A stretch of DNA of 63,463 bases from an uncultured Candidatus Actinomarina sp. (GTDB lineage: Bacteria; Actinomycetota; Acidimicrobiia; Actinomarinales; Actinomarinaceae), in contig CACODT010000006.1 of assembly GCA_902626065.1 (NCBI GenBank), positions 1 to 63,463 on the forward strand, written 5' to 3'. Made by a program: the position numbers and the translations under genes. Shown here in pieces: positions 1 to 63,463 of this stretch; the first letter of the stretch is position 1, and each line of letters opens with the position of its first letter. The notes below the pieces were generated by a model. It was not told the DNA's origin and searched no databases. It worked only from the letters and a program-made list of their open reading frames with translations.

Positions 1-1515
1 ACCACAACAACTCTTGGATTATTAATAGATGAGATTCCAACAGATGATAATGTAAGGGAATCTTCTTTTTGTAGAACAGTGACTGAAGGAACTCACATAG
101 GTAAAAATAAATTTCAGTATCAAGCAGTTTTTACCAGTGATACAAAAGAGTATGAGTATAAATTACGATATAGATTTAATGGAAAAAAATGGAAAAACTG
201 GAAAAAAGGAAATTTTAAATCAATAGCAGGTAAAAGAGAAAGATTAAAAATTAGAATTCAAAAAGTTGCTACTAACAAAAGGAATGAAATTTCAAGCTTC
301 GAATATGAATTTACATATCGAAACAAAGATGGCACATTTGAAAAGAAAACACAGATTTTTGCTTGGGAAAAGGATATTCCATGTGCTTATGTAGATCCTG
401 ATAGCAAAATAAAGAGTGTTGTTGGAGAACAGAAAAGACTAAATTTTACCGATGATTTGAATACGATAACACCAAACAATACATTACCACCATCAACTAC
501 CTCTTCTACGACTACCTCTTCTACGACTACCTCTTCTACGACTACATCTTCTACGACTACATCTTCTACAACAACTACATCTTCTACAACAACTACCTCG
601 ACAATTCCTGAGCCGACATATATAGTTTATGATCGTGACTGTAATGAGTTCGGACCTTATCCAATTGATGAATACAATGAAATCATAGGAGATGGAAGTG
701 TCTATTTAGGATATTGTATTGTTGATGTTTATGCGACTTCAACTACTACAACTACCACAACAACAATTCCCGAACCACCACCAGTATCAACCACTACAAC
801 TACTACTATTCCTGATCCTTCTTCAACAGTCTCACAATCTCTAGGATCATGCTCTGGTCCGTCAGGAACTAGAACTTCTACTTTAAGCATTACAAATAAT
901 GAAAGCTATACAGCTTATTATCTAGTTGAGTACTCTACAAATAGTGGTAGTAGTTTTACGACTGCACAAACAAATCAATCAATATCTGGTGACGCTACAA
1001 ACACAACTAATACTATTGTTGTTTCAGATGGTGGGTCAATCATATGGAGATATAAAGACTCAAGAACATCAAATGATTTTTCTAATGCAAGTTATGTGAC
1101 ATTAAGTGCGAGTGATACTGTGGACTGTCCTGATGGCTATTACATAAATGTTGATGGTTCGAATACATATGCTCTGACCGTAGAATGCAAAAAATGGAAT
1201 AACACTACAAAAGTTAGGTTTCAAGCTAATCCCTGGTGGGGTAATTATAATTTAGCCAAAGACTATATGTTTGCACTCATCGCGTTAACCGGTGATTATG
1301 ACAACGGTGACAGTAGTGTTGATGTGGAGGACTATTTTGATTATTCTCAATTTACATGTGGTGTTGTTCCGGGGGCTTACTTCGCATATCAAAAAGGCTT
1401 CGTTCAGTTTATTGGACAGGCAATCACAGCTCCTTCATGGAATTCAACAACTGATGTAGAAGATGGGTCTAGCAATCAGAGAGATTTTTATATATTTTCT
1501 GAATTAGTACCTTAA
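1..1515 (+). CDS. Thr/Ser-repeat surface-type protein, 5'-truncated by the window edge
   Basis: The frame is open from base 1, so the gene starts upstream; the GTG at 79 is only the first internal start-like codon. About 504 residues are visible. Roughly the first 160 are lysine- and aromatic-rich and look beta-structured. Two Thr/Ser tracts follow (about residues 165-200 and 245-275), each ending in I-P-E-P or I-P-D-P. Between and after them are Cys-containing segments with no family I recognise. Low-complexity Thr tracts are typical of extended, often glycosylated linkers in secreted or cell-wall proteins. No signal peptide or sorting signal is visible because the N-terminus is missing. The gene converges on the DUF1295 gene 23 bases away. 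Surface location is inference. Confidence 0.6.
   Translation, partial: TTTTLGLLIDEIPTDDNVRESSFCRTVTEGTHIGKNKFQYQAVFTSDTKEYEYKLRYRFNGKKWKNWKKGNFKSIAGKRERLKIRIQKVATNKRNEISSFEYEFTYRNKDGTFEKKTQIFAWEKDIPCAYVDPDSKIKSVVGEQKRLNFTDDLNTITPNNTLPPSTTSSTTTSSTTTSSTTTSSTTTSSTTTTSSTTTTSTIPEPTYIVYDRDCNEFGPYPIDEYNEIIGDGSVYLGYCIVDVYATSTTTTTTTTIPEPPPVSTTTTTTIPDPSSTVSQSLGSCSGPSGTRTSTLSITNNESYTAYYLVEYSTNSGSSFTTAQTNQSISGDATNTTNTIVVSDGGSIIWRYKDSRTSNDFSNASYVTLSASDTVDCPDGYYINVDGSNTYALTVECKKWNNTTKVRFQANPWWGNYNLAKDYMFALIALTGDYDNGDSSVDVEDYFDYSQFTCGVVPGAYFAYQKGFVQFIGQAITAPSWNSTTDVEDGSSNQRDFYIFSELVP
496..600 (+). repeat. 15-bp tandem repeat encoding Thr/Ser linker
   Basis: A 15-base unit (ACTACCTCTTCTACG, with C/A change at position 6) is repeated head to tail at 496, 511, 526, 541 and 556. 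Copies separated by an extra ACA codon follow. The unit is a multiple of three, so expansion or contraction keeps the frame and changes only linker length. A second, less regular ACT/ACA tract lies near 740-815. Confidence 0.9.
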
Positions 1516-1538
1516 TTTTTATTTAAATACTAAGAACC

Positions 1539-2411
1539 TTATTTAAAGATTTTCATCATTAATACAGGGGTGTTCTCTTTGTACTGTTGGTACTCAGGTA
1601 AATCACCATAACGCTCTTCAGCAATACGCTCTAACATAGGGACGCCCTCTGCTTTTCTTAAGAGTAAATAAACAAAGATTGGAGAAACTATTGCTGTCAC
1701 ATACTCAATCCCAGATAAAGAACTAAGAGATAAAACAGCCATACCAGTCCAAAGCATAATCTCCCCAAAATAGTTTGGATGACGAGATCTTGCCCAGAGG
1801 CCATTTGATATGAACTCGGTTTTGGGATCTGATGATTCTCTAAATTTTCTTTTTTGATAATCAGCTATAACTTCAATTAAGAACCCTGTCCACCATAAAA
1901 ATATTCCAATAAAGGCAATAATGTCTAACTCTGTTTCTGTTGGTGAAAGAATAGCTAGGACTGATGCACCTGCAGTGAATACAACCCAGGCAGCTTGTCC
2001 CATCCAGTACTGCAGGAACCAAAAGAATTTCTTTTTTGCTTTATCGAACCGTTCATCTTTACCATCTTTGTTTATTCTTCTAAAGAGGAATATACCAAGT
2101 CTTCCAGCCCAAATAATGACATAAAGGAAAAGAATAGTATCAGTTGTAGTGGGGTTATCGAGTGAAAAGTAAGCAATACTCGTTACTGATATGTATGTGA
2201 GACTACCCGTGAGATCATAAAATTTCTCTGTTTTAAAAATAAAGGAAGGCAGGAAAACTAAAAATTGTATTAACACTGCAATGCATATCAAAAATTTAAA
2301 AGAATTAAATCCAAGTATTTCTGTTTCGATATTGTTTGCAGTAAAACTGTAAAGATAAATTGCGACCAGAGTTAATGAAACGTTTAAGATATTTCGTGTC
2401 TGTTTATTCAT
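1539..2411 (-). CDS. DUF1295 / steroid 5-alpha-reductase-like membrane protein
   Basis: A 290-residue polytopic membrane protein with about seven hydrophobic segments. The C-terminal third carries the family signature: E-V-I-A-D-Y-Q-K near residues 180-187 and G-L-W-x-R-S-R-H-P-N-Y-F-G-E at 204-217. These mark the DUF1295 branch of the 3-oxo-5-alpha-steroid 4-dehydrogenase/ICMT-like fold, in which such residues bind NADPH. The substrate of DUF1295 members is generally unknown, and nothing nearby identifies it. The gene is divergent from the cupin gene with 19 bases between start codons. A TATAAT lies eight bases before the ATG, so the mRNA may have almost no leader. Confidence 0.8.
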   Translation of the reverse strand: MNKQTRNILNVSLTLVAIYLYSFTANNIETEILGFNSFKFLICIAVLIQFLVFLPSFIFKTEKFYDLTGSLTYISVTSIAYFSLDNPTTTDTILFLYVIIWAGRLGIFLFRRINKDGKDERFDKAKKKFFWFLQYWMGQAAWVVFTAGASVLAILSPTETELDIIAFIGIFLWWTGFLIEVIADYQKRKFRESSDPKTEFISNGLWARSRHPNYFGEIMLWTGMAVLSLSSLSGIEYVTAIVSPIFVYLLLRKAEGVPMLERIAEERYGDLPEYQQYKENTPVLMMKIFK

Positions 2412-2418
2412 ATTGAAT

Positions 2419-2424
2419 TATTAT
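2419..2424 (+). promoter_or_regulatory. -10 element, leaderless-type promoter of cupin gene
   Basis: TATTAT followed by exactly six bases and then the ATG at 2431. Transcription would begin at or next to the start codon. The element supports the ATG at 2431 over the in-frame TTG at 2413. Confidence 0.5.
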
Positions 2425-2430
2425 AAGCAG

Positions 2431-2787
2431 ATGGATGATTACATTATTAAAAGATTCGAAAACCCTGATGAAGTCAGAGATTTTGAAAAAGGAAAATATG
2501 AAGTAGTAAATCTTCCACATATGACTATCGGCAAGGCAACTTATCATAAAGGGTGGAAATGGTCAGATGACGTCTCCCCTCTTTCTGGAACAGAGTTTTG
2601 CGAGACAGAACATTTGGGAATGGTTATTAGTGGAAATGCTACAGTTGCATTTGAAAATGAAGAGCCTAAGATAATTGGCCCTGGAGATATATTTTATGTT
2701 TCAAATACCCCACACGACAGCTGGGTTGTTGGTGACGAGGATTATGTCTCAATTCATTTTATGGGTGCAGAGAAATATGCAGATTAG
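2431..2787 (+). CDS. Cupin-domain protein
   Basis: A protein of about 118 residues with a single cupin barrel. The first motif region contains E-F-C-E-T-E-H-L-G-M-V-I-S-G, followed by the second motif G-P-G-D-I-F-Y-V-S-N-T-P-H-D-S-W. Acidic and histidine residues sit where cupins bind metal. Small stand-alone cupins include isomerases, dioxygenases and sensors, so the reaction cannot be assigned. I take ATG 2431 as the start because a -10 hexamer lies six bases upstream; starting at TTG 2413 would place the start inside the divergent promoter. The next gene begins eight bases after the stop, suggesting co-transcription. Confidence 0.75.
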   Translation: MDDYIIKRFENPDEVRDFEKGKYEVVNLPHMTIGKATYHKGWKWSDDVSPLSGTEFCETEHLGMVISGNATVAFENEEPKIIGPGDIFYVSNTPHDSWVVGDEDYVSIHFMGAEKYAD

Positions 2788-2794
2788 GTTATAA

Positions 2795-3205
2795 GTGTCT
2801 TATTACACAGATCATGGAGAAGTCTTGTATCAAATAAGATTAAATGTTTCAGATGACTTTACTGACAATGATGTTCTCAATGAATTATTAGAAAATCATA
2901 ATTCATCACTAATGTGCCAATACGATGCATTTGTATTTTTTGTTAGAGAATGTGAAAACAAAAAAGAGACAGATAATTCTTTGTATAAGTGGACTAAAGA
3001 CACAATTGAAGATGAAGTTAAAAAAGCTAAATATGAAAAAATTTACTCTGTATACGTTGAAAAGAAACAAGTCTATAAGGAAGACATTGCAGACAAAATA
3101 ATCGAAGAAATAACAAATCTTAATTTATCAACTATTGAATCCATAGATAAATTTGATACTCAACCTAAAAATAATCCGAAACCTCCAAAACAATTTAGAG
3201 ATTAA
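2795..3205 (+). CDS. Hypothetical charged protein
   Basis: A 136-residue soluble protein starting at GTG, with a weak AGG six bases upstream. It is rich in Asp, Glu and Lys, has no signal peptide or membrane segment, and ends in a Pro/Lys/Asn-rich tail. The middle looks helical. I recognise no family. It lies between the cupin gene (7 bases) and the MFS gene (11 bases) on the same strand, so the three may form one transcript. Confidence 0.55.
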   Translation: MSYYTDHGEVLYQIRLNVSDDFTDNDVLNELLENHNSSLMCQYDAFVFFVRECENKKETDNSLYKWTKDTIEDEVKKAKYEKIYSVYVEKKQVYKEDIADKIIEEITNLNLSTIESIDKFDTQPKNNPKPPKQFRD

Positions 3206-3216
3206 ATAGTTTCATT

Positions 3217-4494
3217 ATGAGTAAGAAAGTATATGTACTTTGGTTTGGTCAAACATTGTCATGGACAGGATCAGCTATGTCTTTTTTTGCTATAGGTGTT
3301 TGGATATTTGAGACAACAGGAAGAGCTAGCGCTCTATCGACAATATTATTTACTGTTGGCATCGTTGGTGTGGTTACAGGACCTTTCGGGGGTGTCCTTG
3401 CAGATAGGTTCCCAAGAAAACAATTAATTATAAGTTTTGATCTAGTCATTGCCTTTTTAATGTGTGTGATTGGGTACTTTGCTATCAATGATAAATTAAC
3501 AATAGCGATGCTCATACCATTTGCCTTGGCCTTTGGAATATTCGAAATAGCCCATTGGACAACTTGGAGTGCCTTCCTTGGGGATGTAGTTAAAAAACAA
3601 CATGTAACAAAAATTTCAGCTTTATTTGAAAGTGCAGAAGCATTTTCTGTATTACTGGGGCCAATTGGAGGAGCATTAATTTATTCTTATTTTGGATTAT
3701 CAGGGGTCATCCTTGTCGACCTTATTACATGTATTATTGGTATCGCTACTATTTCTTTATTCAAAAGTGAGAAACAAATTAAAAAAACTAAATTAAGTTT
3801 TAAAAATATCTATTCGGATCTACACGAAGCATATGTTTGGCTTAAAAATCAAAAGGGGCTTCTTGCATTAGTTTCAATACTCAGTATCTCTAATTTTTTC
3901 TGGGGTTTCACAACTGTTCTTCTGCCACCAATAGTATTGACTTTTTCAGATGCAAGAGGACTTGGAATTATTGAATCTACTATAGGGCTTGCTTTTCTTG
4001 TTGGATCAATTATTTCTCTTCGTTATTCAGAATATCTTCAGGGAAACATAAAACTTGCTATCCAATGTGGTCTTTTGGGAGGTATAAGTCTGATATTTGG
4101 TTCTCTACGACCAAGTATTTTTCTTCTTTGTATCTTTGGAATTATAAGTGGAGTAAGTGGCACCGTTCAATACACAATATCATCAGGTGCATGGCTAGCT
4201 ATTACAAACTCTGACATAAGGGGTCGTGCATTAGCTCTACGAGGAACAATTGCACAAATGTTACGCCCAATTGGTGTCCTTATTGCTGGACCCTTAGGAG
4301 ATTATTTAGAGTTTTCATTTTACCCAGACAATATTGAATTGCTTTCACCAATCATTGGAACAGGCCCTGGAAGAGGTTATGCTTTATTGTTTTTATTAGT
4401 TGGTATTTTATATATCTGTGTTTGGTTGATTAACTATCAAAATAAAAATTTAAAAAATCTTAGTAATCAGGTTCTAGAAATTACAAAAAATTAA
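3217..4494 (+). CDS. MFS transporter (MFS_3/EntS-like)
   Basis: A 425-residue integral membrane protein with about 12 hydrophobic helices and a central loop near residues 185-205. The loop after helix 2 contains G-G-V-L-A-D-R-F-P-R-K, the major-facilitator signature. Overall the sequence resembles the MFS_3 or EntS-like exporters, which are proton-coupled efflux pumps for siderophores or drugs. Its substrate cannot be read from sequence. It is the last gene before tRNA-Val and probably ends the cupin transcript. A second MFS of the same subfamily lies at 30152-31405. Confidence 0.85.
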   Translation: MSKKVYVLWFGQTLSWTGSAMSFFAIGVWIFETTGRASALSTILFTVGIVGVVTGPFGGVLADRFPRKQLIISFDLVIAFLMCVIGYFAINDKLTIAMLIPFALAFGIFEIAHWTTWSAFLGDVVKKQHVTKISALFESAEAFSVLLGPIGGALIYSYFGLSGVILVDLITCIIGIATISLFKSEKQIKKTKLSFKNIYSDLHEAYVWLKNQKGLLALVSILSISNFFWGFTTVLLPPIVLTFSDARGLGIIESTIGLAFLVGSIISLRYSEYLQGNIKLAIQCGLLGGISLIFGSLRPSIFLLCIFGIISGVSGTVQYTISSGAWLAITNSDIRGRALALRGTIAQMLRPIGVLIAGPLGDYLEFSFYPDNIELLSPIIGTGPGRGYALLFLLVGILYICVWLINYQNKNLKNLSNQVLEITKN

Positions 4495-4535
4495 CAACTC
4501 AATATTTCCTTACAAATCAAAGTTGTTTAAAAATG

Positions 4536-4609
4536 TGGGAGATACAAGATTTGAACTTGTGACCCCTTGCGTGTCGAGCAAGTGCTCTGCCGGACTGAGC
4601 TAATCTCCC
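4536..4609 (-). tRNA. tRNA-Val (GAC)
   Basis: The reverse complement folds as a cloverleaf. The acceptor is GGGAGAT/ATCTCCC with discriminator A, the D stem GCTC/GAGC, the anticodon stem CTTGC/GCAAG around loop TCGACAC, and the T arm ACAAG-TTCAAAT-CTTGT. Anticodon GAC reads Val GUC and GUU. The gene itself ends A-C-A rather than encoding a full CCA. Confidence 0.95.
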
Positions 4610-4651
4610 GTATAAAAAAATATAGCAGTATAAATCAGATTTGTAGAATGA

Positions 4652-4855
4652 TTATTTCTCTACAGTAACAATTCTTTTACCAAATCTAAGAAACAATCTC
4701 TCAGTAAGCTCAATAATTAAATTTAAAATCCAAAGACCAAGATATAAAGCAATAAAAAAGTTAATAATCTGAAAAAGAACAAAAACGATTGCACTATAAA
4801 CAATTATCCAAGAGATCGTAAACTTCAGTGAATAAATTGGAGACTGACTATTCAT
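4652..4855 (-). CDS. Small two-helix membrane protein
   Basis: A 67-residue protein, mostly hydrophobic, with one or two membrane helices between about residues 12 and 50 and a basic C-terminus. Its ATG overlaps the stop of the SRAP gene (TAATG), so it is probably translationally coupled to it. I do not recognise the family; it is not a signal-peptide remnant because the hydrophobic part spans most of the protein. Confidence 0.55.
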   Translation of the reverse strand: MNSQSPIYSLKFTISWIIVYSAIVFVLFQIINFFIALYLGLWILNLIIELTERLFLRFGKRIVTVEK

Positions 4856-5499
4856 TAAAATGGAACCTCTTTGAACTCCTCGATTAAAGATTCATTATTG
4901 TTCTTTGGATTATTTACTGACCTTGTTACTTGATAGTGTTCAATATTATCACCAAAGTCATGGGATATATTTGCATGTATGTCTTCGGAGTTATCATCGG
5001 ATAACCAAATGCCCATAGATACATCATCAAGAATTAAAGGTGAACGATTATGTACTTCATTAATTTCTATTGGCGCAGCTGTCGTTATAATTGTAAATTC
5101 AGTCGTTCCGTCTGATCTTTTCCAATACAATCCAGCTGCAAACATATTTTGCATATCTTTATGTTTAAAGAAAAATGGCTGTTTTGCCTCATCAATAATT
5201 TTCCATTCATACCATCCAGTAATTGGTATTAAGCATCTACTATTCTTAAATGCTGATATAAATGTTTTCTTTTCTAATAACGACTCAAATCTTGTATTAA
5301 ATAATGGTTTAGAATTACTTTGATCTTTTAGCCACTGAGGATAGTAACCCCAAGTACATTCAACTAATTTATTATCTATTATCGCAGGCACTGTTGACTG
5401 TGGAGCAATGTTAAAGTTTTCATCAAACTTAAAATCGTTTAAATTTTCAACGAAAGATAGATTTCCTAAGTCAATTGATAAGTAGTATCTTCCACACAT
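4855..5499 (-). CDS. SRAP (HMCES/YedK-like) DNA-protein crosslinking protein
   Basis: A 214-residue protein with the SRAP signature. It begins M-C-G-R-Y, where Cys2 becomes the N-terminal nucleophile after Met removal. It also has N-T-R-F-E near residues 68-72, and C-L-I-P-I-T-G-W-Y-E-W near 89-99 with the catalytic Glu. The motif around H-N-R-S-P-L-I-L supplies the conserved His. SRAP proteins covalently cap abasic sites in single-stranded DNA through a thiazolidine and protect them during replication. Length matches E. coli YedK (about 220). It sits one base downstream of the S51 peptidase gene. No SOS box is visible. Confidence 0.92.
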   Translation of the reverse strand: MCGRYYLSIDLGNLSFVENLNDFKFDENFNIAPQSTVPAIIDNKLVECTWGYYPQWLKDQSNSKPLFNTRFESLLEKKTFISAFKNSRCLIPITGWYEWKIIDEAKQPFFFKHKDMQNMFAAGLYWKRSDGTTEFTIITTAAPIEINEVHNRSPLILDDVSMGIWLSDDNSEDIHANISHDFGDNIEHYQVTRSVNNPKNNNESLIEEFKEVPF

Positions 5500-6177
5500 T
5501 TAAAAATCCAATATAGAGGTTTCCATTACGGCACCATCCTCAAATGATTGTTCATCCTTTTTATACATTATATGAACTTTCTGATCACCAATTACTTCAA
5601 GCTTATCTTGATTTAATACTAGATATGTATTTTTTTCAATTCCTAAAACCTTATATCTGGACTTATGTAGCTGTTTAGAAGAGGTAAGTATCGCTTTGTA
5701 AAGAACTTCATTCCAATGAGGAAGAATTATCGAGTTTTTGAAAAAACCAAACCCTTTTCCTTTACTCATCTTCTCTCCCATGATCATAGCCCCAGCACTG
5801 CAACCAGCAAGAACTCCTCCTTTTTCATGAATAGCTAGAATCTTTTCCCATGCTTTTGATTTTTTAAGAGTTTCATATAAATGATTTGGATTCCCGCCAG
5901 AAAAATATACAAAATTTGCTTTTTCTAGTTCAGCTAATGTTTCTGGATTATTGTAATCATCAGCATTTAAAGCTTTTATTGAAGAATGTTTAACACCAAG
6001 TTTTTCAAAATGATTATCTGCAAGGTCAGTCCAATATTGAACTCTTTCTCGACTTTCAAGTCCGGCTGCGGTAGGAAAGGATAACACATAAGGTGTTTCA
6101 TCTAACTTATTAAGTAAAACATCATCAAAGGGACGTATTGTATCTAAATATTCTCCGGCACCAGTAATAGCAATCAT
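5500..6177 (-). CDS. Peptidase S51 (dipeptidase E / cyanophycinase-like)
   Basis: About 225 residues. The motif G-C-S-A-G-A-M-I-M-G carries the nucleophilic Ser of family S51, and Y-F-S-G-G-N-P-N-H-L precedes it, as in dipeptidase E. These enzymes cleave Asp-X dipeptides or cyanophycin-type isoaspartyl bonds. The open frame extends to 6216, but those extra codons run into the tRNA-Cys gene. I therefore take the ATG at 6177, just before I-A-I-T-G-A-G-E. The gene follows two tRNAs and is one base from the SRAP gene; a shared transcript is likely. Confidence 0.82.
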   Translation of the reverse strand: MIAITGAGEYLDTIRPFDDVLLNKLDETPYVLSFPTAAGLESRERVQYWTDLADNHFEKLGVKHSSIKALNADDYNNPETLAELEKANFVYFSGGNPNHLYETLKKSKAWEKILAIHEKGGVLAGCSAGAMIMGEKMSKGKGFGFFKNSIILPHWNEVLYKAILTSSKQLHKSRYKVLGIEKNTYLVLNQDKLEVIGDQKVHIMYKKDEQSFEDGAVMETSILDF

Positions 6178-6185
6178 GTTTTTTG

Positions 6186-6256
6186 AGGCGACGACCGGAA
6201 TCGAACCGGTGTACAAGGTTTTGCAGACCTCTGCGTAGCCACTCCGCCACGTCGCC
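6186..6256 (-). tRNA. tRNA-Cys (GCA)
   Basis: The reverse complement has acceptor GGCGACG/CGTCGCC, discriminator T, anticodon stem GAGGT/ACCTT around loop CTGCAAA, and T loop TTCGATT closed by CCGG-type pairs. Anticodon GCA reads both Cys codons. No CCA is encoded. Confidence 0.95.
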
Positions 6257-6260
6257 AGTG

Positions 6261-6333
6261 AGCGGAAGACGGGGTTCGAACCCGCGGCCTTAACCTTGGC
6301 AAGGTTACGCTCTACCAGCTGAGCTACTTCCGC
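6261..6333 (-). tRNA. tRNA-Gly (GCC)
   Basis: The reverse complement has acceptor GCGGAAG/CTTCCGC, discriminator T, D stem GCTC/GAGC, anticodon stem TAACC/GGTTA around loop TTGCCAA, and T arm GCGGG-TTCGAAC-CCCGT. Anticodon GCC reads Gly GGC and GGU. It is four bases upstream of tRNA-Cys on the same strand, so the two are co-transcribed. Confidence 0.96.
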
Positions 6334-6376
6334 AATAAATTAATAATAGTTTATATTTGTGTATTTTAAAAAGGAA

Positions 6377-6814
6377 TTAATCTGTTGATCCAAACCCACC
6401 AGAATTTCTTTCAGTATCTGGCATCTTATCAACAATCTTAAATTCGACTTGATTTGTATTAATGAGTACAAGTTGCGCTATTCTATCTCCAATTTTTATC
6501 TCATACTCTTCAGTGGAATGATTAATTAGCGGTACTAATAATTCACCTGTATATCCAGGATCTATTAATCCAGGACTATTTATTAATGTTATTTTATGTT
6601 TAGTAGAAAGACCGGATCTCGGTAAAACAAAACCAGCACATTGAGCTGGAAGGCTTATCGCAATACCTGTTTTAACTAGCGTAACTTCATTTGAATAAAT
6701 GACAATATTTTCAGCAGAGCTAATGTCATAACCAATATCTGATTCGTGTTTTTTTGATGGAACATTGGCGCTACTGCTCATAAGTTCAATTTCTATCTCA
6801 ATATTTTTATTCAA
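6377..6814 (-). CDS. dut: Deoxyuridine 5'-triphosphate nucleotidohydrolase
   Basis: A 145-residue trimeric dUTPase, which converts dUTP to dUMP and pyrophosphate and keeps uracil out of DNA. All five motifs are present: S-D-I-G-Y-D (25-30), P-R-S-G-L-S (65-70), G-L-I-D-P-G-Y-T-G-E-L (82-92, catalytic Asp), G-D-R-I-A-Q-L (109-115) and the C-terminal lid R-N-S-G-G-F-G-S-T-D (136-145). Motif 1 has G-Y-D where A-G-x-D-L is usual. The start is a TTG preceded by AAAGG six bases upstream. It is divergent from the membrane protein gene at 6831. Confidence 0.96.
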   Translation of the reverse strand: MNKNIEIEIELMSSSANVPSKKHESDIGYDISSAENIVIYSNEVTLVKTGIAISLPAQCAGFVLPRSGLSTKHKITLINSPGLIDPGYTGELLVPLINHSTEEYEIKIGDRIAQLVLINTNQVEFKIVDKMPDTERNSGGFGSTD

Positions 6815-6830
6815 TGGTAACCTTTCATTG

Positions 6831-7889
6831 ATGAATATTAGAGACTATCTTTTTATAAGAAAAGCGAAATCCACAAATAAAATTAAAATACTCGATGTTC
6901 TTGGATTCGAAACAGATACAAACATTATCCAGACTCCAGAAATAATTAAAGAAATGGATAATCTTAGAATCTCTTCAGAAATGGAGATAATTGATGAAGA
7001 AATAGAATCCGTAAAAATAGGTCAAGATCTTGTCACCACAAAGGAAACTATTTTTGATACGTTTGAAGAGGAAAAATCAAATCCAGATACTCAGACATTC
7101 GTACCTTTAAATATAACTTCACAGCTTAAGAAGATTTGGACAGATCTTGAAATTAGAAGGCAATGGGTTGTACCTACTATTTTAGTAATTACGACTGTTG
7201 CTATTGTAAGTTTTGTTACACTATTTTTCTTAAATATGAGAAATGAAAATATTGAAAGTGAGAATATAACAAATTCAATATCTCAAAATACAAATATAAA
7301 TATAAATCAAATTCCGGAGATGATTAATGTAGCTACAGATCCCTTTTATTCAAGATATGATGTATCAAATGCAAGTGCAAATCTTCAAATTATTGAAACT
7401 TCTCTTATACAATATCAAGATAATCTTCAAAATAGAGACATTCCAAATAGAGATGATGTTATTTTATCTTTAAACATACTATTTGATATTGTTAAGAAAT
7501 TAGATCAATTATTTACCTATCGAATAATGCATTCAGATATTTTAATTTATGATGAAGTTCTGACGATAGATGAAAATATAAATGTTGACCAATTAGCAAC
7601 TGAATTATCTTTAATCGGTGCAAAAAGTAGCTTGAATAGTGAAACATTACCTGATATTGATGAATTTAATGACCACAAACAATTAGTGAATTCAGCTTTA
7701 CTTACTGCACAAGACTTGCACGGCCGACTTGTTGCATCTCTTCGAAATAATGAAATTGAAGTGGCACTAACTTTGGTAAGTGCAATTGAGTTGAATAAAG
7801 AGTCAGAGGTTGCCTTTTTTAATAATTCGTTGCAAAATTTTAAAGACAATTACTTATTAATAATAGAAAATTTGGGTGAATTGCCTTAA
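6831..7889 (+). CDS. Single-pass membrane protein of unknown function
   Basis: About 352 residues. An acidic cytoplasmic N-terminal part (1-108) is followed by one strong membrane helix at about 112-134 (W-V-V-P-T-I-L-V-I onward). A helical, Asn-, Ile- and Leu-rich extracytoplasmic domain of about 215 residues comes next. No catalytic motif or known family is apparent. ATG 6831 is preferred over an upstream in-frame start at 6765, because that start lies inside dut and would add a spurious hydrophobic N-terminus. The 3' end overlaps nrdR by four bases in convergent orientation. Confidence 0.6.
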   Translation: MNIRDYLFIRKAKSTNKIKILDVLGFETDTNIIQTPEIIKEMDNLRISSEMEIIDEEIESVKIGQDLVTTKETIFDTFEEEKSNPDTQTFVPLNITSQLKKIWTDLEIRRQWVVPTILVITTVAIVSFVTLFFLNMRNENIESENITNSISQNTNININQIPEMINVATDPFYSRYDVSNASANLQIIETSLIQYQDNLQNRDIPNRDDVILSLNILFDIVKKLDQLFTYRIMHSDILIYDEVLTIDENINVDQLATELSLIGAKSSLNSETLPDIDEFNDHKQLVNSALLTAQDLHGRLVASLRNNEIEVALTLVSAIELNKESEVAFFNNSLQNFKDNYLLIIENLGELP

Positions 7890-8326
7890 TTAAACTCTGC
7901 GGCTTCTTTCTCAAAATCTGAAATATCTGAAAATTCTTTATAAACAGAAGCAAATCTTAAATATGCAACTTCATTGGTATCTTTAAGATGAGAAAGAACT
8001 GTTTCTCCAATGTCTTTTGATTCAATTCTTTTACCGTGTTTTTTTAGATCTAAATAGATTGTTTCAACAAGATTTTTCAATTGTTTATCACTTAATTCTT
8101 GACCACCGAAAGCATTTTCAACACCGTTAAATAACTTTTCGTATTGGAATTCTTCTAAATTACCATTTCTTTTCTTGACAATAAGGTCTATTTCGGATTT
8201 TTCATATGTTGTAAATCTTGTGTTACAAGCTGCACACTCTCGTCTTCTCCTAATCGCATCACCATCAACATTTTTTCTTGAATCAACGACAGCAGTGTCT
8301 TCAGCATTGCAGAAAGGACATACCAT
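7886..8326 (-). CDS. nrdR: Transcriptional repressor NrdR
   Basis: 146 residues. An N-terminal zinc ribbon uses C3, C6, C31 and C34 around the basic R-R-R-R-E segment that reads DNA. An ATP-cone domain follows from about residue 46. NrdR senses ATP and dATP and represses ribonucleotide reductase genes through NrdR boxes. No nrd gene is in this window. A sequence close to a NrdR box covers the start codon, suggesting autoregulation. It lies between dut and lexA, a common actinobacterial arrangement. Confidence 0.96.
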   Translation of the reverse strand: MVCPFCNAEDTAVVDSRKNVDGDAIRRRRECAACNTRFTTYEKSEIDLIVKKRNGNLEEFQYEKLFNGVENAFGGQELSDKQLKNLVETIYLDLKKHGKRIESKDIGETVLSHLKDTNEVAYLRFASVYKEFSDISDFEKEAAEFN

Positions 8327-8335
8327 ATATAGTGT
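8320..8335. promoter_or_regulatory. Candidate NrdR box over the nrdR start codon
   Basis: ATACCATATATAGTGT matches the remembered NrdR-box form ACACWATATATWGTGT at 14 of 16 positions. The nrdR start codon (8324-8326, minus strand) lies inside it. NrdR targets usually carry two boxes about three helical turns apart; I see no convincing second copy. The region is AT-rich, so part of the match could be chance. Confidence 0.45.
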
Positions 8336-8369
8336 AGTTTAGTAATATGACATATTTGTAACAAATTTT

Positions 8370-8627
8370 TTATGGAATTATTAAGATTTGATCAACAAAA
8401 ATTCGTGAATTTTGAATATTATTTATTTTTTTTGTATTAAAAATAAATTCTTCTACATTTTTTACATCATTTTTTAAGGCAATGGTCCATAATGTCTCCC
8501 CTTTTTCAACTTTATAACTTGTAGTATTTGATAATTTGTTGTTATTGATGGAATTAGATTTAATAATTGGTGTAGTTATATGTGCAAAAACAACTAAAAA
8601 TATAAAAAGGACAATTTTTTCTTTCAT
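8370..8627 (-). CDS. Small exported LysM-domain protein
   Basis: 85 residues. An N-terminal hydrophobic segment (about 4-22) acts as signal or anchor. A LysM domain follows from about residue 38, beginning Y-K-V-E-K-G-E-T-L-W-T-I-A and ending N-N-I-Q-N-S-R-I-F-V-D-Q-I-L. LysM binds N-acetylglucosamine polymers such as peptidoglycan. A short LysM gene beside lexA and nrdR is common in Actinobacteria. It is divergent from lexA. Confidence 0.8.
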   Translation of the reverse strand: MKEKIVLFIFLVVFAHITTPIIKSNSINNNKLSNTTSYKVEKGETLWTIALKNDVKNVEEFIFNTKKINNIQNSRIFVDQILIIP

Positions 8628-8662
8628 TTAATCATAATAAAAAAGGATAGTGACACTTTTAA

Positions 8663-8682
8663 TCGAACAAATGTGCTAATAT
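8663..8682 (+). promoter_or_regulatory. lexA SOS box overlapping a leaderless -10
   Basis: TCGAACAAATGTGCTA (8663-8678) matches the Gram-positive/actinobacterial LexA operator (GAAC-N4-GTTC) with one changed base in the right arm. It overlaps the -10 hexamer TAATAT (8677-8682), which lies exactly six bases before the lexA ATG. LexA binding would block its own promoter. Confidence 0.75.
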
Positions 8683-8688
8683 AAATAT

Positions 8689-9276
8689 ATGGTTAGCGAT
8701 AAACAAAAAAATATTTTAAATTTTATAAATATTTTTATTGAAAAGCACGGATATGCACCTTCAATTAGAGAAATATGCTTAGGTGTAAACTTAAAATCAA
8801 CAAGTACAGTTCAATATCACATTGAAAAATTAATAAAATCAGGATATCTTCAAAAAAATTATAAAAAATCAAGAGCAATAACACTTAACAGCACAAATTT
8901 TCAAAATAAAATTCCAATATTAGGGGAAATCGCCGCAGGATCATTGTTAATGGCTGAAGAGAATGTAATTGGAACCGTTAATTATCACAATTCTGATAAT
9001 TCATCGGACTTATTTGCATTATCTGTATCTGGTGACTCTATGATTGATGAGGGAATACATGAAAAAGATTTAGTCATTATTGATAAATCAAGTGAAATTA
9101 AAAATGGTGATATTGGTGCCTTTTTAATAAACAATAGCGAAGGAACAATTAAATTTTTGAAAAATCTCAATGGAAAACAATATTTAGTACCAGCGAATAA
9201 AAATTATAAAAATATTCCTGTGAATGAAAATGTCAAACCCATCGGGAAAGTTGTCTCATTAATTAGAGATATGTAA
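8689..9276 (+). CDS. lexA: SOS repressor LexA
   Basis: 195 residues. The N-terminal winged helix (about 1-65) includes P-S-I-R-E-I and T-S-T-V-Q-Y-H. A self-cleavage site A83-G84 follows, then the latent peptidase with catalytic Ser117 (S-G-D-S-M) and Lys155. RecA filaments trigger autocleavage. An operator lies in its own promoter and another before recA, so at least these two genes form the local SOS circuit. The 3' end overlaps dapF by 14 bases in convergent orientation. Confidence 0.97.
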   Translation: MVSDKQKNILNFINIFIEKHGYAPSIREICLGVNLKSTSTVQYHIEKLIKSGYLQKNYKKSRAITLNSTNFQNKIPILGEIAAGSLLMAEENVIGTVNYHNSDNSSDLFALSVSGDSMIDEGIHEKDLVIIDKSSEIKNGDIGAFLINNSEGTIKFLKNLNGKQYLVPANKNYKNIPVNENVKPIGKVVSLIRDM

Positions 9277-9976
9277 CAGTACCTTTTAGATACAACTTAT
9301 TATCTAAAAATGATAGTTCCAGTTCTCCCCCTGGATAAACTACCACTGCTTCAGAGGCAACTTTTTTAATACTGTATAAATACGAAAATAACGCTAATGC
9401 ACCCGAACCACATGCATCAGTCTCTCCCACGCCTCTTTCGTTTACTCTTGCATAAATAAATTTTTCGTCAATAACATTATAAATTTCAACATTTACACCA
9501 TTTGTGAAGAGTTTTGTATTTCGTGCTGTTTCGGAAAAATTATCCAAATCAAAATTATCTACATCATCTACCTCAACCATTAGATGCGGGTTTCCAACAT
9601 TGCTTGTCATACCAATTTTGTTATCAATTTTAATTTCGGTACCTATTTCGGGGTTTGGTGCATGAATCTGAACGTAATCATCTTCTACAAAAGCTTGTAA
9701 ATCACCAACTGGAGCTAATACAGTCAAATTATTTGTATTAACCATTTCATTATCTACTGCGTATTTTGCTGTACATCTTACACCATTGACACATAGTTCA
9801 GCAGGAGAACCATCATTATTGAAATAATGCATTTTTACTGTATCTGAATTTATATATTCAACAAATATTACACCATCTACAGGCATGATAGAGTCAGCAA
9901 CAATAGAGATAATTTCTATATCCGATACCTCCCTATCGTAAATACCAACTATGAAATTGTTTCCGGTGCCAGACAT
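9263..9976 (-). CDS. dapF: Diaminopimelate epimerase
   Basis: About 237 residues, rather short for the family (about 275). It interconverts LL- and meso-diaminopimelate for lysine and peptidoglycan synthesis. The N-terminal S-G-T-G-N-N-F and both catalytic cysteine regions are visible: A-E-L-C-V-N-G-V-R-C and G-E-T-D-A-C-G-S-G-A. The Gly normally following the first catalytic Cys (C-G-N-G) is Val here. I choose ATG 9976, ten bases after the miaA stop, because it places the usual H/S-G-x-G-N-x-F motif at the N-terminus; a TTG at 9997 would overlap miaA. Confidence 0.9.
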   Translation of the reverse strand: MSGTGNNFIVGIYDREVSDIEIISIVADSIMPVDGVIFVEYINSDTVKMHYFNNDGSPAELCVNGVRCTAKYAVDNEMVNTNNLTVLAPVGDLQAFVEDDYVQIHAPNPEIGTEIKIDNKIGMTSNVGNPHLMVEVDDVDNFDLDNFSETARNTKLFTNGVNVEIYNVIDEKFIYARVNERGVGETDACGSGALALFSYLYSIKKVASEAVVVYPGGELELSFLDNKLYLKGTVTYL

Positions 9977-9986
9977 GTAAGATTCT

Positions 9987-10811
9987 TTATTTATCAATTA
10001 TTTTTTCCAATTCTTTTCTAACTAACTGTTCGTCTTCAGTCTCTACAATTTTTATTCTATCTTCTTGTTTGAACCAAGTTAATTGTTTTTTAGCAAGACG
10101 AATTGTTTTCATGTTAATATTTTCTTCAATATCTTGACTTAAATTCATACCTATAGCCTGCAATACAGTTTTTGATGGATTATTAATACTATTTAATTCC
10201 TCTAGTAATCCATTATTAACCATCTCTTTAGTCCTATATTTAATTCTTGATTTATAGTCTGGATGATTCCAAAAAACCCCAACAATTTTCTCAGGAACAC
10301 AAATTGGTGGAAATACGTATTTAACATCTTCTAATATTGAATTTTCAATATTTCTAATTAGTCTTCTTTTATTTATCTCAATTTCAGGTGGTTCAATCTC
10401 ATATATTTCATGAAATTTTAATAATTGTTCAACATTTAAACGCTCTAGTTCAGATCTCATTGCTGGATCGGTTGGTCTGAACTCAAAGCTATTAATTAAT
10501 GATCTAAAATATAATCCAGTTCCACCTACAACCAAGTAATCCTTTTTAAATGACTTTTCAGGAATTTCCATTTCGATAAGATAATTTAGATAATCAACAA
10601 CTGAAAAATTTTGATCGGGTTCTGCAATATCAATACCATAATATAAAACTTGTGATTGCATAACGTCAGTAGGCTTTGCAGTCAAAATATCTAAACCTTT
10701 ATAAACCGCCATTGAATCAAGTGAAATAATATCCAGTTTTTTATCTATTGCTATCTTATGAGCTAAATTAGATTTACCAGATGCTGTAATTCCAGTTAGA
10801 AAATATAACAA
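9987..10811 (-). CDS. miaA: tRNA dimethylallyltransferase
   Basis: 274 residues, a compact MiaA (often about 300). The P-loop G-I-T-A-S-G-K-S is at 7-14. D-S-M-A-V-Y and G-G-T-G-L-Y-F-R-S-L are conserved substrate and tRNA-binding segments. The enzyme transfers dimethylallyl to A37 of tRNAs reading U-starting codons, giving i6A. MiaB, encoded immediately upstream with a two-base gap, thiomethylates that product, so the two act in sequence. Confidence 0.96.
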   Translation of the reverse strand: MLYFLTGITASGKSNLAHKIAIDKKLDIISLDSMAVYKGLDILTAKPTDVMQSQVLYYGIDIAEPDQNFSVVDYLNYLIEMEIPEKSFKKDYLVVGGTGLYFRSLINSFEFRPTDPAMRSELERLNVEQLLKFHEIYEIEPPEIEINKRRLIRNIENSILEDVKYVFPPICVPEKIVGVFWNHPDYKSRIKYRTKEMVNNGLLEELNSINNPSKTVLQAIGMNLSQDIEENINMKTIRLAKKQLTWFKQEDRIKIVETEDEQLVRKELEKIIDK

Positions 10812-10813
10812 AT

Positions 10814-12187
10814 TTAAGCGGTTGCTTTCAAGAAAAAAGGAGTTGAATCTACGATTTTTACATTAACTAAATCGCCTATTCCGTATTTGTTTGATTCTAA
10901 ATTAACTATATGACCACCTTCTATACGTCCTGTCAATATACGCTCATCTTTTTTTGAAGGTTTTTCAATAAGCATTTTTTGCGTGGATCCAACAAACCTT
11001 GCGTATCTAAATTCACTAATCTCTGTCTGTCTATTTTTTAAAGACATAAAACGGTCATCAATTATGTCTTTTTTAACAAATTTATCTTGATAATCAGATG
11101 CTACAGTACCTGGCCTTGGTGAGAATTTAAACATATAGATAAGATCAAATTCTGCATAATTTACAACTTTCATTGTCTCTTCAAAGTCAATATGACTTTC
11201 TCCTGGGAATCCAACTATGATATCTGTGCTTATAGATGCATCAGTAATAATGGATTTTATCATATCAATTTTTTCAATAAATCTTTTTTGGTTATAACCC
11301 CTATGCATTGCTGATAAGATTTTATTACTTCCACTTTGAAGAGGGATATGAATTTGATTTACTACTTTTGGAAGCTCAGATACTGCAATAAGAGTTTCTT
11401 CTTTGAAATCTTTTGGATGTGGTGATGTAAATCGTATTCTTTCTATTCCTTCTATGTCATGTATTTTGTACAAAAGCTCCGTGAAGTAAGGTCGACGCTT
11501 ATTATTTATCATTAAATCACGACCATATGAATTAACATTTTGACCTAATAAGGTAATTTCTTTTACTCCTTCATGTGATAATCTCTCTATTTCATTTACG
11601 ATATCTGAAGGTCGTCTGCTAATTTCAACTCCCCTAACAGAAGGTACAATACAAAATGTGCAACTGTTATTACAACCAATTTGTATTGTAACGAAAGCAT
11701 TTATACTTGATTCTCTTACTGGTGACGTTTCTGACTCTATATTTGTGGTTTCTTCAAGAATCTCAGTAACAGGTCCCCAGTCTTCTGACTGGTTTAACAA
11801 ATTTATTATGTCATTTGTATTATGAGTACCAAGTACAACATCAACCCAAGGTGCTCTTTCTCTAACTAAATACTTATCTTTTTGGGCGGCACATCCACCG
11901 ACTAATAACTTTCTATTTGGATTTTCATCTTTCCACTTTTTAAGTTGTCCTAATGTACCATACAACTTATCATCAGCATTTTCTCGTATGGTGCAAGTGT
12001 TAATAAATAGGACATCAGAATTGTCAATTTCGTTGGATTTTATCATCCCATCTTTTTGAAACATACCAGCGATTTTTTCTGAATCATGTTCATTCATCTG
12101 GCAACCAAATGTCTTAATATGATATTTCAAGCCATATCTAGATGGCTTTGACGTAATCTTGTTTTCTAAATGAATAGATGTTTTCAC
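10814..12187 (-). CDS. miaB: tRNA-2-methylthio-N6-dimethylallyladenosine synthase
   Basis: 457 residues. The N-terminal UPF0004 domain has auxiliary cluster cysteines C29, C65 and C99. The radical SAM domain has C172-x3-C176-x2-C179 (G-C-N-N-S-C-T-F-C). A C-terminal TRAM domain starts near residue 390. It adds the methylthio group to i6A37 using two [4Fe-4S] clusters. It follows recA by 36 AT-rich bases; a recX gene, often present here in Actinobacteria, is absent. Confidence 0.97.
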   Translation of the reverse strand: MKTSIHLENKITSKPSRYGLKYHIKTFGCQMNEHDSEKIAGMFQKDGMIKSNEIDNSDVLFINTCTIRENADDKLYGTLGQLKKWKDENPNRKLLVGGCAAQKDKYLVRERAPWVDVVLGTHNTNDIINLLNQSEDWGPVTEILEETTNIESETSPVRESSINAFVTIQIGCNNSCTFCIVPSVRGVEISRRPSDIVNEIERLSHEGVKEITLLGQNVNSYGRDLMINNKRRPYFTELLYKIHDIEGIERIRFTSPHPKDFKEETLIAVSELPKVVNQIHIPLQSGSNKILSAMHRGYNQKRFIEKIDMIKSIITDASISTDIIVGFPGESHIDFEETMKVVNYAEFDLIYMFKFSPRPGTVASDYQDKFVKKDIIDDRFMSLKNRQTEISEFRYARFVGSTQKMLIEKPSKKDERILTGRIEGGHIVNLESNKYGIGDLVNVKIVDSTPFFLKATA

Positions 12188-12223
12188 ATATAGAATTATA
12201 AAAAAATAATTTAAAAATTTAAG

Positions 12224-13297
12224 TTATTTTTTACTTTTAGGCTCTTTTGGTTCTGCCTCTTCTGTTTCAATTTCATCTTCAGATGTTTCTATTTGTTCAT
12301 CTTCAGATTCAATTAATCCAACTGCTTTATAAACATCTGTTTCTAATTGCAGAGCCAAGTCTGGATTTTCCCGTAAAAAACGTTTTGAATTTTCCTTGCC
12401 TTGTCCTAGTTGGACTTCATCATATGTAAACCAAGCACCTGCTTTTCTAGCTATGCCATGCTCTACTGCCACGTCTAATAGGCTACCTTCTCTTGAGATA
12501 CCCTGGCCAAACATGATATCAAATTCAGCTTCTTTAAATGGAGGAGCAACTTTATTCTTAACTATTTTTGCTCTTACACGATTACCAATTTGCTCAGGTC
12601 CAACTTTTAGTGTTTCAATTCTTCTTACATCAATACGGACTGAAGAATAGAACTTTAAAGCTCTTCCACCACTAGTCGTTTCAGGAGATCCCCACATAAC
12701 ACCAATTTTTTCTCTAATTTGATTAATAAATATAACTGTGGTGCCTGATTTATTAATAGAACCCGTAAGTTTCCTCAATGCTTGTGACATAAGTCTTGCT
12801 TGAAGTCCAACATGAGTATCTCCCATCTCACCTTCAATTTCTGCCTTTGGTACTAATGCTGCAACTGAATCAATAACTACTAAATCAACACCTCCAGACT
12901 GAATTAGCATATCAGCGATTTCTAAAGCCTGTTCACCTGTGTCTGGTTGTGAAACTAGCAACTCATCAACATCTACTCCTAATGCTCTTGCATAAACTGG
13001 ATCTAATGCATGTTCTGCATCTATGAATGCCGCAACTCCGCCGGCCTTTTGTGCTTCTGCTGCAACATGTAGCGATAATGTTGTTTTACCAGACGCTTCT
13101 GGTCCGTAAATTTCGATAACTCTACCTTTCGGTACTCCACCTATTCCAAGTGCGAGGTCTATTGATAACGCACCTGTTGAAATAGCTGGTATTTTTTTAA
13201 TGTTTTCGGCTCCTAGTTTCATCAAAGAACCTTCACCAAATTGCTTTTCTATTTGATCAAAAACTGTGTCTAGTTTTTTTGCCCTGTCTTTATCCAT
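12224..13297 (-). CDS. recA: Recombinase RecA
   Basis: 357 residues of standard architecture. The Walker A motif G-P-E-A-S-G-K-T-T is at 65-73, followed by the L1 and L2 regions and an acidic C-terminal tail rich in Glu. RecA filaments on single-stranded DNA drive strand exchange and LexA cleavage. A strong Shine-Dalgarno, AAGGAG, precedes the ATG, and a perfect SOS box lies 62-77 bases upstream. Confidence 0.98.
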
Positions 13298-13358
13298 GTG
13301 TTTCTCCTTTTTAACAATAATAAATATATATTAAAACATCTAAGTAAGACAATTTTAC

Positions 13359-13374
13359 TAGAACATTTGTTCTA
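13359..13374. promoter_or_regulatory. recA SOS box
   Basis: TAGAACATTTGTTCTA contains the perfect dyad GAACA-TT-TGTTC, the actinobacterial/Gram-positive LexA operator. It overlaps the cinA stop codon (13372-13374), so recA has an SOS promoter embedded at the cinA-recA junction. Confidence 0.88.
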
Positions 13375-14580
13375 ATTCAAGTTTTTAATAAATTTGATTA
13401 GTTCCCAATATGCTTTATTAGTTGATCTTTCAATGATCCCTACCCTATTTCCGTTCATTTTATGGTCTGATACAACAGTTTTCTCTCCATTGGAAATACA
13501 GATAAATATTGTGCCAATTGGGTATTTACTTGAGGAAATAGGTCCTGCTTCCCCAAGAATTGTTAAAGCTATATCTGATCCATACTTTTCTAGTGAAGAA
13601 ATAGTTAAATTATATGATAATTCTTCCCAATCCTCTGTCTGATCAAGTTCGTTGTTTAACAAAAGAGTTTTTGAGTCAGCTGTATAAATAACATCTGAAC
13701 CAATAAAATGTTGTGACATACCTGGATTTCTAATAAGCAGTGAAGAAATCATTCCACCTGTAATACTTTCAGCAAAAGAAATTTTGATGTTATTTTTAAT
13801 AATCATATTAGATAAAACTTTTTCAACAGATACATTTTCATAAGCCAAAATATCATCTGAAAATATTTCATCTAGTTTTTTAAGAAATTGATCAGCATCT
13901 TCCTTTTCTACAGATGATCTATCAAAACGAAGTTTGATAATTCCCTTACTCGCAAGATAAGCTATGTCTAATCCTTCCGGTTTAAAATCATTTATTTTTG
14001 ATGCAAGTGAAGATTCAGCTTGATTAAAAAACATTACAAATTGATAATCAGTTTCCTTTTGTTCGAAATTTTCATTAAGAAATTTGATTAGTTCGTCATT
14101 TACAAGTGGAATAAATTCACGCGGAGGTCCTGGAAATATGAATATAAATTTATTATTGCTATTTATTTTTATTGCTGGTGCTGTACCCTGAGTGTTTGTT
14201 AATTTTTCACTACCCTTTGGAATATATGCCTGCTTTGTATTTGTCTCAGGCATCATTAGACCTCTAGCTTTCCATCTTTCTTTCATCCATTCAAGATGTA
14301 CTTCATCTAGCTCAAGCTTTAAACCCAAAGATTTTGATATAGTTTCTTTAGTAATATCATCTTCAGTTGGACCTAATCCACCAGAAGTAATGACTACATC
14401 ACATTCACTTAATAAAAAATCTAGAGCAGTTTTTATTTCGGTTTCATTATCTGAAATTGTTATTTCTTTATCTAACTGAAAGCCTGCATCATTTAGCAGT
14501 TTTCCTAAGTTTGTTAAGTTTGTATTAACAGTATCCCCTAGGAGTATTTCTGTTCCAACTGTTAAAAATCCAATTTTCAT
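13372..14580 (-). CDS. cinA: CinA-like protein (NMN amidase)
   Basis: 402 residues. The N-terminal molybdopterin-binding-like COG1058 domain starts I-G-F-L-T-V-G-T-E-I-L-L-G-D-T. The C-terminal CinA amidase domain, from about residue 255, carries F-A-E-S-I-T-G-G-M and G-E-A-G-P. The C-terminal domain deamidates nicotinamide mononucleotide in NAD recycling. Full-length CinA is normally 400-430 residues. It is divergent from the selenoprotein candidate and precedes recA as in many Actinobacteria; pgsA, often its neighbour, is absent. Confidence 0.93.
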   Translation of the reverse strand: MKIGFLTVGTEILLGDTVNTNLTNLGKLLNDAGFQLDKEITISDNETEIKTALDFLLSECDVVITSGGLGPTEDDITKETISKSLGLKLELDEVHLEWMKERWKARGLMMPETNTKQAYIPKGSEKLTNTQGTAPAIKINSNNKFIFIFPGPPREFIPLVNDELIKFLNENFEQKETDYQFVMFFNQAESSLASKINDFKPEGLDIAYLASKGIIKLRFDRSSVEKEDADQFLKKLDEIFSDDILAYENVSVEKVLSNMIIKNNIKISFAESITGGMISSLLIRNPGMSQHFIGSDVIYTADSKTLLLNNELDQTEDWEELSYNLTISSLEKYGSDIALTILGEAGPISSSKYPIGTIFICISNGEKTVVSDHKMNGNRVGIIERSTNKAYWELIKFIKNLN

Positions 14581-14615
14581 ATTTTTAGGTTAGCAACCTT
14601 TAATTTCAATATTAC

Positions 14616-14621
14616 TAAGAT
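14616..14621 (+). promoter_or_regulatory. -10 element, leaderless-type promoter of selenoprotein candidate
   Basis: TAAGAT, six bases, then ATG 14628. No Shine-Dalgarno is visible upstream of the start. Confidence 0.45.
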
Positions 14622-14627
14622 GTAAGT

Positions 14628-15089
14628 ATGAAAAAATATTTTATTCTACTTGTTTTACTTGCATTTTGTTCATCTAGTTCTGATTCTTCTTCAGATGAAC
14701 CTACTCAAAGTGTTGCAGCAACTTCAATACAAGAACTTGTCTATGAAGATGAGAATGGCAATCTTGTAAACGAAGACCTAACAAATAAAAAGACTCTTGT
14801 TGTTTTTTGGGCCGATTATTGAGGTATATGTAGGGAGGAGTTGCCTCTCTTAGAAGCTAATTTAGCAACAATCGAACAAAGCTATGATGTGATCGCTCTT
14901 GCGCATAGTGATAAAGATTCAACAATGAGTTGGGTTGAGGAAAATTTAAAAGGTGAAATTACAATAGGTTTTTCAACCTCAGAAATGAGAGATAATCTGA
15001 AAATTATCGGCCAGCCTATTTCTTTGATTATTGATACCGATGGAAACATACTGTCACGTGAATACGGCTATGTTCCAAACGATTTATAA
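14628..15089 (+). CDS. TlpA/thioredoxin-like lipoprotein, candidate selenoprotein (in-frame TGA)
   Basis: One continuous frame of 153 residues is interrupted only by TGA at 14820-14822 (residue 65). Reading TGA as Sec gives V-V-F-W-A-D-Y-U-G-I-C-R-E-E-L-P, exactly where TlpA/ResA-like proteins have W-C-x-x-C, so U replaces the nucleophilic Cys. Downstream, G-Q-P-I-S-L-I-I-D-T-D-G-N is the cis-Pro loop and strand. Both halves are therefore needed for the fold. The N-terminus is a lipoprotein-type signal with Cys14 (L-A-F-C, an unusual Phe at -1) followed by a Ser-rich linker. A SECIS-like hairpin follows the TGA. TGA is a normal stop elsewhere, for example at 24711-24713. A sequencing error or decayed gene is the alternative. 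No sel genes are in the window. Confidence 0.8.
14832..14850 (+). promoter_or_regulatory. Candidate bacterial SECIS hairpin
   Basis: AGGGAGG (14832-14838) pairs with CCTCTCT (14844-14850) as seven base pairs including one G-U. The apical loop is AGTTG. The loop G at position 2 is 17 bases after the TGA, within the remembered 16-37 base spacing for bacterial SECIS elements. The stem is inside the coding sequence, as required in bacteria. Confidence 0.7.
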
Positions 15090-15164
15090 ATAAAATTTAA
15101 TCAAATACCGAAGCAGTTTCTGTCACAAAATGTAAGATGAGAGTGTAATCTAGCGGAGGAAAAT

Positions 15165-16298
15165 GTGAAAAAATCATTTCTTATACTTCTCTGTCTTTCC
15201 CTTTTACTCACTGCTTGTGGTGGTGCGGAGGAAGAGACAACAGAAGAATCTGCAGTTGTTGAAGAAGAGGTAGAAACTCTAGATTCTCCAGCCGTTACCA
15301 CTGCTGAAGTTTTAGATAAAATTACGTTCGGTTTCATTCCAAGTGCAGAACAAGCTGACCTTCAAGATAATATCAAACCATTAATGAAAGTTTTAACTGA
15401 TGGTCTTGGTATTGAAGTTGAAGGATTTGTAACTAGTGACTTTTCAGGTTTATTAGTTGCTATGGGATCTGGTCAAGCAGACATTGGTGCATTCAACACA
15501 TTAGGTTATGTGAATGCTCTAAACGTATTCCCTACAAGAATTGAAGCAATTGCAAAAGTTGTAAGATACGGGTCTGGCTCTTACCATGCTAACTTTTGGA
15601 CAACTGATCCAAGTGTATGTGACTCACCACCTGTAATTGGAGCATTTGAAAATATTGATGGTGTTCCTACTCTCATCTTAGGTTCTGAAACAGAATCTCC
15701 AGATGTTAAAGCTTTACAGGTTGGATGGACTTTTGGAGATAATGGAAAAATTCCAGAAGTAAGAAACATAGATGGTGTTGATGTTACTGTCAGCCCAGGT
15801 TATGCATGTGAAGCGGACCTAAATGTACTTAGAGGAGAAAAGGTATTATTTGTTGAAGAGGGATCAACCTCTGGTTATCTTTATCCTTCATTACAGCTAA
15901 AAAATATGGGTATCGATTACAAAAGTGATATCACCCAAGTATTTGCAGGTTCTCATGATGGAGTTATTTCCGGACTGTACAATGGCGATGCAAAGTTTGG
16001 CGTTACCTATGACGATGCAAGAAGAACTTTAAGAAAAACTAACCCTGATGTTGGTGAAAAAGTTATTGCTATAGGGATATCAGCTGAGATTCCTAATGAT
16101 GTTGTTGCTGTAAGATCTGACTTACCTGAAGATATAAAATCAAAAATATATCAAATTCTATCTGATTATATGGCTACCGATGAGGGTGCTGCTGTAATGG
16201 ATGAAATTTATGGTTGGACAGATGTCGTACCAGCTGACAATTCAGAATTTGATGTTGTCAAACAAGCAGCCGAAGAATTCGGCCTTTACGACGATTAA
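15165..16298 (+). CDS. phnD: Phosphonate-type ABC transporter substrate-binding lipoprotein
   Basis: 377 residues. A lipoprotein signal ends L-L-L-T-A-C-G-G, then an acidic linker, then a PhnD-like periplasmic-binding fold. It begins I-T-F-G-F-I-P-S-A-E-Q and has G-S-G-Q-A-D-I-G-A-F and a Y-D-D-A-R segment. The GTG start has a strong GGAGG Shine-Dalgarno. Family members bind phosphonates, phosphite or phosphate. No phosphonate or phosphite catabolic gene is nearby, so the ligand is open. It is the first gene of a four-gene importer operon and is followed by a strong hairpin. Confidence 0.88.
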   Translation: MKKSFLILLCLSLLLTACGGAEEETTEESAVVEEEVETLDSPAVTTAEVLDKITFGFIPSAEQADLQDNIKPLMKVLTDGLGIEVEGFVTSDFSGLLVAMGSGQADIGAFNTLGYVNALNVFPTRIEAIAKVVRYGSGSYHANFWTTDPSVCDSPPVIGAFENIDGVPTLILGSETESPDVKALQVGWTFGDNGKIPEVRNIDGVDVTVSPGYACEADLNVLRGEKVLFVEEGSTSGYLYPSLQLKNMGIDYKSDITQVFAGSHDGVISGLYNGDAKFGVTYDDARRTLRKTNPDVGEKVIAIGISAEIPNDVVAVRSDLPEDIKSKIYQILSDYMATDEGAAVMDEIYGWTDVVPADNSEFDVVKQAAEEFGLYDD

Positions 16299-16304
16299 AA
16301 GATT

Positions 16305-16338
16305 TTTTAACCGGGTTGATTATTCAACCCGGTTAAAA
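16305..16338 (+). terminator. Hairpin between phnD and phnC
   Basis: AACCGGGTTGA (16309-16319) and TCAACCCGGTT (16324-16334) pair perfectly around a TTAT loop. The stem is extended by T/A pairs and followed by AATTTTAAT. It lies nine bases before the phnC ATG. As an intra-operon partial terminator or 3'-end stabiliser it would keep binding-protein mRNA above transporter mRNA. Confidence 0.8.
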
Positions 16339-16346
16339 TTTTAATA

Positions 16347-17114
16347 ATGATTAAATTTGAAAATGTAAGCGTCACCTATCCAGGAGGCGTTGAAGCACTT
16401 AAAGATCTAAACCTAGAAATCAAAGATGGAGATTTTATCATTATTGTAGGTCTTTCCGGTGCAGGTAAATCTACCCTTCTAAGAACAGTTAATAATCTAG
16501 TGAAACCTTCAACTGGTTCTGTCTATTTGGAAGATGTAAATGTTACGAGTGCAAAGAAAAAGGAATTGAAACAAATTAGATCACAAATTGGAATGATTTT
16601 TCAAACATTTAATCTTGTAAATAGGTCAACTGTTTTAAAAAATGTTCTTACTGGTAGATTGAGTAACATTTCAACAATTAGATCAATACTAGGACTTTGG
16701 CCTAAAGATCAAAAAGAAATGGCTTTTGAAGCTTTGAATCAGGTTGAGATATTAGAAAAAGCATACGTGAGAGCATCAAACTTATCCGGTGGTCAGCAAC
16801 AAAGAGTAGGTATTGCCAGAGCTCTATCTCAAAAACCAAAAGTTATGTTGGCTGATGAGCCTGTTGCTTCCTTAGATCCAATTACATCAAGAGTTGTAAT
16901 GAGTTATTTAAAGAAAATAAATACTGAACTTGGTATAACAACTATTGTTAATTTGCATTTTCTTGATTTAGCAAAAGAATTTGGAGATAGGCTTATTGGA
17001 CTGAGAGATGGGAAACTTGTATTTGATGGAAATGTAAATGATGTTTCCGATGAAGATTTTGAAAATATATATGGAAGATCAATAAAATCTTCTGATCTAA
17101 TTGGTGATGATTAA
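16347..17114 (+). CDS. phnC: Phosphonate-type ABC transporter ATP-binding protein
   Basis: 255 residues. Walker A is G-L-S-G-A-G-K-S-T (35-43), the signature N-L-S-G-G-Q-Q-Q-R-V-G, and Walker B V-M-L-A-D-E-P-V-A-S-L-D. The insertion after the Q-loop (T-F-N-L-V-N-R-S-T-V-L-K-N-V-L-T-G-R) is typical of PhnC. It powers import with the two permeases that follow and overlaps the first by eight bases. Confidence 0.93.
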   Translation: MIKFENVSVTYPGGVEALKDLNLEIKDGDFIIIVGLSGAGKSTLLRTVNNLVKPSTGSVYLEDVNVTSAKKKELKQIRSQIGMIFQTFNLVNRSTVLKNVLTGRLSNISTIRSILGLWPKDQKEMAFEALNQVEILEKAYVRASNLSGGQQQRVGIARALSQKPKVMLADEPVASLDPITSRVVMSYLKKINTELGITTIVNLHFLDLAKEFGDRLIGLRDGKLVFDGNVNDVSDEDFENIYGRSIKSSDLIGDD

Positions 17115-17889
17115 TATACCAAAAAAACCGGCACCAACGTACCTTGTAACTTTAGGTATACCTGCAGCAATACTGTTTACGATTTTTTCTTTTAGAAGAA
17201 TAGGTTTCAACCTTCAAGACTTTAGAGAAAATCTAGCAAATCGAGCAATTGTTACAGATCCATTATTTAATCCAAAATGGCAATGGGCTTGGGAAAACAC
17301 AGCAGATGCTTTACTCGAAACTGTACAGATAGCAATCCTTGCAAGTATCGTTGGATGTGCGGTTGCATTGCCGTTAGCTTTTTACGCATCAAGAGCCACT
17401 AATTTAAATAAATACTCTTATTTTTTATACAAATCTTTTTTAAATCTTGTAAGAACAATTCCAGATTTGTTCTGGGCAATGTTATTCACAGTTGCTGTGG
17501 GGATAGGTCCATTTGCTGGTGTGCTTGCATTAATTATGTTTTCACTGGCAATAATGGGTAAGCTCCTATCTGAAACAATTGACAGTATAGATCCAGGACC
17601 TATGGAAGCTGCAAAAGCAACAGGCGCATCACATAATCAATCAGTTTTTACTTCTGCGTTACCACAAGTGTTACCAAATTATACTGCTTATTTTCTTTAC
17701 ATTTTTGAGTTATGCATAAGAGCTAGTGTAATTCTTGGCTTAGTTGGTGCAGGTGGGGTTGGTAGGATTATTGAAACACAAAGAATCTTTCTTAGGTTTG
17801 ACAGAATATCTCCAATTATTGTAATAATTCTTGTAGTCGTAATACTTATTGAACAATTCAGTGTATGGATAAGAAGAAGAATTATATGA
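17107..17889 (+). CDS. phnE: Phosphonate-type ABC permease, first copy
   Basis: About 260 residues with six membrane helices. The inner-membrane coupling motif reads E-A-A-K-A-T-G-A-S near residue 175, and the late motif G-L-V-G-A-G-G-V-G-R is typical of PhnE. I take ATG 17107; TTG and GTG codons just before it are in frame. Two different PhnE copies in tandem imply a heterodimeric membrane channel. Confidence 0.9.
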   Translation: MINIPKKPAPTYLVTLGIPAAILFTIFSFRRIGFNLQDFRENLANRAIVTDPLFNPKWQWAWENTADALLETVQIAILASIVGCAVALPLAFYASRATNLNKYSYFLYKSFLNLVRTIPDLFWAMLFTVAVGIGPFAGVLALIMFSLAIMGKLLSETIDSIDPGPMEAAKATGASHNQSVFTSALPQVLPNYTAYFLYIFELCIRASVILGLVGAGGVGRIIETQRIFLRFDRISPIIVIILVVVILIEQFSVWIRRRII

Positions 17890-18689
17890 AGATTCCACAA
17901 CAGCCCTTAAGTCAACGAGTACTAAAATATTCATTGACCACATTAATCATAATTGGGTCATTATGGTCAGCAGCAGGACTTGAGATAACTCTAGAAAGAA
18001 TACTAGATGCTCCAAGGCAAATTGGTATATTAGTTGGAGCTATGTTTCCTCTTGATCTAAGTCAAGAAGCATTTGATAGAATAATTCCTAAAGTTTTTGA
18101 ATCCTTATTTATAGCGTGGGCTGGAACAGTAATTGGAGCAATATTTAGCTTTCCAGTTTCTTTTTTAGCTGCGCAAAATGTTGCTGTTGGAATTGTGAGT
18201 AGAACAACAAAACAAATATTAAATGCAATAAGGGCTTTCCCTGAATTAATTTTAGCATTTGTTTTCCTACCAATCACTGGACTTGGTCCATTCACTGGAA
18301 CATTAGCAGTAGGCATACATTCTATTGGCACATTAGGAAAGTTGTCTTCAGAGGTTATCGAAGGAATAGATGAAGGACCTTTAGAAGCTATAAAATCATC
18401 AGGTGGGTCCAAATTAAATGAGCTTTCATTTGGTGTAATTCCTCAAGTAATGCCGACAATAACTTCTTATTGGCTTTATAGGTTTGAAATAAACCTGAGA
18501 GCTTCTGCCGTATTAGGTGTTGTAGGTGCGGGTGGTGTTGGTCAAGAGCTTATAAATCAATTGAGGTTTAGAGATTTTCCGAGAGCGGGTACTGTTCTTA
18601 TATGTACAATTATTTTAGTTCTTACTGCAGATACAATTTCAGCAGCAATAAGAAATAGAATTATTAAAGGAAAAGTTGTAAAAAGTTAA
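17886..18689 (+). CDS. phnE: Phosphonate-type ABC permease, second copy
   Basis: About 267 residues, homologous to the preceding permease. It has E-A-I-K-S-S-G-G-S in the coupling loop and G-V-V-G-A-G-G-V-G-Q-E-L near the C-terminus. ATG 17886 forms an ATGA overlap with the stop of the first permease; a start at 17865 is in frame but would overlap more. The stop abuts the ftsK stop in convergent orientation with no spacer. Confidence 0.9.
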   Translation: MKIPQQPLSQRVLKYSLTTLIIIGSLWSAAGLEITLERILDAPRQIGILVGAMFPLDLSQEAFDRIIPKVFESLFIAWAGTVIGAIFSFPVSFLAAQNVAVGIVSRTTKQILNAIRAFPELILAFVFLPITGLGPFTGTLAVGIHSIGTLGKLSSEVIEGIDEGPLEAIKSSGGSKLNELSFGVIPQVMPTITSYWLYRFEINLRASAVLGVVGAGGVGQELINQLRFRDFPRAGTVLICTIILVLTADTISAAIRNRIIKGKVVKS

Positions 18690-21047
18690 TTACTCTTCGT
18701 ACCAATTATCGTCACCCGTCTCAACTTCATCGTCGTGAGTTTCAGTTTGATCAATATCACCAGTGTCATCAATTGAGGAAAGATTATTCGTTTCATATTC
18801 TTCTACTGTAATTAAAACCTCTCTTGCTTTTGAGCCTTCTGAAGGACCTACAATTCCTTGAGATTCAAGAATATCCATTAATCTACCTGCTCTAGCAAAT
18901 CCGACTCTTAGTTTTCTTTGTAACATTGAAGTAGATCCTAATTGTGATCTAACAACAAGATCTGTAGCAGTTTTAATTAATTCTTCATCTTCACCTAAAT
19001 CATCATCGCTTTGAACAGTTGTAGATTTTTGTTCTTCAATAACAGCAGGATTATATTCAGCTTCTTTTTGTGACTTAACCCATGAGACTACATCTTTAAT
19101 TTCGTCCTCAGTAACCCAAGCACCTTGGATTCTTTCTAATCTAGGATTCGAAGCTGTAACAATCAGCATGTCTCCAAGTCCAATTAATTTTTCAGCTCCA
19201 GATTGATCAAGGATAACTCTTGAGTCTGTTGTTGAGGCAACAGAAAATGCAAGTCTAGAAGGAATGTTTGCTTTCATTACACCAGTTATAACATCTACTG
19301 AAGGTCTTTGAGTTGCAACAACTAAGTGTATTCCAATTGCTCTAGCCATTTGAGCAAGTCTTACAATTGCTGACTCTACTTCCCTGCCAGCAACCATCAT
19401 CAGATCATTCAATTCATCAATGCAGACAACTATGTATGGAAATCTATCAAATTTTTCTGTATCTAATAATCCAGCATCAAATTTCTCATGATATCCATTA
19501 ATGTCACGTACTTGCCCATCAGCTAATAAATCATATCTTCTATCCATTTCAGAAACAGCCCAAGTTAATGCATCAACAGCTTTCTTTGGGTTTGTAATTA
19601 CTTTTGTGAGTAAATGAGGTACATTATTGTACTGTCCTAACTCAACTCTTTTTGGATCAACCATTACCATTTTTACTTCATCTGGATTAGTCCTCATTAA
19701 AAGAGATGTAACAATTGAATTAATACAGGATGATTTACCTGCACCAGTTTGACCTGCTATCAAAACGTGAGGTAGTTCAGATAAGTTAATTAATCTTGCT
19801 TGACCTGAAATATCTAATCCGAGTCCTACATTTAAAGGATGATCTAATTTTTTTGCCTCTGGTGAGGTTAGGACATCTCCCAATGAAACAAGCCTTCTTT
19901 GCCTATTTGGAATCTCAATACCAATGGCACTTCTTCCAGGAATTGGAGCTAAAAGTCTTACATCTGGTGTGGCTAAAGCATAAGCAATGTCGTGTGACAG
20001 TGATGTAACTTTAGAAACTTTAACACCGGGCGATAACTCAATTTCATATCTTGTGACAGTTGGTCCAGGAACAATTTTTGTTAATTCAGCTTCTACACCG
20101 TGTTCTTCTAAGAGACTTTGTAAATCTGTAGCCGTTTGTTGTAAAAGTTTTTTTGAAGTAGAAACATCAGTACCCATTTTTAATAATTTCAATGGTGGAA
20201 GTACATAGTTGGATGATTTTGTATTTAATTTTTTCGATTTAGGCAATGAAGGTTCTTTTGACTTAGGCTTCTTCGAATTAACTGATTTTTTGACTTTTTC
20301 CTTTTTCAATGTAATAACATTATTAGTTTCAACTTCTTCTGATGGAGTTATAGTTTCAGTATTGATAAGATCAAAATTTATTTTGGATGCCTCTCTCCTA
20401 GCTTTATAAAATGCAAAAATAAACCTATATGAGTAAACAAATATTGCCTGAACTCCACCAATGAGATCTTTAAGTTCTATATCCGTCATATATAAAACAG
20501 AAATAATCAAACCGAATAAAAGCACAACATGAGTCATTTCTGCAGCAAGTAAATTATTTAATGGGTAAACAATGAATGCAGAAATAAACCCTCCGGATTT
20601 TTGTAAAGCAGCACTTCCAACACTTATTGACAGTGGTTCAGAGTGTATGTAAAAGTGAAATAACGCAGAAGTGAATATTTGTACCCAGATCGTTCCAATA
20701 AATACTTTTTGGGTATTAATGAAGTCTTTATCTCTTATAAGAATTGCAGCTCCATAAATCAAAAGTAGAGGAAATAAATATACGCCATAGCCAAACGACC
20801 ATGTAAGTAAATTATTTACGAACTCTCCTATTGGACCAGCTTTGCCAAAAGAAGATAATCCTACAAGAATACCTAGTCCCATCATGAAAACAGAAACTGC
20901 CTGGTAAGACTTGAAAAAAGAAGTTTTAATAGATTTAGAGGTTTTGGATATACCCTTAAAAGTTTGGGGTACCTTTATTAAATTTTTTGGTTTAGACACC
21001 CGCTTACGCCCTTTAACCCTTTTGCGAGTGGATGTCTTAACAGCCAC
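18690..21047 (-). CDS. ftsK: DNA translocase FtsK/SpoIIIE
   Basis: 785 residues. A basic N-terminal tail is followed by four or five membrane helices (about 48-200), a charged linker rich in Lys and Ser, and the RecA-like motor with Walker A G-Q-T-G-A-G-K-S-S near residue 435. The gamma winged-helix domain near the C-terminus (S-M-L-Q-R-K-L-R-V-G-F-A-R-A-G-R) reads the polarity sequences. It pumps chromosome DNA through the septum; XerC (59.7 kb) is the matching recombinase. The start is a GTG with TATAAT six bases upstream. Confidence 0.96.
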   Translation of the reverse strand: MAVKTSTRKRVKGRKRVSKPKNLIKVPQTFKGISKTSKSIKTSFFKSYQAVSVFMMGLGILVGLSSFGKAGPIGEFVNNLLTWSFGYGVYLFPLLLIYGAAILIRDKDFINTQKVFIGTIWVQIFTSALFHFYIHSEPLSISVGSAALQKSGGFISAFIVYPLNNLLAAEMTHVVLLFGLIISVLYMTDIELKDLIGGVQAIFVYSYRFIFAFYKARREASKINFDLINTETITPSEEVETNNVITLKKEKVKKSVNSKKPKSKEPSLPKSKKLNTKSSNYVLPPLKLLKMGTDVSTSKKLLQQTATDLQSLLEEHGVEAELTKIVPGPTVTRYEIELSPGVKVSKVTSLSHDIAYALATPDVRLLAPIPGRSAIGIEIPNRQRRLVSLGDVLTSPEAKKLDHPLNVGLGLDISGQARLINLSELPHVLIAGQTGAGKSSCINSIVTSLLMRTNPDEVKMVMVDPKRVELGQYNNVPHLLTKVITNPKKAVDALTWAVSEMDRRYDLLADGQVRDINGYHEKFDAGLLDTEKFDRFPYIVVCIDELNDLMMVAGREVESAIVRLAQMARAIGIHLVVATQRPSVDVITGVMKANIPSRLAFSVASTTDSRVILDQSGAEKLIGLGDMLIVTASNPRLERIQGAWVTEDEIKDVVSWVKSQKEAEYNPAVIEEQKSTTVQSDDDLGEDEELIKTATDLVVRSQLGSTSMLQRKLRVGFARAGRLMDILESQGIVGPSEGSKAREVLITVEEYETNNLSSIDDTGDIDQTETHDDEVETGDDNWYEE

Positions 21048-21053
21048 GAATGT

Positions 21054-21059
21054 ATTATA
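21054..21059 (-). promoter_or_regulatory. Extended -10, leaderless-type promoter of ftsK
   Basis: On the minus strand TGGTATAAT is followed by six bases and the ftsK GTG. TATAAT is a perfect -10 and TG one base upstream makes it an extended -10. It lies between dapA and ftsK, so ftsK need not depend on the dap promoter. Confidence 0.65.
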
Positions 21060-21082
21060 CCATAAAAAATAGTAAAAAAAGC

Positions 21083-21964
21083 CTAAATTTCCTTTATTTC
21101 TTTATAAAAACCCCTGATTTTATTGGCTAATTCAGGTGTAACTGAGGTTATTGGAAGTAATGGATCCCCCACTTCCTCCCAGCTTTCAGATAAGATTTTT
21201 TTAATTGGACCTGGACTTGGCTCTTCAAATATTGATTCGAATAAATTAGATAATTGCATATTGATCTCTTCAGCTTTTTCTAAATCATTGTTTTTGGCAA
21301 AACTTATCATTTCAGAAATCTCGTCACCAACAACATGTGATGCAACTGAAACTACTCCTGCTCCACCATTTATTACAAAATCATATGTTTGGTTATCATT
21401 TCCTGAATAAATGTCTGCTTTATCCTTTAACAATTCAAGTTGCTTTTTAGAAAATTCAAAATCACCAACTGCATCTTTAATAGATTGAATGCCGATATCA
21501 TTAACAAGTGTATGAAGAGTTTCAAGTTCAATTAATGTACTTGTTCGACCTGGAATGTTGTAGGCCATTATTGGAAGATCTGTTATTTTTGATATTTCTT
21601 CAAAATGACGCAAAATTCCATGTTGAGAAGGTTTTGAATAATACGGAGTAACAATCATTACTCCATCTACACCAAGAGAATCTGCCATCTTAGTAATTTC
21701 AATTGATTCAGAAGTAGAATATGTACCAGTACCAGCAATAATCTTTGCTTTATCACCAACAGAATCTTTAGCAGTAGAGTAAATAATCTCTCTATCTTTA
21801 ATTGAAAGGTTTGGTGATTCTCCTGTCGTTCCAGTAAGCACAAGTCCTTCCGATTTGTCATGCACCAATTTTCTACAAAGTCTCCAAAGAGTATCGGTAT
21901 TCAATACACCTTGTGAATCAAATGGAGTAATTGAAGCTGTTAATAAACTACCAAACTCAGCCAT
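21083..21964 (-). CDS. dapA: 4-hydroxy-tetrahydrodipicolinate synthase
   Basis: 293 residues, full length. G-T-T-G-E-S is at 45-50, Y135 lies in A-Y-N-I-P-G-R, and the Schiff-base lysine K163 lies in S-I-K-D-A-V-G-D. It condenses pyruvate and aspartate semialdehyde in the diaminopimelate/lysine pathway. It starts two bases after the dapB stop, and its product is the substrate of that gene's product. The rnj gene that often follows dapA in Actinobacteria is absent. Confidence 0.96.
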   Translation of the reverse strand: MAEFGSLLTASITPFDSQGVLNTDTLWRLCRKLVHDKSEGLVLTGTTGESPNLSIKDREIIYSTAKDSVGDKAKIIAGTGTYSTSESIEITKMADSLGVDGVMIVTPYYSKPSQHGILRHFEEISKITDLPIMAYNIPGRTSTLIELETLHTLVNDIGIQSIKDAVGDFEFSKKQLELLKDKADIYSGNDNQTYDFVINGGAGVVSVASHVVGDEISEMISFAKNNDLEKAEEINMQLSNLFESIFEEPSPGPIKKILSESWEEVGDPLLPITSVTPELANKIRGFYKEIKEI

Positions 21965-21966
21965 GA

Positions 21967-22719
21967 TCAGTCCATTGCTTCTTTCATAAGAGTTTCAAGT
22001 CCATAAACATAAGAATTTACATTTTCCATTTCACGTAATACTATCTCAATACCTGTTAAATATGCTTTTCTATCATTAACTTTATGATCAAGAATAAATT
22101 CTTCAAAAGTATTAGAAAATACAACTTCTTGTTCAGCTAGATAATCATCCGATCTTAATGAATAAATATTGATTGAATTTTCCTCTGTTGTTGCAAAGTA
22201 CTCCCCTTCTATATCTTCTGAGTTCATCTTTTCTAAACTTGAAGCAAGATCTTTCGAAGTCCCAGATGGTGCATCTTCCTTATTTGAATGATGTTTTTCT
22301 ACTATGTGTACATTCTTAAATGTATTTGATAACTGCTTAGAAAAAACTTTTTGGAAAGCTGCACCAACTGAGAAATTAGGAATAAGTGCAACTCCTTTGT
22401 CAGAATTTTTTAATAGTTCAATTGATTCATCATTCACACCTGATGATCCAATTATTAATTTGGCATCATTATTCACAAGAATCTTAATATTTTCATTAAC
22501 AACAGATGCTGGAGCAAATTCAAAAATATAATCACATATTAAATCATCTGAAATTACAAAATTTTTAAATGCAGACTCATTTTCTCCAGGATCAATTATC
22601 CCAATTACTTCAAAATCATCTAGATCATTAATAAAATGTGAGACCATCACTCCCATGCTTCCTTTACCACCGGAAACGATTACAGTCTTTTTTGCAATTT
22701 CATTCAACTTAATATTCAC
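21967..22719 (-). CDS. dapB: 4-hydroxy-tetrahydrodipicolinate reductase
   Basis: 250 residues. The nucleotide-binding G-G-K-G-S-M-G is at 17-23. The family signature E-K-H-H-S-N-K-E-D-A-P-S-G-T spans 141-154 and supplies the catalytic His and Lys. It reduces the DapA product with NAD(P)H. The start is a GTG preceded by AAGG. First gene of dapB-dapA, divergent from the VWA gene. Confidence 0.94.
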   Translation of the reverse strand: MNIKLNEIAKKTVIVSGGKGSMGVMVSHFINDLDDFEVIGIIDPGENESAFKNFVISDDLICDYIFEFAPASVVNENIKILVNNDAKLIIGSSGVNDESIELLKNSDKGVALIPNFSVGAAFQKVFSKQLSNTFKNVHIVEKHHSNKEDAPSGTSKDLASSLEKMNSEDIEGEYFATTEENSINIYSLRSDDYLAEQEVVFSNTFEEFILDHKVNDRKAYLTGIEIVLREMENVNSYVYGLETLMKEAMD

Positions 22720-22760
22720 CTTATACTTGTATTATCAGTCTTTAATGATAATGATAAAAA

Positions 22761-24713
22761 ATGGAATTTAAGAAAAAAACTTTAGAAACTCAAATTATTG
22801 AAATATTTCAAAAAATTAGTCCAGCAATTACACGACTAATACAATCCGAAACTGATAATGCAAATATTGTTATTAATCTGGGTAAAACTAAAAGCAAAAA
22901 CAAAAACGAGATCAACATAAATCCATCTATTTTGGTTAATGCAGTTTCAGATTCAGAACTTGAATTTAAGGAATTAATAATTGGAACTGTAGTTCATGAG
23001 GCTATCCATTCTATGGAAGAATACAAATTCAATGTTGATGAAGATCTCACAAAATATAAAGATGACACTGAAGGGTTAACTAACATTGATGAAGTTCTTG
23101 AAGTTCTCGCTGGTCCATTTGGAAAATACATTTTTGAAATACTTGTGCATTCCTATGATGAGTTTCAATTTGTAAAAAACTTTAACGGGCTTAGATCAAT
23201 CCTCGAGGATATTTATAAAGAATCTAGTATCAACATAAAAAATTTAAAGCCTTTCAATAAATTCTTAACATTGCTGTTTCATAACATCACAGGGTATGTT
23301 GAATTAGATACAGAAAAGTATCCAAAGAATATTAAAGAACCCCTGAAAGAGACATTGAGAGTATTAGATAATTTTTCATATGATAAAAACTTGATAGAAG
23401 ACACTATTGATATAACGATAGAAATTACAGATATTTGTAGAAGATACAATCTATTACCAGATGTTGATAACCAAACATTGGGAGAACGTAGAGAGTCAAT
23501 AGAAAACTTTGAAGACTCCGTAATTGATGATTTAAACAAAGTCTTAATTCCTTCTAGTACAAACATTACTTCAGGTAATACCTTAGAAAAATTCTTAGGT
23601 AAAAAGGGTGCGGATTCACAGGATGAAAAGCTTAACTTTATGGATGATCATGTTTCAAAAGTTGGAACATCCTCAACCGTTTATCTTCCAAATGGTAAAG
23701 TATCAAAATTACTGAGTACTAATTTACCAAAATCATTTAAAAATTTATATACAAATGGATTAAATACTTATAACTCCCTGTTGGAAGAATGGGATCTGCC
23801 CGTGTTCAAAGTTACAAACAAAATAAAGCCTTACTTTATACATAACAAAAAAAGGCTTAGAATCAGTGGTTACGATCAGGGCGATTTATCACCACATGTT
23901 CCTTTAATGCTTGCATCAGGTAGGTATGAAAGAATGTTTGAACAAAAACAACGGCTTTCAAATAAATCTTATGCAGTATCTCTACTGATTGATGGAAGTG
24001 GATCAATGCTTGAAAAAGATAAAGGTGATTTCTATCCCTGGTCTCTCTCAGCAGCATTAATTGGAGCAAGTTATCTTGCACAAATCTGCCATGAATTAGA
24101 TATTGATTTTGAAGTAGCAATTTTTAATAGAAGCTTTGCAGCAGATGAATTAGAAAATGAGGAATTATATTTAAAAAGAAAGATGGCTGTTTCCTCGATG
24201 TTAAATACAAATTATGGATCGAATGCTGAGTATTACTTCAATACAACAAATCATTATTTTATTAAGAAGTTTGATGATTCATGGAAAGAAAATTATGAAA
24301 AGTTTATAGGTTTAATTGAATTTTCAAGAAACTTAAGGGAGTCTTTAGACAAAATAGAAACCAATATGGACCACCCTCCTGCAAGCATGTTTGAAAGAGG
24401 AACAAATGTTGATGAAAGAAATATAATGTTTTCTACAAAAAGACTTCTAGAAAAAGGTTCAAAAACAAAACTTTTAGCCGTGCTATCAGACGGTATGACA
24501 CGCGGTTCTCTTGACGATTTAAAAAGTTCTATCAATTATGCATCCAAAGTTGGGATTGATGTAATTGGGATAGGTATTGGTGAAAGAGGCACGTGGAAAG
24601 AATATATCAATAAGACCCAAATAAATGAGCCTGAAGAGTTAATTCATTCAATAGTAAACATCACAAAGGATATACTTATAAAGAATATCGAAGAATCTAC
24701 AGGAGTTGCTTGA
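22761..24713 (+). CDS. CobT-like VWA protein with N-terminal HEXXH motif
   Basis: 650 residues. An N-terminal region contains H-E-A-I-H at 79-83, a zinc-metallopeptidase-type HEXXH in a hydrophobic helix context. A long helical middle follows. A C-terminal VWA domain has the MIDAS motif D-G-S-G-S at 411-415 preceded by A-V-S-L-L-I, and a late L-S-D-G-M segment. The region just before and within the VWA resembles CobT of cobaltochelatase. No cobN or other B12 gene is nearby, so a cobaltochelatase role is not supported. It overlaps the AAA gene (TGATG), so the two products are probably made together and act as a metal-dependent VWA-AAA remodelling pair. Confidence 0.7.
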   Translation: MEFKKKTLETQIIEIFQKISPAITRLIQSETDNANIVINLGKTKSKNKNEININPSILVNAVSDSELEFKELIIGTVVHEAIHSMEEYKFNVDEDLTKYKDDTEGLTNIDEVLEVLAGPFGKYIFEILVHSYDEFQFVKNFNGLRSILEDIYKESSINIKNLKPFNKFLTLLFHNITGYVELDTEKYPKNIKEPLKETLRVLDNFSYDKNLIEDTIDITIEITDICRRYNLLPDVDNQTLGERRESIENFEDSVIDDLNKVLIPSSTNITSGNTLEKFLGKKGADSQDEKLNFMDDHVSKVGTSSTVYLPNGKVSKLLSTNLPKSFKNLYTNGLNTYNSLLEEWDLPVFKVTNKIKPYFIHNKKRLRISGYDQGDLSPHVPLMLASGRYERMFEQKQRLSNKSYAVSLLIDGSGSMLEKDKGDFYPWSLSAALIGASYLAQICHELDIDFEVAIFNRSFAADELENEELYLKRKMAVSSMLNTNYGSNAEYYFNTTNHYFIKKFDDSWKENYEKFIGLIEFSRNLRESLDKIETNMDHPPASMFERGTNVDERNIMFSTKRLLEKGSKTKLLAVLSDGMTRGSLDDLKSSINYASKVGIDVIGIGIGERGTWKEYINKTQINEPEELIHSIVNITKDILIKNIEESTGVA

Positions 24714-25699
24714 TGGCTGAACAAATATTTAAAAACCCAACTGGTAAGGGTGATATAAAGCTAAATGAATGTAAGCTATCAAAATCAATTCCTGATTATG
24801 AATCAAGAGCCGAACGCATACCTGAGTTAGATAAAAATTATGTAGACTTTGGAATTCAATATAAATTAGCTCAAATTATTAAGAGCAAAGAAGATACGTT
24901 TAAAAATGAAATCCCGATTCATATTGCACTTAAAGGACATATGGGAACAGGTAAGGATCACGATATAGAGCAATTAGCTGCAAAATTAAATTATCCATAC
25001 TATCGGATTCCTCTATCAGGTGAAGTTAGAGATGTAACTTTGCTTGGTTCAGTTCAATTATATGGAGATGGGGTTGGTGGAACAGATTCCAAATGGCAGG
25101 ATGGCGAATTAACTCGAGCACTTAGAGGACCTTCAATTATTAATCTATCAGAATTAAATGCTGCAGGACCGGAAGTGTTATTCGCTTTACATTCTCTATT
25201 GGATAGACACAAAAAACTAGAGCTTCCTAATGGTGAAGTTATTGAATTAAGAACTGATTCATACATTTTTGGAACAATGAATCCAACAAGCTTAAGAGAC
25301 TATGCTGGAACACAAACTCTTAACAAAGCATTTGCTGATCGATGGGTTATTTGGGATAAGCCATTTCCAAACAAAGAACAGCTTGAGTCAATATTTAAAA
25401 AACGATATCCCAAATTACAAAAAGAATTCACAGATCTCATAATCAAATTGGCCATTGAAATTAATAACTCATTTTTATCAGATGACATAAGCATAAATAT
25501 TGAAACACCAATGAGTCTTAGAACAGTTGTAGAGAGAATTCCGGTTGGGTTAGATTTGTATAAAAATGCTTCAGATCCATTACATGAAACGTGGAAAAAT
25601 ATGGTTCTCCCCCATGTTAATCCAGAAGACCTTGATCATTATTCAACATTATGGAATACAATTGTAAGAAACGGTCCAAATATAAAACCTAGTTTGTAA
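24713..25699 (+). CDS. CobS/MoxR-like AAA protein with altered Walker motifs
   Basis: About 328 residues. G-H-M-G-T-G-K-D near residue 75-82 aligns with the CobS Walker A (G-H-H-G-T-G-K-S-T) but has Asp where Ser/Thr is needed. The Walker B region reads I-I-N-L-S-E, with Ser where Asp is usual and the catalytic Glu kept. Sensor-like F-G-T-M-N-P and an F-A-D-R-W segment follow. The fold is clearly MoxR/CobS-like; normal ATP hydrolysis is doubtful from these changes. ATG 24713 overlaps the VWA stop. The 3' end overlaps the convergent nitroreductase-like gene by 11 bases. Confidence 0.75.
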   Translation: MAEQIFKNPTGKGDIKLNECKLSKSIPDYESRAERIPELDKNYVDFGIQYKLAQIIKSKEDTFKNEIPIHIALKGHMGTGKDHDIEQLAAKLNYPYYRIPLSGEVRDVTLLGSVQLYGDGVGGTDSKWQDGELTRALRGPSIINLSELNAAGPEVLFALHSLLDRHKKLELPNGEVIELRTDSYIFGTMNPTSLRDYAGTQTLNKAFADRWVIWDKPFPNKEQLESIFKKRYPKLQKEFTDLIIKLAIEINNSFLSDDISINIETPMSLRTVVERIPVGLDLYKNASDPLHETWKNMVLPHVNPEDLDHYSTLWNTIVRNGPNIKPSL

Positions 25700-26057
25700 T
25701 TAGTTTTACTAAAGGAATATCTCTGTCAGTTTTTGACCTGTAAAGATTAAAAGTAGGATAAAAATCAGTTAACAATCTCCAATACTCTTCCTTTTCAAGT
25801 TCATCGATAATTTGTGGTTTTGCATCTTTATATTCCTTGTTGACAAGTATTTTTACTTTGTCAGTGTTGATGTTGAAAAACCAATCTGGAGTTTTGTCTC
25901 TCCCTCCATATGAGGCCGCAACAAGATAGCCTTCATCAATTTCGACATATGTCAAAGGTGTTTTTCTTAATTTATTTGATTTACGACCAACTGTTTCTAA
26001 AAGTAATATATTCTCCCCTATTAGCTTTCTGCCAATAAATGTATGGTTAAATTTCAT
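25689..26057 (-). CDS. Deazaflavin (F420)-dependent nitroreductase family protein
   Basis: 122 residues, a short member of the Ddn/F420H2-dependent quinone reductase split-barrel family. L-L-E-T-V-G-R-K-S-N-K-L-R-K-T-P-L near the N-terminus is the family's cofactor phosphate-binding segment, and S-Y-G-G-R-D-K-T-P-D-W-F-F-N follows. Such proteins use reduced F420 on quinones or nitro compounds. Its presence suggests that the organism makes F420. It runs convergently with the AAA gene. Confidence 0.85.
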   Translation of the reverse strand: MKFNHTFIGRKLIGENILLLETVGRKSNKLRKTPLTYVEIDEGYLVAASYGGRDKTPDWFFNINTDKVKILVNKEYKDAKPQIIDELEKEEYWRLLTDFYPTFNLYRSKTDRDIPLVKLITN

Positions 26058-26141
26058 AATATTTGAATGGGCGGTTGTTATTAACTTGACGAGCCAAGTC
26101 GGCCAATATGAAAATGTTTTACCTAGTAATTTCCAGATATT

Positions 26142-26351
26142 TTACTCCGGAGAGTCTTGATTTTTATTTTTGAATCCATCGATTTTATTTTGAAAATCTT
26201 TGATCTTTTGATCAATATCAGACATTTCTAAATTTGTAACTTCTTCTTTTAATTTATCAATTTGTTCTTTAACGAACTTGTTTTCATTGAAAACGTCATA
26301 AAATACTTTTACTAAAATTGTTGAAATTATGAATTTTATGATTTTCTTCAT
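26142..26351 (-). CDS. Small membrane-anchored coiled-coil protein
   Basis: 69 residues. A hydrophobic N-terminus (about 4-20) is followed by a charged helical region with heptad-like Ile, Leu and Val spacing (about 28-60) and a polar tail. No known family. It lies upstream of the nitroreductase-like gene on the same strand with an 84-base gap, so it may have its own transcript. Confidence 0.45.
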   Translation of the reverse strand: MKKIIKFIISTILVKVFYDVFNENKFVKEQIDKLKEEVTNLEMSDIDQKIKDFQNKIDGFKNKNQDSPE

Positions 26352-26421
26352 ATATAGATAATAAGTAGATTTAAATCATAAATAAAGTATTTTATTTTAT
26401 GTTCCTATTGGAGTTAGATAG

Positions 26422-26448
26422 TTTCACAATTAAAATTAAATTGTGAAA
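26422..26448. promoter_or_regulatory. Perfect 10-bp inverted repeat covering a GTG start
   Basis: TTTCACAATT (26422-26431) and AATTGTGAAA (26439-26448) are exact inverted copies separated by seven A/T bases. The GTG start at 26443 lies in the right arm. It could be a dimeric repressor operator or an mRNA hairpin hiding the start codon. Confidence 0.6.
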
Positions 26449-27180
26449 GATTTATTAAGTAGTCTCGTAGCTGAACAGCAACTTCTGGATCAATATTTGC
26501 AAAGTATTCCTGTAAGAAATTGGGATACCAAAACAACATTTAAGAATTGGAACATTACAAATCATGTTAGTTATTTAGCTGGTCTGGAAGATCTAGCGCT
26601 AAATGCAATGAAGAAGAAAGGTACTGATTTCAATAAATATAGAGGACCTAAAGGATTAGATAAGTTTGAAAAAGAATGCATAAAAAAGGGTAATGAGATG
26701 AGACCACAAGATGTGATTGAGTGGTGGAGACTCTCAAGAGCAAAAGTCGTAGAAATTTTAGCTAAAGGATCTCCAGGGAGAAAAATAAAATGGTGGAATA
26801 ACGAAATTGATTACATGACATTTTCATCAACAAAATTAGCAGAGACTTGGGCTCATGGATTAGATATCTATGACAGTATGAAAAAGGATTATGAGGATAC
26901 AGTAAGAATTGAACATGTAGCATTATATGGATGGCTAAATGCTGAAAATACAAGTAAACAGAACAAGGTCAAATTTAAAGATTTGAGAATTGAATTAATT
27001 GGACCTGAATACAGAGCATGGCAATTTGGGAATGAGAAATCTGAGAATAGTATTAAAGGAAATGCAAGTGACTGGTGTAGGATTGTCACTGGAAGAGCAA
27101 ATAAAGGATTCAAACCAACACTTTCAGTTGAGGGCGATTTCGCAAAAAAATATCTAAAACTTCAACACGCAAAAATTTAG
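26443..27180 (+). CDS. DinB/mycothiol-isomerase-fold protein (TIGR03084-like)
   Basis: 245 residues. An N-terminal helical-bundle domain has W-N-I-T-N-H-V-S-Y-L-A near residue 40 and A-E-T-W-A-H-G-L-D near 130. These histidine-containing segments bind metal in the mycothiol-dependent maleylpyruvate isomerase/DinB superfamily. The total length fits the actinobacterial TIGR03084 group, which has no established reaction. The start is GTG within a perfect inverted repeat; no alternative start occurs before residue 48. It ends three bases before the BtpA gene. Confidence 0.7.
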   Translation: MKDLLSSLVAEQQLLDQYLQSIPVRNWDTKTTFKNWNITNHVSYLAGLEDLALNAMKKKGTDFNKYRGPKGLDKFEKECIKKGNEMRPQDVIEWWRLSRAKVVEILAKGSPGRKIKWWNNEIDYMTFSSTKLAETWAHGLDIYDSMKKDYEDTVRIEHVALYGWLNAENTSKQNKVKFKDLRIELIGPEYRAWQFGNEKSENSIKGNASDWCRIVTGRANKGFKPTLSVEGDFAKKYLKLQHAKI

Positions 27181-27183
27181 TTC

Positions 27184-27948
27184 ATGATCATCTACGGCGT
27201 AGTTCATTTAAAAGCCTTGCCTGGTTCACCGTCAAATTCTACAGAATTGGATGAAATCACAAAACTTGCCCAAAAAGATGTAGATAATTTATATACAGCT
27301 GGAGTTGATGGAATAGTAATTGAAAACTTTGGCGATGTACCTTTTGTTAAAAATAATATTTCAAAAAGAACCCTTGCAAGTTTTACTTCTGTTGTACAAA
27401 ATTTAGAGATAAATTCAGATTTAAAAGTCGGTATAAATGTTTTAAGAAATGATGGAATAGCAGCTCTATCAATTGCAGAAGCTACAAATTCAGATTTTGT
27501 AAGGATTAATGTTTTAAATAATGTAATGATGTTTACAGACCAAGGAATAATTGAAGGGCAAGCAAATGAAATCGCTGAATTTAAAAAAAACCTAAATAAT
27601 AATATTGAAATTTATGCAGATGTATTTGTAAAACATGCAGTGCCACCAGAAGGTTCAAAAATAGAAAATCATGCAGAAGAATTAATTAAAAGAGCTGGTG
27701 CAGATGTTGTCATTGTAACTGGTGATGGAACAGGTCATGAAATAAATATGGATGATCTTTCAAAGGTTAGAGAGATTGTTCCTGATGGAAAATTAGCAAT
27801 TGGATCAGGAGTTGATAAGGCAAATATTAATCAATATCGAGATATTGCAGATATTTTGATTATTGGAACAAGCTTTAAAAAAGATGGAAATGTTGAAAAT
27901 CCAGTTGATATTGATACGGCCAAAGAAGTAATTGATCAATTAAAATAA
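27184..27948 (+). CDS. BtpA/SgcQ family protein
   Basis: 254 residues, a TIM-barrel protein of the BtpA/SgcQ family. It begins Y-G-V-V-H-L-K-A-L-P-G-S-P and has G-V-D-G-I-V-I-E-N-F-G-D and V-T-G-D-G-T-G near residue 178. BtpA is needed for photosystem I stability in cyanobacteria; in other bacteria the family has no proven reaction. It is three bases after the DinB-fold gene and 51 bases before the SbtA-like gene. Confidence 0.88.
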   Translation: MIIYGVVHLKALPGSPSNSTELDEITKLAQKDVDNLYTAGVDGIVIENFGDVPFVKNNISKRTLASFTSVVQNLEINSDLKVGINVLRNDGIAALSIAEATNSDFVRINVLNNVMMFTDQGIIEGQANEIAEFKKNLNNNIEIYADVFVKHAVPPEGSKIENHAEELIKRAGADVVIVTGDGTGHEINMDDLSKVREIVPDGKLAIGSGVDKANINQYRDIADILIIGTSFKKDGNVENPVDIDTAKEVIDQLK

Positions 27949-27999
27949 TTTTTAATATAACTCTTAAATATTGATTTGCTTACTATCATTTCTATTTGA

Positions 28000-28938
28000 A
28001 TGGAAGCCATACTTAATCCAGCAATTATTTTATTTATTACTGGGATCATCATTGGACGAATATTTAATGATACATTGCCATCTGCTCTATCAAAATATTT
28101 AGGATATTACCTACTTCTTTCATTGGGTCTAAAAGGTGGTATTAGTTTGCAACAAAATGGATTCACAAGCGAAGTAGTTAACGCTATATCTCTTGGAATA
28201 TTTTTTGCTTTGCTTATCCCCATACTCTCTTATTTATACTTAAAAAATAAATTAAATATTGATGATGTAGCAGCCCTTTCTGGTACATACGGCTCTGTAA
28301 GTGCAATAACTTTTGTTACTGCAATATCATATTTATCAGCAAGCTCTCAAGCATATGATGATTATATGTCAGCAGTTCTTGTTGTAATGGAATTTCCTGC
28401 AATCTTTATGGCACTTTTTCTAATTACAAGAAAACGTAACGTAGAGCAAAATAATTTTGAAACAATAAAAACAGCATTTCTTGAAGTGCCAAATATATTG
28501 TTAATATCCTCACTAATAATCGGGTTTAGTATCAGAGGTATAATTTCAGAAAATGTTGAATTTTTTACTGATACTTTGTTTGAATATGTTTTATATTTAT
28601 TTTTATTTGTGATGGGAACTCGTGTAGCAAAAAGACTAAAGGAATTAAAAGGTAAAGGTAAAACTTTGATACTTTTTGCATTGATCACTCCCCTAATAGG
28701 ATCAGTTTTAGCATTATTTGCATCCAACTATTTTGCACTCTCAATTGGGAATTCAACATTGCTTATGGTTTTGACAGCCAGTGCAAGCTATATTGCAGTT
28801 CCAGCAGTAGTTAAGGATGCGATCCCAAATGCAAATCCGGCAATTTATTTAGGTTTAAGCTTGGGTGTGACTTTTCCATTTAACATAATTATTGGTATAC
28901 CTGTTTATCACGAGCTTGCAAAATATTTTATAGGATAG
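28000..28938 (+). CDS. SbtA-like sodium-dependent bicarbonate transporter (DUF897)
   Basis: 312 residues with about ten membrane helices in two inverted halves. S-G-T-Y-G-S-V-S-A-I-T-F-V-T-A near residue 95 is the SbtA/DUF897 substrate-site signature. Cyanobacterial SbtA imports bicarbonate with sodium; members in heterotrophs are not characterised and may supply anaplerotic carboxylases. The usual PII-like partner SbtB is not seen; instead a PPC-domain gene follows 14 bases downstream. Confidence 0.85.
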   Translation: MEAILNPAIILFITGIIIGRIFNDTLPSALSKYLGYYLLLSLGLKGGISLQQNGFTSEVVNAISLGIFFALLIPILSYLYLKNKLNIDDVAALSGTYGSVSAITFVTAISYLSASSQAYDDYMSAVLVVMEFPAIFMALFLITRKRNVEQNNFETIKTAFLEVPNILLISSLIIGFSIRGIISENVEFFTDTLFEYVLYLFLFVMGTRVAKRLKELKGKGKTLILFALITPLIGSVLALFASNYFALSIGNSTLLMVLTASASYIAVPAVVKDAIPNANPAIYLGLSLGVTFPFNIIIGIPVYHELAKYFIG

Positions 28939-28952
28939 TTAAGCTGAAATTA

Positions 28953-29396
28953 ATGTTCACCCGAAAATATAAAGTAAATAGACAAAAGGTCCATTATGTT
29001 AAGTTTGAGAAGGATACGTTTTTACTTGAATCGCTAACTGAATATGCAATCAAAAATAAAATAAAGACTGCTGAAATATCATTTATTGGCGCTGTTCAAA
29101 ATTTAAATGTTGTTTATTTTAATCAAACAACCAAGGAATACGAAGATCACTCTTTTGATGGTGGTTTTGAGGTTCTAAGTGGGCTTGGAAACATCACATT
29201 ATTTGAAAATAAACCATTGGTTCATATCCATATATCTGTATCCGATAAAGATGGAAAGGCGTTTGGAGGGCATTTAGTTAATGGTACAAAAATTTGGCTG
29301 ATCGAAGCCATTATTAAACAGCCAACATTTATAGGAAAAAATTATATAAATAGATACTTTGATGAAGAATTATGTTTGAATGTTTGGAATGATTAG
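28953..29396 (+). CDS. PPC/DUF296-domain protein
   Basis: 147 residues forming one PPC (DUF296) domain. It contains E-I-S-F-I-G-A-V, then G-F-E-V-L-S-G-L-G-N-I, then V-H-I-H-I-S and G-G-H-L, where the three His form the family's metal site. Bacterial PPC proteins are trimeric with largely unknown function; plant versions are fused to AT-hooks. Its position after the SbtA-like gene suggests a regulatory or metabolic link to it (inference). It overlaps the convergent SDR gene by four bases. Confidence 0.82.
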   Translation: MFTRKYKVNRQKVHYVKFEKDTFLLESLTEYAIKNKIKTAEISFIGAVQNLNVVYFNQTTKEYEDHSFDGGFEVLSGLGNITLFENKPLVHIHISVSDKDGKAFGGHLVNGTKIWLIEAIIKQPTFIGKNYINRYFDEELCLNVWND

Positions 29397-30124
29397 GATA
29401 AAGAATTTCCGTTAATACTAAATCCGCCATCAACAGTTAGAATCTCTCCAGTTATCCAACCGGCATCTTCTGAACATAAGAAATACACGGCTTCTGCAAT
29501 ATCTTCTGGTTCTCCAAGTTTCTGAAGCAAATGCAGATTTTTTGAATATTCTTCGTTTTCCCACAAAAGTTGTGAAAGCCTGGTTCTAACAATTGCCGGG
29601 GCAACTCCATTTACTCTGATATCAGGTGCTAATTCATAAGCAAGCTGCTTGGTCATGTAAATTAAAGCAGCTTTAGAAATATTGTATGCTCCCATGAGAT
29701 CAGACGGAAAATATCCTGCTACAGAGCAGATGTTCATAATAGCTGTGCTTAATTCATTTTTATACGCTGCTCTTGCCCAAAGTAAAGGACCTTTTTGATT
29801 TACTGCCCATGTTTTTTCAAGAGCTCCCATATCAACATCCATCAAGTTTCCACCAGCAGGATTTGTTCCTGCATTATTGATCAAAATATCAAGAGAACCA
29901 AATTTTTCATTAATTTCTTTACAAGTACGATCAGCGGCTTCTTCGTCATCAGCTTTTGCCATTATTGTGTGGAAATTATCATTATTTACAGAATTTTGAA
30001 GTTCTTCTAGGGTGTCAGGTTTTCTTCCTGTAACAACTACATTTGACTCTCCATCATTCAAATATTTTTCAGCTATTGCTAGTCCAATACCTCTGGTCCC
30101 GCCGGTGATTAATACAGTTTTCAT
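29393..30124 (-). CDS. Short-chain dehydrogenase/reductase
   Basis: About 243 residues, classical SDR. It has T-G-G-T-R-G-I-G for NAD(P), N-N-A-G near residue 83, and the catalytic Y-N-I-S-K near 150. Substrate unknown. I take ATG 30124, with TATAAT seven bases upstream (30132-30137, minus strand), over ATG 30145. It is divergent from the MFS gene at 30152, and the two may share a regulated region. Confidence 0.88.
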   Translation of the reverse strand: MKTVLITGGTRGIGLAIAEKYLNDGESNVVVTGRKPDTLEELQNSVNNDNFHTIMAKADDEEAADRTCKEINEKFGSLDILINNAGTNPAGGNLMDVDMGALEKTWAVNQKGPLLWARAAYKNELSTAIMNICSVAGYFPSDLMGAYNISKAALIYMTKQLAYELAPDIRVNGVAPAIVRTRLSQLLWENEEYSKNLHLLQKLGEPEDIAEAVYFLCSEDAGWITGEILTVDGGFSINGNSLS

Positions 30125-30151
30125 AAAATTAATTATAACACTCATAAATCA

Positions 30152-31405
30152 GTGAGCAGTTACAGTAAATGGGTCATGGATAACTTTGAAAAATATACTT
30201 TTTTATTAACTAAAAATAAAGATTTTCAAAAACTTTTTTATGCAAAGTTTATTACTTATATGGGTGACTGGTTTTTAACGGTTCCTCTTTTAAGCATTAT
30301 TTATGAACTTACCAATAGTCCCCTCATAACTTCAATTGTTCTTGTAGTACAAAGTGCTCCCTATGTCATACTTGGTAGTTTTGGAGGATATCTCGCTGAT
30401 AAATTCAACAGAAAAGTTGTAATTGCTGTTTCAGAATTTCTATCTGGATGTGCTGTCTTATTGATCATGTATTCTGTATCTACAGAAAATGTATTATTTA
30501 TCCTTATATCTTTTTCTCTTCTAGGTGTTGTAAATTGTGCTTATATGCCTGCGTCAGACGCTGCATTGCCAAATGTAGTATTAAGAGAAAATTTACCAGA
30601 AGCAAATGTGCTTAATTTCTCAACTTGGGGAATTGCAGCTGGACTTGGAGCTGGACTTGGTGGTTTTTTATCAGAATTTTTATCAAGGAATCAATTGTTC
30701 ACCATAAACTTTCTATCGTTTATGTTCTCTGCATTCCTCGTATTTCTAATTAAAACAAACTTAAATGAAAATTCAGGAAATAGTGATACTAGCAATAAAG
30801 TAAAATTTCGAGATGGATTGAATTTTGTTTTATCAGATAAAAAAATATTTTATTTAACTGTTACAAAAGGAATGTTTGGTATCTCGGCTGCTGGCTTACT
30901 TTCATTGTTTACGATACTTTCATTAGACATATACAACACTGGTGATTTTGGAGCAGGTCTTATGTGGAGTGCTCGTGGCGTCGGTGCATTTATAGGACCA
31001 GTAATGTTTAGGTACCTTTTTGGAAAAACAGATCAGAAACTTCTTTCAACTATCGGACCTTGCATAATGATCTGGGGTATTTTTTACTTTTTGATAACCT
31101 TCTCACCTAGTTTATATATAACAACTCTTCTTCTTGTCCTAGGTCACTGTGGTGGAGGTGCACAATGGGCTTTTTCGTCTTACGGTATACAGATTTTGAC
31201 TCCTGATAATATTCGAGGACGGATTGCAGGTTTGGATTACTCTTTTTATTTTTTAATGTTTACAAACTCGAATCTTATTATTGGATACTTGGCTACTCAG
31301 TATGACGTCTTAACTTTGTTTAAAATATTTCCAACTTTAGGATTTTGTGTTGGCCTTTTTTGGTTTATTAGAACAAGATCTTTCTGGAAAACAATCGAAA
31401 GCTAA
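30152..31405 (+). CDS. MFS transporter (MFS_3/EntS-like)
   Basis: 417 residues with about 12 membrane helices. [11 protein letters not shown] after helix 2 is the family motif, and G-A-G-L-G-G-F-L is in helix 5. It is the same subfamily as the exporter at 3217-4494 but clearly divergent from it. The GTG start is 27 bases from the divergent SDR start; ATG 30176 is an alternative. Substrate unknown. The 3' end overlaps umuC by four bases in convergent orientation. Confidence 0.85.
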
Positions 31406-32667
31406 TCAACTTTAGGAATGTCTATCAATTTGGTTGTGTAGGCAGCTGATTTTCTATCAGCTCTCATTTTCCAGTTTTTCTGGATTCCCTGTGCTCCCAT
31501 AAATAGAGTTCCATTTCCAAATCTATCATTTAACTGGTCTAGTGAATCCATAAGAATATCGGATCTCTCATAGTTCTCGTGCTCATAGAAGCTAAATTGT
31601 TCATATTTGGCATCAGATATATCTAAGAGTATGACACCTATTTTCTGATACTCATAATTTGGCAAAAAAAGTTTATTCGTTAATCTTTTCGCTTCTTTGA
31701 TTATTTTTGAAGTATTACTAGTTGGAATTGTAAAGAAAGAGCTCATTCCATTGCTATATTTTCTTTCATCTTCTATAAATGGACTTGTTCTTAAAAATAC
31801 GTGAATACCTCCAGCTCTTGAATTCTGAGCTCGTAACTTTTCACAAGCTCTTGCAACGTATGTTGAAACAGCTTCTTCAAGTTCATATACTTTTGTTACT
31901 TTTTTCCCAAACGACTTTGAAGAAATTATGTTTTTCTTATTTTTAACTTCTTCAATTTGCATACATGATATACCATTTAGCTCATGATAGATTCTCTCTC
32001 CTACAATGCTCAGAGTCTTTCGTATCTGTCTTGGATCTCCTGTTGAGAGTTCATATGCTGAATTGATACCAATTTTTCTTAGTCTTCTACCCCATCTTGT
32101 TGAGATACCCCATATATCTTCTAGTTCGAGGTCTTTTAAAACTCTTACTCTCTCTGACTCTTCACGTATATCAAAGACATTTGATTCCTCATATTTTTTT
32201 GCTTGTCTGTTTGCGGCTTTTGCCAGAGTTTTTGAGGGTCCAATACCAATCGAGATTGGTATCCCTGTCCACTGCTTTATTAGTCTCCGTATTTCATTCG
32301 CTGTCTCCGTTAAGTCGCAATAATAAAACTTGCTAATATCTAAAAAAGCTTCATCAATTGAATAGATTTCAATGTCTCCAACTATTGATCGTAAAGATGT
32401 CATTACTCTTGCTGACATGTCTCCATAAAATGTATAGTTCGATGAAAATACATGGACATTGTTTCTCTTTATCAATTGTTCATATTTAAATAGTGGAGCG
32501 CCCATTGGAATGCCTAATGCTTTTGCCTCATTTGACCTTGCAACAATGCATCCATCGTTGTTTGAGAGAACAACGATAGGTTTTCCTTCCAGTTTTGGAT
32601 TAAAAACCCTCTCACAAGATGCGTAAAAATTATTACAGTCGACTAAAGCAAAAATTTTATTTTTCAT
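31402..32667 (-). CDS. umuC: Translesion DNA polymerase V subunit UmuC
   Basis: 421 residues, the length of E. coli UmuC. D10 in A-L-V-D-C-N-N-F-Y and D105-E106 in S-I-D-E-A-F are the Y-family metal ligands. A DUF4113-type C-terminus (R-S-P/A-A-Y-T-T) is typical of UmuC. The protein replicates past DNA lesions when joined to cleaved UmuD. Actinobacteria usually have DinB and ImuB/DnaE2 rather than UmuDC, so transfer is likely. It is divergent from umuD across an 18-bp dyad instead of forming an operon. Confidence 0.95.
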
Positions 32668-32684
32668 TCTTTATTTATTTCTTT

Positions 32685-32702
32685 GAATACTGTACACTAT
32701 TC
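32685..32702. promoter_or_regulatory. Palindromic operator between umuC and umuD
   Basis: GAATACTGTACACTATTC differs from its reverse complement at only one symmetric pair and is centred on TGTACA. It lies in the 58-base divergent region. It is unlike the GAAC-N4-GTTC boxes at lexA and recA; the ACTGTA half resembles a proteobacterial LexA half-site. A TAAGAT -10 for umuD begins at 32703. Confidence 0.6.
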
Positions 32703-32725
32703 TAAGATAAAAGAAAGACATTTTT

Positions 32726-33241
32726 ATGCCAAAAGGTGGAGCAAGAAAAGGAGCAGGAAGGCCTAGAGGTCAAGGCAAGTATGGCGAGGCAACTAAAGCG
32801 ATTCGTGTACCCGAAAGTAAAGTTAAGTACATTTCAGAAATAGTAAGTAAAGGCCTTTACGAAATTCCTCTATACGGAGACCGAGTTGCAGCAGGATTCC
32901 CATCCCCTGCAGATGACTACTTAGAAGACAAGATTGACCTCAACCAATATCTAGTAAAACATCCTGCATCAACATTTTTGGTAAGGGCATCAGGAAATTC
33001 AATGATAAACGCTGGAATATTCCCAAATGATATTTTGGTAGTCGATAAAAGCATCAAAGCCGAAAATGGAAATGTGGTAATAGCAATAATTGATGGTGAG
33101 CTAACAGTAAAAAGATATATTAAAAAAAGATCATCAGTTGTCTTGCAACCTGAGAATGAAGACTATGAGCCTATAGAGTTGAACGGAAAAAGTGAAGCAC
33201 AAATCTGGGGTGTTGTTACTAGCGTAATTCATGACCTTTAA
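32726..33241 (+). CDS. umuD: Self-cleaving protein UmuD with basic N-terminal extension
   Basis: 171 residues. A basic, Gly/Arg-rich N-terminal segment (1-30, G-A-G-R-P-R-G) resembles an AT-hook. The UmuD body follows: cleavage site A56-G57 in V-A-A-G-F-P-S-P, catalytic Ser92 (G-N-S-M) and Lys129 (T-V-K-R). D-L-N-Q-Y and the region around it match E. coli UmuD closely. RecA-stimulated cleavage activates Pol V. The extension could let uncleaved UmuD bind the operator in its own promoter (inference). Confidence 0.95.
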   Translation: MPKGGARKGAGRPRGQGKYGEATKAIRVPESKVKYISEIVSKGLYEIPLYGDRVAAGFPSPADDYLEDKIDLNQYLVKHPASTFLVRASGNSMINAGIFPNDILVVDKSIKAENGNVVIAIIDGELTVKRYIKKRSSVVLQPENEDYEPIELNGKSEAQIWGVVTSVIHDL

Positions 33242-34480
33242 TCATGAATCAAGATCAAATTTATAAATACCTTTTGCCATTAATGAAGTTTCTTGTTCAG
33301 ATAAATTAAGATAAATCTCATTTTTAATCTCACTAAATAAGTCTTTGTTTACTGTGTAGACGGCGTCAACAATAACAGACGCTTCTCTATATTTTTCTGA
33401 AGAAACTAATGAGTTTAAGAATTCAAGTAAATTATCTTCTCCTCCGGCCATGTCAATATAGGTTTTTCCTATTTCGTCAAGAGCAGGGGGTTTTAATTCC
33501 GATGGAGTTCCTGAGTACCAACCACCATATTGTCTCCATACAGAATTAATTAGAAATTTGAAGTCATCATATACAGAAACTAAATATGGCTGTTGAAATT
33601 CAGGAGGAAGTGATAATTTTGAATGAATTTCTCGAAGAGAGTGTCCACTATTCATCAAAGATAAAACATTGTCCTCAATCCACAACATACAATTACTTGT
33701 ATCAAGAAGTACTTTAGTAATGTCTTTTTTTCCTTTTATCAATGGACCGTGACCAGGAAAAAGATATTCTGGATTTAATTCAGACATTTTTTTAAGTACT
33801 TCTCCCCACGAACCTACATATCTTTGAGATTTGGATGGATTTCCAGCATTAGGTAATGACCATATAAAAAAATCACCTGTGAATAGAGCACTGTCTTTTT
33901 CTGAATAAATATAGGTTGCATCATCAGTTTCGCCTTTCCCGTGAAACAACCTTATTACAGCATTATTAAATTCAAGTTCATAACTTTCATCGTATGTTGT
34001 ATCAGGATAAGTAAATTCATTAGGAAAAACCGGAGAAGGTAATCCAAACTGTCTTTGGTTAATAATACCGTTATATCCAATAGTTTTTTTATAGCGATCA
34101 AACCTATTAACAATATTTTTATGACCTATAACTTTTGTATTGATATTCTCAAATGCATTAATGATGTAATCAGTACCAGTAACGTGATCTACATGGCCGT
34201 GGGTGTAAATAATAAACTCCACATTTTCAATTCCCCATTCCTTTAATTTACTTACAACTTGAACAGATGAAACTCCCATACCTGTATCTATTAACAAGGC
34301 AGATGTGTCATCTTTAAAAGCTGCTACATTCCCAAAATTTTTTATGAAAGCTAAATTTTTATTAACTTCAAACAATTCAACATTAAACCCTTCTTGAATA
34401 CTTACCTGATTAGGTAATGATTGTTTTTTCAAAAAACTTTTTGATAGTTCAATAGGATCGTAATTATTATCTGTATTCAC
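33242..34480 (-). CDS. Metallo-beta-lactamase-fold hydrolase with alkylsulfatase-like C-terminus
   Basis: About 412 residues. T-H-G-H-V-D-H near residue 93-99 and F-P-G-H-G-P are metallo-beta-lactamase zinc motifs. The C-terminal part (W-R-Q-Y-G-G-W-Y, then a helical domain) resembles the alkylsulfatase dimerisation domain; the SCP2-like third domain is missing. The substrate may be a sulfate ester or another ester. I choose GTG 34480 because AGAAGGA sits nine bases upstream; ATGs at 34504 and 34522 lack a Shine-Dalgarno and overlap the upstream gene more. Confidence 0.8.
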   Translation of the reverse strand: MNTDNNYDPIELSKSFLKKQSLPNQVSIQEGFNVELFEVNKNLAFIKNFGNVAAFKDDTSALLIDTGMGVSSVQVVSKLKEWGIENVEFIIYTHGHVDHVTGTDYIINAFENINTKVIGHKNIVNRFDRYKKTIGYNGIINQRQFGLPSPVFPNEFTYPDTTYDESYELEFNNAVIRLFHGKGETDDATYIYSEKDSALFTGDFFIWSLPNAGNPSKSQRYVGSWGEVLKKMSELNPEYLFPGHGPLIKGKKDITKVLLDTSNCMLWIEDNVLSLMNSGHSLREIHSKLSLPPEFQQPYLVSVYDDFKFLINSVWRQYGGWYSGTPSELKPPALDEIGKTYIDMAGGEDNLLEFLNSLVSSEKYREASVIVDAVYTVNKDLFSEIKNEIYLNLSEQETSLMAKGIYKFDLDS

Positions 34481-35006
34481 AAACGGTAGTCCTTCTAAAT
34501 TCATCCAAATTAGTGATTTCATCTGCAGTATTAACTAATAGTCTCCAAAAAACTGTTCCTTTATTTGTTGTTTGTATAGTTTTAATTTCTTCATTTTGGT
34601 TATTTGAATTAGTTATCAAAAATTCATATCTATCATCTACAATTTGTAAATTATTTATCTTAAACTCAACAGTTGTATTGTTATTGTGTACATGAACAAC
34701 CCAATAACGTTCATCTTCAGGAACTGGCATAGATACAAATAAATCACCATTATTTAAATCATATCTACACATGGTGTACATAAAATCATAATTAGGCATC
34801 CTTGTTGATGATCTTTTAGAAATACAAACCTGATCTAAATAACCAACTATGCCTTCATAGGTGTTCTCACAACCTTCAAAAGGATTTTCGATAGCATCAG
34901 CAATGTTCCTATCCAGTTGATTCATGACTATGTAGGGACCCATAAATATTAAAAGCACATGAGTAACCAGAGCAACGAATGATATTTTTAAAGTCCAACT
35001 TTTCAT
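34467..35006 (-). CDS. DUF1254-like exported protein
   Basis: About 179 residues. One N-terminal membrane segment (about 8-28) is followed by a beta-rich domain with Y-D-L-N-N-G-D-L-F-V-S-M-P-V-P-E-D-E-R-Y-W, characteristic of DUF1254-type proteins. The function of the family is unknown. ATG 35006 makes an ATGA overlap with the upstream stop and has GAAGGA five bases before it. It pairs with the DUF1214-like gene. Confidence 0.7.
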   Translation of the reverse strand: MKSWTLKISFVALVTHVLLIFMGPYIVMNQLDRNIADAIENPFEGCENTYEGIVGYLDQVCISKRSSTRMPNYDFMYTMCRYDLNNGDLFVSMPVPEDERYWVVHVHNNNTTVEFKINNLQIVDDRYEFLITNSNNQNEEIKTIQTTNKGTVFWRLLVNTADEITNLDEFRRTTVCEYR

Positions 35007-35629
35007 TTGCATCCTTCATTATTTATGCTGGCAACAGGAATCGATGTTGGATTATCATAATAGTTTAAGTTAGGACCATAAATCCTGAGAATTAAAGTGA
35101 AATCATTTCCAAAATGACTTAATGTACCATTTTGACTCATTAGATTATCATCTATTTTAATTATGTAATTTTCCCCAATTTTAGAGGTAAGCTCGCTTCC
35201 ATTAGTAACTTGAGCAAACAAATCCTCAAAGGTTGGTTGTTCAAGCAAACTATTTGGATCTTGTAAATAATAATTATCATTTCCATAAATCGCATAACTC
35301 CAGTACCTTGCATCAGGAACTTCTCCTGATAGTTCGTAACTGCAGTTACCAGACAGTGACTCTCCCCCGTCATCAAAACTTGTCTGAAGATAAATAACTT
35401 CGGGACTAGCGCTTGGTAATAATCCTAGTAATGAGACATATGCCCTTTGCCAGATATTTTGAGATTCTAATCCGTAATCAAGATAATAATTCCACTGATT
35501 GATAGAATCTTTTCCGAAACCAGTTAGAAATGCGGCTGTAGATGTTGGTCTTGTAAATGGTAGAAAGCTTACGATTCCGATCAATATTCCTACAATATAT
35601 GGAAGAGACTTATTAACAGTTTTTCTCAT
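35003..35629 (-). CDS. DUF1214-like exported protein
   Basis: About 208 residues. An N-terminal hydrophobic anchor (about 8-28) is followed by a domain containing V-P-D-A-R-Y-W-S-Y-A-I-Y-G-N-D-N-Y-Y-L-Q, the DUF1214 signature. DUF1214 and DUF1254 domains often occur together, in one protein or as neighbours; here they are overlapping genes. Function unknown. First gene of a likely three-gene unit with the metallo-hydrolase; divergent from the dehalogenase. Confidence 0.7.
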   Translation of the reverse strand: MRKTVNKSLPYIVGILIGIVSFLPFTRPTSTAAFLTGFGKDSINQWNYYLDYGLESQNIWQRAYVSLLGLLPSASPEVIYLQTSFDDGGESLSGNCSYELSGEVPDARYWSYAIYGNDNYYLQDPNSLLEQPTFEDLFAQVTNGSELTSKIGENYIIKIDDNLMSQNGTLSHFGNDFTLILRIYGPNLNYYDNPTSIPVASINNEGCK

Positions 35630-35705
35630 CACATTTATATTAATTTAAGTTTTTTGGGGTTGATAGTAACTTTGAAGTAAATAGGAAAATTTTAAACATC
35701 ATTAC

Positions 35706-35711
35706 TAAAAT
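35706..35711 (+). promoter_or_regulatory. -10 element, leaderless-type promoter of dehalogenase gene
   Basis: TAAAAT, six bases, then ATG 35718; no Shine-Dalgarno. Confidence 0.45.
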
Positions 35712-35717
35712 GTAGCC

Positions 35718-36617
35718 ATGTCGATTTTAAAAACAGATTTAACGTTATTTGAAAATCTTAGTGATTGGAAATTTAAAGAAAATTTTACAACTATAACTTC
35801 AGAATTTGGTAAATTAAATGTTCACTATGTTGATGAAAACACATCCAGTAAAGAATGTGTCCTTCTTTTACATGGAAATCCTACTTGGGGATATCTATAC
35901 AGAAACATGATCGACCCCTTAATTGAGAGTGGATACCGAGTAGTTGTTCCTGATTTACCTGGATTTGGAAAGTCAGATAAATTTTCGGTGAGATACAACT
36001 ATACCTATGAGGGATTTGTAGATTGGATGTCACAATTTATTGAGAATACAGATTTAAAAAATATTACACTTTTCTGTCAAGATTGGGGAGGATTGATAGG
36101 TTTGCGGCTCGCAGCAAAGTATATTGATAGATTTGAAAAAATTATAGCTGCTAATACAGGACTACCAACTGGTAAAGCTCCATTAAGTGAAGGGTTTGCA
36201 GTGTTTCGTGAATTTTTACAGATAAAACCTGACCTTCATGTTGCTGGACAAGTAAGAAATGGGACAACTAAAGGGATAGATGACAACGCACTAGCTGCGT
36301 ACAATGCTCCATTTCCTGATGATGACCACAAGCAGGGAGTAAGGCAATTTCCAAATTTAGTTCCGGGTACGCCTAGAACTCCAAGTGCAGAACCAAATAA
36401 AGAAGCCTGGAAAATATTAAGAGAATGGAATAAACCATTTTTGTGCGCATTTAGCGATAAGGATCCTATATTTTCTGGTGTTGAAAATTCATTTTACAAG
36501 TTAGTACCAGGTTGTGAGGGTATGCCTCATGTAACTATAAAAGATGCTGGTCATTTTTTACAAGAAGATCAACCAGATGCTTGCGTTGAAGCGATCCTCT
36601 CAATAAAAGACATCTAA
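35718..36617 (+). CDS. Haloalkane dehalogenase-like alpha/beta hydrolase
   Basis: 299 residues. H-G-N-P-T-W at 52-57 supplies the halide-stabilising Asn, and Q-D-W-G-G has nucleophile D122 with the adjacent Trp. F-S-D-K-D-P and D-A-G-H-F-L-Q-E-D give the acid and His. The spacing and length fit haloalkane dehalogenases of the DhlA-like subfamily, which hydrolyse carbon-halogen bonds. The cap domain lacks an obvious second halide-binding Trp, so another leaving group is possible. Stop overlaps the convergent methyltransferase by four bases. Confidence 0.85.
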   Translation: MSILKTDLTLFENLSDWKFKENFTTITSEFGKLNVHYVDENTSSKECVLLLHGNPTWGYLYRNMIDPLIESGYRVVVPDLPGFGKSDKFSVRYNYTYEGFVDWMSQFIENTDLKNITLFCQDWGGLIGLRLAAKYIDRFEKIIAANTGLPTGKAPLSEGFAVFREFLQIKPDLHVAGQVRNGTTKGIDDNALAAYNAPFPDDDHKQGVRQFPNLVPGTPRTPSAEPNKEAWKILREWNKPFLCAFSDKDPIFSGVENSFYKLVPGCEGMPHVTIKDAGHFLQEDQPDACVEAILSIKDI

Positions 36618-37306
36618 GTTGTAGCTACACCCCAATAGTTATATCCTAGAAATCGTTGTGTGCCTGGTAAGTACATTGCATCTAATTCTTCTAGATTAAA
36701 TTCATTACTCTTTAACAACGAAGGCATATCTCTATTTAAATGACATCCTCCAGCAATAGCAGGCCAGAAAAAATCAATAGCGTTTTGAAACATTGCGACA
36801 CCTTTTGATGGAGCGATACCATGTTCGCAAAATAAGAATTTTCCTTCAGGTTTTAGAACTCTTAGGATCTCCTTCAATGATAGTGATGGATTTGGGATAG
36901 AACAGAGAGTGTATGTTGATATAACAGTATCAATAGAATTATCCGGTAATGGAATCTCCTCAGCTGTTGTTATAAGAAAATCGATTGGAATGTTTACTTT
37001 GTCAGCATTTTTTTGTGCAATCTTATTTAATTCTGCTGAAGGATCTACTCCAATAATTTTAGTTACTTTAGTAGGATCATAAAATTGTATATTAATGCCC
37101 GGTCCTATTCCTATTTCAAGAACTTCACCATATGCTCCAGGTATAACTTTTTTTCTTTGATACATTGTTGGCTTAGAGGAACATCCCCTATTAATTGTAT
37201 TTGGAAGAACTTTTTTTTCATACCAAGATTTACTAATCAATCTAGCTATTGGTGCAAATATAAATAAAATAAGTGATGATTGAATGTAATAAATTGCTTT
37301 TTTCAT
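36614..37306 (-). CDS. Class I SAM-dependent methyltransferase
   Basis: 230 residues. A hydrophobic N-terminal helix (about 8-24) may hold it at the membrane. The SAM-binding motif V-L-E-I-G-I-G-P-G-I-N is near residue 62. D-P-S is the acidic residue after strand 2, and D-T-V-I-S-T-Y-T-L-C marks strand 4. It resembles Methyltransf_11 proteins; the substrate is unknown. Its ATG overlaps the stop of a 36-residue zinc-ribbon gene (TAATG). Confidence 0.85.
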   Translation of the reverse strand: MKKAIYYIQSSLILFIFAPIARLISKSWYEKKVLPNTINRGCSSKPTMYQRKKVIPGAYGEVLEIGIGPGINIQFYDPTKVTKIIGVDPSAELNKIAQKNADKVNIPIDFLITTAEEIPLPDNSIDTVISTYTLCSIPNPSLSLKEILRVLKPEGKFLFCEHGIAPSKGVAMFQNAIDFFWPAIAGGCHLNRDMPSLLKSNEFNLEELDAMYLPGTQRFLGYNYWGVATT

Positions 37307-37416
37307 TAATACCTTAGAATTATTCTACTTTTACATTTTGGACATTGCGATAAAAAGGAGACATACTCAGTTAGTTTCGTTCTTTTCCATTTATGTTTAC
37401 ATTTAATACATTTCAT
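37306..37416 (-). CDS. 36-residue zinc-ribbon microprotein
   Basis: A frame of 36 codons reads M-K-C-I-K-C at the N-terminus and C-P-K-C at 25-28, with Arg/Lys-rich flanks. Two CxxC knuckles about 19 residues apart form a minimal zinc ribbon. The TAA stop shares its last base with the ATG of the methyltransferase, a coupling signal. The four Cys codons sit exactly at ribbon spacing, which argues against chance. It may assist the methyltransferase or bind nucleic acid. It was below ordinary length cutoffs. Confidence 0.65.
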   Translation of the reverse strand: MKCIKCKHKWKRTKLTEYVSFLSQCPKCKSRIILRY

Positions 37417-37440
37417 TATTTTTCTAATATTATTAACTAA

Positions 37441-38289
37441 ATGGAAATTAATTCTTTTTTTTTAGATTTAGTACCCTACCTTATTCCACTCCTTATGATT
37501 GGGGTTGGTACTGATTTAGATATTGAAAGTTTTAAGAATTTAATAACAAATTCAAAAAGTTCAATTGTAGGGCTTTTAATTCAAGTTACACTTTTACCAA
37601 TTGTTGGAATAGTTACAAGTCTTTTTATTGATAATCAACCAGTTGCAATCGGAATAATTGTAATAATGTGTGCACCAGGTGGTCATATATCTTCAATGTA
37701 TTCTTCATTAATGAAAGGCAATGTTGCACTCACTACATCACTGACAATCGTGACTCAACTAATTGCGTTCGCTACTATACCTTTTTGGCTAAATGTTGCC
37801 TCTATATTTAATGATAAGGTTGGTGTACAAGTAAAAATTGACTCAACAGAATTATTAATAGAGTTACTATATCTGGTTTTAATACCTGTAATTATTGGGA
37901 TGGTTATAAAATATTATTTCCCGGAGAAAGCAACTAACTCCCAGCCAAATATTAAAAAAGTTTTTACAGTTGTTACATTAATTCTTGCGATAGGTGTTCC
38001 AATAGAATTGAATGATGTTCTTGTGGATATTTTCAAATCATCATTTATTTTTGTAGTTCTAAATCTGTTAACAATATTCATGGGAATTAATCTTGTATCA
38101 AGAATATCAAAAATAAGTGATGAAGATAGAAAAGGAATCATCGCTGAGGGAACGTTGCAAAATTTTCCAATAGCAGCTGCTGTAGCATCGTTACTAGGGT
38201 TAAATATCATTACGATTGTTGCGTTGAGCTACTTCTTGATAAGTTCGATACTCGTTGGTTTTTACGCAGTATATAAAAGTAAAAGTTAA
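37441..38289 (+). CDS. BASS-family (bile acid:sodium symporter-like) transporter
   Basis: 282 residues with eight to nine membrane helices. M-C-A-P-G-G-H-I-S-S near residue 78 and the second-half G-T-L-Q-N-F-P-I-A fit the bile acid:Na+ symporter/ArsB-like fold. Bacterial members carry organic anions such as pantoate, pyruvate or sulfur compounds; the substrate here is unknown. A TATTAT lies seven bases before the ATG. Stop is 20 bases from the convergent flavin reductase gene. Confidence 0.82.
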   Translation: MEINSFFLDLVPYLIPLLMIGVGTDLDIESFKNLITNSKSSIVGLLIQVTLLPIVGIVTSLFIDNQPVAIGIIVIMCAPGGHISSMYSSLMKGNVALTTSLTIVTQLIAFATIPFWLNVASIFNDKVGVQVKIDSTELLIELLYLVLIPVIIGMVIKYYFPEKATNSQPNIKKVFTVVTLILAIGVPIELNDVLVDIFKSSFIFVVLNLLTIFMGINLVSRISKISDEDRKGIIAEGTLQNFPIAAAVASLLGLNIITIVALSYFLISSILVGFYAVYKSKS

Positions 38290-38309
38290 TAGCTTTTACT
38301 TTACAAAAA

Positions 38310-38816
38310 TTAATGTCCACCTCGAGGTACACCACCATACTTCATCCTGGTGTCCCCCATGTAAGCAACTCTTTCTTCGGGATTAATAGTTTTACAGTCT
38401 ATAATTTCACCAATAAAAAAGGTATGCGTTCCTAGATTTATTTTTTGAGTTGTTTTTAGTTCAAACCATACTCTTGCATTATCAAATATTGGTACTGAAT
38501 TACCTGTTAAAGTGATTGGTTCCTGATTTAAAAAACCTTCTGTATATTCTGCTGGTTTTGAAAATTTTACAAAAACCTTTGTGTATTCTGGCGAGAACAT
38601 ATTTATAGTAAAATATTCACTTTGATCCATCAATCGAAATGTTACGCTTTTATTATCTATACCTACTCCAATCAAAGCAGGCTCCATACTCACCTGTGTA
38701 ATCCAACTAGCAGTCATACCATTAAATTCACCATTTGAATGGCTTCCAATGATACCTAGTGGGCTAGGAATCTTCCAAGTTGAAACGTTTATATCTTCGT
38801 TGTTTACGTTTGTCAT
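38310..38816 (-). CDS. Flavin reductase-like domain protein
   Basis: 168 residues in a split-barrel FMN-binding fold: N-G-M-T-A-S-W-I-T-Q-V-S-M-E-P near 32-46 and I-G-E-I-I-D-C near 136. Family members reduce free flavin or bind FMN for a partner oxygenase. Its ATG overlaps the radical SAM stop (ATGA), so it is the last gene of a four-gene operon and may supply flavin or electrons to it. Confidence 0.86.
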   Translation of the reverse strand: MTNVNNEDINVSTWKIPSPLGIIGSHSNGEFNGMTASWITQVSMEPALIGVGIDNKSVTFRLMDQSEYFTINMFSPEYTKVFVKFSKPAEYTEGFLNQEPITLTGNSVPIFDNARVWFELKTTQKINLGTHTFFIGEIIDCKTINPEERVAYMGDTRMKYGGVPRGGH

Positions 38817-40156
38817 ATCAATGCTGTATTAGATTTAATTCTATCTAATTGTATTTTACTTGGCTCAGAACAACAAAACCATGTTTCAGATAATTTTGGA
38901 ACATTTTTAAAATTATATTCTGAAGTACTTAGTAATTTCGTATCTGAAAACTCTTCAATAATATTTACCATATCAAGATACTGATGATGGTCATCTAAAT
39001 CAGGATTGTTTGAGAGAGATTCGAATAGAAGTTGTTGAAGTTTTTCAACTTCTTTGTGTTTATATGCCCATTTATAACTTAAAGAATTTTTATCATACTC
39101 ACCAATATATTTCTTTACAGCAGTTTTATCTAAAATCAAAGAATGTTTAGGAACCAAAAGTTTTATTGTTAATTGAATTGGATCGACAGTCTCACGAAGT
39201 TTATAACTTTCAATTAATTTAATTATGTTTGGTAAGTCTTGTAACTTTGCTAGTGGTGAAAAAGGCATCCACGTCGGTCTGATATCAATATTAGCTTTTT
39301 GAGATAATTCTATTGCCATGCTTAGGTCTTCATTCGTATGTTTCTTGTCAAGTAACGTAAGAACCTCATCATTAGTTGTCTCAAACGCGGATATTACAAA
39401 TATCATGTTAAGTGACGATAATTGCATGAAATATTTTTGATACTTAATAATATGTTCAACTTTTATTGTTGCATCATATGTAATACTTGGGAACTTAGAA
39501 TTTAAAGCCTCTAAAACTTTTAGTGCATGAACCGGACCATTTAAAAAATCAGGATCATTAAACGATATATGTTGTGCACCTGAGTCAACTTGATTAGATA
39601 CGTCATTTACAATTTTTTCAATACTGAATGTCTTGAAACTACCGTTAAATGTGATTGGTATTGGACAATGAGTACACGAATGTTTACATCCATATGTTGT
39701 TTCTACAGATCCTGCTATTAGATTATTCCTGCCATCTACCAGATGTGCATAATTTGATATATCTGGAAATATACTTCTGTTAGGAATATTATTTTTTAAG
39801 GAAAACTCTAAGTTTTTGTTTATACCTAAAAAAGTATCCAACTCTCCATCTTCAATATTATTTATATGTTTTATTGAGGAATTAAAGTCTTCTAAAACTG
39901 AACCATAAAGACCAAAAGTAAAAACTTTATCTGGTAATTTTTTATTTCTTAAGTATTCAATAGAGAGTACTGTAGCAGTATGCATCGGAGCATATATTCC
40001 CAAAGCGTCGTACTCATCTAAACTCAAATCAGGATTGTCAACTGAGAAGTCGATACAATCAAATTCAACATGACTTGTTGAATACTTGTCAGCAATTTCA
40101 GCAATTATTTTTGGTTGTTTTCCTAAATCGTAAAACGAGGTTAGCAAAATTTTCAT
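38813..40156 (-). CDS. Radical SAM protein with C-C-S-E-P tail (CUAEP/CCAEP-tail type)
   Basis: 447 residues. An N-terminal Rossmann-like domain (1-95) resembles B12-binding domains but lacks the usual D-x-H-x-x-G. The radical SAM core has C157-x3-C161-x2-C164 (Y-G-C-K-H-S-C-T-H-C). Near the end F-C-C-S-E-P (C428, C429) matches, from memory, a family named for a C-U/C-A-E-P tail in which one residue can be selenocysteine. Both codons are TGT here. The reaction is unknown. It overlaps both neighbours by ATGA junctions with the F420-type oxidoreductase and flavin reductase genes. Confidence 0.75.
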   Translation of the reverse strand: MKILLTSFYDLGKQPKIIAEIADKYSTSHVEFDCIDFSVDNPDLSLDEYDALGIYAPMHTATVLSIEYLRNKKLPDKVFTFGLYGSVLEDFNSSIKHINNIEDGELDTFLGINKNLEFSLKNNIPNRSIFPDISNYAHLVDGRNNLIAGSVETTYGCKHSCTHCPIPITFNGSFKTFSIEKIVNDVSNQVDSGAQHISFNDPDFLNGPVHALKVLEALNSKFPSITYDATIKVEHIIKYQKYFMQLSSLNMIFVISAFETTNDEVLTLLDKKHTNEDLSMAIELSQKANIDIRPTWMPFSPLAKLQDLPNIIKLIESYKLRETVDPIQLTIKLLVPKHSLILDKTAVKKYIGEYDKNSLSYKWAYKHKEVEKLQQLLFESLSNNPDLDDHHQYLDMVNIIEEFSDTKLLSTSEYNFKNVPKLSETWFCCSEPSKIQLDRIKSNTALI

Positions 40157-41193
40157 AATAATTCCTTAATAAATTTTACAGTTTCAAAATCGATAGGAAG
40201 TGATAAAGATATTTCAGTTATATTGCTGTCTTTCCATTTTTCTAATTTTTTTTCTATATCTTTTTTAGTCCCAACTAGTGTAAGCTCGTCAAGTAATTCT
40301 CTAGGAAACAACTGTTCAGACTCTTTCTTTTTTCCACTTAAGTAAAGATTTTGTAGTTCATCTGCAATGTCTTCATATCCATATTCACAAAAAAGGTTGT
40401 AATAAAAGTTTTTTGACTTCGCTCCCATACCACCAACATATAGTGTGTAAATATTTCTAGCCGGATATAGGTATTCATCAATTTCATTTTCTTCACACAC
40501 TCGACCAAAAACAGTTGTTACAATTTCAAACTTTTCTTTTTTTTCAGTAACGCCTGATTTAGAAAAACCACTTTCTAATGAATTTTTATATATCTCTTCT
40601 CCTTTAGTGGGTGAGTACATAAATGGTAACCAGCCATCAGCAATTTCAGCTGTAAGCTCGACATTTTTTAATCCAACAGCTGCTAAATATATTGGAATTT
40701 CATCTCTTAATGGTTGCTCGATCAATTTTAATGGTTTACCTAAACCTGTTGTGCCGTCTCCTGATAAGGGTAAATCATAGTATTCACCATGATGTTCAAC
40801 TTTTCCATCCCTTTTAATAATATTTCTTACCAGTTCTACATACTCTCTTGTTTTCGCAAGTGGCTTTCCATATAAAACACCATGCCAACCTTCAACAACC
40901 TGAGGACCTGATACGCCTAGCCCTAGTCTGAATCTCCCTTGTGATAATTGATCAAGAGTTACTGCTGTCATTGCAGTCATTGCTGGAGTTCTTGCAGGGA
41001 TTTGCATAATACCCGAACCAATTTTCATATTTGTGGTTAATGCTGAAAAATATGCAAGAGGAGTTACCGCATCATAGCCATAAGCCTCCGCTGTCCAAAC
41101 ACATGATACTCCTATGTCATCAAGCTTTTTAAATAAGTCTTTGTCAGCTGAGATATGAGGTCCAAAATAACCTACGTTGATACTTATATCCAT
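40153..41193 (-). CDS. LLM-class F420-dependent oxidoreductase
   Basis: About 346 residues, a luciferase-like TIM barrel. G-Y-F-G-P at the start, W-T-A-E-A-Y-G-Y-D-A-V-T-P near 33-45, and G-R-F-R-L-G-L-G-V-S-G-P near 86-97 are typical of F420-dependent members. The upstream frame reaches 41253, but M-D-I-S-I-N-V at 41193 is the natural N-terminus and avoids overlap with the folate gene. It probably transfers hydride between F420 and an organic substrate. Second gene of the radical SAM operon. Confidence 0.85.
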   Translation of the reverse strand: MDISINVGYFGPHISADKDLFKKLDDIGVSCVWTAEAYGYDAVTPLAYFSALTTNMKIGSGIMQIPARTPAMTAMTAVTLDQLSQGRFRLGLGVSGPQVVEGWHGVLYGKPLAKTREYVELVRNIIKRDGKVEHHGEYYDLPLSGDGTTGLGKPLKLIEQPLRDEIPIYLAAVGLKNVELTAEIADGWLPFMYSPTKGEEIYKNSLESGFSKSGVTEKKEKFEIVTTVFGRVCEENEIDEYLYPARNIYTLYVGGMGAKSKNFYYNLFCEYGYEDIADELQNLYLSGKKKESEQLFPRELLDELTLVGTKKDIEKKLEKWKDSNITEISLSLPIDFETVKFIKELL

Positions 41194-41204
41194 AGTGAGT
41201 AATT

Positions 41205-41714
41205 TTAATGTATTTTCAGATATTCGTTTTCGGTGAAAATATAATCCATACAAATATCGTGTTCATCTCTCGGTATTTCGTCAAAAAGACTTTTACTTGA
41301 ACAAATACCTATTTTTGTTGAAGATGGATAGTTTGATAGAAGTTTGTCATACAAGCCCTTTCCCCTACCAAGTCTCACTCCTGTTCTAGAAAATGCCAAA
41401 CCTGGCACTAAAAATATATCTGTACTTAAAACTTTTTTAATATTTGATGGTTCTTTTATTTTGAATTTATTAGTAATAAATGGTTCTTGCATAATACAAA
41501 CATTTAGTACCCCCTTATTAATGTAAGTAGTCTGAAGTTCGGAATATCCGGTTAAATATGAATTAATGTGAATTTCTGAATTTAAGGGTATGTACGTACA
41601 TACTTTTTTACCTTTTAGTAAATTATTTAACATTTGCATATTTTCATTTGAAAAATCGAAAGTACTGTTATTGATTTTTTTTAAGTTACTTCTTAATATA
41701 TTTTTTTCATACAT
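41205..41714 (-). CDS. 5-formyltetrahydrofolate cyclo-ligase family protein
   Basis: 169 residues. L-V-P-G-L-A-F-S-R-T-G-V-R-L-G-R-G-K-G-L-Y-D is the family motif for ATP and folate binding, and Y-I-P-L-N-S-E-I at 42-49 is the substrate segment. It converts 5-formyl-THF to 5,10-methenyl-THF. The protein is a little shorter than typical (about 185). It is divergent from plsC and leads the four-gene operon with an 11-base gap. Confidence 0.85.
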   Translation of the reverse strand: MYEKNILRSNLKKINNSTFDFSNENMQMLNNLLKGKKVCTYIPLNSEIHINSYLTGYSELQTTYINKGVLNVCIMQEPFITNKFKIKEPSNIKKVLSTDIFLVPGLAFSRTGVRLGRGKGLYDKLLSNYPSSTKIGICSSKSLFDEIPRDEHDICMDYIFTENEYLKIH

Positions 41715-41740
41715 TTTTACTTATGAATATGATATCACTG

Positions 41741-41746
41741 TAATAT
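41741..41746 (+). promoter_or_regulatory. -10 element, leaderless-type promoter of plsC-like gene
   Basis: TAATAT, six bases (AAGGCC), then ATG 41753. The AAGG directly before the ATG is too close to be a normal Shine-Dalgarno. Confidence 0.45.
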
Positions 41747-41752
41747 AAGGCC

Positions 41753-42487
41753 ATGTTCAAGAATAAATTATTAAGCTGGATCAATTTATTTATTATGGCA
41801 GTTTATACAATTCCTGTTACATACAGTATCTGGTTTGTTGGTTTATTCAGTAAATATGGATCTTTAAAGTACCACATTGCACAATCATGGGTAAATCCTT
41901 GGCTATGGGCTGCTCGAGCAAAGACAACTTTTACAAAAGCAGTTGAGTATAAAAATAACGAATCCTATGTCGTAATTTCAAACCACTTATCAAACATTGA
42001 TTCATTAATACTTTTTAAACTCCTTAAGATTAAGTGGGCATTTATGGCAAAGAAAGAAGTATATAAACTTCCTGTCTTTAGGACAGCTGCCAAAGCTTTC
42101 AATTTTATAAAAGTTGATAGAGATAATCCCAATGACAGAGAGTCAATAAATGAGCAAGCAAAAAACCTATTTAAGAATGGGTGGTCATTAATGATATATC
42201 CTCAAGGAACAAGAGTAGATAAAAATGAATTCAAAGAGTTTAAAAATGGCGCATTTCATATTGCACAACAAAACAATGTTAGGATTTTACCGGTAGTGAT
42301 TGCAGGTACGGGAGATATTTGGCCTAGAGGTAGAAAATTTATGACAAGTGGCAAAGCTATGATCAAAACATTGGAACCTATTGATATGTCAAAATATAAA
42401 AAAGAGAATATTGAAGAACTTGTTAAAGATACACATAAAAAAATGAAAAGTGTTTATGACGATATGACCTTGAAACTCAAAAACTAA
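41753..42487 (+). CDS. plsC: 1-acyl-sn-glycerol-3-phosphate acyltransferase
   Basis: 244 residues. The catalytic H-x4-D motif N-H-L-S-N-I-D-S has H78 and D83. The glycerophosphate motif reads Y-P-Q-G-T-R, with Gln for the usual Glu. An N-terminal membrane helix is at about 8-30. It acylates lysophosphatidate to phosphatidate, the substrate of CdsA (56.1-57.0 kb). It ends three bases before the DUF5698 gene. Confidence 0.88.
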   Translation: MFKNKLLSWINLFIMAVYTIPVTYSIWFVGLFSKYGSLKYHIAQSWVNPWLWAARAKTTFTKAVEYKNNESYVVISNHLSNIDSLILFKLLKIKWAFMAKKEVYKLPVFRTAAKAFNFIKVDRDNPNDRESINEQAKNLFKNGWSLMIYPQGTRVDKNEFKEFKNGAFHIAQQNNVRILPVVIAGTGDIWPRGRKFMTSGKAMIKTLEPIDMSKYKKENIEELVKDTHKKMKSVYDDMTLKLKN

Positions 42488-42490
42488 ATT

Positions 42491-43006
42491 ATGGAACTAC
42501 TTTTTGCTGCAGGATATATATTTATACTTCGTCTAATTGATCAAAGCTTAGGAACTTTGAGGACACTATATGTCAATAAAGGTAAACCTTTTTTTGGAGC
42601 CATTTTAGGATTTATTGAGTCAGGTATTTGGATAATCGCGATATCTCAAGTAATTAAAGATCTAAATGATCCATATTTAGCAGTTGGATACGCTTTGGGT
42701 TTCGCTGCTGGAACTATAGTTGGTTCATACATTGAGTCATCAATCGCAATTGGTGATGTTGTAGTGAGAATTTTTTTACCAAAAGAAAGTGAAAGTAAAA
42801 AGTTAGCTGAAGAATTACGCAATCAAGGATTTGGTGTAACTCTTATAAATGGTGAAGGAATGGAAGGTGAAGTTACTATAGCATGGTGTGTTACACCTAG
42901 AAAAAAGGTTAAAGATGTTTTAAAAATTGTTACCGAAATAAGTCCAGATGCTTACATAACAACTGAATCAACAAATCCAACAAAACTTACAGCAAATCGT
43001 AAGTAA
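42491..43006 (+). CDS. DUF5698/DUF2179 membrane protein (UPF0316)
   Basis: 171 residues. Three membrane helices lie in the first 85 residues; I-D-Q-S-L-G-T-L-R-T-L-Y-V-N-K-G-K is the UPF0316 signature. A soluble DUF2179-type domain follows, with L-R-N-Q-G-F-G-V-T. The domain resembles YitT-family C-termini and its role is unknown. It is co-transcribed with plsC and its stop abuts that of pnp. Confidence 0.85.
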   Translation: MELLFAAGYIFILRLIDQSLGTLRTLYVNKGKPFFGAILGFIESGIWIIAISQVIKDLNDPYLAVGYALGFAAGTIVGSYIESSIAIGDVVVRIFLPKESESKKLAEELRNQGFGVTLINGEGMEGEVTIAWCVTPRKKVKDVLKIVTEISPDAYITTESTNPTKLTANRK

Positions 43007-45283
43007 TTAAATTCCTTTTTCGAATTCGTCTTCAAAAGATACTCTTTTTCTATTTTTATTACCGTCATTATTTCTTCGAGGTTTTGAAGTTCTTGGTTTT
43101 CTATCTCTGCTACCAGACTGACGTTTCTCGATAGCATCTTCAGGAATATCTAAATCATTAACAGGTGATAAACCAACTTTTCCATTCTCAATAGAATCTA
43201 CAACGACATTAATTTTGTCACCAGCAGAAAGAACTTTTTCTGGATCACCAACTCGTAGTTCGGAATGGAATTTTGAAATATGCATTAGTCCATCTCTTCC
43301 CGGGAGTATGTTTATGAAAGCTCCGTATTTTGCTAAGCTAACAACTTCACCTTCATACTCTTGATTAATTTCTGGTTCTTCCGGATCAATTATTGCCATA
43401 ACCATTTCTTTAGCTGTATCTAGTGCCTCTTGTTCCGTTGAACCCAAGGTTAATATTCCGTCATCATCAATTTCTACACTAGCTCCTGTCTCTTCCTCGA
43501 TCTTTCTTATATTTTTACCTTTAGGTCCAATTACCTCACCAATTTTTTCTTTAGGTAATTCAATTGACTCTAATCTCGGAGCATTCCCAGATAATGAATC
43601 GGCCGGTTCTGAAATTGTATCTTCCATAATATCTAATATATGATGTCGAGCATCTTTAGCTTGTTCGAGTGCTTTTCTTAGAATATCTGAAGGTAAACCT
43701 TCAATTTTCATATCTAATTGAAGTGCAGTTATTACTCCCCTAGTTCCAGCGACTTTAAAGTCCATATCTCCTAATGCATCTTCAGCCCCTAAAATATCTG
43801 TTAAAGTTACAAATTCATTATTTTTAGATATTAGTCCCATGGCTATACCCGACACGTGCTCTCTAATTGGAACTCCTGCAGCCATCAAAGAAAGACTTGA
43901 TGCGCAAACAGAAGCTTGAGATGTTGATCCATTGGATGAAATTGCTTCACTTACAACTCTTATCGTATATGGAAAATCTGCTTTTGGAGGAATAACTGGT
44001 AGCATCGCTTTCTCAGCTAATGCTCCGTGGCCAATCTCTCTTCGTTTTGGACCCCTCATCATATAAGCTTCACCTGTTGAATATGGTGGAAAATTGTAAT
44101 GATGCATATACCTTTTTGAGGTAACTGTGTCTATTGTATCTAACATTTGTTCAAGCCTTGACATACCTAGGGTTGTTACGTTCAAGACCTGGGTTTCACC
44201 TCTAAGAAATAAAGATGATCCATGAACCATAGGTAAAAGATTGATTTCAGAAGATATATTTCTTATATCTGTTGGGGACCTTCCATCAAGTCTTGGGCCG
44301 CCACCAACAACCCTATCTCTTACCAATTCCTTAAAAATTGACTTAAAGGCTAATTTAATTGATTTAGAGTTATCTTCCTCTTCATCTAAAAATTCTTCAA
44401 CAACTTTTTCTTGTAATTCATTTTGGCGTGTACTTCTTTCAGACCTATCTATTATTGAAGCAATTTCACTAAGTTCATCTTTACAACTTGTTTCAATCTT
44501 TGATTTTAATTCATCAGTGTAATCTTCAATAAGTGGCCAATCAACAGATGGAATATCATTCATTGAAACTAATTCTTTTTGTGAATTGATAAGTGACAAG
44601 ATGAATTCTTTAGCCATATCAATACCATCAGCAACAATATCTTCAGATGGAGCAAGACTTCCTTCGTCTATTTTCTCAAAGGTATTTTCTTTTGCACCGG
44701 CTTCAACCATCACAATATCAATTTCATCATTTTCATTGAGTTTCCCAGCTATGACCATATCAAAAATAGAATCCTCTTGCTCAGTGTTTGTAGCCTGAAC
44801 TACCCATTCATCATTTATTAGGGACATTCTTACGGCACCAACTGGTGATTCCAGTGGTATACCAGCAAGCTGTAAACCAAGAGAGGCAGCATTTAATGAA
44901 AGAACATCATACTCATTTTCATTGTCAACACTCAACACAGTCGCAATTATTTGTGTTTCGCATCTAAAACCATCCTTAAATGAAGGTCTTAATGGTCTAT
45001 CTATTAAACGACAAGCTAAAATTGCTTTTTCTGTTTGCCTACCTTCTCTTCTAAAAAATCCTCCAGGTATTTTTCCTGCAGCATACATTCTCTCTTCAAC
45101 ATCAACAGTCAACGGGAAAAAATCGATTCCCTCCCTAACTGATTCATTTGCAACTGTAGTTACAAGAACATTTGTTTCTCCAGATGTTACAACTACAGAA
45201 CCAGGAGCTTGGAGAGCTAACTTACCTGTTTCAAATTTAATTTCTTTATCGCCAATATTACATGTGACATTTGTTACGGACAT
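43007..45283 (-). CDS. pnp: Polyribonucleotide nucleotidyltransferase
   Basis: 758 residues. Two RNase PH domains flank a helical domain, followed by a KH domain (V-I-G-P-K-G-K-N-I-R near 570) and S1 (from about 630), ending in a basic tail. It degrades RNA phosphorolytically from 3' ends. The leader folds into two hairpins, the second hiding the Shine-Dalgarno, as expected for autoregulation. It follows rpsO, the conserved rpsO-pnp pair. Confidence 0.97.
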   Translation of the reverse strand: MSVTNVTCNIGDKEIKFETGKLALQAPGSVVVTSGETNVLVTTVANESVREGIDFFPLTVDVEERMYAAGKIPGGFFRREGRQTEKAILACRLIDRPLRPSFKDGFRCETQIIATVLSVDNENEYDVLSLNAASLGLQLAGIPLESPVGAVRMSLINDEWVVQATNTEQEDSIFDMVIAGKLNENDEIDIVMVEAGAKENTFEKIDEGSLAPSEDIVADGIDMAKEFILSLINSQKELVSMNDIPSVDWPLIEDYTDELKSKIETSCKDELSEIASIIDRSERSTRQNELQEKVVEEFLDEEEDNSKSIKLAFKSIFKELVRDRVVGGGPRLDGRSPTDIRNISSEINLLPMVHGSSLFLRGETQVLNVTTLGMSRLEQMLDTIDTVTSKRYMHHYNFPPYSTGEAYMMRGPKRREIGHGALAEKAMLPVIPPKADFPYTIRVVSEAISSNGSTSQASVCASSLSLMAAGVPIREHVSGIAMGLISKNNEFVTLTDILGAEDALGDMDFKVAGTRGVITALQLDMKIEGLPSDILRKALEQAKDARHHILDIMEDTISEPADSLSGNAPRLESIELPKEKIGEVIGPKGKNIRKIEEETGASVEIDDDGILTLGSTEQEALDTAKEMVMAIIDPEEPEINQEYEGEVVSLAKYGAFINILPGRDGLMHISKFHSELRVGDPEKVLSAGDKINVVVDSIENGKVGLSPVNDLDIPEDAIEKRQSGSRDRKPRTSKPRRNNDGNKNRKRVSFEDEFEKGI

Positions 45284-45287
45284 TTAT

Positions 45288-45348
45288 CCTCATTTCCAAG
45301 ATGAGGTTATTAATTGCCAGCTTTCCTTAAAAGCTCTCAATTAACAAC
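45288..45348 (-). promoter_or_regulatory. Structured pnp leader with sequestered Shine-Dalgarno
   Basis: In transcript order, a long stem pairs 45330-45348 with 45306-45324 (loop of five). A second hairpin then pairs CCTCAT (45301-45306) with ATGAGG (45288-45293). The second right arm contains GAGG, the only Shine-Dalgarno before the pnp ATG at 45283. RNase III-processed hairpins between rpsO and pnp are known in Streptomyces and E. coli. Confidence 0.7.
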
Positions 45349-45366
45349 GCTCTATCTTATATTTAA

Positions 45367-45633
45367 TTACTTTCTTAAACCAAGTTTATCAATTAAAGAA
45401 CGATATCTCTCAACATCTTGGTTTTCAAGATATTGAAGAAGCCTTTTTCTTTTACCTACAAGCATTAATAATCCTCTTCTTGTGTGATGATCTTTCTTAT
45501 GTGCCTTTAAATGATCAGTTAAGTCATTTATCCTTTGCGTAAGTAAAGCAACCTGAACTTCAGTTGAACCGGTATCTTTTTCAGATTTACCGTATTCTTT
45601 AATTATTTTTTCTTTGGTTGTCATTCGAGTCAA
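45367..45633 (-). CDS. rpsO: 30S ribosomal protein S15
   Basis: 88 residues, the standard S15 length. It contains [12 protein letters not shown] and the C-terminal [18 protein letters not shown]. It binds the 16S rRNA central domain early in assembly. It lies between ribF and pnp. Confidence 0.98.
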
Positions 45634-45663
45634 TAATAGTAGTTAATAAATCTAAAGTGTAAA

Positions 45664-46560
45664 TTAAAAGTATTTCTTTGCAGAATCTATATCTTTCATA
45701 ATTTGATTTTTAAGCTCATCAATATTTCTAAACTTTTTCTCATTACGTATAAAATTTTTCAAAAATAGCTTTATATCCTTTTGATATATATCATCACCAA
45801 AATCCAAAATATGAGTTTCAATTTTTACAGAATCCTCAGTATCAACTGTTGGATTTAAACCAATATTAATAATGCAATTAAATTTTCTTGTATCAACTTC
45901 AATAACACCGTAATAAACACCAAACGTTGGTAAAAATACATCTTCATCAAGTAAAAGATTTGCAGTTGGAAATCCTAATTCACGTCCTAACTGTTTTCCC
46001 TGAATTACATTACCAGAAAGACTGAAGTCTCTGCCAAGTAAATTATTTGCTTTATCAATCTCACCGGTAGATAAATAATATCGTAATTTCGTTGATGAGA
46101 CTTTTTCATTATTTATCAAAAAATCATCTAACAAATAAACATTATTTTCCCCGAAATAATCAATTAAAAAATTGACATCACCTGATCTATTATTCCCAAA
46201 TTTAAAATCTTTACCTATAACAATTTTTTTTATTCCAAGATTTTCATCTAAAAACTTTGAAAAATCTTCAGAAGAAATTTTATTAAATTGATCAAAATTT
46301 AAATGAATCAGATTTTGTGGGCTGAATGATTCAAAAATTTCATTTCTTTCTTTATTTGAAACTATGGGTTTAAGAGAATCGTTAAAATATATTTTTGGTA
46401 AAACATCAAAAGTAACAATATCAAATTTTTTATTTAAGTCTCTAGTTTTCCTAAATAATTGTTGATGAGCTAAGTGAACACCGTCAAATGCACCAATACA
46501 AACAATTTCAGAATTGTTATTAATTTTATCTTTCGTATTTACTTTTTTGTAAATCTTCAT
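45664..46560 (-). CDS. ribF: Bifunctional riboflavin kinase/FAD synthetase
   Basis: 298 residues. The N-terminal nucleotidyltransferase domain has G-A-F-D-G-V-H-L-A-H-Q near 23-33. The C-terminal riboflavin kinase domain has G-R-E-L-G-F-P-T-A-N near 196. It makes FMN and FAD, which the flavin-dependent enzymes elsewhere in the window need. Its ATG overlaps the truB stop by four bases. Confidence 0.96.
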   Translation of the reverse strand: MKIYKKVNTKDKINNNSEIVCIGAFDGVHLAHQQLFRKTRDLNKKFDIVTFDVLPKIYFNDSLKPIVSNKERNEIFESFSPQNLIHLNFDQFNKISSEDFSKFLDENLGIKKIVIGKDFKFGNNRSGDVNFLIDYFGENNVYLLDDFLINNEKVSSTKLRYYLSTGEIDKANNLLGRDFSLSGNVIQGKQLGRELGFPTANLLLDEDVFLPTFGVYYGVIEVDTRKFNCIINIGLNPTVDTEDSVKIETHILDFGDDIYQKDIKLFLKNFIRNEKKFRNIDELKNQIMKDIDSAKKYF

Positions 46561-47438
46561 ATTAAAACTTTTTGTGGTTTGAACATATTTTCATTGTATG
46601 GTTCATAAATGGCAACTATTGAATTATTATTTTCAATTATATGAGGCACATCAGATTCAAATATTGAACTATCAAGAAAATTACCATTTTCTATATCTTT
46701 TAAGATTCCATCCTCTACAGAGACAATAGGGGTTTCAAATAATAGTCTCCAGTCAAGTGGCTCAGGAATGTCTTTTCTATTTAATTGATCAAGATTTTTA
46801 ATTACCTTTGAATTATTTTCGTTTAATATGCCAATTTCAATTCTTTTTATTGAAGATACCACAGCTTTTGTATCGATAAATTTAGCTAAGTCTACAATTA
46901 GTGATCTAATAAAAGTCCCTTTACTTACAGTCGCTATAAATTTTGCTTTATTTCCTTCATAACTAACTAATTTAAAACTACTTACTTCTACATCCCTTGT
47001 TGGTAGTTCAACTTTTTTTTCTTGACGTGCATACTTGTATAGACGTTTACCTTTTACTTTTACTGCAGAATAAATGGGTGGTAGCTGTTTAATGTTTCCT
47101 GTTAACTGCAATATTCCATTATTCAATTCTTTCAATTTACTTTCTAAATTCACTGACTCAATCTCTTTTAGTTCTGAATCCGTATCAAAGCTGTCTGATT
47201 CAAAACCAAATATAGCTTCAAATTCATAGGTCTTATGTGTGTTATTAATATAATCAAATAATTTTGTGTATTTATTAGTTGCGATCAACATTAATCCTTC
47301 TGCATTTGGATCTAATGTTCCAGAATGGCCAACCTTTTTAAATTTGTATTTTTTTTTAAAAAATGTACACAGATCTTGAGATGTCCAGCTTCGAGGTTTA
47401 TTTAATAAATAAAAGTCAGATTGATTTTCTAATTTCAT
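46557..47438 (-). CDS. truB: tRNA pseudouridine55 synthase
   Basis: About 293 residues. Catalytic Asp lies in H-S-G-T-L-D-P-N-A-E-G, and Y-K-Y-A-R and S-K-G-T-F-I-R-S-L are conserved. It converts U55 of the T loop to pseudouridine. The open frame extends to 47540, but the natural N-terminus (M-K-L-E-N-Q, then Y-L-L-N-K-P) begins at ATG 47438, overlapping the DHH gene by 23 bases. Confidence 0.95.
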   Translation of the reverse strand: MKLENQSDFYLLNKPRSWTSQDLCTFFKKKYKFKKVGHSGTLDPNAEGLMLIATNKYTKLFDYINNTHKTYEFEAIFGFESDSFDTDSELKEIESVNLESKLKELNNGILQLTGNIKQLPPIYSAVKVKGKRLYKYARQEKKVELPTRDVEVSSFKLVSYEGNKAKFIATVSKGTFIRSLIVDLAKFIDTKAVVSSIKRIEIGILNENNSKVIKNLDQLNRKDIPEPLDWRLLFETPIVSVEDGILKDIENGNFLDSSIFESDVPHIIENNNSIVAIYEPYNENMFKPQKVLI

Positions 47439-48360
47439 GTTCAATTTTTTCAAGAATAAATTCAGGTGATTGGTTACTAGAAAAACCACTCGCTGCAACA
47501 TGTCCCCCTCCGCCAAAAATGGAAGCAATTTTTTGGACATCCATGTCGCCTCTTGATCTCAAACTGCCCTTAAATGAACCATCACTTTGCTCTTTAAGTA
47601 GCAAAGCAACTGTTGATTCTTTAACAAGTCTTACAACATCGATAAGAAAATCTGTTTCTTCTGGTTCTACTTGATAATCTTTATAATCATTTTGAAATAC
47701 AATTGAATGTGCAAATTGTAATTCTTCATTTAATACTATTCTTTCAATTATCTTGCTTTGCAGTGTTAATGCGTTGAACTTTATTGAGCCATATATATTC
47801 TCGCTTATGTTAGAAAGATTGGCTCCATTACTTAAAAGCTCGGCAGCAATACTAAAAACTTCAGAGGTAGTATTTGAATATTGAAATCGACCTGTATCAG
47901 TAATTAAACCTGTTAGTAGGCAGTTTGACATTTCTTCATTAATTTCAATATCTTCATCTTTAAATTGTCTGAATAAAACTTGTGTTGTACTTGCTGCATG
48001 TGGATCAATTATCTGTACATCTCCAAAAGATGGATCGACATGATGATCAATTACAACAATATTCTGTGCTGCTAAAACAACATCTTCATATTTCCCTAGT
48101 CTGGATGAATTACCACAATCAAAAACAAACACCGTGTTGTATTTTTCTTTAATGTCATTAGAAATTAGGTGATAAGGTAAATGATTTAGATTAGACGGCA
48201 ATTTAGTTGTTATATCAAAATTTACATCTGAACTAATATTCTGTAAGTCAAAAAAAATTTTAAGTGCAAAAGCAGAACCTAAAGCATCACCATCAGGGTT
48301 TACATGGCCTGTTATAAAAATTGGACCATTATCTACATAATCAATTAATTTACTTTTCAT
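47416..48360 (-). CDS. nrnA: DHH-family phosphoesterase (NrnA-type nanoRNase/pAp phosphatase)
   Basis: 314 residues. Motifs: G-H-V-N-P-D-G-D-A-L-G (18-28), D-C-G-N, D-H-H-V-D-P, and C-terminal DHHA1 G-G-G-G-H-V-A-A-S-G-F. Members degrade 2-5 nucleotide RNAs left by exonucleases such as PNPase and dephosphorylate pAp. The position between rbfA and truB is conserved in Actinobacteria. It overlaps rbfA by 11 bases. Confidence 0.93.
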   Translation of the reverse strand: MKSKLIDYVDNGPIFITGHVNPDGDALGSAFALKIFFDLQNISSDVNFDITTKLPSNLNHLPYHLISNDIKEKYNTVFVFDCGNSSRLGKYEDVVLAAQNIVVIDHHVDPSFGDVQIIDPHAASTTQVLFRQFKDEDIEINEEMSNCLLTGLITDTGRFQYSNTTSEVFSIAAELLSNGANLSNISENIYGSIKFNALTLQSKIIERIVLNEELQFAHSIVFQNDYKDYQVEPEETDFLIDVVRLVKESTVALLLKEQSDGSFKGSLRSRGDMDVQKIASIFGGGGHVAASGFSSNQSPEFILEKIEHEIRKSI

Positions 48361-48697
48361 TTATTGTTCCAATAATCTTATTTATCCTATCAATATCATC
48401 AAATGATTTATCTAACTCAAATGTTATTGAAGGCACATATTTAGTTTTCATTTCTCTAGAAAGTACCTTTTGAATTTTTTGTTTATTTCTTGCTAAAGAA
48501 CTAACTAATGATGACTTATTATTTTCAATCGAAGATACAAGTACGGTAGTTCTTTTCAAATCTGGTGAGGTTGATACATGAGTAACTGTTGCTTTATTTA
48601 GAACTGGATCTGAACTATTTAAAAGGCAATCCGAAACGATCTGTTGAATCATTGGATTGATTCTATTTATTCTTCCACCTCTTAAGTTCTTATCCAT
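48350..48697 (-). CDS. rbfA: Ribosome-binding factor A
   Basis: 115 residues with a single KH-like fold: R-I-N-P-M-I-Q near the start and V-P-S-I-T-F-E-L-D-K-S-F-D near the end. It binds the 30S subunit during 16S maturation. Five bases separate it from infB. Confidence 0.94.
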   Translation of the reverse strand: MDKNLRGGRINRINPMIQQIVSDCLLNSSDPVLNKATVTHVSTSPDLKRTTVLVSSIENNKSSLVSSLARNKQKIQKVLSREMKTKYVPSITFELDKSFDDIDRINKIIGTINEK

Positions 48698-48702
48698 TAG
48701 AA

Positions 48703-50736
48703 TTAGACAGCAACTTCTCCCAGGATTTCAATGACGTCACCTTGCTTGATATCTTTATAGTCAGATAAACCAATACCGCATTCAAGTCCTTCATTTACAC
48801 TTTCTACATCATCTTTAAATCTTCTTAAAGAAACGATACTGCCTTCATATATTACGACGCCATCTCTAAGCAATCTAGCTTTAGCTCCTAGCTCAACTCT
48901 ACCTTCTGAAACTACCGAACCTGCTACAACACCAACCTTAGGAGCTTTAAATGTTGTTTTAACATCTACCATTCCAATTACAGATTCCTCCGTTCTTATA
49001 GTTAACTGACCTATTACAGCTTCACTTATATCATCAATTAATTCATAGATAATGTTGTAAGTTCTGATATCGATACCTTTACTCTGTCCCATATTTCTTG
49101 CTTGACTATCAGGTCTAACATTAAAACCTACGATCATTGAGCCCGTTGCACCTGCAAGGTCAACGTCTGACAATACAATACCTCCAACAGCTGCATGTAC
49201 AATCTGGATGTTTACATCCCCGTCTGACAGTTTCAAAAGGCTATCCTTTATAGCTTCAACCGAACCATTTGTATCCGCTTTGACAATTATATTTATCGTA
49301 TTTAACTCACCTTCTTGAAGAAGTTGCATCATTTCTGATACTCGTGATTCAACTGTGTAAGAAGTATCGTCAAATTGTTTCAATTTGTTTTGATTTTCCT
49401 CAGCTTTATTTTTTGCAGTTTTTTGGTTTTTTGTAGCAACAAATTGATCGCCAGCGATAGGAGAAGCATCCCATCCAATTATGTCAGCAGGAGAACCAGG
49501 GGTTACTGATTTAAGTATCCCTCCATTGTGATCAAACATAGACTTTACTCTACAGAATGCCCCTCCAGCATAAATAAAATCACCAGATTTCAGAGTACCT
49601 CTTTTAACTATCACCGTAGCGACATTACCTTTACCAACCTCCATTCTTGATTCAATGATGAACCCAGATGGATCAGATTTATAGTTACTTTTTAATTCTT
49701 CAATCTCTGCTACCAAATTTAATGTTTCTAGTAAATCGTCTATACCTTCCCCAGTTGTTGCAGAAATCTCAACAACAGGAATATCGCCACCTAAATCTTC
49801 AGATACGACTTCATATTTTGTTAGGTCAGCTTTAACTAGAGTTGGATTTGCTTCTGGTAGGTCACATTTATTTATTGCTACAACCATTGGGACATCTGCA
49901 GCTTTTGTGTGGTTTATTGCTTCTATTGTTTGGGGCATTATTCCATCATCTGCCGCAACAACAAGAATTACTATATCCGTAATATCTGCTCCCCTAGCCC
50001 TCATTTGAGTAAAAGCTTCATGACCTGGAGTGTCTATGAAAGTTACACTTCCAGATTCATTTGTAACATTGTATGCCCCTACATGTTGTGTAATTCCACC
50101 AGCCTCACCGGAAGCAACTTTCTCTTTTCTTATATAATCCAATAAACTTGTTTTTCCGTGATCTACATGGCCCATGACCGTAATGATTGCAGGTCTTGTT
50201 TCCAGAGAATCTGGCTCATCTTCAAACTTTTCAGACTCAATTATATCGGATCTTTTTATTTCAACTTTCTCTACAAACTCTGGGATTGCATTATATTTTT
50301 CAAAAAGTTTTTCAATTTCATCATTATTTAAACTTGATGTAAGTGATTGCATAATTCCTAATGACATTAAGTCTGCAACTACTGAAGTAGCATCAAGGTC
50401 AAAAAGTGTAGCAATTTCATCTGCACTAGATCCCTCCGTAACTTCAACAATGTTAATATCTACATTGTCAGTTTCATCAATTATTTGATCATTTTTATTG
50501 TCTTTATCCTCTTTATTAGAAGTAACTTCTTCCTTAGTTTCTACATTTTCTTCTTCTTCCGTATCTTCATCAGAGGATTCTTCGGCAATAGCTAATTTTA
50601 ATAATTCTTCGTCTTCTGGAGTTAGTCCGGAAGAAGCAGTCTTAACTTCAAAACCTAATTCTTTTGCTTTATGAAGGACGTCAGCAGATGCAATATCAAG
50701 TTCTTTAGCTATTTGGTGAATACGTTTTTTTGCCAT
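48703..50736 (-). CDS. infB: Translation initiation factor IF-2
   Basis: 677 residues. An N-terminal IF2_N helix pair (R-I-H-Q-I-A-K-E-L-D) and a short acidic linker rich in Glu and Asp precede the GTPase. G1 is G-H-V-D-H-G-K-T (189-196), G3 D-T-P-G-H-E, and G4 N-K-C-D. Domains II-IV follow. It recruits initiator tRNA. It is short for an actinobacterial IF-2, the linker being reduced. The ylxR gene often found between nusA and infB is absent. Confidence 0.97.
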   Translation of the reverse strand: MAKKRIHQIAKELDIASADVLHKAKELGFEVKTASSGLTPEDEELLKLAIAEESSDEDTEEEENVETKEEVTSNKEDKDNKNDQIIDETDNVDINIVEVTEGSSADEIATLFDLDATSVVADLMSLGIMQSLTSSLNNDEIEKLFEKYNAIPEFVEKVEIKRSDIIESEKFEDEPDSLETRPAIITVMGHVDHGKTSLLDYIRKEKVASGEAGGITQHVGAYNVTNESGSVTFIDTPGHEAFTQMRARGADITDIVILVVAADDGIMPQTIEAINHTKAADVPMVVAINKCDLPEANPTLVKADLTKYEVVSEDLGGDIPVVEISATTGEGIDDLLETLNLVAEIEELKSNYKSDPSGFIIESRMEVGKGNVATVIVKRGTLKSGDFIYAGGAFCRVKSMFDHNGGILKSVTPGSPADIIGWDASPIAGDQFVATKNQKTAKNKAEENQNKLKQFDDTSYTVESRVSEMMQLLQEGELNTINIIVKADTNGSVEAIKDSLLKLSDGDVNIQIVHAAVGGIVLSDVDLAGATGSMIVGFNVRPDSQARNMGQSKGIDIRTYNIIYELIDDISEAVIGQLTIRTEESVIGMVDVKTTFKAPKVGVVAGSVVSEGRVELGAKARLLRDGVVIYEGSIVSLRRFKDDVESVNEGLECGIGLSDYKDIKQGDVIEILGEVAV

Positions 50737-50741
50737 CTAAT

Positions 50742-51761
50742 CTATTCTTCTTCTTTTGTAGCCTCTTCCTCCTCAGGAGGTGAGTCTCCTAAACCTTCAA
50801 TATCAATTTTGTATCCAGTTAATTTAGCGGCGAGACGAGCATTTTGTCCTTCTTTACCTATAGCAAGTGAAAGTTGACTGTCTTTAACGATAACTTTGGC
50901 TGATTTTGTATCTTCATCAAGAATTACTTCATCAATGTCTGCAGGTCCAAGTGCTTCAATTATGAATCTTACTTTATCTTCTCTCCACTCAACAACATCT
51001 AATTTTTCACCTTTAAGTTCGTTAACTATTTGTCTTACTCTTGAACCTCGTGAGCCGACACATGCTCCTTTTGGGTCAACATTTGGATCATTAGAAAATA
51101 CAGCAATCTTTGTTCTGCTACCAGCTTCTCTTGCAATTGCCCTGAGTTCTACAGTTCCATCGGTTAGTTCTGGGACCTCGAGTTCAAGCATTCTTTGAAC
51201 AAATTCTGCTCTATTTCTACTTACTACTACAGGTATTCCTTTTGATTCAGTTCTAACTTCTGTAATTAATGCTTTAATTCTGTTACCTCTTTCAAGTCGT
51301 TCAAATGGAATTCTTTCACTAGAAGGTATTACTGCTTCAGCATCTTGTAAGTCAATAATTGTCTGATTAAATCTAGGATCGAATTGTGTAACAATACCTG
51401 TCACTAGCTCCCCTTCTCTTCCGACATATGCATCCAAAACTGTTGCACGCTTAGCATCCCTTACTTTTGTTGACATCATTTGTTTAAATGATTGTGCAGC
51501 TATACGACCAAAATCTGAATCACTTATATCTGGTTCCCATTCATTAATAACGTTTCCATCAACATCAAGCTCTTGTGCATAGACTGTTATCTCTCCACTT
51601 TCAGGATCTAAAGTAACTCTTGCCTCTTCAGCAGCGCCCGGTATTCTCATATATGCTGATCTGAAAGCGGAAACTAAAGCTTCATACATACTGTCCACGC
51701 CAACACCTTTTTCCAAAGCTAAAGATTCTATAGCTTGTTTTATATCACTACCTAATTTCAT
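50742..51761 (-). CDS. nusA: Transcription factor NusA
   Basis: 339 residues: N-terminal polymerase-binding domain, S1 domain (G-E-L-V-T-G-I-V near 112), and two KH domains containing G-A-C-V-G-S-R-G-S-R-V and A-I-G-K-E-G-Q-N-A-R-L-A. The C-terminus is acidic (Glu-rich). It modulates pausing, termination and antitermination. It follows rimP by seven bases. Confidence 0.97.
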   Translation of the reverse strand: MKLGSDIKQAIESLALEKGVGVDSMYEALVSAFRSAYMRIPGAAEEARVTLDPESGEITVYAQELDVDGNVINEWEPDISDSDFGRIAAQSFKQMMSTKVRDAKRATVLDAYVGREGELVTGIVTQFDPRFNQTIIDLQDAEAVIPSSERIPFERLERGNRIKALITEVRTESKGIPVVVSRNRAEFVQRMLELEVPELTDGTVELRAIAREAGSRTKIAVFSNDPNVDPKGACVGSRGSRVRQIVNELKGEKLDVVEWREDKVRFIIEALGPADIDEVILDEDTKSAKVIVKDSQLSLAIGKEGQNARLAAKLTGYKIDIEGLGDSPPEEEEATKEEE

Positions 51762-51768
51762 TTATACC

Positions 51769-52242
51769 TCAACTTTTAATTTTTTCTTTAAATTTGTTAA
51801 AACTGATATTTGCTTTTTTTATATTTTCTAATTCAAAAAAATGCGATAAACCACCCTGGGTTATCTCTATCTTTTCATTATCTATTTTTATTAAATTACC
51901 AATAAATGTGTATTCACCATCTTTAGGATTAAATAGTTTTATTTTGATTTCTTCATTCAGTGCTAATTCAAAATGACGAGTAGTTTTTAATGAACGTTCA
52001 ATGCCCGGACTTGAAATGATAAGCTCGTAGGAACCCTTTTCAACTCCTAATTCACCCAATAACCTATGAATTTGAAAACTAAGTCTTTCAAATGTTTTTA
52101 TACTTTGCTCTTCTTCAGAAAAAATAAATATCTCAATTTTTGTAATCATTTGATCGCCAGCAATATTGAGATCATATAACTCTAGATTTTCAGATGATAA
52201 ATATTTCGAAATTGAATGGGTGATTTTATTTTTGATAACCAC
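51769..52242 (-). CDS. rimP: Ribosome maturation factor RimP
   Basis: About 157 residues, two-domain RimP. I-S-S-P-G-I-E-R-S-L-K marks the N-terminal/linker junction. It assists 30S assembly. The frame is open to 52284, but a near-perfect Shine-Dalgarno GGAGGTGATC sits before GTG 52242 with a seven-base spacer, so I place the start there. The longer reading would run through the upstream terminator hairpin. Confidence 0.9.
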   Translation of the reverse strand: MVIKNKITHSISKYLSSENLELYDLNIAGDQMITKIEIFIFSEEEQSIKTFERLSFQIHRLLGELGVEKGSYELIISSPGIERSLKTTRHFELALNEEIKIKLFNPKDGEYTFIGNLIKIDNEKIEITQGGLSHFFELENIKKANISFNKFKEKIKS

Positions 52243-52260
52243 TTGATCACCTCCATTCAT

Positions 52261-52285
52261 AAAAAAAGTGGGCCTTGAACCCACT
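52261..52285 (-). terminator. Rho-independent terminator/attenuator before rimP
   Basis: On the minus strand AGTGGG (52285-52280) and CCCACT (52272-52267) form a six-pair stem around TTCAAGG, followed directly by seven T. It lies between proS and the rimP Shine-Dalgarno. It either ends the rpsB-proS transcript or acts as an attenuator for rimP-nusA-infB. Confidence 0.85.
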
Positions 52286-52345
52286 ATTTTGTAGTTAAGT
52301 TGTTGTTAATATTCTAACCTAAATTTGAATTTAGATAAAGAAAAT

Positions 52346-53770
52346 TTAGTATGCTTTTGAAAAAACGGCGAATTTTCCTTGTTTTTTTTCAGTATTAACT
52401 GATTTCTGAGTTTCTGAATTGTCTAGTGGATAACATCTAAGTGTTGCGCTGGTTTCTTCTTTTACTTTTAACTCGTCTTCACGATTTTCATACCAAAAAC
52501 AAGAAACAAAACCTTTTTTATTATTGAGTGTGTCAATTAAATCACTGTAAGTATCAACATGTGTAGTATTGTTTTTCATATTTGATTTTGATACATTAAG
52601 GAGATTTTCTTGGATTTCTTTAAGCAATGATCCTACTTTTGATTTAGCCTCACCGATTGGATAGTCTTGTTTATCATCCACATCTCTTCTTGATATGAGT
52701 AATGAATTATTTTCAATGTCTTTTGGTCCAACTTCTATTCTTAAAGGAACTCCTTTTTGTTCCCATTCATTAAATTTAAAACCAGGTGAGACTTCATTTC
52801 TATCATCTACAAGTACCCTGTAATTACTGAGTGTTTTACTTAAGTTATCAACTTCCTCCATAACAGTTGCTTTATTTTTATCATTAGGGATAATTGGAAC
52901 AATTACAACTTGATGTGGTGCCAATTCAGGTGGAAGTTTAAGCCCTTTGTCATCTCCATGTGCCATAATAACCATACCTACTAATCGAGTACTAACTCCC
53001 CAACTGGTTTGAAATGGATTTTGAAGTTTATTATTCTCATCGGAAAATGTAATATCAAATGCTTTTGAAAAATTCTGGCCCAATTCATGTGAAGTACCTG
53101 CTTGGAGTGCTTTTAAGTCATTCATCATTGCCTCAATTGAATAAGTTGTTGTAGCTCCAGCAAATTTTTCCATTTCAGATTTTGTACCTTTAAGAACGGA
53201 GACGGATGCTATATTTTGTGCAAATTCTTCATATATATCTAACATTTGTAAAGCCTCATCTTTAGCTTCTTCTTTAGTTGCATGTGCAGTATGGCCCTCT
53301 TGCCACAAAAACTCTGATGTACGTAAAAAAAGTCTTGTTCTCATTTCCCATCTCACTACATTTGACCACTGATTAATTAGCATAGGTAAATCACGATGGC
53401 TTGAAATCCATTTTGCAAACATATGATTAATTATTGTTTCAGATGTTGGTCTAACAATGAGTGGTTCTTCTAATTCTTTACCACCTGCATGAGTTACGGT
53501 AGCAAGCTCTGGTGAAAAACCTTCAACATGCTCTGCCTCTTTTTCAATAAATGACTTCGGAATAAACATTGGAAAATATGCATTTTTGTGACCTGTCTCC
53601 TTAAATTTTTTATCCAAGTATGTTTGAATATTTTCCCATATTGAATAACCATAAGGTTTTATTACCATTGTCCCCTTAACAGGTGAATAATCAGCTAGAT
53701 CTGCCAACTGGACAATTTCCGTGTACCACTGGTTAAAATCTTCAGACATCGGTGTCAGTTTTTTTACCAT
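52346..53770 (-). CDS. proS: Prolyl-tRNA synthetase (archaeal/eukaryotic-like type)
   Basis: 474 residues, the short ProS form without the bacterial editing insertion. Motif 2/3 regions include R-P-T-S-E-T near 127-132, R-T-S-E-F-L-W-Q-E-G-H-T-A-H and H-G-D-D-K-G-L. A C-terminal anticodon-binding domain and a terminal Tyr follow the usual pattern. It charges tRNA-Pro. The stop is about 60 bases before the rimP terminator. Confidence 0.96.
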   Translation of the reverse strand: MVKKLTPMSEDFNQWYTEIVQLADLADYSPVKGTMVIKPYGYSIWENIQTYLDKKFKETGHKNAYFPMFIPKSFIEKEAEHVEGFSPELATVTHAGGKELEEPLIVRPTSETIINHMFAKWISSHRDLPMLINQWSNVVRWEMRTRLFLRTSEFLWQEGHTAHATKEEAKDEALQMLDIYEEFAQNIASVSVLKGTKSEMEKFAGATTTYSIEAMMNDLKALQAGTSHELGQNFSKAFDITFSDENNKLQNPFQTSWGVSTRLVGMVIMAHGDDKGLKLPPELAPHQVVIVPIIPNDKNKATVMEEVDNLSKTLSNYRVLVDDRNEVSPGFKFNEWEQKGVPLRIEVGPKDIENNSLLISRRDVDDKQDYPIGEAKSKVGSLLKEIQENLLNVSKSNMKNNTTHVDTYSDLIDTLNNKKGFVSCFWYENREDELKVKEETSATLRCYPLDNSETQKSVNTEKKQGKFAVFSKAY

Positions 53771-53791
53771 GCTTTTATTCTATTACGTTGG

Positions 53792-55012
53792 TTAATCATT
53801 ATCTTGATTTGAAGTAATCTCAACAACTGACTTTTTTCTTTCTAGGAATTTGTTAATGTCTCCCTGAGAATTAAGTAAATCATTAATATCTTTTTGAGCT
53901 ATTTCTGCAGCATTATCTTCGGCAGCTGCCAATCTTGCATCAATACCCTCTTCAACAATTAGTCTTGCCTCGTTTAATAATGAAGAAACCATATCTTTCT
54001 CTTCAACTACCCGAACAACCTCACCTCTTATGAATAAATGGCCCTTATTTTTTCCTGCCGCAATTCCAAGGTCAGCAGATCTTGCTTCTCCAGGTCCGTT
54101 TACAACACATCCCATTACAGCAACCTGTAAAGGTATATTCTCTTTATTTAATGCATCTTGAGCTTCTTCAGCTACTTTTATTACATCTACTTCTGCTCGT
54201 CCACAACTTGGACAAGCAATTAGATCTAATGAGTTCCTCTCTCTGAGCTCAAGATATTCTAATAATTGCCTTCCACTTTTGGCTTCTTCAATAGGATTTG
54301 TTGTTAATGAAAATCTAATTGTGTCTCCAATACCTTCGTTAAGAAGGGTGGAAATTCCAGCTGTTGATTTAATTAAACCTCCTGGAAGAGGCCCTGCTTC
54401 AGTAACACCTAAATGTAATGGGTACTTTACTTTTTCTGCCAATAATCTATATGACTCTACCATCATGGGTACGTTAGAGTGCTTGACGGATATTTTAATA
54501 TCATAAAATCCAACATCTTCAAGGTAACGCAATTCTTTCAATGCAGATTCCACTAATGCCTCTGGGGTAGCGTCTCCATACTTTTCAAGAAGATCTTTAT
54601 CAAGGGAACCACCATTCACTCCAATTCTTATAGGAATATTTTGCCCTAATGCAGCTTTTGCAACTTCTTTAATTTGAGATTCTTTTCTTATATTTCCTGG
54701 GTTCAATCTCAAACCATTTACACCAGCGTCAATTGCCGCCAAAGCGAGCTTGTATTGAAAATGAATATCAGCAACAATAGGGACTGGGCTTCTTTCCGTA
54801 ATTTCAACTAGTCCCTCTGCAGCTTCTACTTCATTACAGGTAACTCTAACTATATCTGCACCATTTGCAGCAATCTCATATATTTGAGCTAGTGTGGCTT
54901 CTGCATCTCTAGTTTTAGTTGTTGTCATAGACTGTACAGATATTGGGAAATCAGATCCAATTCCTACATTGCCAATTTTGAACTGTGTCGTTTTTCTTCT
55001 TTGTAATTTCAT
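53792..55012 (-). CDS. ispG: 4-hydroxy-3-methylbut-2-en-1-yl diphosphate synthase
   Basis: 406 residues. Iron-sulfur ligands lie in C-P-S-C-G near residue 268 and in G-C-V-V-N-G-P-G-E. It performs the penultimate step of the MEP isoprenoid pathway. A C-terminal extension of about 40 residues is acidic and polar. dxr, often between cdsA and rseP in Actinobacteria, is not in this cluster, although MEP enzymes are clearly used. ATGA overlap with rseP. Confidence 0.96.
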   Translation of the reverse strand: MKLQRRKTTQFKIGNVGIGSDFPISVQSMTTTKTRDAEATLAQIYEIAANGADIVRVTCNEVEAAEGLVEITERSPVPIVADIHFQYKLALAAIDAGVNGLRLNPGNIRKESQIKEVAKAALGQNIPIRIGVNGGSLDKDLLEKYGDATPEALVESALKELRYLEDVGFYDIKISVKHSNVPMMVESYRLLAEKVKYPLHLGVTEAGPLPGGLIKSTAGISTLLNEGIGDTIRFSLTTNPIEEAKSGRQLLEYLELRERNSLDLIACPSCGRAEVDVIKVAEEAQDALNKENIPLQVAVMGCVVNGPGEARSADLGIAAGKNKGHLFIRGEVVRVVEEKDMVSSLLNEARLIVEEGIDARLAAAEDNAAEIAQKDINDLLNSQGDINKFLERKKSVVEITSNQDND

Positions 55013-56109
55013 AATTTAATCGGTTGTGTTATATCCAGATAAAATGCTGTAATTCCTATAAAAACAAATATAAATATTACAAGTGCTGCAACTGGATACA
55101 GCTTTCTATCTGATATTTTTTTTCCTGTTATTCCCTCTATTAATGACAATAATACTCTACCTCCATCTAATGGAATTAATGGGATGGCATTAAATACAGC
55201 TAAGAATACATTGACGAATGCCAAAAGACTAAAAAGATTGATATATCCATTGTCAGCAATTTGACTTCCAGCCTGAGCTAATCCAATTGGGCTTAATGGC
55301 CTAGCCTCATCCGGCACAGCTTCACCTGTATAAGTTCCTAATAGAGTTTTTATATTCTCAGGACTTAATAATGTAAATATTCCTTCTACAGCAGCTACAG
55401 TCATATCAAGTTCTAACTTTGAAGTAAGCACACCAGCAGTAAGAATCCCAACCTTATTTTCTTCAATAACAGGTGATACACCTAGATAACCAATCTCGGA
55501 ACCATTGATATTTCGAGACTCTAAAATTGCAGAAGTGAGATAGGTACTATCACCTCTAACATAACGAATTGATACTTCCTGCCCAGGATTTATTTCGATA
55601 ATTTTAACTAAATCTTCCCATGTTTCTACACTTTGACCGTTAAAGTATGTGATTCTATCACCAGGTTTTAGACCAGCAGATTGTGATGGTGATAACTTTT
55701 GCTCGTTAATAGATTCACCGATTGTTTCAATTTCTAATGTTGGTTGTGTAACGCCATTTGTAATAAAAATTGCAAAAATGATAATCCATGCAGTCAAAAA
55801 ATTTACAATAATTCCTGAAGATGCAATGAAAAATTTAGTTGTCCATTTTGATGTATGAAATAGTTCATTATCTTCATAACCATCTGTGTTTTCAGTTTCA
55901 TCCATACCTGGGATTTTTACATATCCTCCAAATGGAATGCCTTTCAACCCATATTCAGTTCCATTACGTTTAAAAGAAAATATTTTTGGACCAAAACCTA
56001 CAAAGAATTCAGAGACTGCAACCTTTGAATATCTTGCAGCAAAATAGTGTCCGGCTTCATGCATAACAACAAAAAAGGTGAGCATCAAAATTGTGAGTAA
56101 ACCGTTCAT
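55009..56109 (-). CDS. rseP: Site-2 metalloprotease RseP
   Basis: 366 residues. The zinc motif H-E-A-G-H is at 17-21 in the first membrane helix, a PDZ domain lies in the middle (P-G-D-R-I-T-Y-F-N-G near 147), and P-L-I-P-L-D-G-G-R is in the last third. It cleaves membrane-embedded anti-sigma factors and signal peptides. It lies between cdsA and ispG. Confidence 0.95.
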   Translation of the reverse strand: MNGLLTILMLTFFVVMHEAGHYFAARYSKVAVSEFFVGFGPKIFSFKRNGTEYGLKGIPFGGYVKIPGMDETENTDGYEDNELFHTSKWTTKFFIASSGIIVNFLTAWIIIFAIFITNGVTQPTLEIETIGESINEQKLSPSQSAGLKPGDRITYFNGQSVETWEDLVKIIEINPGQEVSIRYVRGDSTYLTSAILESRNINGSEIGYLGVSPVIEENKVGILTAGVLTSKLELDMTVAAVEGIFTLLSPENIKTLLGTYTGEAVPDEARPLSPIGLAQAGSQIADNGYINLFSLLAFVNVFLAVFNAIPLIPLDGGRVLLSLIEGITGKKISDRKLYPVAALVIFIFVFIGITAFYLDITQPIKL

Positions 56110-56125
56110 ATCCTTATTATCTCAT

Positions 56126-57028
56126 CTAAAAATTTAAATAAAAAAACTGAAATATAATTAATAAAAATGGAAAGCTTATTATATATGAATCTATCCTGTC
56201 TAGCAGCCCACCATGGCCAGGAAAAATACTTCCAGAATCCTTAACATCTATTGATCTTTTTATTTTTGACATAAATAAATCACCAATTACACCTAATGAT
56301 ATAAAAATTAAAGAAATGAAAAATGCAAAGAAAAATCCTTCTTGTATATTATTTACAAAATTAAATGTCATGAATAAAGAGCCAATTATCAGCCCACCTA
56401 AAAAGCCTTCAACAGTTTTATTAGGTGATATATTTTTAGCAAGTTTTCTTTTTCCAAATCTTTTACCAATTTCGTAGGCAAAAATATCAGAAACTGCAAT
56501 TGAAAGAATAGATAAATAAACAAATAGCAAATCTTGTGTTTTTAAAATCCATGCTAATGAGGCAATGCCTATTGAAAACCATGAATGAAAAACCATCGCA
56601 CTTCCAAATTTTTCATAGATTGAATAATTTGAATAAAAGCCTAAATAGATTATCAAACCAAGTGGAAAAATAAAATAAGGTATAAAAATATTAGATAAGT
56701 TATAAAAGTAAACAACAATCATCGGGGATAATGCAGAAAATAAAAGCAAAGGATATGGAATAAAAATACTGTAATCAAATAAATCAAACCATTCTTTAGC
56801 AGCTATGAATGAAACTAAAATAAATAATATAAAAGCACTCAATTTACTTATAAAAAAAAGAGAGACGATAGCAAACAAAATTATTCCCGTAATAAGTCTT
56901 TGATTTTTATTATCATTGGTTGGCTCAATAGTTGAAATTTCATCATCAACTGGAAGCTCAACAACACCGGGCCAAAATGTACCTTCCTCATCAGAAGAGA
57001 AAAACATCTTAAACTTCAAGTAACTCAT
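56126..57028 (-). CDS. cdsA: Phosphatidate cytidylyltransferase
   Basis: 300 residues. After a polar N-terminal tail of about 45 residues come about eight membrane helices. The CdsA signature runs from S-D-I-F-A-Y through K-N-I-S-P-N-K-T-V-E-G-F-L-G-G near residue 203. It makes CDP-diacylglycerol from phosphatidate, the product of the PlsC-like enzyme. ATG 57028 overlaps frr by 20 bases; ATG 57007, two bases after the frr stop, is an equally possible start. Confidence 0.94.
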   Translation of the reverse strand: MSYLKFKMFFSSDEEGTFWPGVVELPVDDEISTIEPTNDNKNQRLITGIILFAIVSLFFISKLSAFILFILVSFIAAKEWFDLFDYSIFIPYPLLLFSALSPMIVVYFYNLSNIFIPYFIFPLGLIIYLGFYSNYSIYEKFGSAMVFHSWFSIGIASLAWILKTQDLLFVYLSILSIAVSDIFAYEIGKRFGKRKLAKNISPNKTVEGFLGGLIIGSLFMTFNFVNNIQEGFFFAFFISLIFISLGVIGDLFMSKIKRSIDVKDSGSIFPGHGGLLDRIDSYIISFPFLLIIFQFFYLNF

Positions 57029-57560
57029 TTTCTTTTACTTTATAAAGTTCATCGATTTTTAGTACGAATTTGTCAGTAAGATCTTGGATTTGGCTTTCAA
57101 ATCTTTTTATGTCATCCGCTGGTAATTCGTCTTTTAATTTGGACAATTGATCTATTCCTGCTCTCCTGTGTGATCTGATTGATACCTTTGTTTCCTCTGC
57201 AGCTTTTGATGCAACTTTAGATAGTTCTTTTCTTCTTTCTTCTGATAAAGCAGGTATTGGAATTCGAATAATATCCCCATCAGTTGCTGGATTTAATCCA
57301 ATGTCAGCATTTTGAATTGCTTTTTCAATCTCTTCTATTGAACTTTTATCAAATGGTTGAACAACTAGCAGTCTTGGATCAGGAACACTTACCGATGCTA
57401 ATTGTTGCAAGGGGGTTTTTGTTCCATAATATTCAACTTGAATACCAGTTACTAAACTTGGGTTTGCTCTACCAGTCCTTATTTTTCCAAACTCTTCGAT
57501 AAGATGTTCAATTGAAATTCCCATTTCTAGTTCAACTTCTGAAATGATATTTTCAGCCAT
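57009..57560 (-). CDS. frr: Ribosome recycling factor
   Basis: 183 residues, the standard size. R-T-G-R-A-N-P-S-L-V near the start and R-K-E-L-S-K near 115 are conserved. It splits post-termination ribosomes with EF-G. Its neighbour pyrH ends two bases upstream. Confidence 0.97.
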   Translation of the reverse strand: MAENIISEVELEMGISIEHLIEEFGKIRTGRANPSLVTGIQVEYYGTKTPLQQLASVSVPDPRLLVVQPFDKSSIEEIEKAIQNADIGLNPATDGDIIRIPIPALSEERRKELSKVASKAAEETKVSIRSHRRAGIDQLSKLKDELPADDIKRFESQIQDLTDKFVLKIDELYKVKENELLEV

Positions 57561-57562
57561 GA

Positions 57563-58264
57563 CTATGAAATTGTTGTTCCCAAATTTTCACCACTTAATA
57601 CTTTAAAAATATTTCCATCTTTAGTTCCATTAAAAACTCTTATTGGCATATTATTTTCTTCACATAATGTAATGGCTGTAAGATCCATAACAGTTAATTT
57701 ATCATCAAGAACATTTTTATAAGTAAGTTTTTCATAAAGCTCCGCATTTGAATTTTTTTCTGGATCATCGCTATATACACCGTCAACTCTTGTAGATTTG
57801 ATTACCATATCAGCTTCAATCTCTGCAGCTCTTAATGATGCGGCAGTATCTGTTGTAAAATATGGATTTCCTGTACCTGCAGCAAAAATTACAACTCTCT
57901 TCTTTTCGAGGTGCCTAATTGCCCTTAACCTTATATATGGTTCTGCAACCGAAGTCATTGTAATTGCTGATTGAACTCGTGTATTTGTTCCGTTTTTATC
58001 AAGTGCATCTTTTAAGGCAATCGCATTAATAACTGTTGCTAACATTCCCATATAGTCAGCATTTGCTTGCGCCATATTTTTTGCTGATTCACTTACACCT
58101 CTAAAAAAATTACCTCCTCCAACAACAATACCAATTTCAACACCAGATTCATTTGCTTTTGAAATCTCATTTGCAATTCTTGTCAAAGTACTTGAGTCGA
58201 TACCAAAGTTCGTGTCTTGATTTGCAAATGATTCTCCAGATAGTTTAAGTAAAACTCTGGACAT
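57563..58264 (-). CDS. pyrH: Uridylate kinase
   Basis: 233 residues. L-L-K-L-S-G-E-S-F near the N-terminus and [12 protein letters not shown] near 45-56 bind nucleotide; T-D-T-A-A-S-L-R-A is the UMP-binding segment. It phosphorylates UMP to UDP. Three bases separate it from tsf. Confidence 0.97.
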
Positions 58265-58267
58265 CTT

Positions 58268-58876
58268 TTATTTGCCTACCTCTAGATGTGAGAATTTTTT
58301 TATATAAATTCTTTCACCTAATTTACCGGACATTTCCTCTATCATTACTCCAACTTTACCTTCGTAAACTTCGGGGTTACAAAAAACTTGTTCGTTTAAT
58401 ACATTATCGCTAAAAAATGAGTTTAACTTTCCTTCAATAATTTTTTCCATAACATCTTTTGGCTTACCATCATTTTCAGATTGCTTTGAAATAATTTCTT
58501 TTTCTTCAGCAATTTTTGTTTCTGGGACTTCATCAATACTTAAATATCCGGGTTTCATTGCTGCAACATGCATTGCAATCTGTTTTGCTATTTCCTTAAA
58601 TTCTGGAGATTTAGCTACAAAATCTGTTTCACAAGCTAGTTCAACAAGGACTCCCGCAACTGCCCTGTCTTGTTGGAAGTGAATATATTCCCCTATCGTA
58701 CCTTGATTTGCTTCTCTATCTAATCTTTTTTTAGAATCAGCAAGGCCTTTCTCTCTCAAATATTTAACAGCTGAATCAAAGTCACCGTCTGATTCTTTAA
58801 GTGCAGTTTTTGCGTCCATCATACCGGCACCTGTCATATCTCTTAATTTTTTTACATCTGAAGCTGAGATATTCAT
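58268..58876 (-). CDS. tsf: Elongation factor Ts (short form)
   Basis: 202 residues, a compact EF-Ts. The N-terminal UBA-like domain (V-K-K-L-R-D-M-T-G-A-G-M-M-D-A-K) and the core T-D-F-V-A are conserved. It exchanges GDP on EF-Tu. Its ATG overlaps the rpsB stop. Confidence 0.97.
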   Translation of the reverse strand: MNISASDVKKLRDMTGAGMMDAKTALKESDGDFDSAVKYLREKGLADSKKRLDREANQGTIGEYIHFQQDRAVAGVLVELACETDFVAKSPEFKEIAKQIAMHVAAMKPGYLSIDEVPETKIAEEKEIISKQSENDGKPKDVMEKIIEGKLNSFFSDNVLNEQVFCNPEVYEGKVGVMIEEMSGKLGERIYIKKFSHLEVGK

Positions 58877-59586
58877 TCTTGGTCTTCTCCATTCTCAACT
58901 TCTTTTCTTTTACCTAAGCCTTTTAAACAAGCATCAGCAATAGCACTTGCAACCACTTCGATTGAACGAATTGCATCATCATTTCCAGGTATCACAAAAT
59001 CAACATTATCTGGATCTACATTTGAGTCAGCTAAACCTATTATGGGTATACCTAACTTACTTGCCTCTGTTAATGCTGTTGTTTCATTTAATAGATCGAC
59101 AATAAATATAGCTTCGGGTAATTTATTAAGATTAACTATACCGCCAATTGACTTTGTTAATTTATCAATCTCTCTCCTAATTCTTAACCTTTCAGGTTTA
59201 GGATACGCATTAATCTCTCCTGAAGATTCCAATGAATTTAATTCATTTAAATATATAACTCTTTTAATAATTGTTTTGAAATTAGTTAACATACCACCTA
59301 GCCATCTATGATTTACATAAGGCATTTGGGCCCTTAATGCTTGTTCTTCAATGACAGTTTGAGCTTGTGGTTTGGTGCCTACAAACAAAACTTTGCCACT
59401 ATTTGCCACTAGTTTTTGAACAAATTCTTGAGCTTTTTCAAGTGAATCATAAGTAATTCTAAGATCAAGTATATGGATGCCACTTTTATCCCCGTATATA
59501 TACTTATCCATTTTGGGGTTCCAACGCTGTGTTTGGTGGCCGAAATGTACACCTGCCTCGAGCAGGTCTTTCATTGTTGCTGACAT
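58873..59586 (-). CDS. rpsB: 30S ribosomal protein S2
   Basis: 237 residues from ATG 59586, which has the strong Shine-Dalgarno AAAGGAGA; the frame is open to 59664 but the family N-terminus is L-L-E-A-G-V-H-F-G-H-Q. A structured leader lies between 59609 and 59670. It starts the rpsB-tsf-pyrH-frr operon. Confidence 0.98.
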   Translation of the reverse strand: MSATMKDLLEAGVHFGHQTQRWNPKMDKYIYGDKSGIHILDLRITYDSLEKAQEFVQKLVANSGKVLFVGTKPQAQTVIEEQALRAQMPYVNHRWLGGMLTNFKTIIKRVIYLNELNSLESSGEINAYPKPERLRIRREIDKLTKSIGGIVNLNKLPEAIFIVDLLNETTALTEASKLGIPIIGLADSNVDPDNVDFVIPGNDDAIRSIEVVASAIADACLKGLGKRKEVENGEDQE

Positions 59587-59608
59587 TTTTCTCCTTTGGT
59601 TATACATC

Positions 59609-59670
59609 CCATATTTCATTGCTTTCGCGATTTCCAAACTTTCGTTCACCAAGGAAATTTGCAAATATGG
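59609..59670 (-). promoter_or_regulatory. Structured rpsB leader, candidate S2 autoregulatory RNA
   Basis: In the minus-strand RNA, CCATATTT (59670-59663) and AAATATGG (59616-59609) close a domain. Inside it, ATTTCC (59658-59653) pairs with GGAAAT (59635-59630), and GC-GAAA-GC (59628-59621) forms a small GNRA-capped hairpin. This gives a three-way-junction-like fold ending about 13 bases before the Shine-Dalgarno. Confidence 0.5.
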
Positions 59671-59710
59671 TGTCTATTTCAAGTAAATGATAATCAACTT
59701 AATGTTTTAA

Positions 59711-60568
59711 TCAACCTCTTGGATGGGTTCTTTTATATTTTTCCTGAAGTTTCTTTTTGGAAACGTGTGTATATATTTGAGTAGTACTTGGATCTGTATG
59801 ACCAAGAAGTTCTTGAACAACTCTTAAATCAGCTCCACCATCAAGTATATGTGTAGCAAAAGTATGTCTTATATTGTGTGGAAAAGTACCAGTGGTTGAT
59901 TTAACAATTCTTCGAATCTCTCTATCTGTAATTTTTTCTCCTCGGACGCCAAGAAATACATACTGATTATTTTTATTCTTTAAAAACTCGTTTCTTGAAT
60001 CACTAATCCATTTTGATAATATATTATATGCTTGGTCAGTCATAGGTAGTATACGTTGCTTTCTACCTTTGCCAAGAACACGTAATGATTTATTATCATT
60101 AATATCATTAATTTTTAAATTAACAAGTTCTGAAACCCTCAAACCTGATGAATATAACAATTCAATTACTGCTTTATTACGTATATCTTTTGAAGTTACT
60201 GTTGGTAAAGTATTTATCAAAGTGTTTATATAATTTGAAGTTAGAATATCAGGTAAAATTTTCTCTGTTTTCAAATTTTCTGACTTGATAAAAGTTTGAC
60301 CTTTATTTTCCTCCAATTTAGATGCCCATTCTAAAAAATTATTAATTGATGCAAGTTTTCGATTAATTGTTGATTTAGATAAATTGTTATTAAATAAATA
60401 ATTTACAAATTCTTTATTTTCAAATAAATCATTTGCCGACTCATTAAGATAATCAAAATACTGATTGATATCATTTTTATAAGCCTTACATGTATGATCG
60501 GAATAATTCTTTATATTTTTCAAAAAACTTATATATTTTTTTTGCAATTCTTTATTCTGAGTTTTCAA
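59711..60568 (-). CDS. xerC: Tyrosine recombinase XerC/XerD
   Basis: 285 residues. An N-terminal SAM-like core-binding domain (1-100) precedes the catalytic domain, with R144 (S-G-L-R-V-S-E), K167 (G-K-G-R-K), H231-x2-R234 (H-N-I-R-H-T-F-A-T-H), H257 and Tyr266. It resolves chromosome dimers at dif with FtsK. A xer gene before rpsB is a common actinobacterial arrangement. It overlaps the permease gene by 17 bases. Confidence 0.94.
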   Translation of the reverse strand: MKTQNKELQKKYISFLKNIKNYSDHTCKAYKNDINQYFDYLNESANDLFENKEFVNYLFNNNLSKSTINRKLASINNFLEWASKLEENKGQTFIKSENLKTEKILPDILTSNYINTLINTLPTVTSKDIRNKAVIELLYSSGLRVSELVNLKINDINDNKSLRVLGKGRKQRILPMTDQAYNILSKWISDSRNEFLKNKNNQYVFLGVRGEKITDREIRRIVKSTTGTFPHNIRHTFATHILDGGADLRVVQELLGHTDPSTTQIYTHVSKKKLQEKYKRTHPRG

Positions 60569-61307
60569 GCCTTCGTTCCAACCTTCTTTGTAAACCTGAA
60601 AGCAACAATGTAATGCACAAATATAGCACTGTCAAAACTAGGTATGTTTCTTGAAATCTGAAAGTACTACCAGAGTAGAGTCTTCCTTTATAAGTAAGAT
60701 CTTGCACTGCTAATACTGAAAGTAATGAGGAGTCTTTCATCATTGATATAAAATCATTGCCTAAGGCAGGAAGCATATTTCTAAATGCCTGTGGTAGAAC
60801 TATATGTCTCATCACTTGTCTCTCTGAGAGCCCAAGAGATGCTCCTCCTTCTCGTTGGCCAACAGGTACAGATTCAATTCCAGCTCTAAATACCTCAGCG
60901 ATGTATGCACCATAAAAAACAGATAATGCAATGATTGCTCGGATAATCATTGGAACATTCCCATTATTTATGTTAAGAAATTCAGCGGCATCAACTACAA
61001 CTACAAAGGCCATTGTAAAAATTAATATCAATATAGGGATACCTCTAACGAATTCAATATAAGTTCTAGAAATCGTACTTAAAAACGTATTGTCGGAAAT
61101 TCTGCCAATTCCAAGAAATAAACCCAAAATGAGTGCAATTAAAAAAGAGACAAATGTAGCACCAAAGGTAATTCTTATTCCTGGAATTATAAAATTAAAT
61201 GCCTTTACATACTCATCACCAGAAATTATTGTATAAACCATCCATGTAATTAGGGCTAACATTATGAAAACCCATGAATTTTCTACATTAAAAATTTTTT
61301 TAATCAT
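60552..61307 (-). CDS. Polar amino-acid-type ABC transporter permease
   Basis: 251 residues with about five membrane helices. E-F-V-R-G-I-P-I-L-I near residue 87 and the coupling motif E-G-G-A-S-L-G-L-S-E near 153-162 are those of HisM/GlnP-type permeases. It forms the channel for the binding protein encoded upstream. The ATPase gene is not adjacent and must be elsewhere. Confidence 0.9.
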   Translation of the reverse strand: MIKKIFNVENSWVFIMLALITWMVYTIISGDEYVKAFNFIIPGIRITFGATFVSFLIALILGLFLGIGRISDNTFLSTISRTYIEFVRGIPILILIFTMAFVVVVDAAEFLNINNGNVPMIIRAIIALSVFYGAYIAEVFRAGIESVPVGQREGGASLGLSERQVMRHIVLPQAFRNMLPALGNDFISMMKDSSLLSVLAVQDLTYKGRLYSGSTFRFQETYLVLTVLYLCITLLLSGLQRRLERRLENSE

Positions 61308-61323
61308 TATTTATATGATAAAA

Positions 61324-61351
61324 CAATAGGCACGGATAACCGTGCCTATTG
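61324..61351 (-). terminator. Hairpin between binding-protein and permease genes
   Basis: CAATAGGCACGG and CCGTGCCTATTG form a perfect 12-pair stem around TTAT, followed on the minus strand by TTTTATC. It lies between the binding-protein stop and the permease start, mirroring the phnD-phnC hairpin. Confidence 0.85.
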
Positions 61352-61370
61352 AATCAAATATAATTAAAAT

Positions 61371-62222
61371 TTACTCGTCGTAAGTAACTTCAGCTATATC
61401 GTCATAAGTAACAGTAAACCCTGGTGAGAAAAACTTATCATTAATCTCTTGTAGTTTTCCGTTATCTTTCATGTGTGCAAGTCCTTCGTTAATTACTGCA
61501 ACGAGTTGACTTCCATCAGGAAATGCAAAACCTAGAGGGTCAGTTTGTAGACCTTCACCAACAAGTTTAACTTTGTCCTTATTTGCACCCATGTAACCTA
61601 GTCCAGCTACTTCATCAACAATTGATGCATCAGCATCACCAGATATAACAGCTGCTATGGCAAAATCAAATTGATCATAAGCATCAACTTTATCAGCTCC
61701 AAAAAGACTTACTGCTAATTCATAGTTAGTTGTACCTTTTTGAGTAGCTACTTTAAAGTCACCATTTTGAATATCTGCTGGGCTGGTAATTGAATCATTA
61801 TCTGCTGCTACAAGCATTCTTTGTTGTAGAACAATGTAACTGTCAGAAAAATCTACAATTTTATCTCGTTCAGCTGTAATTGATATTCCATCACCTGCGA
61901 TCATATATTGACCATCAGCAACAGCTTGTATCATTCCATCCCATGCTGCGGCAACAAAAACAGGTGTGAAATTCATTTCTTCTGCAAGATAGTTAAATAC
62001 ATCGTAATCCCATCCTTTACCTTCACCATCTGCTGGATCAATGTAGTTGAATGGTAAGTATGCATTTTCTACTGCAAATGTGAACTCACATCCATCAAGA
62101 TCTGGTAAACCATTTTCACCAGTTGTAATTTCTACTTCATCACAAGGAACTGCCGCACTTGAACATGCGGTTGCAACCATTGCTAAAGCAAAAAATAAAA
62201 TTAATGTCTTTTTACTTTTCAA
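61371..62222 (-). CDS. Amino-acid ABC transporter substrate-binding lipoprotein
   Basis: About 283 residues. The lipoprotein signal ends M-V-A-T-A-C-S-S. The mature part is an SBP_bac_3 fold: F-T-F-A-V-E-N near the start, then D-G-I-S-I-T-A-E-R-D-K-I-V-D-F-S-D, the amino-acid-binding signature. I prefer TTG 62222, eight bases after GGAGG; ATG 62237 lies so that the GGAGG is inside the gene. Ligand class is polar amino acid; the exact one is unknown. Confidence 0.88.
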   Translation of the reverse strand: MKSKKTLILFFALAMVATACSSAAVPCDEVEITTGENGLPDLDGCEFTFAVENAYLPFNYIDPADGEGKGWDYDVFNYLAEEMNFTPVFVAAAWDGMIQAVADGQYMIAGDGISITAERDKIVDFSDSYIVLQQRMLVAADNDSITSPADIQNGDFKVATQKGTTNYELAVSLFGADKVDAYDQFDFAIAAVISGDADASIVDEVAGLGYMGANKDKVKLVGEGLQTDPLGFAFPDGSQLVAVINEGLAHMKDNGKLQEINDKFFSPGFTVTYDDIAEVTYDE

Positions 62223-62297
62223 GTTATAGACCTCCATTTATATAAAGTTATTATTGCATATCTATTCATTAATTTGAATAAATATTAATTTAATTTA

Positions 62298-63050
62298 TTA
62301 ATCTAGTGTATTTTTATAGTTTGGTTGTCTTTTTTCTACAAATGCTGACATTCCTTCCATAACATCAGAGTGAACAAATCTACTATTTTGGTTATCAGTT
62401 TCATTTTGGAGAGATTCATCAAAATTAGCATTTAGTCCTTTTCTAATTTGATCTTTAATCATACATATTGATATATAACTTTGATTATTTAAAAGGTTAA
62501 CCAAGTTATCAAGCTCATTATCGAGTTCAGACTTCTCAGCTAATTTATACAATAGACCGTATTTATTTAATGTGTTCCCATCAATTTCATTTGCAGTCAT
62601 CATCAATTCTTTGGCTTTCTGAACTCCAATGATTCGGGGAAGTATCCAGGAACCACTAAAGTCAACAACTAGACCCCTCCTAGCAAAAACTTCTATGAAT
62701 CGTGTTTCCGGAGTAGCAATTATAAAATCAGTTAACAAAATCATATTAGATGCAGCGCCAGCACAAACACCATCTACGAGAGAAATTACTGGTTTTTTAC
62801 ATTCCCACAACATCTTTGAAGCTTCCGATACGTCATCCATTGATGCATTCAAGTTTTCAGCTAATTGAGCGCCAGAAGAAAAATTATCATTTACTCTGTT
62901 TAAAACTAAATATTTCGTATCGCTTTTTTCAAAATCTAAAATTTGTTTTTTGAGTTCTTGCCAATCTTCGGCAGAAATAGAATTTGAAGTTTTAGGACTA
63001 TTAAAGGAAATAATTAGACAATCATTTTTTAAATTACTTTCTAACACCAT
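62298..63050 (-). CDS. Enoyl-CoA hydratase/isomerase-like protein
   Basis: 250 residues, crotonase fold. The oxyanion-hole segments are S-S-G-A-Q-L near 57-62 and D-G-V-C-A-G-A-A-S near 93-101. The usual catalytic Glu of hydratases in the second loop is replaced by a variable region, so isomerase or other crotonase chemistry is possible. No other fatty-acid gene is adjacent. Confidence 0.82.
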   Translation of the reverse strand: MVLESNLKNDCLIISFNSPKTSNSISAEDWQELKKQILDFEKSDTKYLVLNRVNDNFSSGAQLAENLNASMDDVSEASKMLWECKKPVISLVDGVCAGAASNMILLTDFIIATPETRFIEVFARRGLVVDFSGSWILPRIIGVQKAKELMMTANEIDGNTLNKYGLLYKLAEKSELDNELDNLVNLLNNQSYISICMIKDQIRKGLNANFDESLQNETDNQNSRFVHSDVMEGMSAFVEKRQPNYKNTLD

Positions 63051-63075
63051 ACATAAATATTAATCAATTTTTATA

Positions 63076-63081
63076 TAGAAT
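63076..63081 (+). promoter_or_regulatory. -10 element, leaderless-type promoter of microprotein
   Basis: TAGAAT, six bases, then ATG 63088. Confidence 0.45.
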
Positions 63082-63087
63082 GTAGAC

Positions 63088-63195
63088 ATGGGTTTTGATC
63101 CAAACAGACCGTATAAAGCAAATAAGACTGACTACGCAAATATAGTTTTTGCATTAATAATTACAATTGCCGTTGTAGCTTGGGCCCTAAGTTAA
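63088..63195 (+). CDS. 35-residue single-pass membrane microprotein
   Basis: A 36-codon frame starts [11 protein letters not shown] polar N-terminus of about 17 residues is followed by one membrane helix (about 18-34) ending W-A-L-S. A -10 hexamer lies exactly six bases upstream of the ATG, matching other genes here. It overlaps the 3' end of rnhB by 35 bases in convergent orientation. No known family; too short for ordinary gene calling. Confidence 0.55.
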
Positions 63196-63463
63196 AAGAG
63201 ACTCGATGGATATCGCAAGATCCATATTTTTTAATCATATTACGATGCTCCATAGTCCCGTAACCTTTATTTTTTTCAAACTTATATTTAGGATAAATTT
63301 TTGAATATTTCACCATTAGATCATCCCTGTACACTTTTGCAATTATACTCGCCAATGCAACTGAATAACTATGATCCTCCCCTCTAACTAGAGAAACTGA
63401 TCCAAAATTATCAATTTTAAAATGATCGACATAAACTTTATCTGATTGCAAATATATTTCTTT
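63161..63463 (-). CDS. rnhB: Ribonuclease HII, C-terminal part (runs off the window)
   Basis: About 100 C-terminal residues are visible and the frame is open at the window edge. [13 protein letters not shown], then [10 protein letters not shown] and C-D-I-H-R-V-S-F match the RNase HII C-terminal half; the catalytic N-terminal motif lies outside. It removes ribonucleotides from DNA. Confidence 0.92.

Follow-up and report, generated by a model that had tools for sequence, protein, structure and literature searches.

The window analysed here, a stretch of 63,463 nucleotides, is contig 6 of a Candidatus Actinomarina genome (1,023,914 bases, or 1.02 Mb; 89% complete) and carries an open reading frame at 14628–15089 that contains an in-frame TGA. 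The frame begins with the ATG at 14628, continues through the TGA at 14820–14822 and ends with the TAA at 15087–15089; its product is read as MKKYFILLVLLAFCSSSSD...VVFWADY-U-GICREELP...KIIGQPISLIIDTDG...PNDL, in which the TGA falls within the motif FWADY-U65-G-I-C68-REELP. The features of the locus are as follows.

14628–15089, plus strand: gene of a predicted selenocysteine (Sec)-containing TlpA/ResA-like lipoprotein, 153 residues, TAA stop (ORF reading, Pfam, AlphaFold2 model)
14667–14669, plus strand: lipobox codon, Cys14, probably the lipid-modified first residue after maturation (invariant in 31 of 31 aligned homologues; lipobox assigned by sequence reading)
14820–14822, plus strand: TGA, putative selenocysteine 65 at the first position of UxxC (in-frame TGA in 35 of 35 strong genus orthologues, same codon in all 30 that were read)
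14829–14831, plus strand: TGT codon of Cys68, likely the resolving residue of UxxC (invariant in 31 homologues)
14832–14850, plus strand: bacterial SECIS-like hairpin with six core pairs, one closing A-U pair and the loop AGTTG (compensatory changes, codon-preserving null, SECIS model search)
15012–15017, plus strand: Gln129-Pro130, thioredoxin-fold cis-proline loop with the GQP signature (both residues invariant in 31 homologues)

The first-pass annotation had placed this TGA at the nucleophilic position of a thioredoxin-fold motif, and the reading of the frame and of UxxC agrees; the frame beyond the TGA is intact, as it had also claimed, with 88 sense codons, the 89 given earlier having included the stop. 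When U65 is replaced by Cys, the protein exceeds the cut-offs of Pfam AhpC-TSA (6.8e-08) and Redoxin, and the hydrophobic N-terminus and lipobox Cys14 are conserved by sequence among the aligned homologues. Standard gene calling would break this gene in two at the TGA.

The genes of a PhnD-PhnC-PhnE-PhnE ABC transporter (15165–18689) follow directly downstream on the same strand, and this order is retained in most of the genus loci examined. It could be supposed from this arrangement that the lipoprotein serves the transporter, for example by handling cysteines of its binding protein; however, in locus L014 the Sec gene lies between cinA and ftsK and no Phn transporter genes were found beside it, and the neighbours of the Sec gene differ beyond the genus. 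Both observations weaken the functional tie, which is accordingly regarded as quite improbable.

Conservation of the in-frame TGA

The genus set comprised the 42 genomes of the family, all of one genus, and a strong orthologue was recovered from 35 of them, in every case with the in-frame TGA and in one case with an additional TAA. Neither a Cys form nor a TGA-free form occurs among these 35 orthologues from the 42 genomes searched, and the seven genomes without a strong match are incomplete assemblies (60–82%). All 30 orthologues that were read present FWADY-U-x-x-C with the TGA at the same codon, as do seven Candidatus Actinomarina or OCS155 records from single-cell and metagenome assemblies, with a protein identity of 78–88%; independent genomes thus have TGA, and not TGT or TGC, at codon 65, which settles the homologue alignment that had been proposed as a check. 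The 88 codons that follow the TGA have a dN of 0.07–0.41 and a dS of 1.2–2.5 (dN/dS about 0.03–0.3), which places the downstream frame under strong purifying selection. Cys takes the place of U65 in more distant relatives (L018–L023) and in PDB structures.

A search of 296 Acidimicrobiia genomes with the genus profile uncovered further TGA-bearing matches beyond the genus. The 13 relatives that were read are all lipoproteins with FWAEW-U-x-x-C-x-RELPV and a Q-P cis-proline loop; a hairpin follows the TGA at an equal distance in all 13, mostly with the loop AGTTG, and all 13 come from genomes with selA, a gene that 167 of the 254 genomes outside the genus have. Three further class matches that were read (L078–L080) proved to be of another type, with an ordinary CxxC motif. 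Across the class, selA exceeds the cut-off in 199 of the 296 genomes and the Sec trait is therefore widespread; the earlier statement that selenoproteins are uncommon in streamlined marine Actinobacteria is contradicted by this count and by that within Actinomarina (34 of 42 genomes). A curated annotation model could be started from the Acidimicrobiia family and its covarying hairpin.

These comparisons bear on whether the TGA might be a true stop or the lesion of a pseudogene, with the two halves separate or decaying. Other genes of this genome do end with TGA, but 35 genomes retain both the TGA and the frame downstream of it, which is under strong purifying selection, and the same codon is TGA in 13 relatives from other Acidimicrobiia genera; nor do the homologues end at the TGA, the outcome that had been named in advance as a refutation. 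A true stop or a lesion is thus extremely unlikely, and the genus-wide conservation of TGA and frame excludes a sequencing error or a decaying gene in practice.

SECIS-like hairpin and Sec machinery

The hairpin consists of the arms AGGGAGG (14832–14838) and CCTCTCT (14844–14850) around the loop AGTTG (14839–14843), and the G at 14840 is separated from the TGA by 17 bases; its location, its loop and the spacing of this G had all been given exactly in the first-pass annotation. Predictors of bacterial SECIS elements expect a hairpin 16–37 bases after the TGA with a G among the first loop bases, and the window hairpin has this spacing and this loop G. Taken singly, it exceeds a codon-preserving null by a moderate margin only, with a minimum free energy of -10.0 versus a mean of -5.2 and with 4.3% of 5,000 resamples equally good; single-sequence folds equal or beat 85–100% of codon-preserving resamples. 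The six core pairs are formed in all 30 genus sequences, and one pair alternates between C-G (n = 16) and G-C (n = 14), by which the protein shifts from REELPLL to RQELPVL or RRELPVV.

When the 13 other Acidimicrobiia sequences are added to those of the genus, three pairs vary on both sides: column 16–28 is C-G in 26 sequences and G-C in 11, column 17–27 changes from A-U to G-C in 12, and column 13–31 changes from A-U to C-G in six. The covariation score is 0.356 versus a shuffled mean of 0.197, a value reached by none of 500 shuffles and by none of the slid controls (at most 0.171); as the cells of this score are sequences rather than events and clade splits account for part of the signal, the covariation is supportive and not independent proof. 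A SECIS model built from the lipoprotein hairpin matches only 14832–14850, and no second convincing site was found in the genome, which is unsurprising, since the SECIS elements of bacteria vary from gene to gene.

Among the class homologues, L074, L065 and L066 depart from the loop AGTTG, with sequences such as AGCTC, AACTC or AGCTT; these variants may reveal the loop bases that are required by the SelB of Acidimicrobiia.

The Sec machinery, whose absence had been named in advance as a refutation, is present in the source genome in all the components sought.

C8:34953–36257: selA, profile match of 378.8 bits, over the cut-off
C8:33298–34938: selB-like gene adjoining selA, full length, 212.4 bits, under the cut-off of 242
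C7:41081–42001: selD, 371.4 bits, with one in-frame TGA
C5:69308: tRNA-Sec, Rfam 71 bits; ARAGORN SeC(tca), anticodon TCA

The TGA of selD lies in SHGAG-U-ACK, at the known catalytic Sec/Cys position of SelD, and a selD with an in-frame TGA is found in 40 of the 42 genus genomes; selD is thus itself predicted, from its GAG-U-ACK motif, to be a selenoprotein gene. Folding of the sequence downstream of selD gave no clear common hairpin shape in the genus. In all eight genus genomes that are at least 90% complete, selA, selD and the Sec lipoprotein are present together. From this machinery and the conserved signals of the locus, it is very probable that Sec is inserted at codon 65 and that the gene is a genuine selenoprotein gene.

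The earlier statement that TGA also serves as an ordinary stop holds, for example in the ORFs that end at 17887–17889 and 24711–24713, and among the 51 ORFs of the window that reach 200 aa, 12 terminate in TGA. Read-through was surveyed over 439 kb (43% of the genome) by scoring hexamer coding potential around 19,328 TGA triplets in six frames; only the lipoprotein gene and selD emerged as convincing, the scan being partial and liable to let genes with a TGA close to either end escape. Four weaker TGA candidates in the same scan resemble antisense or chance frames. A genome-wide reassignment of TGA, for example to Trp or Gly, would account for the one in-frame TGA that is read through in the lipoprotein gene; however, TGA ends other genes, the Sec machinery is present, and the two convincing in-frame TGA genes in this 43% of the genome both have the TGA at catalytic Sec/Cys positions, so that a residue other than Sec by reassignment has a negligible probability.

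Actinomarina cells are numerous in the surface ocean, and their genome ranks among the smallest of free-living cells. It is conceivable, albeit doubtful, that this streamlined 1-Mb organism retains a whole Sec system for little more than SelD itself and one lipoprotein that faces outwards, and that the lipoprotein is the reason for the survival of the trait in the genus. The genus-wide Sec system and its lipoprotein client tie the ocean selenium supply to Actinomarina and offer one clear protein to test.

Fold, probable redox role and known relatives

The AlphaFold2 model of the lipoprotein (mean pLDDT 82.7) finds its best structural matches in the DsbE-like structure 3gl3, ResA, CcmG and pneumococcal Etrx1/Etrx2, and the sequence match to 3gl3 is 1.9e-07. 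The features of the TlpA/ResA-like superfamily are present, namely a thioredoxin fold, a WxxxCxxC-type motif with Sec for Cys, and a cis-proline loop; by contrast, the NCBIfam scores remain below every curated cut-off (ResA, 35.9 vs 170; TlpA, 33.6 vs 230; DsbE, 34.3 vs 123 bits), and the protein is therefore a superfamily relative and not ResA, TlpA or DsbE proper. U65 is likely the nucleophile and C68 the resolving residue. A role as a disulfide reductase is probable, and the lipobox and the ResA/Etrx-like fold fit an extracytoplasmic redox function.

Alternatively, the lipoprotein could act at the cell surface as a Sec-dependent peroxidase or other peroxide-reducing redoxin and not as a disulfide reductase; it would still be a selenoprotein. 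The top Pfam matches by E-value, AhpC-TSA and Redoxin, point in this direction, as does the description of many marine Sec proteins as peroxiredoxin-like in the text of PMC2398784. However, its motif, WA-x-x-UxxC, resembles that of TlpA/ResA, the best structure and sequence matches are ResA, CcmG, DsbE and Etrx, and a peroxiredoxin-like protein with ordinary codons is encoded elsewhere in the genome (C1:244473), which renders the peroxidase function unlikely.

For the disulfide reductase, a route from synthesis to function can be proposed. SelA would make Sec-tRNA(UCA) using selenophosphate supplied by SelD, and SelB would deliver it at the UGA of 14820–14822, aided by the hairpin that starts 10 bases downstream. 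The product would be exported as a lipoprotein and located outside the membrane, where the Sec65-Cys68 pair is predicted to act as a thiol-disulfide oxidoreductase of the ResA/TlpA/Etrx type, most likely in the reducing direction. Reducing power to recharge it may come across the membrane from the CcdA-like protein of C1:81695–82222, the one CcdA/DsbD-type membrane protein of the source genome. The genome also encodes a CxxC ResA-like protein (C1:230659), named by sequence reading.

Pneumococcal Etrx1/Etrx2, which work with CcdA, are lipid-anchored TlpA-like surface thioredoxins, as is predicted for the window protein, and match its fold; they differ in the use of cysteine, and no methionine sulfoxide reductase neighbour was seen by the window gene. 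Bacillus ResA, E. coli CcmG/DsbE and Bradyrhizobium TlpA share the fold, the active-site position and the cis-proline loop, and are extracytoplasmic, as the window protein is predicted to be; theirs, however, is a CxxC motif and the window protein, which lies far below their family cut-offs, has UxxC with Gln before the cis-proline.

Sec-containing thioredoxin-like and TlpA/ResA-like proteins have already been described, and the window protein joins them with unusually complete support. Thioredoxin-like UxxC proteins count among the selenoproteins that are common in the marine GOS metagenome (Zhang and Gladyshev 2008, PMC2398784), and the Trx-like 1 and thioredoxin-like UxxC families named there resemble the window protein as marine, COG0526-related UxxC selenoproteins of thioredoxin fold. 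These families were, however, named from metagenome reads in a paper whose main text mentions neither TlpA nor Actinobacteria; by this comparison of text only, sequences like the window protein may well be among them. Similarly, a review of 2026 (PMC13188914) lists a Sec TlpA disulfide reductase family with a UGC motif, and this family and the ResA-like NF041054 (WAxxUGC_long) likewise have Sec first in the active site after WA; their motif U-G-C is, however, one residue shorter than the U-G-I-C of the window protein, which scores 27.7 bits against the NF041054 cut-off of 300. A literature search for selenoproteins of Actinomarina or Acidimicrobiia found no paper on point.

A CPHC TlpA-like protein adjoining a DsbB-like protein is also encoded in the source genome at C2:95578, both names resting on sequence reading. 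In locus L143 (1429–2542), a CPHC TlpA-like protein adjoins a DsbB-like membrane protein; the two, both near a rhodopsin-like gene (2614–3276), are possibly an oxidising pair.
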